From: Natrinema versiforme JCM 10478
GTDB lineage: Archaea > Halobacteriota > Halobacteria > Halobacteriales > Natrialbaceae
NCBI RefSeq assembly: GCF_000337195.1
Contig: NZ_AOID01000009.1
Span: forward strand, 1-47,957
Direction of reading: 5' to 3'
Length of the DNA: 47,957 bases
Under the pieces are notes generated by a model that made no database searches, was not told the DNA's origin, and saw only the letters and a program-made list of their open reading frames with translations. The position numbers were made by a program, and so were the translations under genes. Below are positions 1 through 47,957 of the stretch, piece after piece. Within the stretch, counting starts at the first letter, position 1. Each line of letters starts with the position of its first letter.

Positions 1-2
1 TC

Positions 3-995
3 GACGACCTGATGTGGGGCTGTGCCCAGCAGCGCTCGGAGCAGCGGACGAACATCGCACGACAGATCGCGCTCTTCTCGGACCTCGGAGAGTCGGTGCC
101 GGCGACGACCATCGACCGCCAGTGTGCCTCCTCCGCGCAGGCGATCATCAGCGCCGCGGACTCAATCGCCGCGGGCCGCCACCAGGCGGTCATCGCCGGC
201 GGCGTCGAGAGTATGAGCCGTGTCAAGATGGGCGCGGCTGACAGCGGCGAGATGTATCCGAAACTCGACGAGGAGTACGGCATGCGGAACCTCCAGATGG
301 GGATGACCGCCGAGAAGGTCGCCGAGCAGTACGACATCAGCCGCGAGGAACAGGACGAGTACGGCGCGCGCAGCCAGCAGCGCGCGGTCGAAGCGACCGA
401 GGAAGGCAAATTCGACGACGAGATTGTCCCGATCGAAACCGACGGCGGCGTCCACGACGAGGACGAGGGGCTCCGTCCCGGCACGACCCCGGAGAAGCTC
501 GCCGAACTCCCCACTGTGTTCAAAGAGGACGGCACCGTCACGCCCGGCAACGCCTCCCAGATCGCCGACGGCGCGGCCGGCGTCATGCTCACCAGCCGCG
601 AGTTCGCCGACGAGAACGACCTCGAGGTCCTCGCCGAAGTCGGGACCAGCTACGTCGCCGGCGTCGACCCGACGATCATGGGCGTCGGCCCGGTGCCGGC
701 GACGGAGGGCCTGCTCGAGCGCGCCGGTCGCGAGATCGACGACTACGGGCTCGTCGAGATCAACGAGGCCTTCGCCAGCCAGACGCTGTACTCCCAGCGC
801 GAACTCGGGATTCCGGACGATCAGCTCAACGTCAACGGCGGTGCGATCGCCATCGGCCACCCGCTCGGCTGTTCCGGCGCGCGGCTGCCGGTGACGCTGG
901 TCCACGAGATGAACCGCGAGGGCGTCGACCGCGGCATCGCGACCGAATGCGTCGGCTTCGGCCAGGGTGCGGCGATCGAGTTCGAACTGCCCTGA
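3..995 (+). CDS. thiolase / acetyl-CoA C-acyltransferase (5' end outside window)
   Basis: Thiolase that condenses or cleaves acyl-CoA, in beta-oxidation or acetoacetyl-CoA synthesis in the cytoplasm. The reading frame is open to the left edge (codons from base 3), so the N-terminus is missing. The nucleophilic cysteine lies in DRQCASSAQA, followed by the family glycine-rich GGVESMSRV. The thiolase signature NVNGGAIAIGHPLGCSGAR is near the end, and the C-terminal CVGFGQGAAIEFELP carries the second catalytic cysteine. About 330 residues are visible against roughly 385 for the family. The last 33 bases of the gene recur twice in the following spacer. Substrate chain length cannot be read from sequence. 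Confidence 0.93.
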   Translation, partial: DDLMWGCAQQRSEQRTNIARQIALFSDLGESVPATTIDRQCASSAQAIISAADSIAAGRHQAVIAGGVESMSRVKMGAADSGEMYPKLDEEYGMRNLQMGMTAEKVAEQYDISREEQDEYGARSQQRAVEATEEGKFDDEIVPIETDGGVHDEDEGLRPGTTPEKLAELPTVFKEDGTVTPGNASQIADGAAGVMLTSREFADENDLEVLAEVGTSYVAGVDPTIMGVGPVPATEGLLERAGREIDDYGLVEINEAFASQTLYSQRELGIPDDQLNVNGGAIAIGHPLGCSGARLPVTLVHEMNREGVDRGIATECVGFGQGAAIEFELP

Positions 996-1408
996 AGCGC
1001 TCGGAGTAGCCCTTTTGGTCCAGATTTTGCGAGGCCGATCGCGAACGGAGTGAGCGAGTCGGCCGAGACAAAAGGTGGTCGTGTCAGGGTGCGGCGATCG
1101 AGTTCGAACTGCCCTAAACCGCTCGGAGTAGCCCTTTTGGTCTCTTCGTGAACGGAGTGAACGACGGTCAGCGAGAGCCCTGCTCTCGCCAGACAGATTT
1201 TGCGAGGGGAGCGCGGTTCGAACGAAGTGAGAACCGCGAACTGCGAGCGGGGAACGGATGCGAGGCCCGAACGTAGCGAGGGTTTCGAGAAGCGAACGGC
1301 GAAAGCCGTGAGCAGTGACCCGCGAGCACCGCGTTCGCGAACGGAGTGAGCGACTCGGCCGAGACGAACGGTGGTCGTGTCAGGGTGCGGCGATCGAGTT
1401 CGAACTGC
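963..1408 (+). repeat. partial tandem copies of the thiolase 3' end (422-bp spacer)
   Basis: The segment 963-1020, covering the thiolase C-terminal codons, stop and 25 bases beyond, recurs at 1085-1142 with two differences, one changing TGA to TAA. A 72-bp stretch at 1041-1112 recurs at 1337-1408 with three differences and again ends in the thiolase tail. The 14-mer at 1021-1034 recurs at 1194-1207. The spacer 996-1417 is therefore built of about two and a half degenerate units, the second enlarged by hairpin sequence. No gene is seen in it. The last copy stops 10 bp before the next gene. Confidence 0.9.
1039..1353. repeat. cluster of hairpins with conserved loop GAACGNAGYGA
   Basis: Five hairpins share an 11-nt loop of the form GAACGNAGYGA but have different, self-complementary arms: 1039-1057 (arms TCGC/GCGA), 1146-1164 (TCGT/ACGA), 1212-1238 (8-bp arm CGCGGTTC), 1262-1286 (7 bp including two G-U pairs) and 1335-1353 (TCGC/GCGA). 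Two other hairpins sit between them: 1171-1189 (8-bp stem, 3-nt loop) and 1296-1309 (5-bp stem, GAAA loop). Constant loop with covarying arms points to a repeated structured element rather than chance palindromes. Confidence 0.75.
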
Positions 1409-1417
1409 GCCGTCGAA

Positions 1418-1849
1418 TCACTCGTGTCGTTCTTGAATTCGCTTTTCGACGTACTCCAAGACGCTGAAGAGGACACCGAGGTGATGGTCGGCCTCGAGCG
1501 GTGAGGACTCGGCGGGCGACGACGCGTCCGGCGGCGGGTGAAAATGCTCACGAGGGGCGGTCGGTTTCGGATGGCGATCCCACCGACACTGCCAGGTCCG
1601 ATCGTCGACGGCTTCGAGGTAGTGAATCGTGTAGTCGCCGCCGACGAACCAGCGAACATCGAGCCGACTCTCGGTCACGCTCGCCGGATACCGCGTCTCG
1701 TCGAGTCGGAGTTCGAGGACCCTCGGAGAGATTGAATCGGGTCGAAACTCCCAGCTCGAAACGAGCGACCGCGTGGTCGCACGCCGCGCGAGTACCTCGA
1801 GTGTCGGCACGTCGAGCGGGCCGCTCGGCCCCTCTTCTCGAGCGGTCAC
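1418..1849 (-). CDS. TumE/DUF6516-like toxin of a putative toxin-antitoxin pair
   Basis: A 143-residue soluble protein. The core (a basic strand around LRLDETRYPASVTESRLDVRW, then GGDYTIHYLE and CRWDRHP, then FHPPPD) matches my recollection of haloarchaeal TumE-family (DUF6516) toxins. The family is proposed to act with a helix-turn-helix antitoxin; the target is not established. The gene follows the winged-helix gene with a 3-nt gap, so the two are co-transcribed. The ORF begins with ATG directly after the upstream stop. Family assignment comes from motif memory, not a search. Confidence 0.6.
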   Translation of the reverse strand: MTAREEGPSGPLDVPTLEVLARRATTRSLVSSWEFRPDSISPRVLELRLDETRYPASVTESRLDVRWFVGGDYTIHYLEAVDDRTWQCRWDRHPKPTAPREHFHPPPDASSPAESSPLEADHHLGVLFSVLEYVEKRIQERHE

Positions 1850-1852
1850 GGT

Positions 1853-2377
1853 TCAGACCCGTGCTCGATCGTCGGCCGACGATTCCGCACGGCGGACGGC
1901 TCGTTTCAAGAGCGTGATGTCCCGTCGGATCGTCCGCCATTCCGTGAGATCCTCCCAGCGGTCGTGGAGGGTATCGTGGTCCTCGATCGAATCGTCCGGG
2001 ACGACGGCGTCCGGCTCGGGGAGGCCGTATCGCTCCTGTCGCTCTCGATCCGCGTCGATGAGTTCCTCGAGGCGGGCGCGAAGTTCGCTCGCGCTGTGTT
2101 CTTGCGCGAGCGTTTCGACGCGCTTCCACCGGAAGTACGACGGGTTCCGTCGATACAATGCCGGCCGCTCGTTCGATCGGTCCGCGATTCCCATCTCGAC
2201 GAGCTGCTCGAGCGCTCGCCGAGCACCGTTTTCCGAACAGTCCGCCCGCGACGCGAACTCCCCCGCGGACGCGGGATCGGTGGTACCGACGAGACAGTCG
2301 TAGACGCGCTGGAACGTCGTCCGATCCCCGCTTCGCTCTTCGGGCGGGGACTCGGTGGGGCCGGGCTGATCCGTCAT
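1853..2377 (-). CDS. winged-helix DNA-binding protein (DUF7342-like), putative antitoxin
   Basis: About 174 residues. The N-terminal third is an HTH (CLVGTTDPASAGEFASRADC, ENGARRALEQLVEMGI), then a basic wing (ALYRRNPSYFRWKRV) and a long charged helical C-terminus (ASELRARLEELIDADRERQERY) that may dimerise or hold the partner. It resembles DUF7342-type haloarchaeal regulators. The ATG at 2377 is preferred over one at 2404, because a TATA-like element lies about 29 bp upstream of it, giving a leaderless transcript. First gene of the two-gene module with the TumE-like gene, and likely its autoregulator (inference). Confidence 0.65.
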   Translation of the reverse strand: MTDQPGPTESPPEERSGDRTTFQRVYDCLVGTTDPASAGEFASRADCSENGARRALEQLVEMGIADRSNERPALYRRNPSYFRWKRVETLAQEHSASELRARLEELIDADRERQERYGLPEPDAVVPDDSIEDHDTLHDRWEDLTEWRTIRRDITLLKRAVRRAESSADDRARV

Positions 2378-2400
2378 AGTCCCTCGTTCGAGCGGAGAGC

Positions 2401-2412
2401 GCATATATCTTT
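2401..2412 (-). promoter_or_regulatory. TATA-like element for the TA-like pair
   Basis: Read on the minus strand, AAAGATATATGC lies 25-34 bp upstream of the ATG at 2377, the spacing expected for leaderless haloarchaeal transcription. It overlaps an in-frame ATG at 2404, which argues against that longer start. Confidence 0.5.
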
Positions 2413-2413
2413 C

Positions 2414-2617
2414 TTACAGCTCAGATATCTGTTTCGGCGTCCGGTCGAAAAGAGCCGCCTCGCCGAGGAGGTACTCGAGGCGCGGGTAGCGCTCGAGGAA
2501 GGTTTCGCCGCCGAGGTCGTCGGTCTCGAGGCGAGCGTCGAGGCCGAGGATCCGGCCGGCACCGAAGGCGGCGACGGAGAAGACGAATCGCGTGATGGCC
2601 GCGCGCTGACTCTGCGA
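2414..2617 (-). pseudogene. DoxX-like C-terminal remnant
   Basis: Directly after, and in frame with, the MFS stop codon, 67 sense codons run to a TAA at 2414-2416 with strongly GC-ended codons, as in a real gene, but with no methionine. The translation includes AAFGAGRILGLDARLE and FLERYPRLEYLLG, which resembles the C-terminus of haloarchaeal DoxX-family membrane proteins (GRxLGLDAxLE...LRYLLG). The N-terminal membrane segments are missing. Most likely the tail of a doxX-type gene truncated by rearrangement. Read-through from the MFS gene is possible but less likely. Confidence 0.5.
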
Positions 2618-3790
2618 TTAGTAGCCGAGGCCAAACGCTCGGTTCACGGCGAGTGAACAGACGGTGACCGCGAACAGTCCGCCGAGGACGAGAAACGACG
2701 TTCCCCAGCCGAACAGGTCGGCCAGCAGGCCGACACCGACGGACCCGGCGGAGCCGACGACGGTGTAGCACGTCCGGACGAGCCCGAAACCGGCACCGCG
2801 TTCGGTGTCGCCGAACTGGTCGAGAAAGCGCGGATCGAGCGCCGCGAAGAAACTCGAGCCGAGGCCCGCAAATAGGACGGCGACGCCGACGGTGGCCCGC
2901 GACTGCCCCGCGACCAGCCCGAAGAGGCCGATCGTCCCGGCGAGCATCGACCCACCGATCGCGAGGTCGCGGCCGTACCGGTCGGAGAGAGCGCCCAGCA
3001 GGAACTGGCCGACGGTTCGGACGACGAAAAACGCGGAGAATGCAGTCCCGGCGACCGTGGCCGAATAGCCGCGGTACTCGACGAAGAAGGTCGGTAGGAA
3101 CGTGAGCAGTCCCTGTACGATGAACGTGCCGAGCATGGCAACCGCGAGCGTGAACGCGACCGCCGGTCGCGAGACGAGTTCGAACAGCGTCGCGACCTCG
3201 AACCGGTCGCGCATCGGTTGATCCGGTCGCCGCGGTTCAGTCGGGCGGATCCGCCACGCGAACAGCGCGAAGACCGGCACGCCGACCGCGACGGTGAGCG
3301 CGAGCGCCGGCCGCCACCCGTACCGGGTCCCCACCCACGCCGCCGCGACGGGGGCGACCAGCCCGGCGAGCGGACCCCCCATCGAGTGGATCCCGACGGC
3401 GCGTCCGACTTCGTCGTAGGTCCGCGAGAGCAGCGTCGTCGCGACGGAGTAGTGCAGCCCCGCGATGAGGCCGAGGCCGACCGCGAACACGACGAACGCG
3501 GCGAAGATCGGCGAGAACGCGAGCAAGACGCTCGCGATCACGGTGCCGCTGACGGCGACGAGGATGACCGGCTTCTCCCCGTACCGATCGCTGAGGACGC
3601 CGCTCGGGAACTGTGAGAGCCCGTAGGCGAGCCACATCCCCGTCAGCGCGAGCCCGATTTCCGCGTTCGAGACGCCGAAGTCCGCGACGATGAACGGGAT
3701 GACCGGACTGATCGCCATCCGCGCGAAGTAGGTGACGAAAAAGGCGAGCAGACAGAGCACGAGCACCGTCGTCCGGTACTGCCAGCGCAT
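2618..3790 (-). CDS. MFS transporter
   Basis: A 390-residue, 12-helix major facilitator. Helix 1 is RTTVLVLCLLAFFVTYFAR, followed by the conserved loop GVLSDRYGEKP between helices 2 and 3 and its repeat in the second half, GALSDRYGRDLAIGG. The ATG at 3790 (MRWQYR) puts helix 1 close to the N-terminus. A longer reading frame exists but adds an arginine-rich non-membrane leader. Substrate unknown. Divergent from the next MFS gene across a shared 182-bp spacer, so the two could be co-regulated. Confidence 0.85.
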   Translation of the reverse strand: MRWQYRTTVLVLCLLAFFVTYFARMAISPVIPFIVADFGVSNAEIGLALTGMWLAYGLSQFPSGVLSDRYGEKPVILVAVSGTVIASVLLAFSPIFAAFVVFAVGLGLIAGLHYSVATTLLSRTYDEVGRAVGIHSMGGPLAGLVAPVAAAWVGTRYGWRPALALTVAVGVPVFALFAWRIRPTEPRRPDQPMRDRFEVATLFELVSRPAVAFTLAVAMLGTFIVQGLLTFLPTFFVEYRGYSATVAGTAFSAFFVVRTVGQFLLGALSDRYGRDLAIGGSMLAGTIGLFGLVAGQSRATVGVAVLFAGLGSSFFAALDPRFLDQFGDTERGAGFGLVRTCYTVVGSAGSVGVGLLADLFGWGTSFLVLGGLFAVTVCSLAVNRAFGLGY

Positions 3791-3972
3791 TGGTTCTACC
3801 CGCTGACTTTCCCGGTGAGCTGTATAAGCGTGGTGACATCGGTGCGAGGAGTCGAATCGAGTCGCAGTACGGCAGTGTCGCAGTCCACGTCGTGTACGTA
3901 TCCGGTATCTTTCACACCCGGACCCGGTTCCGAAACGGAACGCTTTCGACGGCGGGCCGGCGACGCGGGGAC

Positions 3973-5166
3973 GTGACGACCGAAACCGCAACCGGGGAGC
4001 GGCCCGACGGCCGCCGCAGTTGGGTCGTGGCGATCGTCGGCGCGATCGCGATGGTGTTTACGTTCGGCACGGCGTTCTCCTACGGCGTCTTCCAGCGGCC
4101 GTTCGGCGAAGCCTTCGGGGTGTCGCCGGTCGCGCTCTCGGGGGTCTTCGCCGTCATGCTGTTCACGTTCTTCATTGGGTCCGGTGTGATCGGGGTCTTC
4201 GCCGCCAGGGTTCCGGCCCGCATCGTGTTGCTCGCTTGTGCCGTCGCTACCGGCGCGATCGCCCCGACGCTGTACGCGGTGGAGTCACCCGTCGGGCTGA
4301 CGGTCGTGTTCGCCGTCCTCGGGCTGGCGCTCGGCACGGTCTTCGTGGTGCTCGCGTCGGTGGTCCCTCGCTGGTTCGACCGTCGTCGCGGGGCCGCCAC
4401 GGGACTCATTTTCGTCGGCAACGGGCTGGGGCTGTTCGTCCTGCCGCCGATCTGGCAACGAACCCTCACGCGTGTCGGCGTCCGGCAGGGCTTTCTCGTA
4501 GTCATGGCAGTGACTGCGGTCGCGTTCCTGCTCGCCGGACTCACCTGCCGGCGGCCGACCTGGGCGGAGCGCTCGACGGCGACGGCCGGCGACCTCCTCG
4601 AGTGGACCCGCGGACTGGTCGGCACCCGGAGCTTCCGGCTGTTGTTCGTCGGGGTCGGGTTGGCCTTCGCCTGGTACCAGCTGCTGACGGCGTACGCAAT
4701 CGACCTGTTCGCCGCGCGGGGGTTGACCGCGGCCGACGCCGCGACCGCGTACGGCCTGATCGGCGGCGTGAGCATCATCTCGCGGCTCGGCAGCGGCTAC
4801 GCGACCGACCGCGTCGGCTCGCTCCGGGCCTTCCTCGCGTCGCTTTGCTGTGCGGCCGCCGGCATCGCGCTGTTGTTCCTGCCGCAGCTATCGGTTCTCG
4901 CGGTCGCGATCTTCCTGACCGGACTCGGACTGGGCGGCTGTGCGACGCTGTACGTGCCGCTGGTGATGGGGATCTACGACCCGGAGAAAGACACCGCGAT
5001 CGTCGGCGTGTTCAACGTCGCGATCGGGACCAGTGCCCTAGTCATGCCCCTGCTCGGCACTGCGAGCATCGCCTACACTGGGGGCTATACCGCCGCGATC
5101 GCGTTGACGTTCGTCGCGACGCTCGCCTCGTTGTGGGCGACGATCGCCGGGACGACGTCCGCCTGA
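3973..5166 (+). CDS. MFS transporter, oxalate/formate antiporter or MCT-like
   Basis: About 397 residues with 12 predicted helices. The order WVVAIVGAIAMVFTFGTAFS then YGVFQRPFGEAFG and PRWFDRRRGAATGLIFVGNG is typical of the oxalate/formate antiporter and monocarboxylate branch of MFS. The GTG at 3973 is chosen because the frame upstream reads as non-hydrophobic, arginine-rich sequence and helix 1 follows about 20 residues later. A monocarboxylate substrate is an inference from family resemblance only. Diverges from the preceding MFS gene. Confidence 0.8.
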   Translation: MTTETATGERPDGRRSWVVAIVGAIAMVFTFGTAFSYGVFQRPFGEAFGVSPVALSGVFAVMLFTFFIGSGVIGVFAARVPARIVLLACAVATGAIAPTLYAVESPVGLTVVFAVLGLALGTVFVVLASVVPRWFDRRRGAATGLIFVGNGLGLFVLPPIWQRTLTRVGVRQGFLVVMAVTAVAFLLAGLTCRRPTWAERSTATAGDLLEWTRGLVGTRSFRLLFVGVGLAFAWYQLLTAYAIDLFAARGLTAADAATAYGLIGGVSIISRLGSGYATDRVGSLRAFLASLCCAAAGIALLFLPQLSVLAVAIFLTGLGLGGCATLYVPLVMGIYDPEKDTAIVGVFNVAIGTSALVMPLLGTASIAYTGGYTAAIALTFVATLASLWATIAGTTSA

Positions 5167-5275
5167 AACGGCCGGGCAGCACACGGGCGTTCCGGATCGC
5201 TCGAGTCCCGGTGCGGGAATCGGGCCGCGTTCGAACCCTGTACCGCTAAGTGGCCCCGCCACCGACGACGTGGTA

Positions 5276-6427
5276 ATGAACGGCAACCGCTTCGGTCGCC
5301 TTTTTCAGGTGACCACGTTCGGCGAGAGCCACGGGGAGGCGATGGGCTGTACCGTCTCGGGCTGTCCCGCCGGCCTCGAACTCTCCGAAGAGGACATTCA
5401 GGCAGATCTCGACCGGCGAAAGCCGGGCCAGTCGATGATTACGACCAGCCGCGGCGAACCCGACGACGTCTCGATCAAGTCGGGGGTTCAGGACGGCTAC
5501 ACGACCGGTACGCCGATCGGGTTGGTCATCCAGAACAAAGACGCCCGCTCGGGCAAGTACGAGCCCTTCATCACCGCGCCGCGGCCGAGCCACGGCGATT
5601 TCACCTACTCGGCCAAATTCGGCACGCGAAACTGGGGCGGCGGCGGCCGCTCATCGGCCCGCGAGACCGTCAACTGGGTCGCCGCGGGTGCGATCGCGAA
5701 AAAGATCCTCGCACAGCAGGGGATCGAACTCAAGGCCCACGTCAACCAGATCGACGATATCGAGGCCCCCGACGTGAGCTTCGAGCAGATCAAAGAGCAC
5801 TCGGAGGAAAACGACGTCCGCTGTGCCCACCCCGAGACGGCCGAAGCGATGCAAGAGCGGATCGCGGAGTACCAGGAGGAGGGCGACTCCATCGGCGGCA
5901 GCATCTACTTCGAAGCGCAGGGGGTTCCGGTCGGCCTCGGCGCACCCCGCTTCGACTCGCTGTCCGCACGACTCGGCCAGGCCATGATGGCGGTGCCGGC
6001 GACGACGGCCTTCGAGTTCGGGCTGGGCCGCGAGGCCCGCGAATGGACCGGCAAAGAGCGCAACGACGATTGGGAATTTGATGACGAGGGCAACCCGTCG
6101 CCCATCGAGAACGACCACGGCGGGATTCAGGGCGGCATCTCGAGCGGCGAGCCGATCTACGGCGAAGTGACGCTGCACGCGCCCACCTCGATCCCGAAAT
6201 CCCAGCAGACCGCCGACTGGGAGACGGGCGAGCTCAAAGAGGAGAAGGTCATCGGCCGTCACGACCCCGTCCTCCCGCCGCGGGGCGTCCCCGTCGTCGA
6301 GGCGATGCTCGCGCTGACGCTGGCCGACTTCATGCTCCTGAGCGGCCGGATCAACCCCGACCGCCTCGACGACCAGCCCGGCGAGTACGACACGGACTAC
6401 CATCCGAGCAACCCGAACAACGAGTAA
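5276..6427 (+). CDS. aroC: chorismate synthase
   Basis: Converts 5-enolpyruvylshikimate-3-phosphate to chorismate, the last shared step of aromatic amino acid synthesis, using reduced FMN. The 383 residues begin MNGNRFGRLFQVTTFGESHG, the family N-terminal signature. GWNGGG-type FMN loop GTRNWGGGGRSSARET and the late RHDPVLPPRGVPVVEAMLA are present, and the length is full. The ATG at 5276 is used rather than the in-frame GTG at 5270. A weak TATA-like CGCTAAGTGG lies about 28 bp upstream, consistent with a leaderless message. Confidence 0.97.
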   Translation: MNGNRFGRLFQVTTFGESHGEAMGCTVSGCPAGLELSEEDIQADLDRRKPGQSMITTSRGEPDDVSIKSGVQDGYTTGTPIGLVIQNKDARSGKYEPFITAPRPSHGDFTYSAKFGTRNWGGGGRSSARETVNWVAAGAIAKKILAQQGIELKAHVNQIDDIEAPDVSFEQIKEHSEENDVRCAHPETAEAMQERIAEYQEEGDSIGGSIYFEAQGVPVGLGAPRFDSLSARLGQAMMAVPATTAFEFGLGREAREWTGKERNDDWEFDDEGNPSPIENDHGGIQGGISSGEPIYGEVTLHAPTSIPKSQQTADWETGELKEEKVIGRHDPVLPPRGVPVVEAMLALTLADFMLLSGRINPDRLDDQPGEYDTDYHPSNPNNE

Positions 6428-6473
6428 CTCGCCGGCCGGCGGCACACCCTCGATTGAGACGAAATCGGTCGTC

Positions 6474-6647
6474 TTAGCAGTAGTAGACCCAGAACGTGTG
6501 CGCAGCTGCACAGTCCACCTTCGTGTGCGCTCCGAACGCCGCTCGATACGGGCTGATTTTCAGGTCCACATCGGCGTCCGGGACCGGTATGGTACTCGTT
6601 TCACCGCACTTGGGACACGCGACTTCCTGTGTTTCTGTGACTTGCAT
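6474..6647 (-). CDS. 57-aa zinc-binding-type protein
   Basis: A short gene of 58 codons ending in TAA. The product begins MQVTETQEVACPKCGETSTI, has a middle strand region (PDADVDLKISPYR) and ends VDCAAAHTFWVYYC. Cysteines at 11 and 14 (CPKC) and at 46 and 57 could form one zinc site. The pattern (CPxCG... hydrophobic strands ...FWVYYC at the very end) resembles a family of tiny haloarchaeal zinc proteins. It is convergent with aroC. Function unknown; a nucleic-acid or protein-binding role is only a guess. Confidence 0.7.
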   Translation of the reverse strand: MQVTETQEVACPKCGETSTIPVPDADVDLKISPYRAAFGAHTKVDCAAAHTFWVYYC

Positions 6648-6816
6648 CTGCGCTGATCAGCGATAGTACGTCACGAACAATGATGAACGTATCTGCGCCG
6701 GCGTGATAGATCCGCCAGCACGACAGTCTCGAGACTGATCAGTGCAAAATCGAGAGGGAAAACACCCTTTCAGGCGGCGTCTCTGCACTGCAGAGACCTA
6801 CCCGAGCGCAACCGGC

Positions 6817-7473
6817 TCAGTATCCCAGCTGCTCGCGGACGAGCACGACGGTCGTGCGCCCCTCCTCGAGTTCTTGGCGGAAGATGAGTTCCTTGGCGAT
6901 GGCCGAGTCGACGCCGTAGGCCTCCTGTGCGCGTTCGTTCTCGAGGGGGTAGGCCACCGACTCGAGGCGGTCGAGCGCGTCGTCGAGCGTCGGCACGATC
7001 TTGTTGACGCCGCTGACGATGACGACGTTGCTCGCGGCGAAGGGGTACGCGCCGATCCGGCTGCCCGAGCGGTCGGCGGCGACGAGTTCGCCGGTCTGGG
7101 CGATCGCGTTGATGCCGCCGAGGAAGTAGTCGGCGGTCTGTGACGCTCGCCGCGCGGCCTGGCGCTCTGCGTCGTCGTCGATGCTCCAGATTTCGTCGGC
7201 CAGACTGTCCCACTCGTGGTCGCCCTCCGAGAGGTAGTCGGCGAAGCCGATCTCCTCGAGCGTCGTGGAGTGGCCGTTCATCACCGACGCGCCGGCGGGG
7301 ATCTGTGACTGGACCGCGTCGAGGGCCTCGTCGGCCGAGTCGGCGACGACGACATCGAAGCCGTTAGCCTCGAGGTTTTCGACGGCCGTCTCAACGGCCT
7401 CGTCGGTTGGGAGTTCGTCGAGTGTCGCGTCGATCTCGGTGTCGTCTACGTAATCGGATTTTTGCTGTGACAT
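6817..7473 (-). CDS. LUD domain protein (LutC/YkgG-like)
   Basis: A 218-residue single LUD (lactate utilization) domain. Typical elements are VVVADSADEALDAV, GASVMNGHSTTLEEIG, the core ADYFLGGINAIAQTGELVAAD and the NVVIVSGVNKIVPTLDDA block before the C-terminal helix. In bacteria LutC works with iron-sulfur proteins LutA and LutB to oxidise lactate; neither is nearby, so lactate oxidation cannot be claimed. Single-gene unit, divergent from the PHP gene. The final segment after ELIFRQELEEGRTTV is short. Confidence 0.85.
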   Translation of the reverse strand: MSQQKSDYVDDTEIDATLDELPTDEAVETAVENLEANGFDVVVADSADEALDAVQSQIPAGASVMNGHSTTLEEIGFADYLSEGDHEWDSLADEIWSIDDDAERQAARRASQTADYFLGGINAIAQTGELVAADRSGSRIGAYPFAASNVVIVSGVNKIVPTLDDALDRLESVAYPLENERAQEAYGVDSAIAKELIFRQELEEGRTTVVLVREQLGY

Positions 7474-7667
7474 TTGAAGTATCCGTACACGTGAATGGGG
7501 GCGTGTCCGACTTAAGCGCTCGCGGATACCAGTGTTAGGTGATTACACCGATGTTACTCCGCTCGAGCAGCGAATATGTCCGCTGTCCGACAGCCAAAAG
7601 CACAGCTCACCGTTCGAAACTGTTCCGCGAGCGAAACTACTAACCCGTCTTTCGTGGTCGACGGCGT

Positions 7668-8444
7668 ATGCGCGACTTTCACGTCCATTCGAACTACTCG
7701 GATGGCGGCTTTCTCAGGGGGATGGTACGCGCCGCCGAAAGCGCCGGACTCGAGGGCGTCGGCGTCGCCGACCACTGTAACGTGGCCTCGCGCGGGCGAC
7801 CCGAATCGATGCGCAGCCTCTATGGGTTCAACCTCGATCTCACCTACGAGCGCCGGCGGCGGGGGATCGAACGGCTCCGGGAGGAGTTCGACCTCGAGGT
7901 TTACGACGCGGTCGAGATGGACTACGATCCGCGCGACGAGGACGCGATCGACGCGTTTCTCGCGGAAGCGAACTTCGACTACGCGATCGGGAGCGTCCAC
8001 GATATCGGCGGCAACAACGTCCAGGTCGCGTCGAACTTCGCGGCGATGTCCGACGCCGAGCGCGACGCGGTCACCGACGAGTACTTCGAAACGCTGATCG
8101 AACTCGTCGAATCGGAACTGTTCGATATCGCGGCCCACGCCGACCTGCTCGAGCGGACGCCGCCGCTGCGGGGACGGGCGACGGAAGAACAGTACCGGCA
8201 GGTGGCGCAGGCGTTCGCCGATTCCCGAACGGTTCCCGAGATCAACGCCGGCCGGGCGCTGACCGACGCCGAGGTCGTCCATCCCTCCGAGCGATTGCTG
8301 TCCATTCTGCGCGAACACGACGTGGCCGTCACCGTCGGCACTGATTCCCATCGCCCCAGCGAGATCCCCGATCGCGCCGACTTCCTCGCCGATTTCGTCG
8401 CCGAGACTGGACTCGAACCGGTCGGTCCCGCCGGCCTCGAGTAG
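7668..8444 (+). CDS. PHP domain phosphoesterase, histidinol-phosphatase-like
   Basis: A 258-residue PHP-domain hydrolase. Metal-binding motifs occur in order: MRDFHVHSNYSDG (motif 1), GVADHCN (motif 2), GSVHDIGG, IAAHADLLER, and VTVGTDSHRP near the end. The family includes histidinol phosphatases and other phosphomonoesterases with a multi-metal site. No his genes are adjacent, so the substrate stays open. A TATA-like AAACTACTAA lies about 28 bp before the ATG, in agreement with a leaderless start. Confidence 0.85.
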   Translation: MRDFHVHSNYSDGGFLRGMVRAAESAGLEGVGVADHCNVASRGRPESMRSLYGFNLDLTYERRRRGIERLREEFDLEVYDAVEMDYDPRDEDAIDAFLAEANFDYAIGSVHDIGGNNVQVASNFAAMSDAERDAVTDEYFETLIELVESELFDIAAHADLLERTPPLRGRATEEQYRQVAQAFADSRTVPEINAGRALTDAEVVHPSERLLSILREHDVAVTVGTDSHRPSEIPDRADFLADFVAETGLEPVGPAGLE

Positions 8445-8683
8445 CACCCTGAAAACGGCCGAACACGGGAGAATAGTTCAATAGCCACAAACGCGGGTTC
8501 CGTTCTCCGAACGAATGTGGACAAGTATGCGCTCGAATCGCGGATATAATAATGATCTTTCATACATCTTCTTCAATGGCTGTCCATTCTTCACGAAAGT
8601 TCCTTGGTAATCTATAGCAAAGGCTTTAGGTCCGGTAGTGCGAAAATCCGGGTACGGTTGGCCCATCGGCCACTGATCCACCT
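8445..8683. other. AT-rich spacer upstream of porA
   Basis: A 239-bp spacer that is markedly AT-richer than its surroundings between about 8530 and 8640. It probably holds the porAB promoter; several weak TATA-like runs are present (around 8545 and 8622), and none sits at leaderless distance from the ATG, so a 5' leader is likely. No small gene or stable RNA was recognised. Confidence 0.4.
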
Positions 8684-10588
8684 ATGAGCAGCGACGAACT
8701 CATCTGGCGAATCGCGGGCGGTTCCGGAGACGGGATCGACTCGACGAGCCAGAACTTTGCCAAGGCGCTGATGCGCTCGGGGCTCGACGTATTTACACAC
8801 CGCCACTATCCGTCGCGGATTCGGGGCGGCCACACCTACGTCGAGATCCGGGCCGCGGACCGCGAGGTACAGTCACGTGGCGACGGCTACAATTTCCTGC
8901 TCGCGCTGGGCGACTCCTTCGCCCGCAACCCACAGGAAGAGGCCTACTACGGAAACGAAGAGATCAAACCCCTCTCGGAGAACCTAGACGACCTCCGCGA
9001 AGGCGGGATCATCGTCTACGACGAGGGCCTCGTCAGCGAGGAAGACGTCGAGGCGATCAATCTCGAGGAACGTGCCGAAGCAAACGATTGGCACGTCTTC
9101 CCGATGGACCTCCGGTCGCTCGCCCGCGAGCACGGCCGCGAGGTCATGCGCAACACCGCCGGCGTCGGCGTCACCGCGGCGCTGCTCGACATGGATCTCG
9201 AGCACATCGAGGACCTGATGTCCGACGCCATGGGCGGGGACATCCTCGAGTCGAACCTCGAGATCCTCCACGAGGCCCACGACATCGTCACGGAGGAGTA
9301 CGACTTCGAGCACGACCTCCGGGTCCCTGAAGGCTCCCACGAGAGCCAGCAGGCGCTGCTGTCGGGCTCGAACGCGATCGCCTACGGTGCCATCGACGCC
9401 GGCTGTCGGTTCATCGCCGGCTACCCGATGACCCCGTGGACGGACGTGTTCACCATCCTCAGCCAGAACTTCCCCGACATGGGCGGCGTCTCCGAGCAGG
9501 TCGAAGACGAGATCGCCGCGGCCGCGCTCGCAGTGGGCGCGAGTCACGCCGGCGTCAAGGCCATGTCCGGCTCTTCGGGCGGCGGCTTCGCCCTGATGAG
9601 CGAACCGCTCGGGCTCGCCGAGATGACCGAGACGCCGCTGGTCCTCATCGAGGCCATGCGCGCCGGTCCCTCGACCGGGATGCCGACCAAGCCCGAACAG
9701 TCCGACTTAGAGCACGTGCTCTACACGAGTCAGGGCGACTCCCAGCGCGTCGTCTTCGCGCCGGGCAACATCGAGGAGGCCTACGAGCAGACCCGACTCG
9801 CCTTCGAGATCGCGTGGGACTACCAGATCCCCGCGATCCTCATCTACGACCAGAAGCTCGGCGGCGAGAACACCAACGTCGACCTCGAGTTCTTCGACCG
9901 CGAACCCAAGCCGGATCTCGGGTCGACGCTGACCGAAGACGAGCTTCGAGAGGCCGCACACGACAACTCCGGGAAGTTCAAGCGGTTCAACCACGAGGAC
10001 GCCGAGAACGGCGTCAGCCCGCGGTCGCTGCCCGGCCAGAAGGGCGGGCGCTACCTCGCGACCGGTAACGAGCACTCGCCCGTCGGGCACATCAGCGAGG
10101 ACCCCGACAACCGCGTCGCCCAAATGGATCGTCGCATCGAGAAACTCGAGTCGATCCGCGAGGAACTCGACGAGGAACGCGAGTCCACGCAGACCTACTT
10201 CGGCGACGAGACGGCCGACTACGGTATCATCACGTGGGGCTCGAGTCAGGGTGCCGTCGAGGAGGCCATCGGCCGACTCAACGAGAACGGCCACTCCGTC
10301 AAGGGGCTCAGCGTCTCCGATATGATGCCGTTCCCCGAGCAGGAAGTGACCGAGTTCCTCGAGAGCGTCGACGAGGCGCTGGTCGTCGAGATGAACGCCA
10401 CCGCGCAGTTCCGCGGCCTGCTCCAGAAGGAACTGGGTCGCTTCGGCGAGAAGCTGACCAGCCTGCTGAAGTACAACGGCAACCCCTTCGAGCCCGCCGA
10501 GATCGTCGAGGGCTTCGAAGTCAATCTCGCCGACGAGGACCGCGAACCGACCGCACAGGTACGAATCGAACCCGCTGCAGGTGACTGA
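8684..10588 (+). CDS. porA: pyruvate (2-oxoacid):ferredoxin oxidoreductase, alpha subunit
   Basis: Decarboxylates a 2-oxoacid to acyl-CoA and passes electrons to ferredoxin. At 634 residues it is a gamma-alpha fusion. Residues 1-190 form the gamma domain (WRIAGGSGDGIDSTSQNF, HRHYPSRIRGGHTYVE). From about 215 the pyrimidine-binding alpha domain follows (GSNAIAYGAIDAGCRFIAGY, SGSSGGGFALMSEP), and a C-terminal transketolase-like domain ends it. Length and the 311-aa partner fit the halobacterial pyruvate enzyme better than the shorter 2-oxoglutarate enzyme, but the substrate is not proven. porB follows after 3 nt. Confidence 0.88.
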   Translation: MSSDELIWRIAGGSGDGIDSTSQNFAKALMRSGLDVFTHRHYPSRIRGGHTYVEIRAADREVQSRGDGYNFLLALGDSFARNPQEEAYYGNEEIKPLSENLDDLREGGIIVYDEGLVSEEDVEAINLEERAEANDWHVFPMDLRSLAREHGREVMRNTAGVGVTAALLDMDLEHIEDLMSDAMGGDILESNLEILHEAHDIVTEEYDFEHDLRVPEGSHESQQALLSGSNAIAYGAIDAGCRFIAGYPMTPWTDVFTILSQNFPDMGGVSEQVEDEIAAAALAVGASHAGVKAMSGSSGGGFALMSEPLGLAEMTETPLVLIEAMRAGPSTGMPTKPEQSDLEHVLYTSQGDSQRVVFAPGNIEEAYEQTRLAFEIAWDYQIPAILIYDQKLGGENTNVDLEFFDREPKPDLGSTLTEDELREAAHDNSGKFKRFNHEDAENGVSPRSLPGQKGGRYLATGNEHSPVGHISEDPDNRVAQMDRRIEKLESIREELDEERESTQTYFGDETADYGIITWGSSQGAVEEAIGRLNENGHSVKGLSVSDMMPFPEQEVTEFLESVDEALVVEMNATAQFRGLLQKELGRFGEKLTSLLKYNGNPFEPAEIVEGFEVNLADEDREPTAQVRIEPAAGD

Positions 10589-10591
10589 CCC

Positions 10592-11527
10592 ATGAGTGCA
10601 TTCAACGCGATCGGAGAGGAACGAGAGATCGACCGGGACGAGTTTACCCCCGGCGTCGAACCGCAGCCGACGTGGTGTCCGGGCTGTGGTGACTTCGGCG
10701 TTCTGAAGTCACTGAAACAGGCGCTGCCGGAGATCGGCAAGACGCCCGAAGAGGTGCTGACCGTCACCGGGATCGGCTGTTCCGGCAAGCTGAACAGCTA
10801 CCTCGACACGTACGGGTTCCACACGATCCACGGGCGCTCGCTGCCCGTGGCCCGCGCCGCGAAACTCGCCAACACCGACCTCGAGGTTATCGCCGCCGGC
10901 GGTGACGGCGACGGCTACGGGATCGGCGGCAACCACTTCATCCACTCGGCGCGGGAGAACCACGATATGACCTACATCGTGTTCAACAACGAGATCTTCG
11001 GCCTGACGAAGGGCCAGACCTCGCCGACCAGCCCGAAGGGTCACAAGTCCAAGACCCAGCCCTCGGGCAGCGCGAAGACGCCGATTCGGCCGCTGTCGCA
11101 GTCGCTGACCGCCGGCGCGAGCTACGTCGCCCGCACCGCCGCGGTCAATCCGAATCAGGCAAAGGAGATCATCAAGGAAGCCATCGAACACGACGGCTTC
11201 GCACACATCGACTTCCTGACCCAGTGTCCGACGTGGAACAAGGACGCTCGGCAGTACGTCCCCTACGTCGACATCCAGGAGTCCGACGACTACGACCACG
11301 ACATCCACGACCGCGCGGAAGCCGCCGAGATGATGCGCGAGACCGAGGACGTGCTCAACGAGGGCACCGTCCTGACCGGCCGCTACTACGTCGACGAGGA
11401 CCGCCCGTCCTACCAGGAAGAGAAGTCCGCCGTCGGCGAGCTCCCCGACCAGCCGCTGGCCGAACGGTACTTCGACGACGACGTCGAGTGGGAGCGCAGC
11501 TACGACCTGCTCGAGCGCCACACGTAG
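10592..11527 (+). CDS. porB: pyruvate (2-oxoacid):ferredoxin oxidoreductase, beta subunit
   Basis: Thiamine-diphosphate and [4Fe-4S] subunit, 311 residues. TWCPGCGDFGVL supplies two cluster cysteines, TGIGCSGKL another, and the ThDP motif is GGDGDGYGIGGNH followed by YIVFNNEIFGLTKGQTSPTS. A later cysteine in FLTQCPTWN probably completes the cluster. The start overlaps nothing; a GGTGA sequence at the end of porA could serve as ribosome site. Co-transcribed with porA. A T-run at about 11551-11556 downstream may terminate transcription. Confidence 0.9.
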   Translation: MSAFNAIGEEREIDRDEFTPGVEPQPTWCPGCGDFGVLKSLKQALPEIGKTPEEVLTVTGIGCSGKLNSYLDTYGFHTIHGRSLPVARAAKLANTDLEVIAAGGDGDGYGIGGNHFIHSARENHDMTYIVFNNEIFGLTKGQTSPTSPKGHKSKTQPSGSAKTPIRPLSQSLTAGASYVARTAAVNPNQAKEIIKEAIEHDGFAHIDFLTQCPTWNKDARQYVPYVDIQESDDYDHDIHDRAEAAEMMRETEDVLNEGTVLTGRYYVDEDRPSYQEEKSAVGELPDQPLAERYFDDDVEWERSYDLLERHT

Positions 11528-11641
11528 CCCCGATTCGCGCGATCTCCACGGTTCGTTTTTTCGCAGTTTCCGACTCGACTCGAGACGGTTCACAGTCTCA
11601 CGAGTGTAACGAGCGGGGAGGGAAACGGGATACCGACTCCG

Positions 11642-12811
11642 TTAGCAGTCAGTCTGGAGCGACTCGCCGACCGCTACGGCCGTGCCGTCGTCGAACGCCT
11701 CGTCGGCGAAGACCGAATAGGTTTGCTCGCCGCAGGACCACTGTACCTCCGTGCCCGCGTCGGTTTCGGCGATCGTTCCCGTCGCGGTTCCGACCGCGAC
11801 CGCGTCGCCGCCGACCGCGAACCGTCGCGGGCCGTCGCTCGTCGTGACAGCGACCGTCTCGTCGTCCGGCGTGCGGTACCGGAGCGAGACCTGCGTCCGG
11901 TTCTCGTCGGGGAATTCGTAGCTCGTGATCGAGTCGAGTTCGACCGCGTCGGGCAACGCGTCCGCCGGCGGCTCGGCGACCGCGAACGGAACGGCCGCCG
12001 CGGCCGCGTCGATGGTCTCGTAGGCGTCGATCGAGGGGAACGTAACCGACTCGACGTGCGTGCCGTTCGCGCCCGCCGCCTGCGGGTCGAACGCGAAGTG
12101 CTCGTCGTCGATCCCGCCGTCGACCGTGAAGTTCCGATAGGTCCGCTCGAGGGCGACCCCCTCGCCCTCGACCGCGTGTTTGACCGGGAACAGCGTCTCC
12201 TGATCGTACCAGACCTCGACGCGGTCGACGCTGCGGTCGGCGGGCTCGCCCTCGCTGGTCGCCAGCGGAATGACGTACTCGGTGTCCTCGATCAGGACGC
12301 TGATCGAGCGCTCGATCGTCTCGCCGTCCGGCGGATCGAACGCGACGCGGTAGGCGTCGCGGCCGTCGACCGTCGTCTCCTCGGTCGCCGTGATCTCGTA
12401 GGCCTCGAGGTAGCGCTTCTGCTGTTCGTACAGTCCCTCGAGATACGATGTCGCGTTCGGGTCGGTCTCGAGGCGAGTCGCCCAGTTGTGGGTGGCGTCG
12501 TAATGCCAGCGCTCGTCGCCGTCGTCCGCGATGACGGTCTCCGCGCCGCCGGCGCTGGTTTCGATTCGGCTCTTCCCGTCGGCTCGGAGCCACACGGCTT
12601 CGGTGTATCGGGTCGTCTCGCCGTCGACGGTCCGGCGAACCTCGACCGTCGCAGTGACGTCGTTCGGCGGCTCGGCGTCGCTGATTTCCTGCTCGATATC
12701 GGCCGGCGTCGGGCCGCTACTCGGCAGTGTCGCACAGCCCGCGGTCAGGAGAACGAGCGCCAGCGCGACGGAGAGGAGCGCAGATCTGGGGTCACGATCG
12801 CTGGCCAACAT
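11642..12811 (-). CDS. LolA-like / DUF2092-type lipoprotein
   Basis: A secreted lipoprotein of 389 residues. The signal runs to a lipobox ALVLLTAGCAT with the lipidated cysteine at about residue 26. The mature part opens with a LolA-like beta fold (DVTATVEVRRTVDGE, DGKSRIETSAGGAETVI, GDERWHYDATHNWATRLE) followed by a repeat-like C-terminal domain of shorter strands. Haloarchaea have many such surface lipoproteins of unknown role, usually annotated as outer membrane lipoprotein-sorting proteins. A TATATAAC directly abuts the ATG, too close to act for this start, so a different promoter or start is possible. Confidence 0.8.
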   Translation of the reverse strand: MLASDRDPRSALLSVALALVLLTAGCATLPSSGPTPADIEQEISDAEPPNDVTATVEVRRTVDGETTRYTEAVWLRADGKSRIETSAGGAETVIADDGDERWHYDATHNWATRLETDPNATSYLEGLYEQQKRYLEAYEITATEETTVDGRDAYRVAFDPPDGETIERSISVLIEDTEYVIPLATSEGEPADRSVDRVEVWYDQETLFPVKHAVEGEGVALERTYRNFTVDGGIDDEHFAFDPQAAGANGTHVESVTFPSIDAYETIDAAAAAVPFAVAEPPADALPDAVELDSITSYEFPDENRTQVSLRYRTPDDETVAVTTSDGPRRFAVGGDAVAVGTATGTIAETDAGTEVQWSCGEQTYSVFADEAFDDGTAVAVGESLQTDC

Positions 12812-12884
12812 GTTATATACCTCACGTTTCAGCGATCATTAACGCGTCGGTCCGGGAACTGCTGTCGCCGCAGTCGGCCGCCGG

Positions 12885-13199
12885 CTACTCGCGAGCGCCG
12901 AATCCGCCGGCGAACAGGTTCGAGAGGTATCGCAGGACGAGCAAGGCGACGATCAGCCCGGCGAGAAAGCGGGGGTCGAAGCCGGCCCGCATCTCCCGGA
13001 TGCCGTACGCCACCACGAGCACCCCCATGAGCAGGGCCGTCCCGCCGGCCCATCGAGAAACGTACGCCGGGTCGACCGACTCGTCGTAGTTCGCGTGGAG
13101 ATCGACACGCCCGCGGAACGCGATAAGAGAGCCGAGGCCCAGGATCGCGAGCCCGCAGAGCACCCAGACGAAACCGCTGACGAGATTTGGGTCGACCAT
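12885..13199 (-). CDS. small membrane protein, three predicted helices
   Basis: A 104-residue protein beginning MVDPNLVSGFVWVLCGLAIL. Hydrophobic segments lie at about residues 8-28, 50-68 and 78-97, joined by short charged loops. The ATG at 13199 is chosen because a TTATTC element lies about 28 bp upstream and the longer frame is arginine-rich and non-hydrophobic. Organisation resembles DUF3784-like small membrane proteins, which is a weak comparison. Lies upstream of the LolA-like lipoprotein gene on the same strand, 73 bp apart. Confidence 0.7.
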   Translation of the reverse strand: MVDPNLVSGFVWVLCGLAILGLGSLIAFRGRVDLHANYDESVDPAYVSRWAGGTALLMGVLVVAYGIREMRAGFDPRFLAGLIVALLVLRYLSNLFAGGFGARE

Positions 13200-13352
13200 A
13201 CCGGTGTGGAGTCTGGGCCCAGCGGGCGAATAAGTCCGACGGTTATCCGGCCGAACTGCGGCCTGAAAGCCGCCCGCTCGCCGTCTTCCGTTCGGATATC
13301 CGTCGTTTTCGTATACAAAAGATATTTTTCTGCCCGAGCAAAACATACTCTC

Positions 13353-13781
13353 ATGAGTACGCAGGCGACGGAAGACCGTATTCTCGACGTTCTCGAGGAG
13401 GACGCACAGGCGTCCTACGCCGAGATCGCCGAGCGGGCGAACGTCTCGAAGCCCACAGTGCGCAAGTACATCAATCAACTCGAGGAGGAGGGTGTCATCG
13501 TCGGCTATTCGGCCGACATCGACCCGAAGAAGCTCTCGAGCCAGACGATCGCGATGGTCGGACTGGACGTGGCGAGCGAGCGCTACGTCGAGGCGACGAA
13601 AGCGATCAAGGACCTCGAGGAGGTCGAGGCGCTGTACAGTTCCAGCGGCGACCACATGCTGATGGCCGAAGTGCGCGCCGAGGACGGCGACGCGCTCGGC
13701 GAGATCATCTCCGAGGAACTCCTCGAGATCGACGGCGTCACCGCGGCCCATCCCTCGTTCCTGCAGGAGCGACTGAAGTAA
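13353..13781 (+). CDS. Lrp/AsnC family transcriptional regulator
   Basis: A 142-residue feast/famine regulator. The N-terminal winged HTH is ILDVLEEDAQASYAEIAERA, VSKPTVRKYINQLEEEGVI with GYSADIDPKKL, then a RAM ligand/oligomerisation domain (TIAMVGLDVASERY, LYSSSGDHMLMAEVRAED). A TATA-like AAAAGATATTTT about 28 bp before the ATG indicates a leaderless message and fixes the start. Its targets and effector cannot be deduced; the divergent small membrane protein shares the spacer. Confidence 0.92.
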   Translation: MSTQATEDRILDVLEEDAQASYAEIAERANVSKPTVRKYINQLEEEGVIVGYSADIDPKKLSSQTIAMVGLDVASERYVEATKAIKDLEEVEALYSSSGDHMLMAEVRAEDGDALGEIISEELLEIDGVTAAHPSFLQERLK

Positions 13782-13855
13782 CCCCCGGAGCTCTCCGTCG
13801 TCGCCGCCGTCGGGATTCACGTTTTCACGCTGGGCGTCGTACCCCCGGACAGTTC

Positions 13856-14335
13856 ATGCAGACATACGAACGCGAAACGACCGTCGACTCGCCGTTCGAC
13901 TCGGTCTGGGGGTTTCATTCGCGGATCTCCGGGCTCGAAGGGGTCACGCCCGACTGGCTCCAGCTGCGCGTCGAGCGCGTGATCGGCCCCGACGGCGAGC
14001 CGGACCCGGACGTGCTCGAGCCCGGGTCGGAGATCGCGCTGTCGATGCGCCCGTTCGGCGTGGGGCCGCGCCAGCACTGGACGTCGGTGATCACGGCCCG
14101 CGAGCGCGGCGAGGGGTCAGCGTACTTTCGTGACGAGATGGTTCACGGCCCGTTCGACCACTGGGAGCACACGCACACGTTCTTCGCCGACCGGGAGCAG
14201 ACAGTGATCCGGGATCGCGTCGAGTACGACCTGCCGTTCGGCGGCCTCGGCGACGCGGTCGAGCCCGTCTCGACGCTCGGCTTCGAGGCCATGTTCCGGG
14301 CGCGCCACCGGTTGGCGAAAGCGCAACTCGAGTGA
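13856..14335 (+). CDS. SRPBCC (START/Bet v1-like) family protein
   Basis: A 159-residue soluble helix-grip protein that probably binds a hydrophobic ligand. It begins MQTYERETTVDSPFDSVW, the usual first strand and helix, with a central HGPFDHWEHTHTF and a C-terminal long helix (GFEAMFRARHRLAKAQLE). Proteins of this type ending in RHRxL are widespread in haloarchaea as ligand-binding or cyclase/dehydrase-like proteins of unknown substrate. Monocistronic as far as visible. Confidence 0.8.
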   Translation: MQTYERETTVDSPFDSVWGFHSRISGLEGVTPDWLQLRVERVIGPDGEPDPDVLEPGSEIALSMRPFGVGPRQHWTSVITARERGEGSAYFRDEMVHGPFDHWEHTHTFFADREQTVIRDRVEYDLPFGGLGDAVEPVSTLGFEAMFRARHRLAKAQLE

Positions 14336-14425
14336 TCGGCGAAGCCGGTCGGAGGAACGCCGCTCCGTTCGGATTCGAGAGGTGTACCACGCTCGTTTTT
14401 GCCTGTTGGGCCACTAGAACGGACC

Positions 14426-15022
14426 ATGACTGACCGCGAGGGACTCGAGCGCCGGGAGCTGTTGGGTTCGCTCGGGGCGGGCGCAGCCGCCGGCATCGCG
14501 GGGTGTCTCGGCGGCGACGAGGACGACGAGGACGACGACTCTCAGGCGCAGGTGTACGAGCCGACGATGGAAGGCGTCGAGGAGGGTCCGGTCGAGTTCG
14601 GGGACGACGACAGCTGCGCTGTCTGTGGTATGTCGGTTCAGAAATATTTCGGCGGTCGAGGGCAACTCGTTCACGAAAACGGATTGGGGGCGACAGTCGA
14701 GTCCCCGGGCTGTCTGTTCGCCTACGTCGCCTCGTCGACGCCGGATTCGCCGATCGCCGGGGCGTGGGCGGTCGACCGCCGGACCGGCGACCTCATCGAC
14801 GCGACCGAAGCTCACTTCGTCCTCATCACCGACAAAGAGGCGGCCGACGATCCGATGGGGATCGACCCGCGTCCCTACGCCGACCGCGCGGACGCCGTCG
14901 CGTTCCTCGAGGAGTGGGACGCCGAAGCCCTGAACGCTGAGGACGACATCATCGTCGGACTGGACGAGGTCGACCTCGAGCTCGCATCGATCTACCGCGG
15001 CTCGCGACTCCCCAACGAGTAG
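14426..15022 (+). CDS. NosL-like copper-binding lipoprotein
   Basis: A 198-residue exported lipoprotein. ERRELLGSLGAGAAAGIAGC combines a twin-arginine type N-terminus with a lipobox (C at about 27), then an acidic linker. The NosL-type metal motif is DSCAVCGMSV, with candidate Cu(I) ligands Cys, Cys and Met, followed by the NosL fold (GATVESPGCLFAYVAS). NosL delivers copper to nitrous oxide reductase, but no nos genes are in view, so this is probably a NosL homologue in general copper handling. It could relate to the cupredoxin 4 kb away (inference). Confidence 0.8.
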   Translation: MTDREGLERRELLGSLGAGAAAGIAGCLGGDEDDEDDDSQAQVYEPTMEGVEEGPVEFGDDDSCAVCGMSVQKYFGGRGQLVHENGLGATVESPGCLFAYVASSTPDSPIAGAWAVDRRTGDLIDATEAHFVLITDKEAADDPMGIDPRPYADRADAVAFLEEWDAEALNAEDDIIVGLDEVDLELASIYRGSRLPNE

Positions 15023-15077
15023 CGACCGACAGTTCGTTCCGGAACCCGTTTGGGCCTTCGAGCGAGTGCGATCACGT

Positions 15078-15980
15078 GTGAACACCGACCTCGAGGTCAC
15101 GCCGGCGGTCGCGCTCGCCGTCGCGGTGTTCGCGACGAGCACCAGCGCGATTCTGGTTCGCTGGAGCGCGGCCCCGAGTTCGGTCGCGGCCTTCTACCGG
15201 GTCCTCTTTACCACGGTGCTGGTCGCGCCCCTCGCCGTGACCCGCCACCGCGCGGCCTTCGGGCGACTCTCGCGGCGCGACCTCGCGGGTGCCGCCGTCG
15301 CCGGCCTCGCGCTCGCGGTCCACTTCGCGGCGTGGTTCGAGAGCCTCGAGCACACCACGGTCGCGGCGAGCGTCACGCTCGTCCAGACCCAACCGATCTT
15401 CGTGGCCCTCGGTGCGAGCCTCGTCCTCGGCGAACGGATCGACCGGGTGACGGCGGCGGGAATCGCCGTCGCGATCGTCGGGGCCGCCGCGATGTCGCTG
15501 GGCGACACCGGGGGCGCGGCCCTCTCCGGCGCGACGCCGTACGGGAACGCCCTCGCCGTCTTAGGCGCGGTGACCGTCGCCGGCTACGTGCTGGCCGGCC
15601 GCTCGATCCGCCAGCGCGTGCCGCTGTTTCCCTACGTGACCGTCGTCTACGGTGCCTGCGTCCTCGCCCTCTTCTGGCTCGTCGGCCTGCAGGGCCACAG
15701 CTACGTCGGCTACCCGCCCCGCGAGTGGCTGCTGTTCTTCGGGCTGGCCGTCGGCCCCGGCGTCTTCGGCCACACGGTGAGCAACTGGGTCCTCGAGCAC
15801 CTCGAGTCGGTCGTCGTCAGCGTCGCGTGGCTCGGCGAACCGGTCGGCGCAACCCTGCTCGCGCTCGTCTTGCTCGCGGAGGTCCCCGACGCGGTCACGA
15901 TCGCCGGCGGCCTCGTCGTGATCGCGGGGGTCGCGGTGACGACCCTCGAGCGCGAGCGGGGCCACGGAACGGCGGACTGA
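15078..15980 (+). CDS. EamA/DMT family transporter
   Basis: About 300 residues with ten predicted membrane helices in two EamA repeats. Repeat 1 begins VTPAVALAVAVFATSTSAIL and includes SSVAAFYRVLFTT; repeat 2 begins PYGNALAVLGAVTVAGYVL and ends in GEPVGATLLALVLLAEVPD. Drug/metabolite transporter substrates range widely, so none is assigned. The GTG at 15078 starts just before helix 1; a second in-frame GTG at 15066 would add four residues and cannot be excluded. Confidence 0.85.
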   Translation: MNTDLEVTPAVALAVAVFATSTSAILVRWSAAPSSVAAFYRVLFTTVLVAPLAVTRHRAAFGRLSRRDLAGAAVAGLALAVHFAAWFESLEHTTVAASVTLVQTQPIFVALGASLVLGERIDRVTAAGIAVAIVGAAAMSLGDTGGAALSGATPYGNALAVLGAVTVAGYVLAGRSIRQRVPLFPYVTVVYGACVLALFWLVGLQGHSYVGYPPREWLLFFGLAVGPGVFGHTVSNWVLEHLESVVVSVAWLGEPVGATLLALVLLAEVPDAVTIAGGLVVIAGVAVTTLERERGHGTAD

Positions 15981-16224
15981 CGGACTCGGCCGCGACAAGG
16001 CGTCCTGATAGCTATCGTCGTCCTCGAGCAGCCGCGTCCAGCCGTCGTGACGGGGGAGCTGCAGTACTGGCATATGCGTCAGGGTTGCCGATCGTCGCGA
16101 TCCCAGTTTTGCCGCTCGAGACACGCTCGAGTCGCCGCAAGCGATAGAGCAAAGACGCGACGGCATCGAACGCGAGTGATTGACGAATGGGACAGCAACA
16201 CTCGGGCGTCGCGAGGAGGCGACG

Positions 16225-16392
16225 ATGAGCACGAATCGACGGGGCGGACACGTTACTAGCGCGAGCGACACGGTCGAGCGGGAGTGCGGTCACTGCGAGT
16301 GGCACGGGGCTGCGGGATCCTATGCGGAACTGATCAAACGGTATCAGGATCACCTTCGCGATGAACACCCGACAGCGTGGCTGCGAAGCTAA
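16225..16392 (+). CDS. 55-aa C2H2-type zinc finger protein
   Basis: A very small protein with ERECGHCEWHG near residues 19-28 and YQDHLRDEHPTAW at 40-52, giving Cys21, Cys24, His43 and His48 as a C2H2 zinc finger. The ATG at 16225 follows a GGAGG Shine-Dalgarno site at 16215-16219 with 5-nt spacing; this favours it over an upstream ATG at 16180. Tiny zinc fingers of this design are common in haloarchaea; this one is likely a nucleic-acid binder or a partner in a larger complex (inference). Confidence 0.75.
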   Translation: MSTNRRGGHVTSASDTVERECGHCEWHGAAGSYAELIKRYQDHLRDEHPTAWLRS

Positions 16393-16445
16393 CGTCGACA
16401 TCGCTAGCGGACCGGGCGAGGACCCGGTCCGAGCCGGCGGACCGG

Positions 16446-17612
16446 CTACGGCTCGAGCAGGACTTTAATGACGCCTTCCTCGCGTTCGTCGAACTTCTCG
16501 TACATCTCCGGCGCGCGGTCGAGGTCGACGCGGTGGGAGACGGCCCAGCTGGGGTCGGCACGCCCCTCGATAATCATGTCCCGAAGCTGTCGGTTGTACT
16601 CCTTGACGTTACACTGGCCGGTGCCCAGCTTCAGCCCCTTCTCGAAGAGTTTGCCGAAGTCGATACCGAGACGGCCCTGGGCCGCCATCTCGTCGGGCGC
16701 GCCGGGGTCCGACGGGACGTACAGTCCCGGGATGCCGAGCTCGCCGGTCGGTCGCACGGCCTGGATGAGTTGATTGAGCACGACCGCGGGGTTTTCGCGG
16801 GCCGGATCGTACGCGTCGTCGCTTGGATCCGTCTCGGGATCGATCGCCTGATAGCCCACCGCGTCGACGCCGTTGTCGACGCCCTCGCCGTGTAAATCTT
16901 TGATCTGTTCGACTGGGTCGCTCTCCTCGAAGTTGATCGGCCGCGCGTCACAGTGCTCCTCGGCTAGCTCGAGGCGGCTCTCCACGCGGTCGACGACGTA
17001 AATCTCCGATGCGCCCTGAAGCTTCGCGCTGTAGGCGGCCATCAGGCCGACGGGGCCGGCCCCGAAGATCGCGATCGACTCGCCGGGTTGCAGATTCGCG
17101 AGTCGGGTGCCGTGCCACCCCGTCGGGAAGATATCCGCGAGGAGTGCGAAGGAGTCCTCGTGTGCGTCACCCTCCGGTAGCTTCAGCGCGTTGAAGTCGG
17201 CGTACGGAACCCGGAGTTTCTCTGCCTGTCCGCCCTTGTACGGCCCCATCGCGACGTAGCCGTACGCGCCGCCGGCGAAGCCGGGATTGACGTTGGTACA
17301 GAACCCGGTGTAGCCGTTCTCGCAGTTCCGGCAGAACCCGCAGGCCACGTTGAACGGCATCACGACACGGTCGCCCTCCTCGAGTGACGTGACCGCGTCG
17401 CCGGTCTCGATCACGTTCCCCATGTTCTCGTGGCCGAAGACGATTCCCGGATCGGCCGCGGTCCGTCCCTCGTACATGTGAAGGTCCGAGCCGCAGATAC
17501 ACGTCGTCGTGATGTCGACGATGATGTCGTTCTCGTGTTCGATTTCCGGTTCGTCAACTGCTTCAACGGCCACCTCGTTCGGTCCCTGATAGACGACGGC
17601 GTTCATTGACAT
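16446..17612 (-). CDS. glutathione-independent formaldehyde dehydrogenase-like zinc MDR enzyme
   Basis: A medium-chain zinc dehydrogenase of 388 residues. It tracks bacterial glutathione-independent formaldehyde dehydrogenase closely: CICGSDLHMYEGRT (catalytic zinc), FGHENMGNVIE, the structural zinc loop NVACGFCRNCENGYTGFC, the subfamily-specific NPGFAGGAYGYVAMG and VPYADFNALKLPEGD, then LADIFPTGWHG and the NAD fold AIFGAGPVGLMAA. Expected to oxidise formaldehyde or other aldehydes/alcohols to acid with NAD. It is divergent from the GlcG/HbpS gene and lies downstream on the map of the PQQ operon. Enzyme activity is not demonstrated; some relatives prefer other aldehydes. Confidence 0.85.
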   Translation of the reverse strand: MSMNAVVYQGPNEVAVEAVDEPEIEHENDIIVDITTTCICGSDLHMYEGRTAADPGIVFGHENMGNVIETGDAVTSLEEGDRVVMPFNVACGFCRNCENGYTGFCTNVNPGFAGGAYGYVAMGPYKGGQAEKLRVPYADFNALKLPEGDAHEDSFALLADIFPTGWHGTRLANLQPGESIAIFGAGPVGLMAAYSAKLQGASEIYVVDRVESRLELAEEHCDARPINFEESDPVEQIKDLHGEGVDNGVDAVGYQAIDPETDPSDDAYDPARENPAVVLNQLIQAVRPTGELGIPGLYVPSDPGAPDEMAAQGRLGIDFGKLFEKGLKLGTGQCNVKEYNRQLRDMIIEGRADPSWAVSHRVDLDRAPEMYEKFDEREEGVIKVLLEP

Positions 17613-17770
17613 TCGGTATCGATCCTCGCTAAACGGACCACGGTCTCCGTTGTAAATGTTCGCCCGTTATCCGACGAAAAACAAACAACACCCAATTTGA
17701 GAGTGCCTTCAGCTGATCATTTCAACCGTAACTGTATTTCATCCGTACATATTATCATTTTCATAATGGG

Positions 17771-17780
17771 CGTTTATATC
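17771..17780 (+). promoter_or_regulatory. TATA-like element of the GlcG/HbpS gene
   Basis: CGTTTATATC, centred about 31 bp before the ATG at 17806, inside an AT-rich 193-bp divergent spacer (17613-17805) shared with the formaldehyde dehydrogenase gene. Shared spacer suggests possible co-regulation. Confidence 0.5.
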
Positions 17781-17805
17781 CGCCACTAGTGTGGGAAGAT
17801 ATCGC

Positions 17806-18225
17806 ATGGTAGACACAGTGAGTCTCGACACGGCGAAGGAGGTCATCGACGCGGCCGAACGGCGGGCGAACGAGATCGACAATCCGATGGTGGTCACGGT
17901 CGCGAATTCCGAGGGCAACCTCGTCGCCCAACACCGGATGGACGGCGCGTGGCTCGCGTCGGTCGACATCTCCAGGAACAAGGCCTACACGGCGGCCGCG
18001 CTGGACATGCCGACGCACGACCTGGAGGAGCCGACGAAACCCGGTGAATCGCTGTACGGCCTACAGAACACCAACCAAGGGCGGATGGTCATCTTCGGCG
18101 GCGGCTACCCGCTGGAGCGGGACGGCGATATCGTCGGCGCGATCGGCGTCAGCGGGGGCGCGGTCGAGCAGGATATGGACGTCGCGGAGGCGGGCGTCGA
18201 CAAATTCGACGACCTCTCCTCGTAG
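17806..18225 (+). CDS. GlcG/HbpS (DUF336) family heme-binding-type protein
   Basis: A 139-residue single-domain protein: KEVIDAAERRANEI, then NPMVVTVANSEGNLVAQHRM, ASVDISRNKAYTAAALDMPT and the hallmark VIFGGGYPLERDGDIVGAIG followed by GVSGGAVEQDMDVAEAG. GlcG/HbpS proteins bind heme or small ligands and are often found with oxidative alcohol or glycolate genes, including PQQ dehydrogenase clusters. Here it lies between the formaldehyde dehydrogenase and the PQQ/cupredoxin operon, which agrees with that habit. Its exact role is unknown. No signal peptide. Confidence 0.85.
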   Translation: MVDTVSLDTAKEVIDAAERRANEIDNPMVVTVANSEGNLVAQHRMDGAWLASVDISRNKAYTAAALDMPTHDLEEPTKPGESLYGLQNTNQGRMVIFGGGYPLERDGDIVGAIGVSGGAVEQDMDVAEAGVDKFDDLSS

Positions 18226-18350
18226 CGACCTCCGCCCGTTCGGCGTCCGTTCTATCCGGCCGACGGCCACGGGTTCAAACGGCGACGTGCTCGTGTGTCC
18301 TATTGATCAGGACCAAAGAAAAACGGACGACTCCGAGCCGAGAAGCGGCG

Positions 18351-19742
18351 TCAGACGCCGTCGTCGGTCTCGTTGCCGTCGACGGCGGTCGTCTCGTTCC
18401 CGTCCGCATCGATCGTCTCGTTGCCGCCCGCTTCGACCGTTGCGTTGCCGTTCGCCCCGGCCGGCGCGTCCGCGGCAGCGGGCGTCTCGCCGCCACCGCT
18501 GACGGAGATTTCGCCGATCGCATCGAGTTGCGACTGGTCCAGGTAGACGGCCATCTCCTCGTTGGCGACGAACTCGACCGTCTGGGTCGCGCCCTCCTCG
18601 GCGGTGAAGTCCGATCGAACGAACGTGTTCCAGTCGATCGTCTCGCCGCCGCTGGCGATGGCGAGGTTGTGTCCCGGGAGCGGTTCGTAGTGTCTGTTTT
18701 TGCCCTCCGGCTCGAGGCGACCGATCGTGTTCTCCCACTCGATCGCGTAGGACTCGCCCACCTCGAGGTCGAGCGTCGGGTTCGGTTGGTCGGCGATGGC
18801 GTCGGGCGCTACCCCGACCCACTGGCCGTCCTCGAGCCGCATCGAGAAGGTCTCGGCCGGCTCGCCGGGTTCGATCTCGGGAAGCGTCACGGTGAGTTGC
18901 CGGTCCTCGCCGTCGATCGTTACCGTCTCCGACACCCGCTCGTGGCCGTAGGTCCAGACCTCGATGTCGTACTCGCCGTTCTCGAGGAGGTCAAAGCGGG
19001 CGATCGCGGGCGGCTGCGTCTGTTGGCCTTCGACGTCTCCGTCACCGCCGTCGCTGGCGTTACCGTCAGTGGCGTTGCCGGCGCTTTCGTTCCCCGGCGA
19101 CTGGGCCTCCGACTCCTCGCTCTGCCCTTCCTCCGCGAACGGGTCCGGCCGAGCGGCGAGGTCCGAGTACGAGTGCATGTCGCCGACGTAGACCTCAGCG
19201 CCGAGGGGCTCGCCGCTCTCGTCCTCGACGGTCACCGCGAGTTCGTGGACGTCGCCGGGATCAATCAGTTCGATCGGGCCGCGCATCTGGGCCGGGTGCG
19301 GCATGCAGAAGTACTCCTCCATCTCCTCGGTGGCGGTGAACCGGACGGACGTGTACTCGCCCTGCTCGGTCACCGTGTCGGTGGCCTCGAGGACCTCGAT
19401 GTCGTCGGCGACCGCGCTACCGGCGGTGATGTTGAAGTTGTGCATCGAGCCGTCGCCGTTGATCCAGATGACTTCGTGTTCTTCGCCTTCGATCAGGCGC
19501 AGCGGCGGGTTAGACTGGCCGTCGATTTCGTGCGGCGCGACGCCGAGCCAGCCGCCGACGATGCCGACCAGCGTGAGCGTCCGGGCCGCGCCGTCGCTCT
19601 GTGCGACGGGCATCGAGAAGTCGAACGCGTCGCGATAGGCACCGGCTTCGCCGGTGAGCGCGGCGATACCCGTGAGTGCCGCTGTTCCCTTCAACACGCC
19701 ACGGCGCGAGAGGTTCTCGCGTGAATCGTGTTCGTTTGACAT
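18351..19742 (-). CDS. Tat-exported protein with two cupredoxin-like domains
   Basis: A 463-residue exported protein, likely the electron acceptor of the PQQ dehydrogenase. The Tat signal is LSRRGVLKG at 11-19. Domain 1 (about 55-160) has a full type 1 copper set: His101 in MHNFNI, Cys146, His149 and Met153 in FCMPHPAQM. A beta-sandwich segment (165-290) is interrupted by an acidic linker. Domain 2 (about 298-415) repeats domain 1 (GWLGVAPHEI against QWVGVAPDAI) and keeps a GHN histidine, but lacks the Cys-His-Met loop. The tail carries several N-x-T sequons. Last gene of a three-gene operon, 25 bp after the dehydrogenase. Confidence 0.88.
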   Translation of the reverse strand: MSNEHDSRENLSRRGVLKGTAALTGIAALTGEAGAYRDAFDFSMPVAQSDGAARTLTLVGIVGGWLGVAPHEIDGQSNPPLRLIEGEEHEVIWINGDGSMHNFNITAGSAVADDIEVLEATDTVTEQGEYTSVRFTATEEMEEYFCMPHPAQMRGPIELIDPGDVHELAVTVEDESGEPLGAEVYVGDMHSYSDLAARPDPFAEEGQSEESEAQSPGNESAGNATDGNASDGGDGDVEGQQTQPPAIARFDLLENGEYDIEVWTYGHERVSETVTIDGEDRQLTVTLPEIEPGEPAETFSMRLEDGQWVGVAPDAIADQPNPTLDLEVGESYAIEWENTIGRLEPEGKNRHYEPLPGHNLAIASGGETIDWNTFVRSDFTAEEGATQTVEFVANEEMAVYLDQSQLDAIGEISVSGGGETPAAADAPAGANGNATVEAGGNETIDADGNETTAVDGNETDDGV

Positions 19743-19767
19743 AGTTGGATGGTGATTGGTGTGTTGG

Positions 19768-21477
19768 TCAGGCCTCGAGCGAGAACACGGCGAGCGTGTC
19801 GCCGCGGGTTCCCTGTCGGAGCCAGCCGCTGCCGCCGACCTGGACGGCGACGTACTGTTTCTCCTCGCCGGGGTCGTACCAGCTCATGGGGGAGGCGCTG
19901 ATCGGGACATCGAACTCGTGCTCCCAGAGGCGCTCGCCGTTCTCGCCGTCGTAGGCGACGAGGTTGCCGTTCTGGGTGCCGTTGAACACGAGTCCCGTCG
20001 CGGTCGACATCGAGCCGCCCCACATGTAGAACCGGTCCTCGCTCTCGATCCAGTCGCGCCAGACGCGCTCGCCGGTCGCCGGATCGACCGCCGCGAAGGC
20101 GGTGATCGACTCGTTCCACTCGTCGGGGAACTCGGTGGCCGGATCGTCCAGGCCGCCGCCCCAGTAGGGGTTGCCCTCGCTGTACTCCTCGTAGCGCCAG
20201 TACAGATCCTGCGGGAAGTTCTGGTGGATGACGTACACCAGTCCCGTCGCCGGGTTGTACGATGGCGGTTGCCAGTCGTTGCCCCCCGGCGCGCCGGGGA
20301 CGAACGGAATCCGCTCGTCCGCGCTGATGTGGGGAATCATCTCCCACATATTGATGTGCTGGCAGATCTCCTCGCTGCGCTCGTGGAGCTTGCCCGACTC
20401 GGCGTCCATCATGTACACCCAGCCGGCTTTGTCCGAGCCGACGACCATGTCCATCGAGCCGTCCTCGACCTCCACGTCCCGAAGCAGTACCCGCGGCGCG
20501 GCCGCGTCGTAGTCCCAGACGTCGTGGGGGCTGCTCTGGAAGCCCCACTCGGTCTCGCCGTCCTCGAGGTTCATCGTGATCGTCCCGCACGTGGGGAAGT
20601 TCGGTCCCGGGCGGACCGTCCCGTCGAAGTCGGGACCGGGGTTCGCCACCGGCGAGTGGAGGACCCCGCGTTCCTCGTCGATCGTCGGCGTCATCCAACT
20701 CGTCCCGCAGCCGTGGGTGCGGCTCTCGCCGACCCACTCGTCTTCAGGTAGCGTGTGCTGTCGCCACTGTATCTCGCCGCTCTCGGCGTCGAGGGCCGCG
20801 ATGAATCCGATCACGCCGTACTCGCCGCCGGCGCTGCCCGTGTAGATCGTGCCGTCGTGGATCACCGGGGCCCACGTCGCCGAGTAGCCGACCTCGTGGT
20901 CGGCGGTCTGGGTGTACCAGACCTCCTCGCCAGTGTAGCGGTCCAGCGCGACGACGCCGGAATCGAGCGTCGTCATGTAGACCTTGTCGCCGAGGACGGC
21001 GGCCCCACGGTTGTTGTCGTCACAGCAGAGCTCGACCCCGATCGGCGGCGCGTAGGTGTAGCTCCAGAGGACCTCCCCCTCGCGGGGGTCGATCGCCTTC
21101 ATGTGATTCGGCCCGTTCGTCTGGTACATGACCGGCGGATCGCCCGGGATCACGATGGGCGTCCCCTCCATGCTCGAGCCCGTCCCGACGGACATCTCGT
21201 ACTCGAGCTCGAGGTCGGAGACGTTCTCGGGCGTGATCGTGTCGGCGGGCGTGGCCCGGTGTTGTTCGTAGTTCCCGCCGTACATGAGCCAGGACTCGGG
21301 GTCCTCGCCCGTCCCGCTCAGCATCTCCTGATCGACGTCGACCTCCGGAATGCGGTCGGTGTCGTGTTGTTCGGTCACCGACTCCTCGGGCCCGCCGACC
21401 AGCGTATAGCCGTCCTCGATCTCTCGCAGTTCGATCTCGCGTGCGGCCTGTACGGCCCTGTCGTTGCGTAGTGCCAT
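19768..21477 (-). CDS. PQQ-dependent alcohol dehydrogenase, putative lanthanide type
   Basis: A 569-residue eight-bladed quinoprotein. Residues matching methanol/ethanol dehydrogenases are the vicinal disulfide ELCCDDNNRG (Cys151-Cys152), metal ligands Glu219 in AGGEYGV and Asn279 in VANPGP, the catalytic Asp322 and the further Asp324 in HDVWDYDAAAP. XoxF-type lanthanide enzymes have Asp at this last place while calcium MxaF has Ala. Expected to oxidise a primary alcohol, passing electrons to the cupredoxin encoded next. Surprisingly, no signal peptide is present: the first 50 residues are polar. The strong ribosome site fixes this start. PQQ biosynthesis genes are not in the window. Confidence 0.85.
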   Translation of the reverse strand: MALRNDRAVQAAREIELREIEDGYTLVGGPEESVTEQHDTDRIPEVDVDQEMLSGTGEDPESWLMYGGNYEQHRATPADTITPENVSDLELEYEMSVGTGSSMEGTPIVIPGDPPVMYQTNGPNHMKAIDPREGEVLWSYTYAPPIGVELCCDDNNRGAAVLGDKVYMTTLDSGVVALDRYTGEEVWYTQTADHEVGYSATWAPVIHDGTIYTGSAGGEYGVIGFIAALDAESGEIQWRQHTLPEDEWVGESRTHGCGTSWMTPTIDEERGVLHSPVANPGPDFDGTVRPGPNFPTCGTITMNLEDGETEWGFQSSPHDVWDYDAAAPRVLLRDVEVEDGSMDMVVGSDKAGWVYMMDAESGKLHERSEEICQHINMWEMIPHISADERIPFVPGAPGGNDWQPPSYNPATGLVYVIHQNFPQDLYWRYEEYSEGNPYWGGGLDDPATEFPDEWNESITAFAAVDPATGERVWRDWIESEDRFYMWGGSMSTATGLVFNGTQNGNLVAYDGENGERLWEHEFDVPISASPMSWYDPGEEKQYVAVQVGGSGWLRQGTRGDTLAVFSLEA

Positions 21478-21480
21478 GCG

Positions 21481-21490
21481 TGATCACCTC
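21481..21490 (-). promoter_or_regulatory. Shine-Dalgarno site of the PQQ dehydrogenase
   Basis: On the minus strand GAGGTGATCA is an uninterrupted 10-nt complement to the archaeal 16S 3' end (TGATCACCTC). It lies 3 nt before the ATG at 21477 (7 nt counting from GAGGTG) and overlaps the stop codon of the upstream gene. It fixes the start and so supports absence of a signal peptide. Confidence 0.7.
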
Positions 21491-22386
21491 AGTTCGCTCG
21501 GAGCGCGCATCTCGTCCGTGATGTAGAAGACGGTGTGCAACAGCTCCTCTTGACTGACGATCTGGACGGCCGAGCCCGCGGTGAACGCGGCCGTCAGCTG
21601 TTCGTCCGTAACGCGTTCCTCGCCGGCGAGATCGCAGGCCGCGGTCGCCGAGACGAACAGCCCGCCCAGCATCGCCTTGACGTACCTGACCGCCGCGTCG
21701 AGGATCTCGTCGGTGAGCAGCACCTCGTTCTGCCAGAGGTGTCTGTCGAGCCCCTGGATCCACAGCAGTGCCCCGCCCATCGCGCGCTGGTGGAGCGGCG
21801 GTATGGTGTCGGTCTCGAACTCGACGCCAGCCGGGATCTGATTCGACGGCACCCAGCGGGCCAGCCGCTCGTCGTTGTTCGTGACGTCGACCAGCAGCGC
21901 CGTTTTCTCCGACTCGTCGAAGCCGGCGTCGTCGAGCGCCGACGACAGGGGGTCGGCCAGAATCAGTTCGCGCGCCGTCGTCTCGACGTGCGCCGCCGTA
22001 AACCGCGGCAGGTTCTCGTCGAGACTCTCGAAGAACCCGACCTCGAGCAGGTGGTCGTAGAGACGCCACCCGGGTTCGGCGACCGCTGTATACAGTCCGT
22101 GTGGTTCGTCCGGGACGCCCGCATCGCGAACGGTCGGCAAGCGACCGATCTCGTCCGCGATGGCCTCCCGTTCCCGCTCGAGCAATTCCCGATCGAGTCG
22201 CCTGGCGAGATCGGCCCGAATCGCGTCGCCACGAGAGGCGAACGTCGAGTCGGACCGCGCTTCGATCTGTCCTGCGAGTCGCTCCCACGTTATCGCCCCG
22301 TCCCCTGGGGTGTCGACGCCGAGGGTCGTCGCCAGATCGCGTTGTTCCGCGACCGTCATGTCTGCGGCAGTGGATACTTGTGCCAT
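21484..22386 (-). CDS. unknown helical protein, first gene of the PQQ/cupredoxin operon
   Basis: A 300-residue, soluble, mostly alpha-helical protein I do not recognise. Its stop overlaps the ribosome site of the PQQ dehydrogenase, so translation may be coupled. Notable parts are a charged N-terminal half (REREAIADEIGRLPTVRDAG), a central PHGLYTAVAEPGWRLYDHLL, and a C-terminal half rich in conserved-looking aromatics (HQRAMGGALLWIQGLDRHLW, VRYVKAMLGGLFVSATAACD, ELLHTVFYITDEMR). No signal peptide, zinc motif or known fold was seen. It might be a chaperone, cofactor loader or anchor for the enzyme (speculative). ATG at 22359 is an alternative start. Confidence 0.75.
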   Translation of the reverse strand: MAQVSTAADMTVAEQRDLATTLGVDTPGDGAITWERLAGQIEARSDSTFASRGDAIRADLARRLDRELLEREREAIADEIGRLPTVRDAGVPDEPHGLYTAVAEPGWRLYDHLLEVGFFESLDENLPRFTAAHVETTARELILADPLSSALDDAGFDESEKTALLVDVTNNDERLARWVPSNQIPAGVEFETDTIPPLHQRAMGGALLWIQGLDRHLWQNEVLLTDEILDAAVRYVKAMLGGLFVSATAACDLAGEERVTDEQLTAAFTAGSAVQIVSQEELLHTVFYITDEMRAPSELR

Positions 22387-22578
22387 GATACCACGGCACA
22401 GTTGACGCCACCCCGTGATTTGATAATACTTACCAATGGATTCGGGGGTGCTCGGAACGGGCTAAATGAGTGTGTTCATTAAACAGGTAAAATGCCTTAG
22501 ATACGATTATATGCTCCCGCCCTATCCCAGCGGGCACGGTGGCGCTTTTTGATCGTTCGACGCGTAGCAAATGCCCCG

Positions 22579-23436
22579 ATGGTCGACATCTCCGAGACGC
22601 TCGCCCGGCTCGAACAGCCCGCGTACACCGGTGACAACCGGTGTCTGCCGTGTACCGCGGTGAACGTCGCTCTCGCGTTCGCCATCGCGGCCGGCCTCGC
22701 CATCGCGGGGTCGGCAGTCGCCGGCGCGCTCGCGTTCGGCGTCTGTCTCGCGCTCATCCGTCTCCGGGGCTATCTCGTCCCGGGCACGCCGACGATCACC
22801 CGACGGTATTTCCCGGATCGCGTCCTCGAGCGGTTCGGCAAGTCGACAGCGGCCACTCCGACGATCGAGGCGGTCTCCCCCGATGAACTCGCGAGCACCC
22901 TGACCGCCGCCGGCATTGTGACGGCCGACGAGGGCGCGATTCGACTCGCCCCCGCGTTCCGACGGCGGTGGAACGACCGCCTCTCGAGCGCCGACGCGGC
23001 CGACCCGAGCGCGGCCGAGGTCGGATCGATGCTCGGGGCGGACGAGAGCGAGCAGGTCGGCGAGACCGCGTTTCTCCTCGACGGCCGAAAGCAGGTCCGG
23101 TGGGAATCGACCGCGGCGCTCGCGGCCGACGTCGCCGCGGCGGCCGAACTCCGCACCCGGATCGACGGCTGGGACGCTCTCGCGGTCGACGAGCGCCGCG
23201 ACCTCTTGACGGGGCTGCGACTGTTGCGAGACGACTGTCCGATCTGTCGCGACCAGGTCCAGACCGCTGCCGAGCGCCTCGAGCACTGCTGCCGGCGACC
23301 CCGTATCGGTCTCCGGTCGGTCTGTGAGGGGTGTGACCGACCGGTGGTCGAACGCAACCTCGCCGAGTCGGCGGCCGACCCGTGGCTCGAGCTGGCCGGT
23401 GTGGCGGTGACGGACGAAGCGACGACCGAAAAATAA
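22579..23436 (+). CDS. conserved haloarchaeal membrane protein with cysteine pairs
   Basis: About 285 residues. An N-terminal region NRCLPCTAVN precedes two close membrane helices (VALAFAIAAGLAIAGSAVAG and ALAFGVCLALIRLRG). The rest is soluble, with PTITRRYFPDRVLERFG and a C-terminal cysteine-rich part: CPICRDQV, HCCRRPRIG and CEGCDRPVVE, which could hold zinc. The start at 22579 (MVDISETLARLEQ) is preferred to an upstream ATG ten codons earlier. Function unknown. It is convergent with the formate dehydrogenase gene, with a 20-bp gap. Confidence 0.7.
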   Translation: MVDISETLARLEQPAYTGDNRCLPCTAVNVALAFAIAAGLAIAGSAVAGALAFGVCLALIRLRGYLVPGTPTITRRYFPDRVLERFGKSTAATPTIEAVSPDELASTLTAAGIVTADEGAIRLAPAFRRRWNDRLSSADAADPSAAEVGSMLGADESEQVGETAFLLDGRKQVRWESTAALAADVAAAAELRTRIDGWDALAVDERRDLLTGLRLLRDDCPICRDQVQTAAERLEHCCRRPRIGLRSVCEGCDRPVVERNLAESAADPWLELAGVAVTDEATTEK

Positions 23437-23456
23437 GCAGTCTCCTCCGATCGAGT

Positions 23457-25601
23457 TCAGTCGTCGCCGGCTGCGGGGTCGGCGGTCTCGCCGAGCGGTT
23501 CGACCTCGACGTCGATCTCCGCGGCGGCGGCCTTGTACTCGGGGATCTTCGACCGTTCGTCGAGCACGTGGTTCGTAAGCTTGTTCGCCGAGGCGGCGGC
23601 GAAGTGCGGCGTCGTCCAGACGACCCCCTCCTTGGTGTCGTCGGTCACGTGTGCCTCGAGCGTGATCTCGCCCCGGCGGGACCGAAGGCGGACGTACTCG
23701 CCGTCTTCGATCCCGTAGCGCTCGGCGTCGGCGGGGTGGACGTCGACGAAGTTCTCCGGGGTCTGCTTGTTGAGCGTCGGCGATCTGGTGCTCATCGTCC
23801 CCGTGTTGTAGTGTTCCTCGAGTCGCGCCGTCGTGAGGAGCAGCGGGTACTCGTCGTCGGGGGTCTCCGCGGGCGGCGTGTGTTCGACGCCCTCGATGTG
23901 GCCCCGTCCACTCTCGGTGTCGAACTCGTGCTCGTAGAGGAACGGATCGCCCTCGTCGCCGGGTTCGTAGCAGGGCCAGTGCAGTCCTTCCTCACCGAGC
24001 AGGTCGTAGGTCATGCCGTGGTAGCTTGGACAGACCTGCCGGAGTTCCTCGAAGATTTCCTCGGGGTCCTCGAAGTCGAACCCACCGGGGCCGAACAGCC
24101 GCGTCCCGATCTCGGTCAGGATCTCCCGGTCGTGTTTCGTGTTCTCGTGGACTTTTCCCACGCCGCGCATCCGCTGGACGCGCCGGTCGGTGTTAGTGAC
24201 GGTCCCGCCGCGTTCCGCCCACGTCGTCGCGGGGAGGATCACGTCGGCGTAGTCTGCGGTCTCCGTGTGGAAGATGTCCTGGACGACGGTGAACTCGAGC
24301 TCCGCCAGCCGCTCGGCGACCGCGTTGGCGTCCGGCTCGCTCATCACGGGGTTCTCGCCCATGACGAAGAGTCCCTTGATCGAGTCGCCCGCCTCGTAGG
24401 AGATCTCGACGTTCGTGAGGCCAGGTTCGTCGGGTATCTCGAAGCCCCACACCTCCTCGACGGATTCGCGGGCCTCGTCGTCGTCGACGAGTTGGTAGCC
24501 CGGGAGGACGTTCGGCATCGCGCCGACGTCACAGGTCCCCTGGACGTTGTTCTGCCCGCGAAGCGGGTTGACGCCCGTTCCGGGGCGGCCGAGGTTGCCC
24601 GTGATCAGCGCCAGATTGATCTCGTTTTGGACGTTGTCGACGCCGCAGGTGTGCTGGCTCATCCCCATCCCGGTGAAGATGGCCGCGTTGTTGGCCATCG
24701 CGTACTTTTCGGCCGCCAGTTCGATCTCCTCGAGCGGGACGCCACACTCCTCGGCCGCGGCCTCCTTGTCGAAGTCCTCGAGGGTCTCTTTCAGATGGTC
24801 GAATCCTTCCGTGCGCTCTTCGATAAATTCCTCGTCGATCCAGCCGTCGTCGGGGTTTTCTTCGTGGTGCTCGAGGATCGTCTTGAGGACGATATTGAGG
24901 AGGGGAATATCGGTTCCCGGATTCAGCTGCAAGTGCTGGTGGCGGTCGGTGTCGTCGATCTGGAACGACCGCGTCGTCTTGTTCGCGTGGGGATCGACCT
25001 GGATGACGGTCGCGCCCTCGAGGACGGCCTGCCGGAAGTACTGGCTGTTGGCGATGGGATGTTGCTCGCCCGGATTCGCCCCCTGAATCCAGAAGACGTC
25101 GGCCTCCTCCCGAAGGTCGCGCATGCTGTTTGTCATCGCCCCCGCGCCCAGACTCGTCCGCAGCGCCCAGACCGTCGAGGCGTGGCACATCCGCGTGCAG
25201 TTGTCGACGTTGTTGGTGCCGTAGCGGCGGGCCAGCTTCTGGAGGAGGTAGTTCTCCTCGTTCATCACCTTCGAGGAGCCGAAAAACCCCATCGCGTCCG
25301 GCCCGTACTCCGCTCGAATCCGCTCGAGTTCGTCGACGATGTACTCGTAGGCCTCCTCCCAGGAGGCCTCGCGGAACTCGCCGTCCTCCTTAATCTGCGG
25401 CTCGGTGAGTCGGTCTTCGTGGTCGACTACCTCCGTCGCCGCACCGCCTTTGATGCAGATTCGGCCCTCGTTGACCGGGGCGTCGCCCCACGGCATGAAC
25501 TGGACGTCGCCCGGTTCCTCGCCCGGCTGTACTTGAATGCCGCACCCGACCCCGCAGTACGGACAGATCGTCTTCACTGGCTCCTGTTGATCACTGGACA
25601 T
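23457..25601 (-). CDS. fdhF: formate dehydrogenase alpha subunit, FdhF type, Cys form
   Basis: Molybdopterin enzyme of 714 residues, expected to oxidise formate to CO2. N-terminal [4Fe-4S] motif CPYCGVGCGIQ ... CIKGG, then the active site DNCTRMCHASTVWAL, where the cysteine before His is the molybdenum ligand (selenocysteine in E. coli FdhF). NLGRPGTGVNPLRGQNNVQG is the family block near the formate arginine, and GGTVTNTDRRVQRM follows. No separate beta/gamma subunits are adjacent, so the electron acceptor is unknown. The ATG at 25601 is preferred to a GTG at 25610. mobA, 1.4 kb away, could supply the cofactor. Confidence 0.9.
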   Translation of the reverse strand: MSSDQQEPVKTICPYCGVGCGIQVQPGEEPGDVQFMPWGDAPVNEGRICIKGGAATEVVDHEDRLTEPQIKEDGEFREASWEEAYEYIVDELERIRAEYGPDAMGFFGSSKVMNEENYLLQKLARRYGTNNVDNCTRMCHASTVWALRTSLGAGAMTNSMRDLREEADVFWIQGANPGEQHPIANSQYFRQAVLEGATVIQVDPHANKTTRSFQIDDTDRHQHLQLNPGTDIPLLNIVLKTILEHHEENPDDGWIDEEFIEERTEGFDHLKETLEDFDKEAAAEECGVPLEEIELAAEKYAMANNAAIFTGMGMSQHTCGVDNVQNEINLALITGNLGRPGTGVNPLRGQNNVQGTCDVGAMPNVLPGYQLVDDDEARESVEEVWGFEIPDEPGLTNVEISYEAGDSIKGLFVMGENPVMSEPDANAVAERLAELEFTVVQDIFHTETADYADVILPATTWAERGGTVTNTDRRVQRMRGVGKVHENTKHDREILTEIGTRLFGPGGFDFEDPEEIFEELRQVCPSYHGMTYDLLGEEGLHWPCYEPGDEGDPFLYEHEFDTESGRGHIEGVEHTPPAETPDDEYPLLLTTARLEEHYNTGTMSTRSPTLNKQTPENFVDVHPADAERYGIEDGEYVRLRSRRGEITLEAHVTDDTKEGVVWTTPHFAAASANKLTNHVLDERSKIPEYKAAAAEIDVEVEPLGETADPAAGDD

Positions 25602-25768
25602 TAGGGTCACACCCGTTGCCCGACCAGTCCACCGCCGCGTACATGATACTTTCTACCACACAGATTGTATGTGGCTCTCGATAGATCGTAGCGCCATTTC
25701 GAGACGGTAGCACTAGTGATATCCGCGATCAGTATCGGGTGACGAATAGCGATGATCTATCGCAGGAG

Positions 25769-26158
25769 TTACTGTGGGCTGATATCGAAGCACTCCCCGC
25801 CGATTCCGAGGGCCGCGAATCCCGTATCGACCTGTAGTGTCGGCTCTCGACAGAGAGAGCCGTTAAACGTACATTCGAAACCCAACTCTCCTTTCGAGAT
25901 AACGACGACATCGCCCCGTTCTAGCTCTACTGAAGCGGTTTGTTCGTCTCCCGGTTCCAAATCGATCGTTCGCGTCTCAGTCGTCGTCTCCGCTCGGTCA
26001 ATATAGTATTCCGTGCGCTCTTCGCGCGTTCCCGTGTTTTCTATGATAATATCCGCGCGACCGGTTCCAACTGCCGCACACCCGGCAAGGCTCCCGAGTA
26101 CTCCAGTGCCAGTTACCCGAGCGACAAACCCGCGTCGAGATTCAGAGAAGATTGCCAT
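25769..26158 (-). CDS. Tat-type lipoprotein, small beta domain
   Basis: A 129-residue exported lipoprotein. SESRRGFVARVTGTGVLGSLAGC has a twin-arginine N-terminus and lipobox LAGC with lipidated Cys27. The mature 100 residues are beta-rich (ADIIIENTGTREERTEYYID, then SVELERGDVVVISKG) and hold three more cysteines (FECTFNGSLC, ECFDI), possibly one disulfide. Similar one-domain lipoproteins are common in haloarchaea and unstudied. An A-rich CAAAAATAAC about 29-38 bp upstream may be its TATA element. Codon usage is slightly more AT-rich than in neighbours. Confidence 0.65.
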   Translation of the reverse strand: MAIFSESRRGFVARVTGTGVLGSLAGCAAVGTGRADIIIENTGTREERTEYYIDRAETTTETRTIDLEPGDEQTASVELERGDVVVISKGELGFECTFNGSLCREPTLQVDTGFAALGIGGECFDISPQ

Positions 26159-26356
26159 TACCGTTCGACTAGCCGTTCAATGGAGTTATTTTTGGCGTCG
26201 TGAAATACAGCGGATTCACTCCATGCCTGCCGAGACAGTCCGTTCTGGTCACTAATTTCCGTCTTTCGAACTGCTGTCGCGGAGCGGTCGAACACCGGTC
26301 CGCCAGCGAACGGCGGTCCCGTCTCGAGGACACGGGGATAACGACTACAGGCTACC

Positions 26357-26929
26357 ATGTCAAACGATTCCACGATGGAGGTCACCGACTCGCTCGTCGC
26401 CACAAAGGCCCGTGAGTACCGCGAGCGGGAACCCCTGTACACCGTCGAACAGGAAGCCATCGAGACGCTCCCGGCCGCGCTCGAGACCGGTGAGTACGGC
26501 CGCCGCGACGCGGCGTGGGTCGTCAGATGGTACTACCGTCGGCACCTCGGCGACTATCCCGACGACGAGCGACGAGCGGCGGAGGACCGATTCCGGAGCA
26601 ATGACTTCGACGCGGTCCGGAGCGCCATCGCCGACGCCGTCGACGCGGCGACCGCTGCCGAGGCGATCGATCGGCTGACCGACCTCGGGGCCGTCGACGT
26701 TTCCGTTGCCTCGGCATTTTGTATGTTCATCGACCCCGACGAGTACGTCGTCGTCGGTCCCCGGGAGTGGTCGGCGCTCCGGGACGCGGGGGAACTCGAG
26801 CGGTCCTATCCCGACCCGCCGTCGGTGTCGGACTACGAACGCTACCTCGAGCGCTGCCGATCGCTCGCCGACCGCTTCGACTGCGAGCTGTGGGCGCTGT
26901 ATCGCGCGCTCTGGCGGTTGTCGGCCTGA
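26357..26929 (+). CDS. conserved haloarchaeal hypothetical protein
   Basis: A 190-residue soluble acidic protein rich in Arg and Trp, not assigned to a known fold. Regions that look conserved are REPLYTVEQEAIETLPAALE, RDAAWVVRWYYRRHLGD, ASAFCMFIDPDEYVVVGPRE and the end CELWALYRALWRL. It precedes mobA on the same strand (69 bp apart), so a role linked to molybdoenzyme maturation is possible but unproven. A start at the seventh codon (MEVTDSL) is an alternative. Confidence 0.65.
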   Translation: MSNDSTMEVTDSLVATKAREYREREPLYTVEQEAIETLPAALETGEYGRRDAAWVVRWYYRRHLGDYPDDERRAAEDRFRSNDFDAVRSAIADAVDAATAAEAIDRLTDLGAVDVSVASAFCMFIDPDEYVVVGPREWSALRDAGELERSYPDPPSVSDYERYLERCRSLADRFDCELWALYRALWRLSA

Positions 26930-26997
26930 AAGGGCCACCCGATTGCGACTCGGACCGTGACCGCACACTTTTGCGATCGGTCGCCCAACGGTCGACT

Positions 26998-27654
26998 ATG
27001 TCCCCCGAGACCGAGCGAGACGGGCGTGCAGGCGTCATCATCGCCGGCGGCCACTCGACCCGCTTCGGCGACGACGACAAGGCCGTCGCCGACCTCGCCG
27101 GCACGCCGATGCTCCGCCGCGTCGTCGATCGGCTCGAGCCGGTCGTCGACGAAATCGTCGTCAACTGCCGGGACGAGCAGGTGCCGGCGATCCGCGAGGC
27201 GCTCGAGGGCGGTCCGGAGGCGTCCGTTGCCGTCGATCCGGTCCCCGACCGCGGGCCGATGGCGGGCATCATGACCGGGCTCCGGGACGCCGCGAGTGAG
27301 TACGCCGTCGTCGTCGCCTGCGACATGCCGTTCGTGGATCCCGACCTGGTCGACCACCTCTTCGAACGGGCGGCCGGTTGCGAGGCTGCGGTGCCCCGAC
27401 TCGAGGACCAGTGGTTCCAGACGACCCAAGCCGTCTACCGGACCGAGGCGATGGTCGACGCCTGCGAGCGCGCCCTCGAGCGCGGCGAGCGGCGGATCGT
27501 CGAACCGCTGTTGGAACTCGACTACGTCGTCGTCGACGAAAAGGAGGTCCGGGAGTACGCGAGCCTCGAGACCTTCGAGAACGTCAACACCCGCGAGGAG
27601 TTCGCGGCGGCGCTCGATCGACTCGCGGACGAGCGCGACGGGATCGGAGACTGA
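26998..27654 (+). CDS. mobA: molybdenum cofactor guanylyltransferase
   Basis: A 218-residue nucleotidyltransferase that adds GMP to molybdopterin, giving the bis-MGD cofactor of enzymes such as formate dehydrogenase. It shows the GTP-binding start AGVIIAGGHSTRFGDDDKAV, the conserved LAGTPMLRRVVDRL and the aspartate motif VVACDMPFVDPDLVDHL, plus a late FENVNTREE typical of MobA C-termini. Length is normal for the family. Its presence near fdhF fits, since that enzyme needs this cofactor. Confidence 0.9.
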   Translation: MSPETERDGRAGVIIAGGHSTRFGDDDKAVADLAGTPMLRRVVDRLEPVVDEIVVNCRDEQVPAIREALEGGPEASVAVDPVPDRGPMAGIMTGLRDAASEYAVVVACDMPFVDPDLVDHLFERAAGCEAAVPRLEDQWFQTTQAVYRTEAMVDACERALERGERRIVEPLLELDYVVVDEKEVREYASLETFENVNTREEFAAALDRLADERDGIGD

Positions 27655-27759
27655 GTGGCCGGAGTCGACGGACCGCCCGTCGACGCGAGCGAGGACCCAA
27701 TTGGACCCTCGACCCCGCCAGCCCACAACCTCTTTGACCGATCTGTCCGTACAGAGCGT

Positions 27760-28683
27760 ATGAAATTCGCTGTCTTCGGTGCCGGCGGCGTCGGCGGCTA
27801 CCTCGGGGCCCGCCTCGCCGACGCGGGACACGAGGTCCACCTCATTGCGAGGGGCGACCACCTCGCCGCCCTCGAGTCCGACGGACTGCGCCTCGAGAGC
27901 GTCCGCGGCGACACGGCGGTCGACCTCCCGGCGACCGACGACCCGGTCGAGATCGGGCCGTGCGACTGCGTCCTCTTCTGCGTGAAAGCCCACGACACGC
28001 GCGACGCAGCACCGGACCTCGAGCCGCTGCTCGGCGAGGACACGGCCGTCGTCTCGTTCCAAAACGGCGTCGACAACGAGGGGTGGCTCGCCGAGGAAAT
28101 CGGCGCGGAGCACGTCGTCGGCGGCGTGGCCTACATCTTCTCGACCATCGGCGAGCCCGGGGTCGTCGAGCACACCGGCGGCCCGGCGCGGTTCGTCTAC
28201 GGCGAACTCGACGGCGAGCGGACCGACCGGATCGAGGCACTCGACGCAGCCCTCTCCGAGAGCGAGGGCGTCGAGGCGGTGCTCGCCGCGGACATCCGGG
28301 TCGAACTCTGGCGCAAGTTCGCGTTCATCTGCGCGCAGGCGGGGATGACCGCGACGACTCGACTGCCAGTCGGCGAGCTCCGCGAGACCGACGCCTCGTG
28401 GGCGATGTATCGCCGCCTCATCGAAGAGGTCTGTACCGTCGGCAGGGCCGAAGGGGTCGACCTCCCCGAGGACACCGTCGACGAGTGGCTCGAATTCGCG
28501 CGTGATCTGGATCCAGAGATGTACTCGTCGCTGCACTACGACCTGACCCACGACAAGCGGCTCGAACTCGAGGCGCTGCACGGCTCCGTCGTCCGCCACG
28601 CGGACGAGGTCGGCGTCGACGCGCCGATGAACGAGGCGGTCCACGCGATCTTGCGGCCGTGGGCCGACCGGGCTGAGCGGTAG
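27760..28683 (+). CDS. 2-dehydropantoate 2-reductase-like (ApbA/PanE family)
   Basis: A 307-residue NAD(P)-dependent reductase. N-terminal Rossmann motif MKFAVFGAGGVGGYLGARLA, then FCVKAHDT and VVSFQNGVDNEG, which are characteristic of ketopantoate reductases. The C-terminal helical domain has RVELWRKFAFICAQAGMTA, the catalytic Lys-containing segment, and a DLTHDKRLELEALHG block. PanE makes pantoate for coenzyme A. Several paralogues occur in haloarchaea, so the panE role is probable but not certain. A weak TTTGACCG element lies about 28 bp upstream of the ATG. Confidence 0.85.
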   Translation: MKFAVFGAGGVGGYLGARLADAGHEVHLIARGDHLAALESDGLRLESVRGDTAVDLPATDDPVEIGPCDCVLFCVKAHDTRDAAPDLEPLLGEDTAVVSFQNGVDNEGWLAEEIGAEHVVGGVAYIFSTIGEPGVVEHTGGPARFVYGELDGERTDRIEALDAALSESEGVEAVLAADIRVELWRKFAFICAQAGMTATTRLPVGELRETDASWAMYRRLIEEVCTVGRAEGVDLPEDTVDEWLEFARDLDPEMYSSLHYDLTHDKRLELEALHGSVVRHADEVGVDAPMNEAVHAILRPWADRAER

Positions 28684-28770
28684 CTCGGAACCGGGTCCGG
28701 CGGCCGACGGCAACCCCGAGCGAATCGCTGCCGCATCCCTTTTAACAGCACGCCGGTCGTACGAACCGCC

Positions 28771-29997
28771 ATGACTCCGTCTCGCTCGAGCGACCGCGAC
28801 CGGTCCTTTCGGTTCGAGTACGAGCCGTCGACCATCAGGTTCGGTGCCGGCTGCGTCGACGACCTCGCGGCCGAACTCGAGGCGCAGGGCCTCGAGCGCG
28901 CGCTGGTCGTCTGCGGCTCGACGGTGGGCGAGACGCCCGCGGTGATCGACCCGGTGAAATCGGGGCTCGAGGACCGGCTGGCCGGCGTCTTCGCCGAGAC
29001 GACGCCGGAGAAGCGCTTCGAGACGGCCCTCGAGGGCCGCGACCGGCTCGAAGACGTCGACGCCGACGCGCTCGTGAGCCTCGGCGGCGGCAGCAGCCTC
29101 GACGTCGCAAAGGTCATCAGCGTCCTCGCGGCGACAAACCGGGGCCCGGCGGCCGCTGGCCGGGAGTTCGCCGAATCGGGCACGCTTTCGGTCCCCGACG
29201 AGGGGTTAGTGCCGATCGTCGCGGTGCCGACCACGCTCGCGGGCGCGGACCTCTCGATGGTGGCCGGCGTCACCGCCTCGCCCGACTCGGGGCTGGTCGA
29301 CGAGGAGATCGGCGGCGGACTCTCCGGTCCCGGACTGATGCCCGCGGCCGCGGTCTACGATCCCGAACTGGTCGCGACTACGCCCGAGTCGGTGATCGCA
29401 GGCTCGGCGATGAACGGCTTCGACAAGGGCATCGAGACGCTCTACGCGAGCAACGCGACGCCGGTGACCGACGCGACGGCCAGGCACGGCCTCGCAAAAC
29501 TCACGGACGGACTCGGCGCATTCGAAGATGGGGACCGCGATACCGCCACGTTCGAGACGATACTCGAGGGGATCGTGCTCGTCCAGTACGGCATCTCGCG
29601 GCCCGGCGAGACGACGGCCTCGATCATTCACGCCTTCGGCCACGGGCTCACACGGACATATGACGTTCAGCAGGGGGCCGCCCACGGCGTCGTCGCCCCC
29701 TCCGTCCTCGAGTACCTGTTCGATCAGGATGGCGTGGACGCGCGGGCGGGGATGCTCGCGAACGCGCTCGGCGTCGACAATGCTGCGGATCAGGAGGTGG
29801 CGGTCGTCGAGGCGGTCACGGAAATCCGGGATGGGCTCGACCTCCCGTCGCAACTCCGCGAGGTCGACGGCCCGGAGCCCGCGGCGTTCACCGCGGTCGC
29901 GGAGTCGATCCTGAACGACCCGTTTATGGCGAACGTGCCGCCGGGACTGGACCCCTCGATCGACGAGATCGAAGCGGTGCTCGAGGCGGCGTGGTAG
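28771..29997 (+). CDS. iron-containing alcohol dehydrogenase family, altered metal site
   Basis: A 408-residue group III ADH homologue, near maleylacetate reductase-like members. NAD-binding is by GGGSSLDVAK (about 105-114) with PTTLAG (153-158). The C-terminal metal region has His287 and His291 in IIHAFGHGL and His305 in GAAHGVV. The usual Asp and His of the GMDALTHAIE motif appear as Asn215 and Lys219 in AMNGFDKGIE, so two of four metal ligands seem replaced. Substrate unknown. A TTTTAACA element is about 28 bp upstream. Convergent with the next gene by 12 bp. Confidence 0.85.
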   Translation: MTPSRSSDRDRSFRFEYEPSTIRFGAGCVDDLAAELEAQGLERALVVCGSTVGETPAVIDPVKSGLEDRLAGVFAETTPEKRFETALEGRDRLEDVDADALVSLGGGSSLDVAKVISVLAATNRGPAAAGREFAESGTLSVPDEGLVPIVAVPTTLAGADLSMVAGVTASPDSGLVDEEIGGGLSGPGLMPAAAVYDPELVATTPESVIAGSAMNGFDKGIETLYASNATPVTDATARHGLAKLTDGLGAFEDGDRDTATFETILEGIVLVQYGISRPGETTASIIHAFGHGLTRTYDVQQGAAHGVVAPSVLEYLFDQDGVDARAGMLANALGVDNAADQEVAVVEAVTEIRDGLDLPSQLREVDGPEPAAFTAVAESILNDPFMANVPPGLDPSIDEIEAVLEAAW

Positions 29998-30009
29998 CGC
30001 CGAGCGGTC

Positions 30010-30471
30010 TCAGCGATCGACGCTGGCATCCGTCCCGTCGACCGCCGGCGGCGGGTCGGCCCCACGAGGCGGCGGCTCGAGGCCAGGGTGGACCGGCGAG
30101 CACAGTCTGACGGCATAACACAGCAGGGCCGTGCCGCACGCGGAGAGCAGGAATACCAGCGTCGGGGCGGCGATGTGGACGAGCCTGAGGAGGCCCAGCC
30201 CCCCGCCGAGCAGGAGCGAGAGGAGTTGGCCGGCGTCGGCCCAGTCGGGAAGGCGGTCGGCGATGCGGTCCCGATAGGTGGTCACGTAGAGCAGCCCGCA
30301 ACACGCCCCGAGAAGCACCGCCGGCCAGTACTCGAGGGGCCGCGGGAGTCCGATATCCCAGTGGAGGTAGCCGACGTAGAACGGGAACCCGACGAGCAAC
30401 GCCACGAACTCGCCGCGTCGCCCCTCCGGGAGCTGCCAGCTGCCGTCGTCGTCTCGGAACCAGTCCAGCAT
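30010..30471 (-). CDS. haloarchaeal membrane protein, about four helices
   Basis: A 153-residue protein. The start MLDWFRDDDGSWQLPEGRRG is soluble; hydrophobic segments then follow at about 22-37 (EFVALLVGFPFYVGYL), 49-66, 82-99 and 102-122. The C-terminus is a proline-rich acidic tail. No family name can be given with confidence. Lies downstream of the queDEC operon on the same strand (88 bp after queC stops), possibly in the same transcript. Confidence 0.7.
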   Translation of the reverse strand: MLDWFRDDDGSWQLPEGRRGEFVALLVGFPFYVGYLHWDIGLPRPLEYWPAVLLGACCGLLYVTTYRDRIADRLPDWADAGQLLSLLLGGGLGLLRLVHIAAPTLVFLLSACGTALLCYAVRLCSPVHPGLEPPPRGADPPPAVDGTDASVDR

Positions 30472-30559
30472 TGCGGGTTCTCAGCGGTTTGTTCAACGTG
30501 TCGACTGGTGAATGTTTCTATCGACCGTCGAACGCGAGAACGGGGTGGCGTCGTGGTCG

Positions 30560-31309
30560 CTACGAGTCGTCGTCGACGTACGACGGCCGCTCGGCGTACT
30601 CGATCGGGTCGCGGACGCCGATGTTCTGGAACGCCTGCAGCCGGAACGCACAGGCGTCGCAGGTACCACACGCGGGTTCGTTCTCGCGGTAGCAACTCCA
30701 CGTGTGTTCGTAGGGAACCGCGAGGTCGACGCCGCGCTCGGCGATATCGGTCTTCGAGTGCTCGACGAACGGCGCTTCGATCGAGATCTCGGTGTCGGGT
30801 TTCGTGCCGACGTCGACCACGGTCTCGAAGGCCTCGAAGAACTCGGGGCGGCAGTCGGGATAGCCCGAGAAGTCCTCGCTGTGTGCCCCGATGAAGACCG
30901 CCTCGCAGTCGTTGGCTTCGGCGTAGGAGACCGCCATCGCCAGCAGGTTCGCGTTTCGGAAGGGAACGTACGAGGTCGGAATCTCGTCGCTCTCGAGGTC
31001 GGCGTCGTCGACGGCCATTTCGTCGTCGGTGAGACTCGAGGCTCCGATCGCCGAGAGGTGGTCGGTCTCGAGTCGCAGGAAATCGGCCGCGTCGAGTTCG
31101 TCGGCGAGCAGGCGGGCACACTCGAGTTCGCGATCCTCGGTGCGCTGGCCGTAGGAGGTATGCAGGGCGTAGATCTCGTAGCCCCGGTCGCGGGCCACGG
31201 AGGCGGCGGTGGCGCTGTCCATGCCCCCCGAGAGGAGGACGACGGCGCGTTTGCGTTCGGAAGCCGGTTCGTCGGTCGCGGTGTCGGTAGTGTCGGTGGT
31301 GTCAGTCAT
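30560..31309 (-). CDS. queC: 7-cyano-7-deazaguanine synthase
   Basis: Makes preQ0 from 7-carboxy-7-deazaguanine with ATP and ammonia, the precursor of archaeosine in archaeal tRNA. The 249 residues have the PP-loop AVVLLSGGMDSATAA, then YVPFRNANLLAMAVSYAEAN, FIGAHSEDFSGYPDCRPEF and the C-terminal zinc site CYRENEPACGTCDACAFR. A threonine/aspartate-rich N-terminal extension precedes the core. Third gene of queD-queE-queC; 15 nt after queE. Confidence 0.95.
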   Translation of the reverse strand: MTDTTDTTDTATDEPASERKRAVVLLSGGMDSATAASVARDRGYEIYALHTSYGQRTEDRELECARLLADELDAADFLRLETDHLSAIGASSLTDDEMAVDDADLESDEIPTSYVPFRNANLLAMAVSYAEANDCEAVFIGAHSEDFSGYPDCRPEFFEAFETVVDVGTKPDTEISIEAPFVEHSKTDIAERGVDLAVPYEHTWSCYRENEPACGTCDACAFRLQAFQNIGVRDPIEYAERPSYVDDDS

Positions 31310-31324
31310 GAGTCGCGTGCAGTC

Positions 31325-32119
31325 TCAGGTTTCGGGCGCGTCGTTCCAGAGGTCGACGTGCAGTCGCGGCGTGTACCGGAAGCCGTAGTCCATCGCGAGT
31401 TCGGCGACGCGGGTGCGGGTCTCCGCGAGCCGATCGCGGGTCGCGCCCTCGGGCATCAGGAGCACGTCGTCGTTGGGGATCGGTACGTCGGCGGCGTCGC
31501 GGAGGTCGTCGAGCAGGGCGAGGATCTCCGGCATGTCCTCGGCGTCGGTTACGACGAACTTCAACTGGAACTCGTAGTCCTCGACGAGCGCGGCGAGCGC
31601 CTCGAGGTCGATCCGGTCGTCCTCGTGGCGCTGTTCCCACTCGCCGTCGCCTTTGGGGTCGCGCTCGGGCGTCGGCGTACTGCTCTCGAGTTTCGGGCTG
31701 ATCGAGGCGAGATCGATCGGCGCGTCGCGGTAGATCGTGCCGTTGGTCTCGACGGTCGTGTGATAGCTCCGGTCGTCGAGGGCCTCGAGCAGGGCGACGC
31801 TCTCCTCGTGGAGCAGGGGTTCGCCACCGGTCAGGACCACATGATCGGCCTCGTGGCTCTCGATTTCGGCGAGGATCTCCTCGAGCCCCAGCCACGCGTG
31901 GGTGGGCTCCCAGGACGTGTGATAGGAATCGCAGAACCAACACCGGAGGTTACAGCCGCTCGTGCGGACGAACACCGACGGGACGCCGGCGAGGGTTCCC
32001 TCGCCCTGCAGGGAGTAGAACAGTTCGTTGATTGGCAGCCCCTCGGGGCGGTCGTCGCCGTCGGCTCCCGAATCGGTCTCGGTGCCGGCCTCGCGGTCGA
32101 CGGAATCGGAAACCGGCAT
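31325..32119 (-). CDS. queE: 7-carboxy-7-deazaguanine synthase, radical SAM
   Basis: Radical SAM enzyme converting 6-carboxytetrahydropterin to 7-carboxy-7-deazaguanine. The QueE start LPINELFYSLQGEGTLAGVP leads to the cluster motif TSGCNLRCWFCDSYHTSW (CxxxCxxC). TGGEPLLHEE, VETNGTIYRD and SISPKLESSTP follow. At 264 residues it is somewhat long, as is usual for halobacterial forms. Lies between queD (1-nt gap) and queC, on one transcript. Confidence 0.95.
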   Translation of the reverse strand: MPVSDSVDREAGTETDSGADGDDRPEGLPINELFYSLQGEGTLAGVPSVFVRTSGCNLRCWFCDSYHTSWEPTHAWLGLEEILAEIESHEADHVVLTGGEPLLHEESVALLEALDDRSYHTTVETNGTIYRDAPIDLASISPKLESSTPTPERDPKGDGEWEQRHEDDRIDLEALAALVEDYEFQLKFVVTDAEDMPEILALLDDLRDAADVPIPNDDVLLMPEGATRDRLAETRTRVAELAMDYGFRYTPRLHVDLWNDAPET

Positions 32120-32120
32120 C

Positions 32121-32597
32121 TCAGCGCTCGCTCCCTCCGCAGAGTTCGCTCGTCTCGCTGACCCGGACCGCCACGTCGGTCACCGTCTCGGGCAGCGCCG
32201 CCGCGAGTTTCCGCTCGAGGAGCACGCTCATCACCTCGGCCGTCGGCGGCTGCTCGAGGACGACGACCCCGTCGTCGTCCCCGGCCGCTTCGAAGGCTTC
32301 GACGAGGGGATCGCCGGCCTCGAGCAGGAACATGTGGTCCCACTCGGAGACCACGTCGGTAATATCGCCTTTGTCCGCGATCCATCCCTCCTCCGTCAGG
32401 GTGCCCGTGACGGTGACGGCGACCTCGTAGTTGTGCCCGTGCGGTCGCGCACACTTGCCGTCGTGGTGTCGGAGCCGGTGGCCGGCACTGATCCGGATCG
32501 GCCTGTCGTGCCCGACGCGGAGAACGCGAGGCGTTCCGACGACCTCGTCGTCCGGTACAGGGTCGGACGCGTCGCGCTCCGCGGCTGGTTCGGTCAT
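32121..32597 (-). CDS. queD: 6-carboxytetrahydropterin synthase
   Basis: First dedicated enzyme of preQ0 synthesis, from dihydroneopterin triphosphate. In 158 residues it has the zinc histidines in ISAGHRLRHHDGKCARPHGHNYEV (the catalytic Cys is in GKCARPHGHN), DKGDITDVVSEWDHMFLLE and PPTAEVMSVLLE. An acidic N-terminal leader of about 28 residues precedes the core. First gene of the operon. A TATA-like element lies about 27 bp upstream, so the message is leaderless. Confidence 0.93.
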   Translation of the reverse strand: MTEPAAERDASDPVPDDEVVGTPRVLRVGHDRPIRISAGHRLRHHDGKCARPHGHNYEVAVTVTGTLTEEGWIADKGDITDVVSEWDHMFLLEAGDPLVEAFEAAGDDDGVVVLEQPPTAEVMSVLLERKLAAALPETVTDVAVRVSETSELCGGSER

Positions 32598-32603
32598 ATC
32601 CCC

Positions 32604-32629
32604 GTATTCTCTCGGGAATACTTAAAGAT
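32604..32629 (-). promoter_or_regulatory. queDEC promoter with inverted repeat
   Basis: On the minus strand the TATA-like ATCTTTAAGTATT (32617-32629) lies about 27 bp before the queD ATG. It overlaps an inverted repeat, GTATTC at 32604-32609 and GAATAC at 32616-32621, which could serve as an operator or be chance. Confidence 0.45.
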
Positions 32630-32824
32630 GGCCGAGTGTCCCCGATCGGTGGTCGGCTTCCCACGAGCGAGTCGAACGGGTCTCGGGAGGGATCGGATGC
32701 TGTCCCCTGAAATAGGCATTCTCGAGAACGAGACCAGCGATCAGAAATCCCCGGTGACGGTAGTCGGTAGGGCCACTCGCTCGAGTAGAGGGACGTTCCG
32801 AAGGTTCCCTCGTCCGATCGGATC

Positions 32825-33181
32825 TCAGTCGGTGAGCTGGTCCTGCAGTCGGTTTTTGGCTTCCGTGCGACGCTTGCGCGAGAAGGCGGGCGTTTCGTCG
32901 GAGAAGTCGATTTCGATCTCGTCGAGCGTGCGGCGGTAGATGTTCGTCCGTCGCCCCTCATCGGAGAGCTGTCGGCCCTCGCAGGTCAGTAGGCCAGCGT
33001 CGACGAGTTCCTCGATCCGGCGATAGCAGGTGGCGATCGGGATCTCGATGTCTTCGCTTAACGCCTGTGCAGATTTCGGTGTTCCGGCTGCACAGAGGAT
33101 TTCCGCACTGTATTTGTTCCCCAGTGCGGCGAGAATGGCGGCCGAATCCGCGTCGGTATGTTGTGTCCGACTCCGAGACAT
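32825..33181 (-). CDS. ArsR-like winged-helix transcriptional regulator
   Basis: A 118-residue haloarchaeal HTH protein. SAAILAALGNKYSAEILCAA and TPKSAQALSEDIEIPIATCY RRIEELVDAGLL form the winged helix; a wing region (GRRTNIYRRTLDEIEIDFSD) and a basic C-terminus follow. Members of this group repress or activate nearby membrane or sensor genes. No obvious target lies adjacent. The upstream region 33190-33260 is unusually AT-rich and should hold its promoter. Confidence 0.8.
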   Translation of the reverse strand: MSRSRTQHTDADSAAILAALGNKYSAEILCAAGTPKSAQALSEDIEIPIATCYRRIEELVDAGLLTCEGRQLSDEGRRTNIYRRTLDEIEIDFSDETPAFSRKRRTEAKNRLQDQLTD

Positions 33182-33345
33182 ACTCTCTTCGTTACTAATT
33201 ACTTGAATTGAATCTTGTGGTTATCGCGAGTACTACTTTATATGATATTCTGTAGTTGTGTTGGGTGTTTGACCAGATTTCGTACCAGCGGCGGTGATCG
33301 ACTCGAGGGCGAGACCCATTTGAGGACCGGGCGCGAACGACCGGT

Positions 33346-34029
33346 ATGAACGTCGCGGTCGTAACGGTCGGGGACGAACTGCTCGCCGGACGAACGACGG
33401 ACACGAACGCCGCGTGGCTCTGCGAGCGGCTCGCAGGTCGCGGCGTCGACGTCGAACGCGTGACCACGGTCCCGGATCGAGTCGGCGATATCGCCCGCGT
33501 CGTCAACGAGTACCGCGCCGAGTACGACGCCGTGATCGTCACCGGCGGCCTCGGGCCGACACACGACGATCTCACCATGGACGGCGTCGCGGCCGCGCTC
33601 GGCCGCTCGGTCGAGGAACACGACGACGCCCTCGCGTGGCTCGAGGCGGACGGCTACACCCGCGACGACCTCGCGTCGGGCACGGCGGCTCTCCCGGCTG
33701 GCGCGCGGGCGCTCCACAACGAGCCGGGCGTCGCCCCCGGGGCGGCGCTGGAGGGCGTCTACGTGCTCCCCGGCGTGCCCTCGGAGATGAAAGCGATGTT
33801 CGAGTCGATCGCCGAGGAGTTCACCGGGACGCCGACCTACCGGGAGCGAGTCGTCGCCGACGAACCGGAGAGCGCACTGCTCGATCGAATCGCCGAACTC
33901 CGCGAGCGGTTCGACGTCGCCGTCGGGAGCTATCCGAGCGAGTCGGTCCGGATCGAACTGAACGGCACCGACGAGGCGACCGTCGCGGAGGCGGCCGCGT
34001 GGCTCCGCGAGCGGGTCGACTCTCCGTGA
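33346..34029 (+). CDS. CinA-like molybdopterin-binding (MoaB/Mog fold) protein
   Basis: A 227-residue protein with a single MoCF-biosynth-like domain, VAVVTVGDELLAGRTTDTNA, DAVIVTGGLGPTHDDLTMDG and LPGVPSEMKAMFES, as in the N-terminal half of bacterial CinA. The C-terminal nicotinamide-mononucleotide amidase domain of bacterial CinA is absent. Archaeal stand-alone forms are often called competence/damage-inducible protein A homologues; the real function is not known (possibly nucleotide repair). Flanked by a 46-aa membrane protein on the other strand. Confidence 0.85.
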   Translation: MNVAVVTVGDELLAGRTTDTNAAWLCERLAGRGVDVERVTTVPDRVGDIARVVNEYRAEYDAVIVTGGLGPTHDDLTMDGVAAALGRSVEEHDDALAWLEADGYTRDDLASGTAALPAGARALHNEPGVAPGAALEGVYVLPGVPSEMKAMFESIAEEFTGTPTYRERVVADEPESALLDRIAELRERFDVAVGSYPSESVRIELNGTDEATVAEAAAWLRERVDSP

Positions 34030-34042
34030 ACGCCGCGAGTCC

Positions 34043-34183
34043 TCAGCGGTAGAAGGAGGCGAGCCACGCGATCGTGACAAGCAGGCCCAGCGCGAGCGCC
34101 CCCCAGCCGACGGCGGCCATCGGTAGCTCCGGTTCGGCTCCCGTTTCCGTCGCGAGAACGGCGGCGTCGATCAGTGCAGACAT
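34043..34183 (-). CDS. 46-aa single-pass membrane protein
   Basis: A tiny gene of 47 codons. The product begins MSALIDAAVLATETGAEPE, then has one membrane segment of about 20 residues (AAVGWGALALGLLVTIAWLA) and ends SFYR. GC-ended codons and a TTAAG element about 27-31 bp upstream support it as a real gene. It converges with the CinA-like gene (13-bp gap). Similar tiny membrane proteins occur throughout haloarchaea; no function is known. Confidence 0.6.
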   Translation of the reverse strand: MSALIDAAVLATETGAEPELPMAAVGWGALALGLLVTIAWLASFYR

Positions 34184-34342
34184 GATCGGCGATCCGTCCG
34201 CATCCCTCTTAACCTTTCAGAAACCGAGTCGGTCGCCGCGGCTCGGACTCGAGTCGCACACGCGGCAATGTCTACTGAGCAACGATCTGGCCCCGGCACG
34301 GCCTGCGATACGGCTTTCCGACTGGGGTCCCCATCCCCCGCT

Positions 34343-35539
34343 ATGGAGTCCATCGGCGTCGTCGTCAACCCGATCGCGGGGATGGGCGGTCGGGTCGGAC
34401 TGAAGGGAACCGACGGAAACGTTGCGGAGGCGCGCCGCCGCGGTGCGGAGCCGCGAGCCCCCGACCGAGCGCGGGAGGCGCTGCGATCGCTGCACCGTCG
34501 CGCGCCCGACCTCACCGTCTACACGGCCGCCGGCGCGATGGGCGAACGCGCGGTGCGAGACGCGGGCTACGAGCCCGCCGTCGTCTACGAGCCGGCCGAC
34601 GCCGACGCCAGCGATACCGAACCCGTTTCGACGACCGCCGACGATACCCGGGCGGCCGTCCGCGCGCTGCTCGAGCGCGGTCATCAGACGGCGTCTGATG
34701 AGCCGTCAGAATGTACGCGTTCTGACGACGGCGTCGATCTCGTGTTCTTCGTCGGCGGCGACGGGACCGCCGTCGACGTGGCCGAGGTGCTCGAGGCGGC
34801 CGAGGGCGAGACGCCGATGCTCGGCGTGCCGGCCGGCGTGAAGATTTACTCGTCGGTGTTCGGCGTGACGCCGGCCGACGCCGGCCGGATCGCCGCCGAG
34901 TTCGACCGGACCGAGACTCGCGAGGTCAACGACATCGACGAGGACGCCTACCGCGAGGGCGAGGTGCGGACGGAACTCAAAGCCGTCGTCCCGGTCCCCG
35001 TCGCCCCGGCGGTCCAATCGAGCAAGCAGGTCTCGAGCGGCAGCGTCGAGTCGCTGGCCACGGGATTCGCCCGCGAGGTCGAACCGAGTCGGACCTACGT
35101 CTTCGGGCCCGGAGGCACCGTCGGTGCGATCGAGGAAGAGCTGGGCATCGATCCGTCGCCGCTCGGCGTCGATGTCTGGCGTGCGGCCGAACGCGATGAC
35201 TCGGCTGGAAACGCAGCGGGCGCGAACGCGGAGCACGGGGAACTGCTCGCCCACGACGCCGCCGAGTCGGACATCCTCGAGGTCCTCACGGATCCGGTCA
35301 CGATCGTCGTCTCGCCGATCGGCGGACAGGGGTTCGTTTTCGGCCGCGGGAACCACCAGATTTCGCCCGCAGTGATCCGGCGGGCCGACGAGATCGCGGT
35401 CGTCGCCGCCGCCGAGAAACTCGACGAGATCGACTCGCTGCGCGTCGATACCGACGACGAGGAGATCGACGAGGAGCTCCGTGGCTGGCTGCAGGTCCGC
35501 ACGGGACGGTTTACCACCCGCCTCGTAAACGTCGTCTGA
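34343..35539 (+). CDS. ATP-NAD kinase family protein with in-frame palindromic insert
   Basis: A 398-residue member of the archaeal ATP-NAD kinase-like group (COG3199). It begins MESIGVVVNPIAGMGGRVGL and has the nucleotide motif FFVGGDGTAVDV, GVPAGVKIYSSVFG, and a late GGQGFVFGRGNHQISP. Likely phosphorylates NAD or a related substrate, but members of this group differ from classical NadK and activity is unconfirmed. Just before VDLVFFVGGDGT a 17-residue polar stretch (HQTASDEPSECTRSDDG) is encoded by two tandem DNA palindromes and looks like an insertion in a surface loop. Confidence 0.8.
   Translation: MESIGVVVNPIAGMGGRVGLKGTDGNVAEARRRGAEPRAPDRAREALRSLHRRAPDLTVYTAAGAMGERAVRDAGYEPAVVYEPADADASDTEPVSTTADDTRAAVRALLERGHQTASDEPSECTRSDDGVDLVFFVGGDGTAVDVAEVLEAAEGETPMLGVPAGVKIYSSVFGVTPADAGRIAAEFDRTETREVNDIDEDAYREGEVRTELKAVVPVPVAPAVQSSKQVSSGSVESLATGFAREVEPSRTYVFGPGGTVGAIEEELGIDPSPLGVDVWRAAERDDSAGNAAGANAEHGELLAHDAAESDILEVLTDPVTIVVSPIGGQGFVFGRGNHQISPAVIRRADEIAVVAAAEKLDEIDSLRVDTDDEEIDEELRGWLQVRTGRFTTRLVNVV
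34681..34727 (+). repeat. two tandem palindromes inside the ATP-NAD kinase gene
   Basis: The first hairpin has a perfect 9-bp stem (34681-34689 with 34693-34701) and loop GGC. The second has a perfect 8-bp stem (CGTCAGAA 34704-34711 with TTCTGACG 34720-34727) and an 8-nt loop. The stretch keeps the reading frame open and encodes the polar loop HQTASDEPSECTRSDDG. Confidence 0.8.
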
Positions 35540-35618
35540 GTAGCCGCTGCAGTGTCTAAGGAGTACCCCGTTTGCACGCGAGCATATAAGGTATTCGTCG
35601 GAACGGCCGCGGAAATCA

Positions 35619-35668
35619 ACCATATAACGATTCGGTCGTGTATAATGACCATATAGTCAAGATTAAGG
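35619..35668 (+). promoter_or_regulatory. promoter region of the AbrB-PhoU gene with direct repeat
   Basis: ACCATATA occurs at 35619-35626 and again at 35648-35655 (29-bp spacing, near three helix turns). The second copy lies within GACCATATAGTC, a near-palindrome. A TATA-like GATTAAGG at 35661-35668 is about 28 bp before the ATG. The repeat may bind a phosphate-responsive regulator (inference). Confidence 0.4.
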
Positions 35669-35691
35669 TCGGGTCGATCGTAGGGTGTTGC

Positions 35692-36723
35692 ATGGAAACG
35701 CGGAAAGTGCAACGACTCGGCCCGTCGACGCTCGCGATGACGCTCCCCGCAGAGTGGGCGTCCGAACACGACGTGGAGAAAGGCGACGAGGTCTCCCTAC
35801 GGACCAGCGGGAAGGGGACCCTGACCGTGATGCCCGAATCCGCCAGCTCGGAGGAAACGGAAGCGATCATCCACACCGACGACCTCGACGCCGACGCCGT
35901 CGAGCGCGCGATCGTCGCCCAGTACGTCCTCGGCCGGCGCATCATCCGTATCGAGCGCGAAGACGGTGCCCTCGAGTCCGATCACATCAACGCGGTCTAC
36001 CAAGCCGAGACCCAGCTGATGGGGCTCGGCGTCATCGAGGAGACTCCCGAGAGCATCTCGATCCGCTGTTCGGTCGACCCCGAGGACTTCACGCTCGATA
36101 ACCTCCTCGAGCGCCTCGAGCGAACCGGCCAGACGATGCGCGGCGAGGGGATCAAGGCGCTGGCCCACGGCAACCCCGATCTGGCCCAGCGCGCGCTCAA
36201 CCGAGAGCGGCAGGCCAACAAGATCTTCGTCCTCCTCCTGCGCCTGATCTTTACGGCCTACCAGAACCCCAACCTCGCGCGAGCGGTCGGGCTGAACACC
36301 GGCTTCCCGCTGATCGGCTACCGGTCGATCGCGAAGAACCTCGAGCTGACCGCCGACAACGGCGAGGACATCGCCGAGATCGTCATCGAGACGGAGGGCC
36401 ACACCTTGAACGTCGACAGCTCGGTGATGCGCCAGATCCGAGAGCTGAACGACCTGGTCGACGAAATCACGTCTCGAGCCGTCGAGGCGGCCGTCGAGCG
36501 AGATTACGACAAATCCAACGAGGTCCGCGAGCTGTTCCACGAGATCGACGACCTCGAGCAGGAAATCCTCTCGGGGCTGCCCGAAATGGACAACGAGGAC
36601 CTGCTGCGGATCCGCGAAGTGCTGGTCAGTCTCCAACAGACCGCCCAGTACGCGATGCGAAACGCCGAAATCGCGGCGAACCTCGCGTTGAACGAAGAAT
36701 CCGAGCACACGACGATCAACTGA
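35692..36723 (+). CDS. AbrB-like plus PhoU domain protein
   Basis: A 343-residue phosphate-signalling type protein. Residues 1-45 are an AbrB/SpoVT DNA-binding-like swapped-hairpin (METRKVQRLGPSTLAMTLPA, EKGDEVSLRTSGKGTLTVMP). Two PhoU-like helical repeats follow, from about 125 (TLDNLLERLERTGQTMRGEG) and 240 (SSVMRQIRELNDLVDEITSR). In bacteria PhoU controls Pst uptake and PhoR; the archaeal fusion suggests direct DNA contact. No pst genes are adjacent. The ATG at 35692 starts the AbrB motif directly; the upstream frame is not coding-like. Confidence 0.88.
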   Translation: METRKVQRLGPSTLAMTLPAEWASEHDVEKGDEVSLRTSGKGTLTVMPESASSEETEAIIHTDDLDADAVERAIVAQYVLGRRIIRIEREDGALESDHINAVYQAETQLMGLGVIEETPESISIRCSVDPEDFTLDNLLERLERTGQTMRGEGIKALAHGNPDLAQRALNRERQANKIFVLLLRLIFTAYQNPNLARAVGLNTGFPLIGYRSIAKNLELTADNGEDIAEIVIETEGHTLNVDSSVMRQIRELNDLVDEITSRAVEAAVERDYDKSNEVRELFHEIDDLEQEILSGLPEMDNEDLLRIREVLVSLQQTAQYAMRNAEIAANLALNEESEHTTIN

Positions 36724-36730
36724 TCGGCCC

Positions 36731-36748
36731 GCCCGCCCCAGCGCGGGC
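36731..36748 (+). terminator. GC hairpin after the AbrB-PhoU gene
   Basis: GCCCGC (36731-36736) pairs with GCGGGC (36743-36748) over a 6-nt loop, 8 bp past the stop and followed by TTGCAATCATC. A possible terminator; archaeal termination depends more on T-rich tracts, and only a short one is present. Confidence 0.35.
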
Positions 36749-36789
36749 TTGCAATCATCGCTGGTCGACGGTGAGCCGAAAGCCGCCGC

Positions 36790-36805
36790 CTGTCGGGCCC
36801 GACAG
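36790..36805. repeat. 16-bp perfect palindrome
   Basis: CTGTCGGGCCCGACAG in the spacer between the AbrB-PhoU gene and the 61-aa membrane protein gene, upstream of the TTAAGAG element of the latter. Possible protein-binding site. Confidence 0.5.
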
Positions 36806-36853
36806 TTCCGCGGAATGAGTGAAGTTAAGAGACCCCACACACAACGCCCGGAC

Positions 36854-37039
36854 ATGGCTACGGAATCCGAGACGACCGACAAGGGCGTCGGACTGGCGCT
36901 CGCTCTGGGCGCACTCGCGGTGATCGGCGCACTACTGATGTACACTGGCGCACCGGACGTGACCGCGGCGTGGGGCTTTGCCGCGGCCGTCCTCTTTAGC
37001 TCGCTGGCAGTCGTCGGCATCCACCTCTACTGGCACTGA
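36854..37039 (+). CDS. 61-aa haloarchaeal membrane protein
   Basis: Two predicted helices: VGLALALGALAVIGALLMYT (about 12-31) and AAWGFAAAVLFSSLAVVGIH (about 38-57), with a polar N-terminus MATESETTDKG. It resembles a widely conserved tiny membrane protein family in haloarchaea (I recall it as DUF7525-like, uncertain). A TTAAGAG element about 28 bp before the ATG supports a leaderless start. Confidence 0.65.
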   Translation: MATESETTDKGVGLALALGALAVIGALLMYTGAPDVTAAWGFAAAVLFSSLAVVGIHLYWH

Positions 37040-37150
37040 CGACGATCGAATCCGGCTCGCCCCCGAGCGTCGACGGCGACCGCTTTGCGATCGGGCCGTC
37101 TCGGCCGTTAAAAGTTAAGACCGACGACAACCTAAAGGGACCCACGGACG

Positions 37151-37375
37151 ATGACCGACTATTCCGACGAAGAGCAGCGAATTATCTCGTACCTCCGCGA
37201 GAGCGCCGCCCGCGGCGAGCAGTACTTCCGGGCGAAAAACATCGCGGACGCGATCGGACTCTCGTCGAAACAGGTAGGCGCTCGGCTCCCCCATCTCGCG
37301 GAGAAGACGGACGAAGTCGATATCGAGAAGTGGGGTCGCGCTCGGTCGACGACGTGGCGCGTTACGATCAGTTGA
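37151..37375 (+). CDS. 74-aa winged-helix-like protein (DUF7123-like)
   Basis: A small basic-acidic protein beginning MTDYSDEEQRIISYLRESAA. Its core EQYFRAKNIADAIGLSSKQV and GARLPHLAEKTDEVDIEKWG reads as a winged helix, ending STTWRVTIS. Very conserved in haloarchaea to my knowledge, with unknown role; perhaps a DNA-binding regulator. The CCTAAAGG around 37126-37136 is a weak TATA candidate. Confidence 0.75.
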   Translation: MTDYSDEEQRIISYLRESAARGEQYFRAKNIADAIGLSSKQVGARLPHLAEKTDEVDIEKWGRARSTTWRVTIS

Positions 37376-37481
37376 GCGGCGTCGGACCGGGCCCCGATCG
37401 GCGTCGCCCGGCACCGCAGGACCCGCCACTGACCGCCCGCGGTCCACGGTCTTTTTATCCGACAATCGCACACGTACGGGC

Positions 37482-37916
37482 ATGACTGTACGGGTCAACC
37501 GGTCGTTCGACGTGTCGGCGTCGCCCGAGCGGGTCTGGGAGTTCATCGCCGATCCGGCGAACCGCGCCCGGGCGATCAGCGTCGTCAAGGAGTATTCGGT
37601 AGACGATTCCGACGGGCGGCGGGTGACCTGGCACGTGCAACTCCCCATCCCCCTCGTCCGCAAGACCGTCACCGTAAACACCGAAGACGTCACCCGAAGA
37701 CCGCCCGAGTACGTCGAATTCGTCGGGAAGTCGAAGGTCCTCGAGGTCACCGGGACACACGAAATCGTCGAAACCGACGACGGCGCGCGCCTCGAGAACT
37801 CGTTCGTCGTCGACGGCAAGCTCCCGGGCGTCGAGAAGTTCTTCAAGCGGAACCTCGACTCGGAACTCGAGAACCTCCAGCGCGCGCTCGAGCGGGACCT
37901 CCAGACGACACAGTAA
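37482..37916 (+). CDS. SRPBCC family protein, CoxG/polyketide cyclase-like
   Basis: A 144-residue START-like protein: MTVRVNRSFDVSASPERVWE, the classic first strand/helix, then VVKEYSVDDSDGRRVTWHVQ, a central IPLVRKTVTVNTEDVT, and a long C-terminal helix (FFKRNLDSELENLQRALERD). Expected to bind a hydrophobic ligand; none can be named. A clear TTTTTATCC element lies about 28 bp before the ATG. Followed on the same strand by the nitrilase-family gene, 25 bp away, probably one transcript. Confidence 0.85.
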   Translation: MTVRVNRSFDVSASPERVWEFIADPANRARAISVVKEYSVDDSDGRRVTWHVQLPIPLVRKTVTVNTEDVTRRPPEYVEFVGKSKVLEVTGTHEIVETDDGARLENSFVVDGKLPGVEKFFKRNLDSELENLQRALERDLQTTQ

Positions 37917-37941
37917 CGATGGTGGAGGCCACGGTGAGAGT

Positions 37942-38796
37942 ATGACCGTCGATACGAACCGCGAGGCCGCTGGGGCCGACACCGGTGACTCGCTCACCCT
38001 CGCGCTCGCACAGATTCGGGTAGAGGCCGGCGAGGTCGAGGCGAACGTCGATCGGGCGCTCGAGGCGGTGGCGCGGGCCGCCGCTCGCGGGGCCGATCTG
38101 GTCGCGCTGCCGGAACTGTTCAACGTGGGCTACTTCGCGTTCGATCTCTACGCGCGCAACGCGGAACCCTTCGCGGGCGAGACGTTCACCCGGCTCCGTG
38201 AGGCGGCCGCCGACCACGACATCGCCGTCCTCGCGGGCAGCATCGTCGAGGATCTGGGGGCGACCGAAACCGTCGAAACGCCGGCCGACGACGGGTTGGC
38301 GAACACCGCTGCGCTGTTCGACGCCGACGGCGAACTCCAACTCGTCTACCGAAAACACCACCTGTTCGGCTACGAATCGGCCGAATCGGAGCTGCTGGTT
38401 CCCGGCGAGCGCCTCGAGACGGCGTCGATCGGCGGGCTGACCGTCGGCGTGACCACCTGTTACGACCTGCGATTTCCGGAACTCTACCGGCGGTTGGTCG
38501 ATGACGGCGTCGAGTTGGTACTCGTCCCGAGCGCGTGGCCCTACCCGCGCATCGAACACTGGGAAACGCTCTCGCGGGCCCGCGCGATCGAGAATCAGGC
38601 CTACGTCGCGACGATCAACGGGGCCGGCGAGTTCGACGAGGCCACCCTGTTGGGCCGCTCGAGCGTCTACGACCCGTGGGGCGTCTCGCTGGCCTCGAGC
38701 GGCGACGAGCCGGCGCTGGTTATGACCGAGATCGAACCGAAGACGGTAGCGGACGTCCGCGAGGAGTTCCCGGCGTTGCGGGACCGGCGACTGTGA
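37942..38796 (+). CDS. carbon-nitrogen hydrolase (nitrilase superfamily)
   Basis: A 284-residue hydrolase of amide bonds. The catalytic triad is visible: Glu in DLVALPELFNVGYF, Lys in LVYRKHHLFGYES and Cys in GVTTCYDLRFPELYR. It resembles omega-amidase/NIT-type enzymes and carbamoylputrescine amidase relatives, so the substrate is open. An acidic N-terminal leader precedes LTLALAQIRV. Likely co-transcribed with the SRPBCC gene. A CTTTTTATTTC run at about 38839-38849 may act as its terminator. Confidence 0.88.
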   Translation: MTVDTNREAAGADTGDSLTLALAQIRVEAGEVEANVDRALEAVARAAARGADLVALPELFNVGYFAFDLYARNAEPFAGETFTRLREAAADHDIAVLAGSIVEDLGATETVETPADDGLANTAALFDADGELQLVYRKHHLFGYESAESELLVPGERLETASIGGLTVGVTTCYDLRFPELYRRLVDDGVELVLVPSAWPYPRIEHWETLSRARAIENQAYVATINGAGEFDEATLLGRSSVYDPWGVSLASSGDEPALVMTEIEPKTVADVREEFPALRDRRL

Positions 38797-39055
38797 CCGT
38801 CACGGAATCGCAGGCTGTGGCGGGGACCGACCGCTGACTTTTTATTTCGCCACGTATTCCATACGGATGCCGGCATAGGCGCTTTTCACGTCTCACCGGC
38901 AATTGCGCGTCGCTCCGGCCCGTCGCGCGCTCGGTTTCCCGGGAACCGAGCCACGCCCGCACCCGTCTCCTCGTCCCACCTTTCGTCACTCTCGTTTCGA
39001 TACGTTGGTCCGCAGATCCGCGGCTCTCGAGAGCCATTTTCGCCGTTCTCGCGAG

Positions 39056-39814
39056 TCAGAACGGGAACCCGCCGTAGCGCAGGTAGACCATATCGAGGAT
39101 GAGAACGAGTTGGAAAAAGCCCTGCACGCCGCCGAGCATCGCGTTCTGTTGGCCGATCGCGGAAATGATCGACGGGTCCGGCTCGGCCGAGCGCATCTCC
39201 TTGTACATGCGGAGTTCCCCCGGCAGCAGGAAGCCAAAGCCCTGGACCGAGAGGATCGTGACGATCCCGAGCGCGACGGCGATCGCGGGCTCGGTCATCG
39301 CGAACCCGTCGATGGTGAGCCCGACCCAGACCAGCGAGCCGACCGTCGCCAGCGCGAACGGAACCTGCCAGCGCCGGTCACGCCACGCGTTCAGCCGCCA
39401 GCCCAGTAACAGCAGGATCGGGATCAGGTTCGCCGCGGTAAACAGCGCCAGCCACGACTCGGCGTGGGGAAACATGCCGATTCGTTGCGCCAGCGTGATG
39501 CCGCCGGCGATCGTGACGAACGCGAGCGACGGGAGGAGAAACGCCGTCTTGGGCGTGAGCCGCTGGAACACCGCCGCGCTCTGTTCGTCGTCGAGGCCGC
39601 CGATGACCGGCCCGAGGACGGCACCGATGAAAATGTCGAAGCCCGTCCACAGAATCCCCGCCATCACGTGGACGAAGGTGTGCTGTTGGATCGTTGCGGC
39701 CGTCACCGCGTAGCCGAGTGCGGCGAGCGGAATCGCTACCACAGCGACCGCAAACGCCGGATTTGCTTGGTTCCCCATCCCCCTGATCGTTCCGCGAACC
39801 GTCGCCGTCGACAT
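39056..39814 (-). CDS. polytopic membrane protein, CopD/DUF2269-like
   Basis: A 252-residue membrane protein with about seven helices. TFVHVMAGILWTGFDIFIGA carries the helix-borne His typical of CopD/DUF2269-type proteins, which can bind metal or heme. PKTAFLLPSLAFVTIAGGIT and LIPILLLLGWRLNAWRDRRW follow. The ATG at 39814 (MSTATVRGTIRG) is chosen because a TATA element lies about 28 bp upstream; an upstream TTG is less likely. Function unknown; copper or redox handling is possible. Confidence 0.75.
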   Translation of the reverse strand: MSTATVRGTIRGMGNQANPAFAVAVVAIPLAALGYAVTAATIQQHTFVHVMAGILWTGFDIFIGAVLGPVIGGLDDEQSAAVFQRLTPKTAFLLPSLAFVTIAGGITLAQRIGMFPHAESWLALFTAANLIPILLLLGWRLNAWRDRRWQVPFALATVGSLVWVGLTIDGFAMTEPAIAVALGIVTILSVQGFGFLLPGELRMYKEMRSAEPDPSIISAIGQQNAMLGGVQGFFQLVLILDMVYLRYGGFPF

Positions 39815-39834
39815 GGATGCCAACAGTCAGCATG

Positions 39835-39861
39835 ACAGTATAAATACTGTTGCTCGAGCAA
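39835..39861 (-). promoter_or_regulatory. TATA element embedded in a palindrome
   Basis: ACAGTATAAATACTGT (39835-39850) is a perfect 7-bp inverted repeat around AA and contains the TATA-like TATTTATACT of the CopD/DUF2269-like gene. A second, 12-bp palindrome, TTGCTCGAGCAA (39850-39861), abuts it upstream. The layout suggests a repressor that occludes the TATA box. Confidence 0.6.
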
Positions 39862-39934
39862 CGACTACCGGAAGCCAACCGTTGGCCAAAAGCGTTGGTA
39901 ACAGCCCGCAAGCGGCGTTTGAGACGGCTCGTCG

Positions 39935-41122
39935 TTACCGGTCCCGGTCGACGGTTTCGCCGGGGCGGGTGGTCGCGCCGCCCTCGAGTTTCAGGCCGGG
40001 CGTGAGACTCGTGTTGATGCCGGTCTTGGCCTCGTCGCCGGCGACGACGCCGAACTTCCGGCGGCCGGTGGAGACGCGGTCGCCCTTGACGGTGAACCTG
40101 ATATCGGCGTCGTCGTGGCGGAGGTTCGCGACGTTCGTCCCCGCGCCGAAATTGACGTTCCGGCCGAGCACGCTGTCGCCGACGTAGGAGAGGTGACTGA
40201 CCGACGTGCCCCGCGAGACGATGCTGTTTTTGATCTCGACCGAGTGGCCGACTTCCGCGTCCGGGCCGACCAGCGTCGCGCCGCGGACGTACGCGTTCGG
40301 GCCGATCTCAGCGCCCTCGCGGACGAGTGCCGGCCCCTCGATCACGACGCCGGGGTCGACCGTCGCGCCCTCCTCGACGACCACCGGGCCCTCGAGCGTG
40401 GCGTCCTCGCTCACGTCGCCGTCGATGCGGCGCTCGAGGTCGCCGAGTTTCCACTCGTTCGCCTCGAGTAACTCCCACGGCCGGCCGACGTCGAGCCAGC
40501 GCTCGAGCGTAACCGGCGTCACGTTGTACTCGTCGATCACGCGGGCGACCACGTCGGTGATCTCGTGTTCGCCGCGCTCGCTCGCCGGCACCTCGAGCCA
40601 CTCGCGGGCCTCGACGGGGAAGGAGTAGGCCCCGGCGTTGGCGAGGTTCGTCGGCGGCTCGTCGGGCTTTTCGACGATTTCCGTGACGCGGTCCCCGCCG
40701 GGTCCGGTGCTGAGGACGCCGTAATTGCTGGGCCGGTCGACCTCGATCGCACAGACCGCCGGACAGGCGTCGAACAGCCGATCGATCGCGGCCTGATCGT
40801 AGAGGTTGTCACCGTTGAGGACCGCGAAGGGGCCCTCGAGGTGGTCTCGAGCGGCGTTGACCGCGTCGGCGGTTCCGGCCTGTTCCGCTTGGACGGCGTA
40901 GGAGACGGGGACGCCCCGGAACTCGGCACCGAAGTAGTCCCGGACCGTCTCGGCCTCGTAGCCGATCACGAGCACGATTTCGTCGGCTCCGGCCTCGACC
41001 GCCGCGTCGACGGTGTGGGCCGCGAGCGGTCGGTCGGCGACCGGGAGCATCGGCTTGGGTACCGACTCCGACAGCGGTCGCATTCGTGTTCCCTGACCCG
41101 CCGCGAGAACGACTGCCTTCAT
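39935..41122 (-). CDS. glmU: GlmU-like bifunctional sugar-1-phosphate nucleotidylyltransferase/acetyltransferase
   Basis: A 395-residue enzyme likely making UDP-GlcNAc or another NDP-sugar. The N-terminal nucleotidyltransferase has VLAAGQGTRMRPLSESVPKP, VLNGDNLYDQAAIDRLF and EIVEKPDEPPTNLANAGAY. From about residue 245 a left-handed beta helix with hexapeptide repeats follows (GPVVVEEGATVDPGVVIEGP, EIGPNAYVRGATLVGPDAEV), then KTGINTSLTPG as in archaeal bifunctional forms. A TTATCC element about 30 bp upstream fits a leaderless start. Exact sugar specificity uncertain. Confidence 0.88.
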   Translation of the reverse strand: MKAVVLAAGQGTRMRPLSESVPKPMLPVADRPLAAHTVDAAVEAGADEIVLVIGYEAETVRDYFGAEFRGVPVSYAVQAEQAGTADAVNAARDHLEGPFAVLNGDNLYDQAAIDRLFDACPAVCAIEVDRPSNYGVLSTGPGGDRVTEIVEKPDEPPTNLANAGAYSFPVEAREWLEVPASERGEHEITDVVARVIDEYNVTPVTLERWLDVGRPWELLEANEWKLGDLERRIDGDVSEDATLEGPVVVEEGATVDPGVVIEGPALVREGAEIGPNAYVRGATLVGPDAEVGHSVEIKNSIVSRGTSVSHLSYVGDSVLGRNVNFGAGTNVANLRHDDADIRFTVKGDRVSTGRRKFGVVAGDEAKTGINTSLTPGLKLEGGATTRPGETVDRDR

Positions 41123-41258
41123 GTACTCGCCCCTTCCACGAATCCCCGGATAAGCGATTCGTTCGCGAGTAGAAACTGAAAGGCGAGCGGTCCGTTAATA
41201 CCGCTGGGAAATCGGACCCCGTGTCGGTGCCGCGGGCCTCGCACTCGAGCGCTGCGTC

Positions 41259-41276
41259 GAGACGGCTTCGCGTCTC
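41259..41276 (-). terminator. hairpin after the aldehyde dehydrogenase gene
   Basis: GAGACG (41259-41264) pairs with CGTCTC (41271-41276) across the loop GCTTCG, starting about 5 bp past the stop codon of the aldehyde dehydrogenase. No T-run follows; a weak terminator candidate. Confidence 0.35.
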
Positions 41277-41281
41277 CGGTC

Positions 41282-42859
41282 TCAGTCCTCGGAGGTCTTG
41301 ATGTCCGCCGACAGCCCCTGTGCCATCTCGATGTCGTCGGCGTTGTTCATCGTCCACGCGGTCCGCTCGGTGACGGCCTCGATGGCCTCGCGGGCGCTGG
41401 GGTAGCCGTTGCCCGATTTCTTGACGCCGCCGAAGGGAAGTTGGACCTCCGCGCCGATACACGGCAGGTTCGCGTACGCGAGCCCGATGTCCGCGCGGTC
41501 GCGGAAGTAGTTGAGCTGGCGGTAGTCCTCCGAGATGATCGCTCCCGCCAGCCCGTAGGGGGTGTCGTTGTGGATCTCGACCGCGTCCTCGATATCTCCC
41601 GCGTACTCGATCAGGGCCACGTGCGGGCCAAAACACTCCTCGTTCAGACAGCGCAGGTCGGACTCGTAGTCGATCTCGTAGACGAACGGGCCGACCCAGT
41701 GGCCGCCCTCGTGGCCGTCCGGAATCTCGCTCTCCTCGAGTTCGAACCGATCCACTAAGACGGTCGCGCCCTCTTCGCGGGCGAGGTCGTTGTGCCGGCG
41801 GATCTTCTCGACGTGGTCGGCCTCGATGGCCGGCCCCATGAACGTGTCTTCCTCGAGCGGATCGCCGACGGCGATGTCCTCGGCGATGTCGACGAACCGC
41901 GCTTTGAACTCGTCGTAGACATCCTCGTGGATGATCAGCCGCTCGCTCGAGACGCAACGCTGGCCGGTCGTCTTGAACGAACTCATCACGGCGGAGTGGA
42001 CGGCGATGTCCAGATCCGCCTCCTCGGTGACGACGATCCCGTTCTTGCCGCCCATCTCACAGGCCGCGAGTTTGCCCGGTTCGCCGCCGACCTTGCCGGC
42101 GATCTCGTGGCCGACCTCCGCGGAGCCGGTAAAGAGCACGGTGTCGACACGCTCGTCGTCCGTGATGGCCGCGCCGGCGTCGCCGAAGCCCTGCACCATG
42201 TTGAAGACGCCGTCGGGAATCCCGGCGTCGTCCATCATCTCGGCGATGATCTGTCCGCACCACGGCGTCTGCTCGGCGGGCTTCCAGACGACGGTGTTGC
42301 CCTCGACCAGGGCGATGGCCATGTGCCAGAAGGGGATCGCGACGGGGAAATTCCATGGCGTGATACAGCCGATGACGCCCCGCGGTTTGCGTCGCATGAA
42401 CGAGTCCTTGCCCGCGACCTCCGACGGAACCACGTCGCCGTGGGGATGGCGCGCGTTGCCCGCCGCCCACTCGACCATGTGCCACGCCTCGGTGACGTCT
42501 GCCTTCCCCTCGGAGATCTCCTTGCCGCACTCCTTCGAGACGATCTCGCCCAGCTCCTCGTGGCGCTCCCGAAGCTCGTGATAGATGTCCCAGAGGTACT
42601 CCGCGCGGTCGATGTAGGACAGGGAGCGCCACTCCTCGAACGCATCGTCGGCGGCCTCGAGGGCCGCGTCGATGTCGGCTTCGGTCCCGCGCTGGAAGGT
42701 CGCCAGCGTCTCGCCGGTGGCGGGATTCTCGCTCTCGAAGGTGTCCTCGTCCCCTTCATCGTCGGACGCCGTCCGACTGCTCGCGGGACTCCGTCCCGCG
42801 TTGGTCCACTCGCCGCCGATGTAGTGGCCGTGTCCCTGTTCGGTGAGTTGCTGGCTCAT
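41282..42859 (-). CDS. aldehyde dehydrogenase with in-frame palindromic insert
   Basis: NAD(P)-dependent aldehyde dehydrogenase of 525 residues. PWNFPVAIPFWHMAIALVEG is the family start of the coenzyme fold; FTGSAEVGHEIAG, the general-base segment CEMGGKNGIVV, the catalytic cysteine in TTGQRCVSSERL and NEECFGPHVALIEY follow. Substrate is not fixed; the sequence is near succinate-semialdehyde/2,5-dioxovalerate-type enzymes. Near the N-terminus GGEWTN and TFESENPATGETLATF should be almost adjacent, but a polar stretch (AGRSPASSRTASDDEG) encoded by two DNA palindromes separates them. Confidence 0.9.
   Translation of the reverse strand: MSQQLTEQGHGHYIGGEWTNAGRSPASSRTASDDEGDEDTFESENPATGETLATFQRGTEADIDAALEAADDAFEEWRSLSYIDRAEYLWDIYHELRERHEELGEIVSKECGKEISEGKADVTEAWHMVEWAAGNARHPHGDVVPSEVAGKDSFMRRKPRGVIGCITPWNFPVAIPFWHMAIALVEGNTVVWKPAEQTPWCGQIIAEMMDDAGIPDGVFNMVQGFGDAGAAITDDERVDTVLFTGSAEVGHEIAGKVGGEPGKLAACEMGGKNGIVVTEEADLDIAVHSAVMSSFKTTGQRCVSSERLIIHEDVYDEFKARFVDIAEDIAVGDPLEEDTFMGPAIEADHVEKIRRHNDLAREEGATVLVDRFELEESEIPDGHEGGHWVGPFVYEIDYESDLRCLNEECFGPHVALIEYAGDIEDAVEIHNDTPYGLAGAIISEDYRQLNYFRDRADIGLAYANLPCIGAEVQLPFGGVKKSGNGYPSAREAIEAVTERTAWTMNNADDIEMAQGLSADIKTSED
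42761..42800 (-). repeat. two tandem palindromes inside the aldehyde dehydrogenase gene
   Basis: In the coding direction, an 8-bp perfect stem around loop GGA (42782-42800) is followed by a 7-bp perfect stem around loop GGC (42761-42777). Both have the core GAC-loop-GTC. The stretch stays in frame and encodes GRSPASSRTASD. The GGC hairpin reads TASD, exactly as in the ATP-NAD kinase insert. Confidence 0.8.
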
Positions 42860-43201
42860 ACTCGAACGAACGACGGCAGCGGTGAAAATCCTGCTGGTGG
42901 TTCACACGCCTCGAATCGGGTGGCTGGTGCTCGACTTGAGGGCTGACAGTCACTGGTGAACTTGCTCGACGGCAGCCGTGTGATACACTGTGGAGAGTCG
43001 CTCTGTCTGCCGGGCAACGACGGGATTCGGATTCTGTGCTCAGTACAGGTGGAGAAGTGTGCACTCACCGCGAGCGAACGTAGTGAGTGAGCGGGCCGAC
43101 GACCGACCCGCAGGGGAGGGAAGAGTGCTTTTCATCGAAGTTTTGCGCTGCGGGCGCGACGGAGTCGCGCCCGCAGCGCAAAAGTTCGGTTCGCATACTC
43201 C
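42860..43201. other. 342-bp spacer with a 43-bp perfect hairpin
   Basis: No gene is seen. At 43141-43183 two 20-bp arms (starting TTTTGCGCTGC, ending GCAGCGCAAAA) are perfectly complementary around the loop GGA. It lies just past the stop of the minus-strand PRC-barrel gene and may act as a terminator or be a repeat element. A copy of the loop GAACGTAGTGA occurs at 43076-43086, flanked by CTCAC (43064-43068) and GTGAG (43087-43091). The promoter of the aldehyde dehydrogenase should lie near 42884-42893. Confidence 0.7.
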
Positions 43202-43720
43202 TTATCGATCCTCTTCCTTCCCGCGGTCTTCGGTCACGGTCCGCTCGCCCTCCGGCGGCGCGTCCTCCATATCTTCGTGGCGTTCGTCGCCCGCCTCGGT
43301 CATCCCCTCCGTCGACGGCTCGAGGCCCTCGCCGGTCCGGCCCTCCTCGCTCGCGGCCGGCTCGTCGGGCGTTCCGGACGGCGGCCCCATGGTCCGCTGT
43401 TCGTCGCTGTCAGTTCGCGCGTCGGTGCTCTCGTTGCGCTCAATGACCGGATCGGTTCCCTCGTCCGACGCCGCGAGCGAGTCGCGCTCGGCCTCGAGTC
43501 GGATCGCGGTCCCGGTGACCTCGCCGACGGCTTCGGCATCCACCAGGACGACGTTCGCCTCGTGCTCCCACTCGAGGATCGCTCGAAGCGTGCTCCGGGC
43601 GTCGTCGTTCACGTCGACGTAGGCCGTCTCGGGTTCGGTCATCTCGACGGTCCCGAGGACGTCGCCGCCGGCGGTTTCGACCCGCTTCCCGACGTCGTCG
43701 TCGGTAAACGTCGCGCTCAT
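43202..43720 (-). CDS. PRC-barrel-like domain protein with disordered acidic tail
   Basis: A 172-residue protein. The first 80 residues resemble a haloarchaeal PRC-barrel: MSATFTDDDVGKRVETAGGD, VLGTVEMTEPETAYVDVNDD and a late VGEVTGTAIRLE. From about 85 the chain is a low-complexity, Glu/Asp/Ser/Thr-rich disordered tail with no hydrophobic core. PRC-barrel proteins act in RNA processing or photosynthetic reaction centres; the haloarchaeal ones are unstudied. Single gene. Confidence 0.75.
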   Translation of the reverse strand: MSATFTDDDVGKRVETAGGDVLGTVEMTEPETAYVDVNDDARSTLRAILEWEHEANVVLVDAEAVGEVTGTAIRLEAERDSLAASDEGTDPVIERNESTDARTDSDEQRTMGPPSGTPDEPAASEEGRTGEGLEPSTEGMTEAGDERHEDMEDAPPEGERTVTEDRGKEEDR

Positions 43721-43819
43721 GTGCGACTATAGCGCCACTCCGCGAAAACCCGTGGTGCCTGCACTGGCCTGTGCCGTGGCCGCTGGTCCGATCGCCCGCC
43801 GGCCGTCCCTTGGCTTCGG

Positions 43820-44629
43820 TTACTGCCCGCCCAGATCGGCCGCCTTCTCGAGTTCGCTCCGCAGGGTCGTCGAGTCGAACTCGTGGTCGGGTCGGAGCCG
43901 GACGAAGTCGAGAAACTCCCGCGCGGAGAGCAACGCGTCGGGGCCGTAGGCCGTCGCGGCTGCGTCGACGGCGTCCCGCGGACCGATTCGGGGCTCGAGG
44001 ACGGCAAGCGCACAGGCCAGATCGTAGGCCGTAGTCTCGTCGACGCGGTCGTCGTCGACGCTGGTGGCGTCGATGAAGTAGAACTCGCCGTCACAGAGGA
44101 GGATGTTCTCGGCCCGCAGGTCGCCGTGGGCGAGTCCGTGTTCGTGGACGGTCGCGAGCATCGCGAACAGTTCGGGCGCTCGCGCCGCGACGATATCGTC
44201 CGAGACGTCGTCGAGCGACCGGAATTCGGGGAGGTACTCGAGGACGAGGACGCCGAGGCCGTTGACCTCGAAGGCGTCGATCGGTTGGGGGGCGTTGACG
44301 CCGATTTCGCGCATTCGCTCGGTCGCCGCGTACTCGTGTTCGACCATCCCGCGGGGGGTATCGAAGCGGTCGAAAAATCCCTCGCTCCCGGAAGAGAACG
44401 CGCCGACGTTGCGGCCGGTCGTCAACACCGCGTGGACCAGCGCGTTCTGCCGGGTGACAATCTTGACGAACCACTTGTCGTCGATCACGCAGGGCGTCGA
44501 GAGCCAGTTGTCGGCCTCGAGGAACTCGACGCGGACCTCCTCGCGGTCGTAGCGATCCGCCAGCGTGCGGACGACACGCTCGATGCGGCTCCACTCGACG
44601 GATCCTCGTGCGAGCCGGCGGATATCCAT
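43820..44629 (-). CDS. RIO-like serine/threonine protein kinase
   Basis: About 269 residues. Nucleotide-binding part with WFVKIVTRQNALVHAVLTTG and the invariant Lys in KWFVKIV, then ENAPQP-like GVNAPQPIDAF, LVLEYLPEF and the catalytic loop AHGDLRAENILL followed by FYFIDATSVDD in place of the canonical DFG segment, as in RIO kinases. Archaeal RIO-type kinases take part in ribosome maturation; this divergent one has an unknown target. The ATG at 44629 (MDIRRLARG) fits a TTTAACC element about 26 bp upstream. A longer start at 44695 is less likely. Confidence 0.82.
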   Translation of the reverse strand: MDIRRLARGSVEWSRIERVVRTLADRYDREEVRVEFLEADNWLSTPCVIDDKWFVKIVTRQNALVHAVLTTGRNVGAFSSGSEGFFDRFDTPRGMVEHEYAATERMREIGVNAPQPIDAFEVNGLGVLVLEYLPEFRSLDDVSDDIVAARAPELFAMLATVHEHGLAHGDLRAENILLCDGEFYFIDATSVDDDRVDETTAYDLACALAVLEPRIGPRDAVDAAATAYGPDALLSAREFLDFVRLRPDHEFDSTTLRSELEKAADLGGQ

Positions 44630-44778
44630 ACTCCCACTGTCGGTAGTTGTGGTTAAATGTTCCTCGAAGTGTTGCAGGGAGAACGTGTCTGTCATCGACC
44701 GGCAAATCGTTCGACTCGTCCGCCACTGCCCGTCAGAACAGTATTATTATCACTGCGGCGAAAGTATCCTCGAGTAAT

Positions 44779-46017
44779 ATGGATGCGATCGACGATCTCG
44801 GCGATGCGATCGATGTCACGCGAAACCGCTTGACACCGGTCCGAAAAGGGACGTGGCTCAAGTTCGCGCTCGTCGTCTTTTTTGTGGGTTCGTCCGGCAT
44901 CGGCGGGATGGGAGGCATCCCCGGCAATTTCGGAACGGGTACCGACGAGCCGACGTTCGAGGGCGAACAGCCGACGGGAGCCACTGACGTTCCCGTCGAC
45001 GACGTGCTCGTCTGGGCGCTCGCGATCCTCGCGGTCCTCGTCGTGCTCTGGCTGGCCTACGCGTTCATCGCCGCGGTCATGGAGTTCGTCTTCCTCGAGT
45101 CGCTTCGCTCGTCCGACGTGCGTCTCAGGCGTTACTTCTCGGCGAACCTCGGGACGGGGCTGTGGCTGTTCCTCTTCCGGCTCGGGCTCCAACTCCTGTT
45201 CGGCATCCTCGCTATCGTCCCTGCCGCGGTCGTCTTCCTCTCGATGGAATCCGGGTTCGACGGCGTTTCGGCCGGCCTTCTGCTGCTTTACATCTTCTAC
45301 GCGTTCGCGTTGGCAGTGATTTACAGCATCGTGATGCGATTCACCACCGACTTCGTCACGCCGATCATGCTGCTCGAGGACCGCGGCGTGCTCGCCTCGT
45401 GGGGTCGGTTCTGGACGACGCTGAAAGCGAGCTGGGCCGACTACGGCGTCTATCTGCTGTTAGTCTGGGTGCTCCAGCTCATCGTCGGGATCGCCGCCGG
45501 ATTCGTCCTCGTATTCGGCGGACTACTACTGGCGATTCCGTTCGGGATTGTCGCCTTCCTGCTGTTCATCGCCCTCGATATGATCGGCCTGATACTGGCG
45601 GCTCTGGTTGCCATCGTCGGGCTCGTTCTGTTCGCGATCTTCGCCTTGCTGTTTTACGTCCCGATCACGACGTACTTCCGCTATTACGCGCTGCTGCTCC
45701 TCGGTGATACCGACGGTGACCTCGATCTCATTCCCGACCGGCGCGAAGCGGTGCGCGACGGCGGTCTCGGATCGGCCAGCCGGGACGACGACGGAGACGG
45801 AGCCGGGCCAGGCGGGTTCGGATCCGACGACGGCTCCGGCTGGGGCGATTCCGATGGTCGGGACGGATCGGATCGGCGAAACGACTCGAGCGGGTGGGAC
45901 GATTCCGGCGATCAGGACGACGAACCTGCCGACCGAAGCGGGTCGGACGACTGGGGCCAGCGGGACGATCGAGATCGGTCGGCCGACTCCGACGAGGACG
46001 ACGACGGCTGGCGGTAG
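44779..46017 (+). CDS. DUF7544-like polytopic membrane protein with acidic tail
   Basis: A 412-residue haloarchaeal membrane protein. N-terminal amphipathic segment MDAIDDLGDAIDVTRNRLTP, one helix near 28-40, then a glycine-rich loop and six to seven further helices between about 75 and 300 (LVWALAILAVLVVLWLAYAF, YLLLVWVLQLIVGIAAGFVL, LVAIVGLVLFAIFALLFYVP). The last 100 residues are a very acidic Gly/Asp/Ser/Arg tail, probably disordered and cytoplasmic. Function unknown. A TATTATTATC element lies about 30 bp upstream. Confidence 0.75.
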   Translation: MDAIDDLGDAIDVTRNRLTPVRKGTWLKFALVVFFVGSSGIGGMGGIPGNFGTGTDEPTFEGEQPTGATDVPVDDVLVWALAILAVLVVLWLAYAFIAAVMEFVFLESLRSSDVRLRRYFSANLGTGLWLFLFRLGLQLLFGILAIVPAAVVFLSMESGFDGVSAGLLLLYIFYAFALAVIYSIVMRFTTDFVTPIMLLEDRGVLASWGRFWTTLKASWADYGVYLLLVWVLQLIVGIAAGFVLVFGGLLLAIPFGIVAFLLFIALDMIGLILAALVAIVGLVLFAIFALLFYVPITTYFRYYALLLLGDTDGDLDLIPDRREAVRDGGLGSASRDDDGDGAGPGGFGSDDGSGWGDSDGRDGSDRRNDSSGWDDSGDQDDEPADRSGSDDWGQRDDRDRSADSDEDDDGWR

Positions 46018-46108
46018 AACCGTCTTCGACGAGTCGCGGGAGACGGCCATCGTCGTGCGATCTGCGGATCGGCGGTGCGCTTATTTCGGGCGCTAGCAAG
46101 TGTCACGT

Positions 46109-47251
46109 ATGGAGTTCGACCTGCCCGACGAACACCGGATGATCCGGGAGACCGTGAGGGACTTCTGCGAGCGGGAGATCGAGCCGATCGCCCAGGAGAT
46201 CGAGGACGAGCATCGGTTCCCGGCCGAAATCTTCGATCAACTCGCCGATCTCGACGTGATGGGCGTTCCGATCGCCGAGGCGTACGGCGGACTCGGCGGC
46301 GATACGCTCATGTACGCGCTGGTCGCCGAGGAACTCGGCCGGGTCTCCGGCGCGGTCGGGCTCTCCTACGTCGCCCACACGTCGCTCGCGTCGAAACCCA
46401 TCGAACTGTTCGGCTCCGAGGCCCAGAAAGAGCGCTGGCTGCGCCCGCTCGCCGAGGGCGAGTACGTCGGCGGCTGGGCGCTGACCGAACCCAGTAGCGG
46501 CTCCGACGCGTCGGACATGGACACGACCGCCCGAAAGGAGGGCGACGAGTGGGTGCTGAACGGGACCAAGCAGTTCATCACGAACGCCTCCGAAGCCGGC
46601 TCGATCCTCGTCAAGGCGGTCACTGACTCCGATGCGGGCTACGACGGCATCTCGACGTTCATCGTCGATCCGCGCGAGGACGACGGCTTCGAAGTGACGA
46701 CGATCTGGGACAAGATGGGGCTGAACGCCTCGCCGACCTGCGAAATCTCCCTCGAGAACGTGCGCCTGCCGGAGGACCGGCTGCTCGGCGAGGAAGGCGA
46801 GGGCTGGGAACAGACGAAAAAGACTCTCGACGGGGGCCGTATCTCCATCGCCGCGCTCTCGACGGGGCTCGCACAGGGGGCCTACGAACACGCCAAATCC
46901 TACAGCAAAGAGCGCGAGCAGTTCGGCCAGCTGATCTGCGAGTTCGACGCGGTTCGGGACACGATCGTCGACATGCACCGCAAGACCGAGCGGGCGCGAC
47001 TGCTCACGCACAGAGCCGCGCGGACGTACGATCGAGGCGACCCCGTCACCCGAGAGTCCGCCCTCGCGAAACTCGACGCCAGCGAGGCGGCCCGGGAAGT
47101 CGCCGAGGACGCCGTCCAAGTGCTTGGGGGCTACGGCTACACCACCGACTTCGCGCCACAGCGGTTCTACCGCGACGCGAAGCTCATGGAGATCGGCGAG
47201 GGCACCAGCGAGATCCAACACTTGGTCATCGGCCGAGAACTGGGTCTGTAG
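46109..47251 (+). CDS. acyl-CoA dehydrogenase
   Basis: A 380-residue FAD enzyme of acyl-CoA oxidation. It begins MEFDLPDEHRMIRETVRDFC. The FAD signature WALTEPSSGSDASDMDTTAR and KQFITNAS lie in the middle domain; the C-terminal helical domain has YSKEREQFGQLICEFDAVRD, QVLGGYGYTTDFAPQRFYRD and the catalytic glutamate in EIGEGTSEIQ. Electrons go to ETF. Full family length. It and the thiolase at the left edge may act in the same pathway, though far apart. ATG at 46109 preferred over GTG at 46100; a TTATTTC element about 28 bp upstream fits. Confidence 0.93.
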   Translation: MEFDLPDEHRMIRETVRDFCEREIEPIAQEIEDEHRFPAEIFDQLADLDVMGVPIAEAYGGLGGDTLMYALVAEELGRVSGAVGLSYVAHTSLASKPIELFGSEAQKERWLRPLAEGEYVGGWALTEPSSGSDASDMDTTARKEGDEWVLNGTKQFITNASEAGSILVKAVTDSDAGYDGISTFIVDPREDDGFEVTTIWDKMGLNASPTCEISLENVRLPEDRLLGEEGEGWEQTKKTLDGGRISIAALSTGLAQGAYEHAKSYSKEREQFGQLICEFDAVRDTIVDMHRKTERARLLTHRAARTYDRGDPVTRESALAKLDASEAAREVAEDAVQVLGGYGYTTDFAPQRFYRDAKLMEIGEGTSEIQHLVIGRELGL

Positions 47252-47348
47252 ACGGTGCCGGTGGCCGCGGCCTCGAGGCGGCGTGGCTGACGAACACCGA
47301 ACACCGAGCGCTGAGCGGCTCTCGCAGTCGACCCGGTTGCCGACCAAC

Positions 47349-47957
47349 TCAGTTGAGGAGGCCGTCGTCGCTCTCGTTGCCGTCGCTGCTGTTGGTCTCG
47401 TTTCCGCTTCCCGAGTCGTCGCTGCTCTCGTTGCCGCCATCGCCGTCGGACCCTGACTCCCCGCTCGAGGCGTCCTCGTCGACGTCGGTGGTAACGGACT
47501 CCATGAGCGAGACGATGTTTGCTTCCTCTTGGCCCCGGAGTTGCTGGGGATAGACGCCGATGCTGACGAGCAGATCCTCGCCGGCCTCGACGGCTTCGCT
47601 GACGTGGACGTCGACATCGATGTCCGCGCCGTCGAATTGGGCCTCGCCGGTGAACCGCGACCGCGTCGTCTCCTCCTCAAGGATCGAGACGGAGAACTCC
47701 TCGTCGGGGGAGACGTCGCCGAGCCCGTCGTAGTTGCTCGCGACGAGTTCCATGAGTTCGGTGGCGGACATCTCTTCGACGGGATTGAACTCCCGACCGA
47801 GCAAGGAGACCTGCGGGGTCGTCAGGACGATGAAGACGGCACCGCGCTGTTGGCCCAGCGGCCCCATATCCACCGCCTTCTCGTGGGTCGTCTTGTAGTT
47901 CGTGACGCTGACCTGCTCGGAGAGGGGGCCGACCTCCCGCTCGACGACGACCTCCTC
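47349..47957 (-). CDS. DUF6517-like protein (5' end outside window)
   Basis: At least 203 residues; the frame is open to the right edge, so the start is missing. Visible sequence runs EVVVEREVGPLSEQVSVTNY, GAVFIVLTTPQVSLLGREFN, EFSVSILEEETTRSRFTGEA and VSIGVYPQQLRGQE. The order resembles DUF6517 lipoproteins of haloarchaea, from memory. The C-terminus is an acidic Gly/Asn/Ser tail with N-x-S/T sequons (GNESSDD, GNETNSS, GNESDDG), suggesting a surface protein that could be N-glycosylated. Confidence 0.7.
   Translation of the reverse strand, partial: EEVVVEREVGPLSEQVSVTNYKTTHEKAVDMGPLGQQRGAVFIVLTTPQVSLLGREFNPVEEMSATELMELVASNYDGLGDVSPDEEFSVSILEEETTRSRFTGEAQFDGADIDVDVHVSEAVEAGEDLLVSIGVYPQQLRGQEEANIVSLMESVTTDVDEDASSGESGSDGDGGNESSDDSGSGNETNSSDGNESDDGLLN

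Follow-up and report, generated by a model that had tools for sequence, protein, structure and literature searches.

Several families of short, hairpin-forming mobile DNA have been described. The RPEs of Rickettsia are short palindromic selfish sequences which lie in frame in unrelated protein-coding genes and are translated as an extra segment (PMC10969869; PMC3733652). The mobile GC clusters of yeast mitochondria (GC42) combine conserved stems with variable loops, and the dinucleotide AG is present once in empty sites and twice as a footprint of the cluster (PMC4478555). For haloarchaea, one paper describes SMR-A of Haloquadratum, which is transposase-free and has a strong preference for PATEs and IS605-type elements, the palindromes near their termini included, and also terminal-only PATEs of 52 bp, which consist of two palindromes from IS605 ends and show no target duplication (PMC3119063). 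GTAG/CGTC REPs are short hairpins of bacteria, for which dimers are common and intragenic copies are known (PMC3733652).

The window analysed here is the whole stretch of 47,957 nucleotides from Natrinema versiforme JCM 10478. An earlier note had pointed to a palindromic insert in its ATP-NAD kinase gene. The observation is confirmed and its interpretation in the note largely holds; residence in IS605-type transposons, a 2-bp flank duplication and a class-wide distribution go beyond it. With a probability of roughly 0.87, we interpret this insert as a member of a family of very short, non-autonomous mobile DNAs that is widespread in haloarchaea, its copies being mostly 49–50 bp in length and composed of two adjacent hairpins.

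The insert in the NAD-kinase gene

The open reading frame of the host gene extends from an ATG at position 34268 and matches the Pfam families NAD_kinase (PF01513) and PF20143. Translation probably starts at the ATG at 34343 rather than at 34268, as supported by NAD-kinase orthologues, which begin at the M of MxSxGVVVNP. The element (Table 1) reads TCATCAGACGGCGTCTGATGAGCCGTCAGAATGTACGCGTTCTGACGAC. Both hairpins of the earlier note were recovered as perfect stems: hairpin 1 has the form TCATCAGAC-GGC-GTCTGATGA and hairpin 2, located 2 nt downstream, the form CGTCAGAA-TGTACGCG-TTCTGACG, for which the family consensus has 10 bp and a 4-nt loop. None of 200 shuffled sequences was as stable as the element (z = −4.3 for ssDNA, −3.8 for RNA), and a 19-mer across both hairpins occurred once in the window compared with 0.03 occurrences expected.

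Table 1. Features of the NAD-kinase locus in the window and copies of the element in other host genes.
Feature	Position	Strand	Evidence or occurrence
Host gene, archaeal ATP-NAD kinase	34343..35539	+	Pfam PF01513 + PF20143
Left target half CTCGAGCGCGG	34670..34680	+	Common to several other insertion sites
GG, left copy of putative 2-bp target duplication	34679..34680	+	Flank comparison, empty sites
Putative mobile element, 49 nt, coding for part of GHQTASDEPSECTRSDD	34681..34729	+	cmsearch 72.3 bits; clean empty sites in orthologues
Hairpin 1, 9-bp stem, GGC loop	34681..34701	+	Fold, covariation
GC spacer between hairpins	34702..34703	+	C at column 23 invariant in family alignment
Hairpin 2, perfect 8-bp stem with 8-nt loop	34704..34727	+	Fold, covariation
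Conserved right end AC	34728..34729	+	Family alignment
GG, right copy of putative target duplication	34730..34731	+	Flank comparison, empty sites
Right target half CGTCGA	34732..34737	+	Flank comparison, empty sites
Forward in-frame copy, NAD kinase			G000, G071
Forward in-frame copy, P-type ATPase			G067, G071; PF00122
Forward in-frame copy, zinc alcohol dehydrogenase			G312; PF00107; empty site shown
Forward in-frame copy, luciferase-like oxidoreductase			G072; PF00296
Forward in-frame copy, epimerase-like protein			G059
Forward in-frame copies of 46 nt that add 48 nt, further epimerase and SAM-hydrolase-like protein			
Stop-hairpin-ATG cassettes (trpB, DUF1028, HAD-like)			L121, L143, L127, L123, L124, L129, L131

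The insert is open within the NAD-kinase reading frame, as had been noted before, and codes for GHQTASDEPSECTRSDD between LLER and GVDLVFFVGGDGT. A ColabFold model of the protein (mean pLDDT 79.8) placed it between a helix (residues 99–115) and a strand (residues 134–138), with pLDDT values below 50 at residues 121–127; in this model the insert is a predicted flexible loop between the helix and the strand leading into GGDGT. A PDB sequence search with the NAD kinase gave no match.

The earlier note had proposed looking for an exact absence of the stretch in orthologues of close relatives, and such an absence was found in all same-genus orthologues retrieved, each of which lacks exactly these 17 codons. 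The alignment with the gene of the sister genome G015 (90% identity) showed a single clean gap of 51 nt. The empty site reads GCGCGGAGTCGAC and the filled site GCGCGG-(49 nt)-GGCGTCGAT, so that the two differ by 49 nt and a second GG. The span of 34681–34731 proposed originally is two nucleotides longer than the element itself; the insertion relative to orthologues amounts to 51 nt because the GG in front of the element is repeated behind it. As 49 nt and two duplicated nucleotides add up to 51, the reading frame survives.

Among approximately 110 haloarchaeal NAD-kinase orthologues, nearly all are gap-free at this position, and additional sequence is present in a few scattered cases only. The earlier note had named as evidence against an insertion the occurrence of these residues, ungapped, in distant genera. 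This was not encountered in the set; the one distant genome with these residues, G071 from another genus, carries an insertion of the same element at the identical base within an otherwise gap-free clade. In the gene tree the window gene groups with the empty G015 gene with full support, and the gene of G071, the only other carrier of the same element in this gene, falls into a different clade of empty genes. Thus, two independent insertions at the same base are the simplest reading. Ancestral presence followed by loss in the relatives would demand many parallel precise losses on this tree. An assembly artefact might be suspected, since the draft assembly of the window genome has an adapter artefact elsewhere, in trpB; the element is not adapter-like, however, and other, independent assemblies contain it too, in one case at the very same NAD-kinase base. 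Artefact and ancestral loss together are hardly credible.

The insertion in trpB of the window genome, a candidate second case, was rejected. It consists of a Nextera mosaic-end sequence (CTGTCTCTTATACACATCT) with a duplicated flank (locus L315, contig C22, around position 142,330) and is an assembly artefact unrelated to the NAD-kinase insert.

The same NAD-kinase loop contains inserts of 17, 17 and 12 residues in distant haloarchaea (loci L025, L100 and L112). The two 17-residue inserts, from G029 (L025) and Halospeciosus (L100), lie at the same place and gave no match to the covariance model described below; that of L025 folds significantly into two hairpins and that of L100 does not fold significantly. 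Such inserts of unrecognised sequence, together with recurrent insertion at one base in two genera, might indicate that the host has selected the insert as a functional module, either at the RNA level (such as an attenuator hairpin) or in the protein (such as a regulatory loop of NAD kinase). Against this stands the absence of the element from nearly all NAD-kinase orthologues, sisters included, its presence in unrelated enzymes and transposons, the disruption of genes by reverse copies and the lack of any match to it in Rfam. We consider a host-selected module very improbable.

A family of double hairpins and its insertion sites

A search of 125 genomes of the same taxonomic family with the core pattern of the element detected 13 places, distributed over 11 genomes, and the reversed control gave no match. 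A covariance model of the double hairpin, built from 12 copies, matched in 322 of the 391 haloarchaeal genomes sampled. Apart from the window copy, no sequence scored above 18.4 bits when 407 kb of further haloarchaeal DNA was scanned, so the matches of 45–80 bits are not background. The copies are mostly 49–50 nt long (range 44–56). Covariation was measured on 27 distinct 49-nt copies: 98.7% of the stem cells are paired, and 13 of the 17 pairs show two-sided compensatory changes. None of 500 shuffles reached the observed value, and slid partners were paired in only about 30% of cases. The loops vary freely, so that the hairpins, with their paired and covarying stems, are the conserved part; the layout of two adjacent hairpins with kept stems and free loops is present in the family alignment.

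This distribution bears on the idea of a local accident, in which strand switching (a templated palindrome) or repeat expansion within the NAD-kinase gene produced the insert independently of other genes. Inverted repeats are plentiful in GC-rich haloarchaeal DNA, and the insert does contain a partial direct repeat of 20 nt (75%) at a distance of 40 nt. The idea is contradicted by the finding that unrelated genes in other genera contain this 49-nt sequence, its stems covarying, and appears extremely improbable.

The earlier suggestion to search for the hairpin core in other genes led to many genes and genomes and, in diverged form, to folD of the window genome. Exact searches and searches with three mismatches of that genome returned the window copy alone; its diverged copies were recovered only by the covariance model, with scores of at most 31 bits. 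A single well-preserved copy in this genome counts against a mobile family. No copy was detected in a plasmid collection by BLAST or in viral contigs by a pattern scan.

Two variants were seen in addition. Genomes G149 and G363 contain a 44-nt version at approximately ten or more places (L163, L164, L168, L169 and others), and the copies examined lie towards the 3′ end of tnpB, at KAR^VVEAG. In G345, a 56-nt version occurs within a non-coding repeat.

Empty sites were shown for three host genes only, namely NAD kinase, zinc alcohol dehydrogenase and folD. The zinc alcohol dehydrogenase gene of G312 exhibits a 51-nt gap in comparison with the same-genus G266 gene (93% identity) and others. In a second copy of folD in the window genome, a diverged, in-frame 44-nt double hairpin corresponds to a clean 45-nt gap relative to G016 (91%) and others. 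For the ATPase, luciferase-like, epimerase and SAM-hydrolase genes, we infer insertion from the element alone. The forward in-frame host copies that were checked use one common reading frame, encoding HQTxSDGPSERxRSDD or an equivalent; the folD copy is too diverged for an exact comparison of the frame. The survival of forward copies in genes may be due to two properties of the element: of its three forward frames two are open, and the one in use codes for a loop whose polar, acidic character would be tolerated in a haloarchaeal protein. The element thus looks able to add short loops to proteins. This reading does not require an advantage for the host, and none is evident.

At 78 distinct sites, the dinucleotides flanking the element were GG/GG in 39 cases, CG/GC in 12 and GT/GT in nine. 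Left and right dinucleotides were identical at 49 of these sites compared with 27.4 after shuffling, a value reached in none of 20,000 permutations. The matched flanks are consistent with a 2-bp target duplication. The consensus of the site is (C/G)CG(G/T)^CG, and sites in host genes often read GAGCGCG(G/T)^CGTCGA. There are exceptions to the rule: copies in terminal palindromes of IS605 commonly have CG/GC flanks, and the folD insert comprises 45 nt.

Many copies reside inside IS605-type transposons, either in tnpB or within near-terminal palindromes. Insertion places in TnpB are located after the DRDxNA motif, before VVEAG near the end and at QSG^FELK. These copies, as well as the size and the two-palindrome layout, would also fit a core-deleted PATE, that is, two IS200/IS605 end palindromes joined by internal deletion and moved by TnpA, and terminal-only PATEs of 52 bp are indeed described in Haloquadratum (PMC3119063). 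In PATEs, however, the target is not duplicated and the right end is fixed, while the left and right dinucleotides of the element co-vary; its hairpin sequences differ, moreover, from the IS605 terminal palindromes they interrupt. A derivation from IS605 ends is therefore unlikely, and we prefer a mobile family in its own right.

The element carries no gene. For its movement we envisage a trans-acting enzyme that would recognise the hairpins, be it in ssDNA, in a cruciform or in RNA, and would join the element at (C/G)CG(G/T)^CG with a 2-nt stagger, a target of the proposed type being GAGCGCGGCGTCGA. Candidate movers are an IS607-type serine recombinase with a GG core or the machinery of the parasitised IS605 elements. 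The GG/GT core is similar to the dinucleotide at which serine recombinases, IS607 TnpA among them, cross over, and a role of the IS605 machinery may be suspected from the affinity of the element for these transposons. Our searches revealed no mobilising enzyme or autonomous partner for the element, which counts against its classification as mobile DNA.

In tnpB of five genomes (loci L146, L147, L149, L151 and L152), a double-hairpin insert of 52 nt causes a frameshift at QSG^FELK. Both halves are mostly long open frames, with a short downstream half in L152, and both appear to be under purifying selection (dN/dS of about 0.1–0.35). We do not claim translational bypass of this insert, as independent recent insertions explain the low dN/dS equally well. 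At L208 (positions 1777–1923), a match to Rfam sot0042, a sense overlapping transcript of IS605-type tnpB, was observed below the gathering cut-off about 190 nt from a copy of the element.

Reverse copies and split genes

Read in reverse orientation, the element provides an in-frame TGA followed eight codons later by an ATG, and insertion in this direction splits the gene. Reverse copies divide trpB in two families (G055 and G032), a HAD-like gene and, in four genomes from three different genera, a DUF1028 gene (Table 1); an aldo-keto-reductase-like and an amidase-like gene appear to be interrupted likewise. In the split DUF1028 gene, positions 1–69 and 65–193 of the Pfam DUF1028 profile fall on the two halves, which look partly eroded in G069 and G070. 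The split trpB of G032 has acquired an extra frameshift, and both G032 and G055 also possess a trpB paralogue (55–58% identity).

Inactivation is the default reading for these split genes, because some of them show further decay (G032 trpB, G069 DUF1028). A functional two-piece TrpB enzyme was considered and dropped, as the paralogues and the G032 frameshift make decay at least as likely. We mention a far-reaching scenario only as a tentative one which we judge rather unlikely as a whole. Here, class-wide archaeal transposable elements of about 49 bp with double hairpins would be moved by an unrecognised hairpin-reading enzyme leaving a 2-bp duplication, and would give rise, depending on orientation, either to a translated loop of 16–17 residues or to a stop-hairpin-start cassette with two translationally coupled halves (trpB, DUF1028, tnpB), some of them perhaps functional via termination-reinitiation or ribosome hopping.

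A second coding palindrome, CGATCCTCGTCAGAACNNNGTTCTGACGGYGGTGAGCC, was noticed in G018 (L116) and G013 (L117/L119). It lies close to the N-terminus of a P-II-like gene and also forms a 51-nt tandem array that encodes repeats of SSSELRSDGGEP, and is possibly a sister family of the element.

Comparison with known systems

In-frame palindromic selfish DNA has hitherto been regarded as special to Rickettsia, a related idea existing for fungal mitochondria. The archaeal case is resolved to the base and class-wide, and it combines a fixed target with a frame-preserving length (49 + 2 = 51). This makes it possible to test by which route enzymes acquire new loops, what mobilises hairpin elements that lack a transposase and why such elements prefer IS605/TnpB. 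Haloarchaea can be cultivated and some are genetically accessible, which renders the system tractable.

We found no published description of the family in the open-access literature; subscription journals were largely outside the scope of this search. A partial overlap with named haloarchaeal repeats is possible, the SMR sequences having been compared by description only. Like the element, SMR-A is short and haloarchaeal and prefers IS605-type elements, including near-terminal palindromes. SMR-A measures about 110 bp, has terminal inverted repeats and no target duplication, and is not reported in the text consulted to insert in frame into host genes, whereas the element is 44–56 nt long with matched flanks. 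Terminal-only PATEs share with the element a haloarchaeal host, a length of about 50 bp and two palindromes, and differ from it in the properties that argued against them above, the co-varying flanks and the unlike hairpins. REPs differ in that they are bacterial and carry a tag tetranucleotide at the foot of the hairpin; the text consulted mentions neither an archaeal case nor a 2-bp duplication (PMC3733652). CGTC is found in the stem of hairpin 2 in some copies of the element only.

The resemblance to the palindromic elements of Rickettsia put forward in the earlier note stands as a likeness of kind, since both lie in frame inside unrelated protein-coding genes; it does not extend to sequence or to shared descent. 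RPEs form rickettsial sequence families of about 150 bp (about 100–150 bp), and the element, at 49 bp, has about a third of this length, consists of two hairpins with a 2-bp flank duplication, is haloarchaeal and also resides inside IS605 elements. Double-hairpin elements with a layout like that of the element have reportedly been found in Allomyces by Paquin et al. in 2000. Closest in anatomy are the GC clusters, mobile hairpins of about 42–50 bp. They are mitochondrial and mostly intergenic, are unrelated in sequence and duplicate AG instead of GG or GT; a duplicated dinucleotide of their type was nevertheless found at the insertion sites of the element (GG/GG, GT/GT), with the exception of the CG/GC class.
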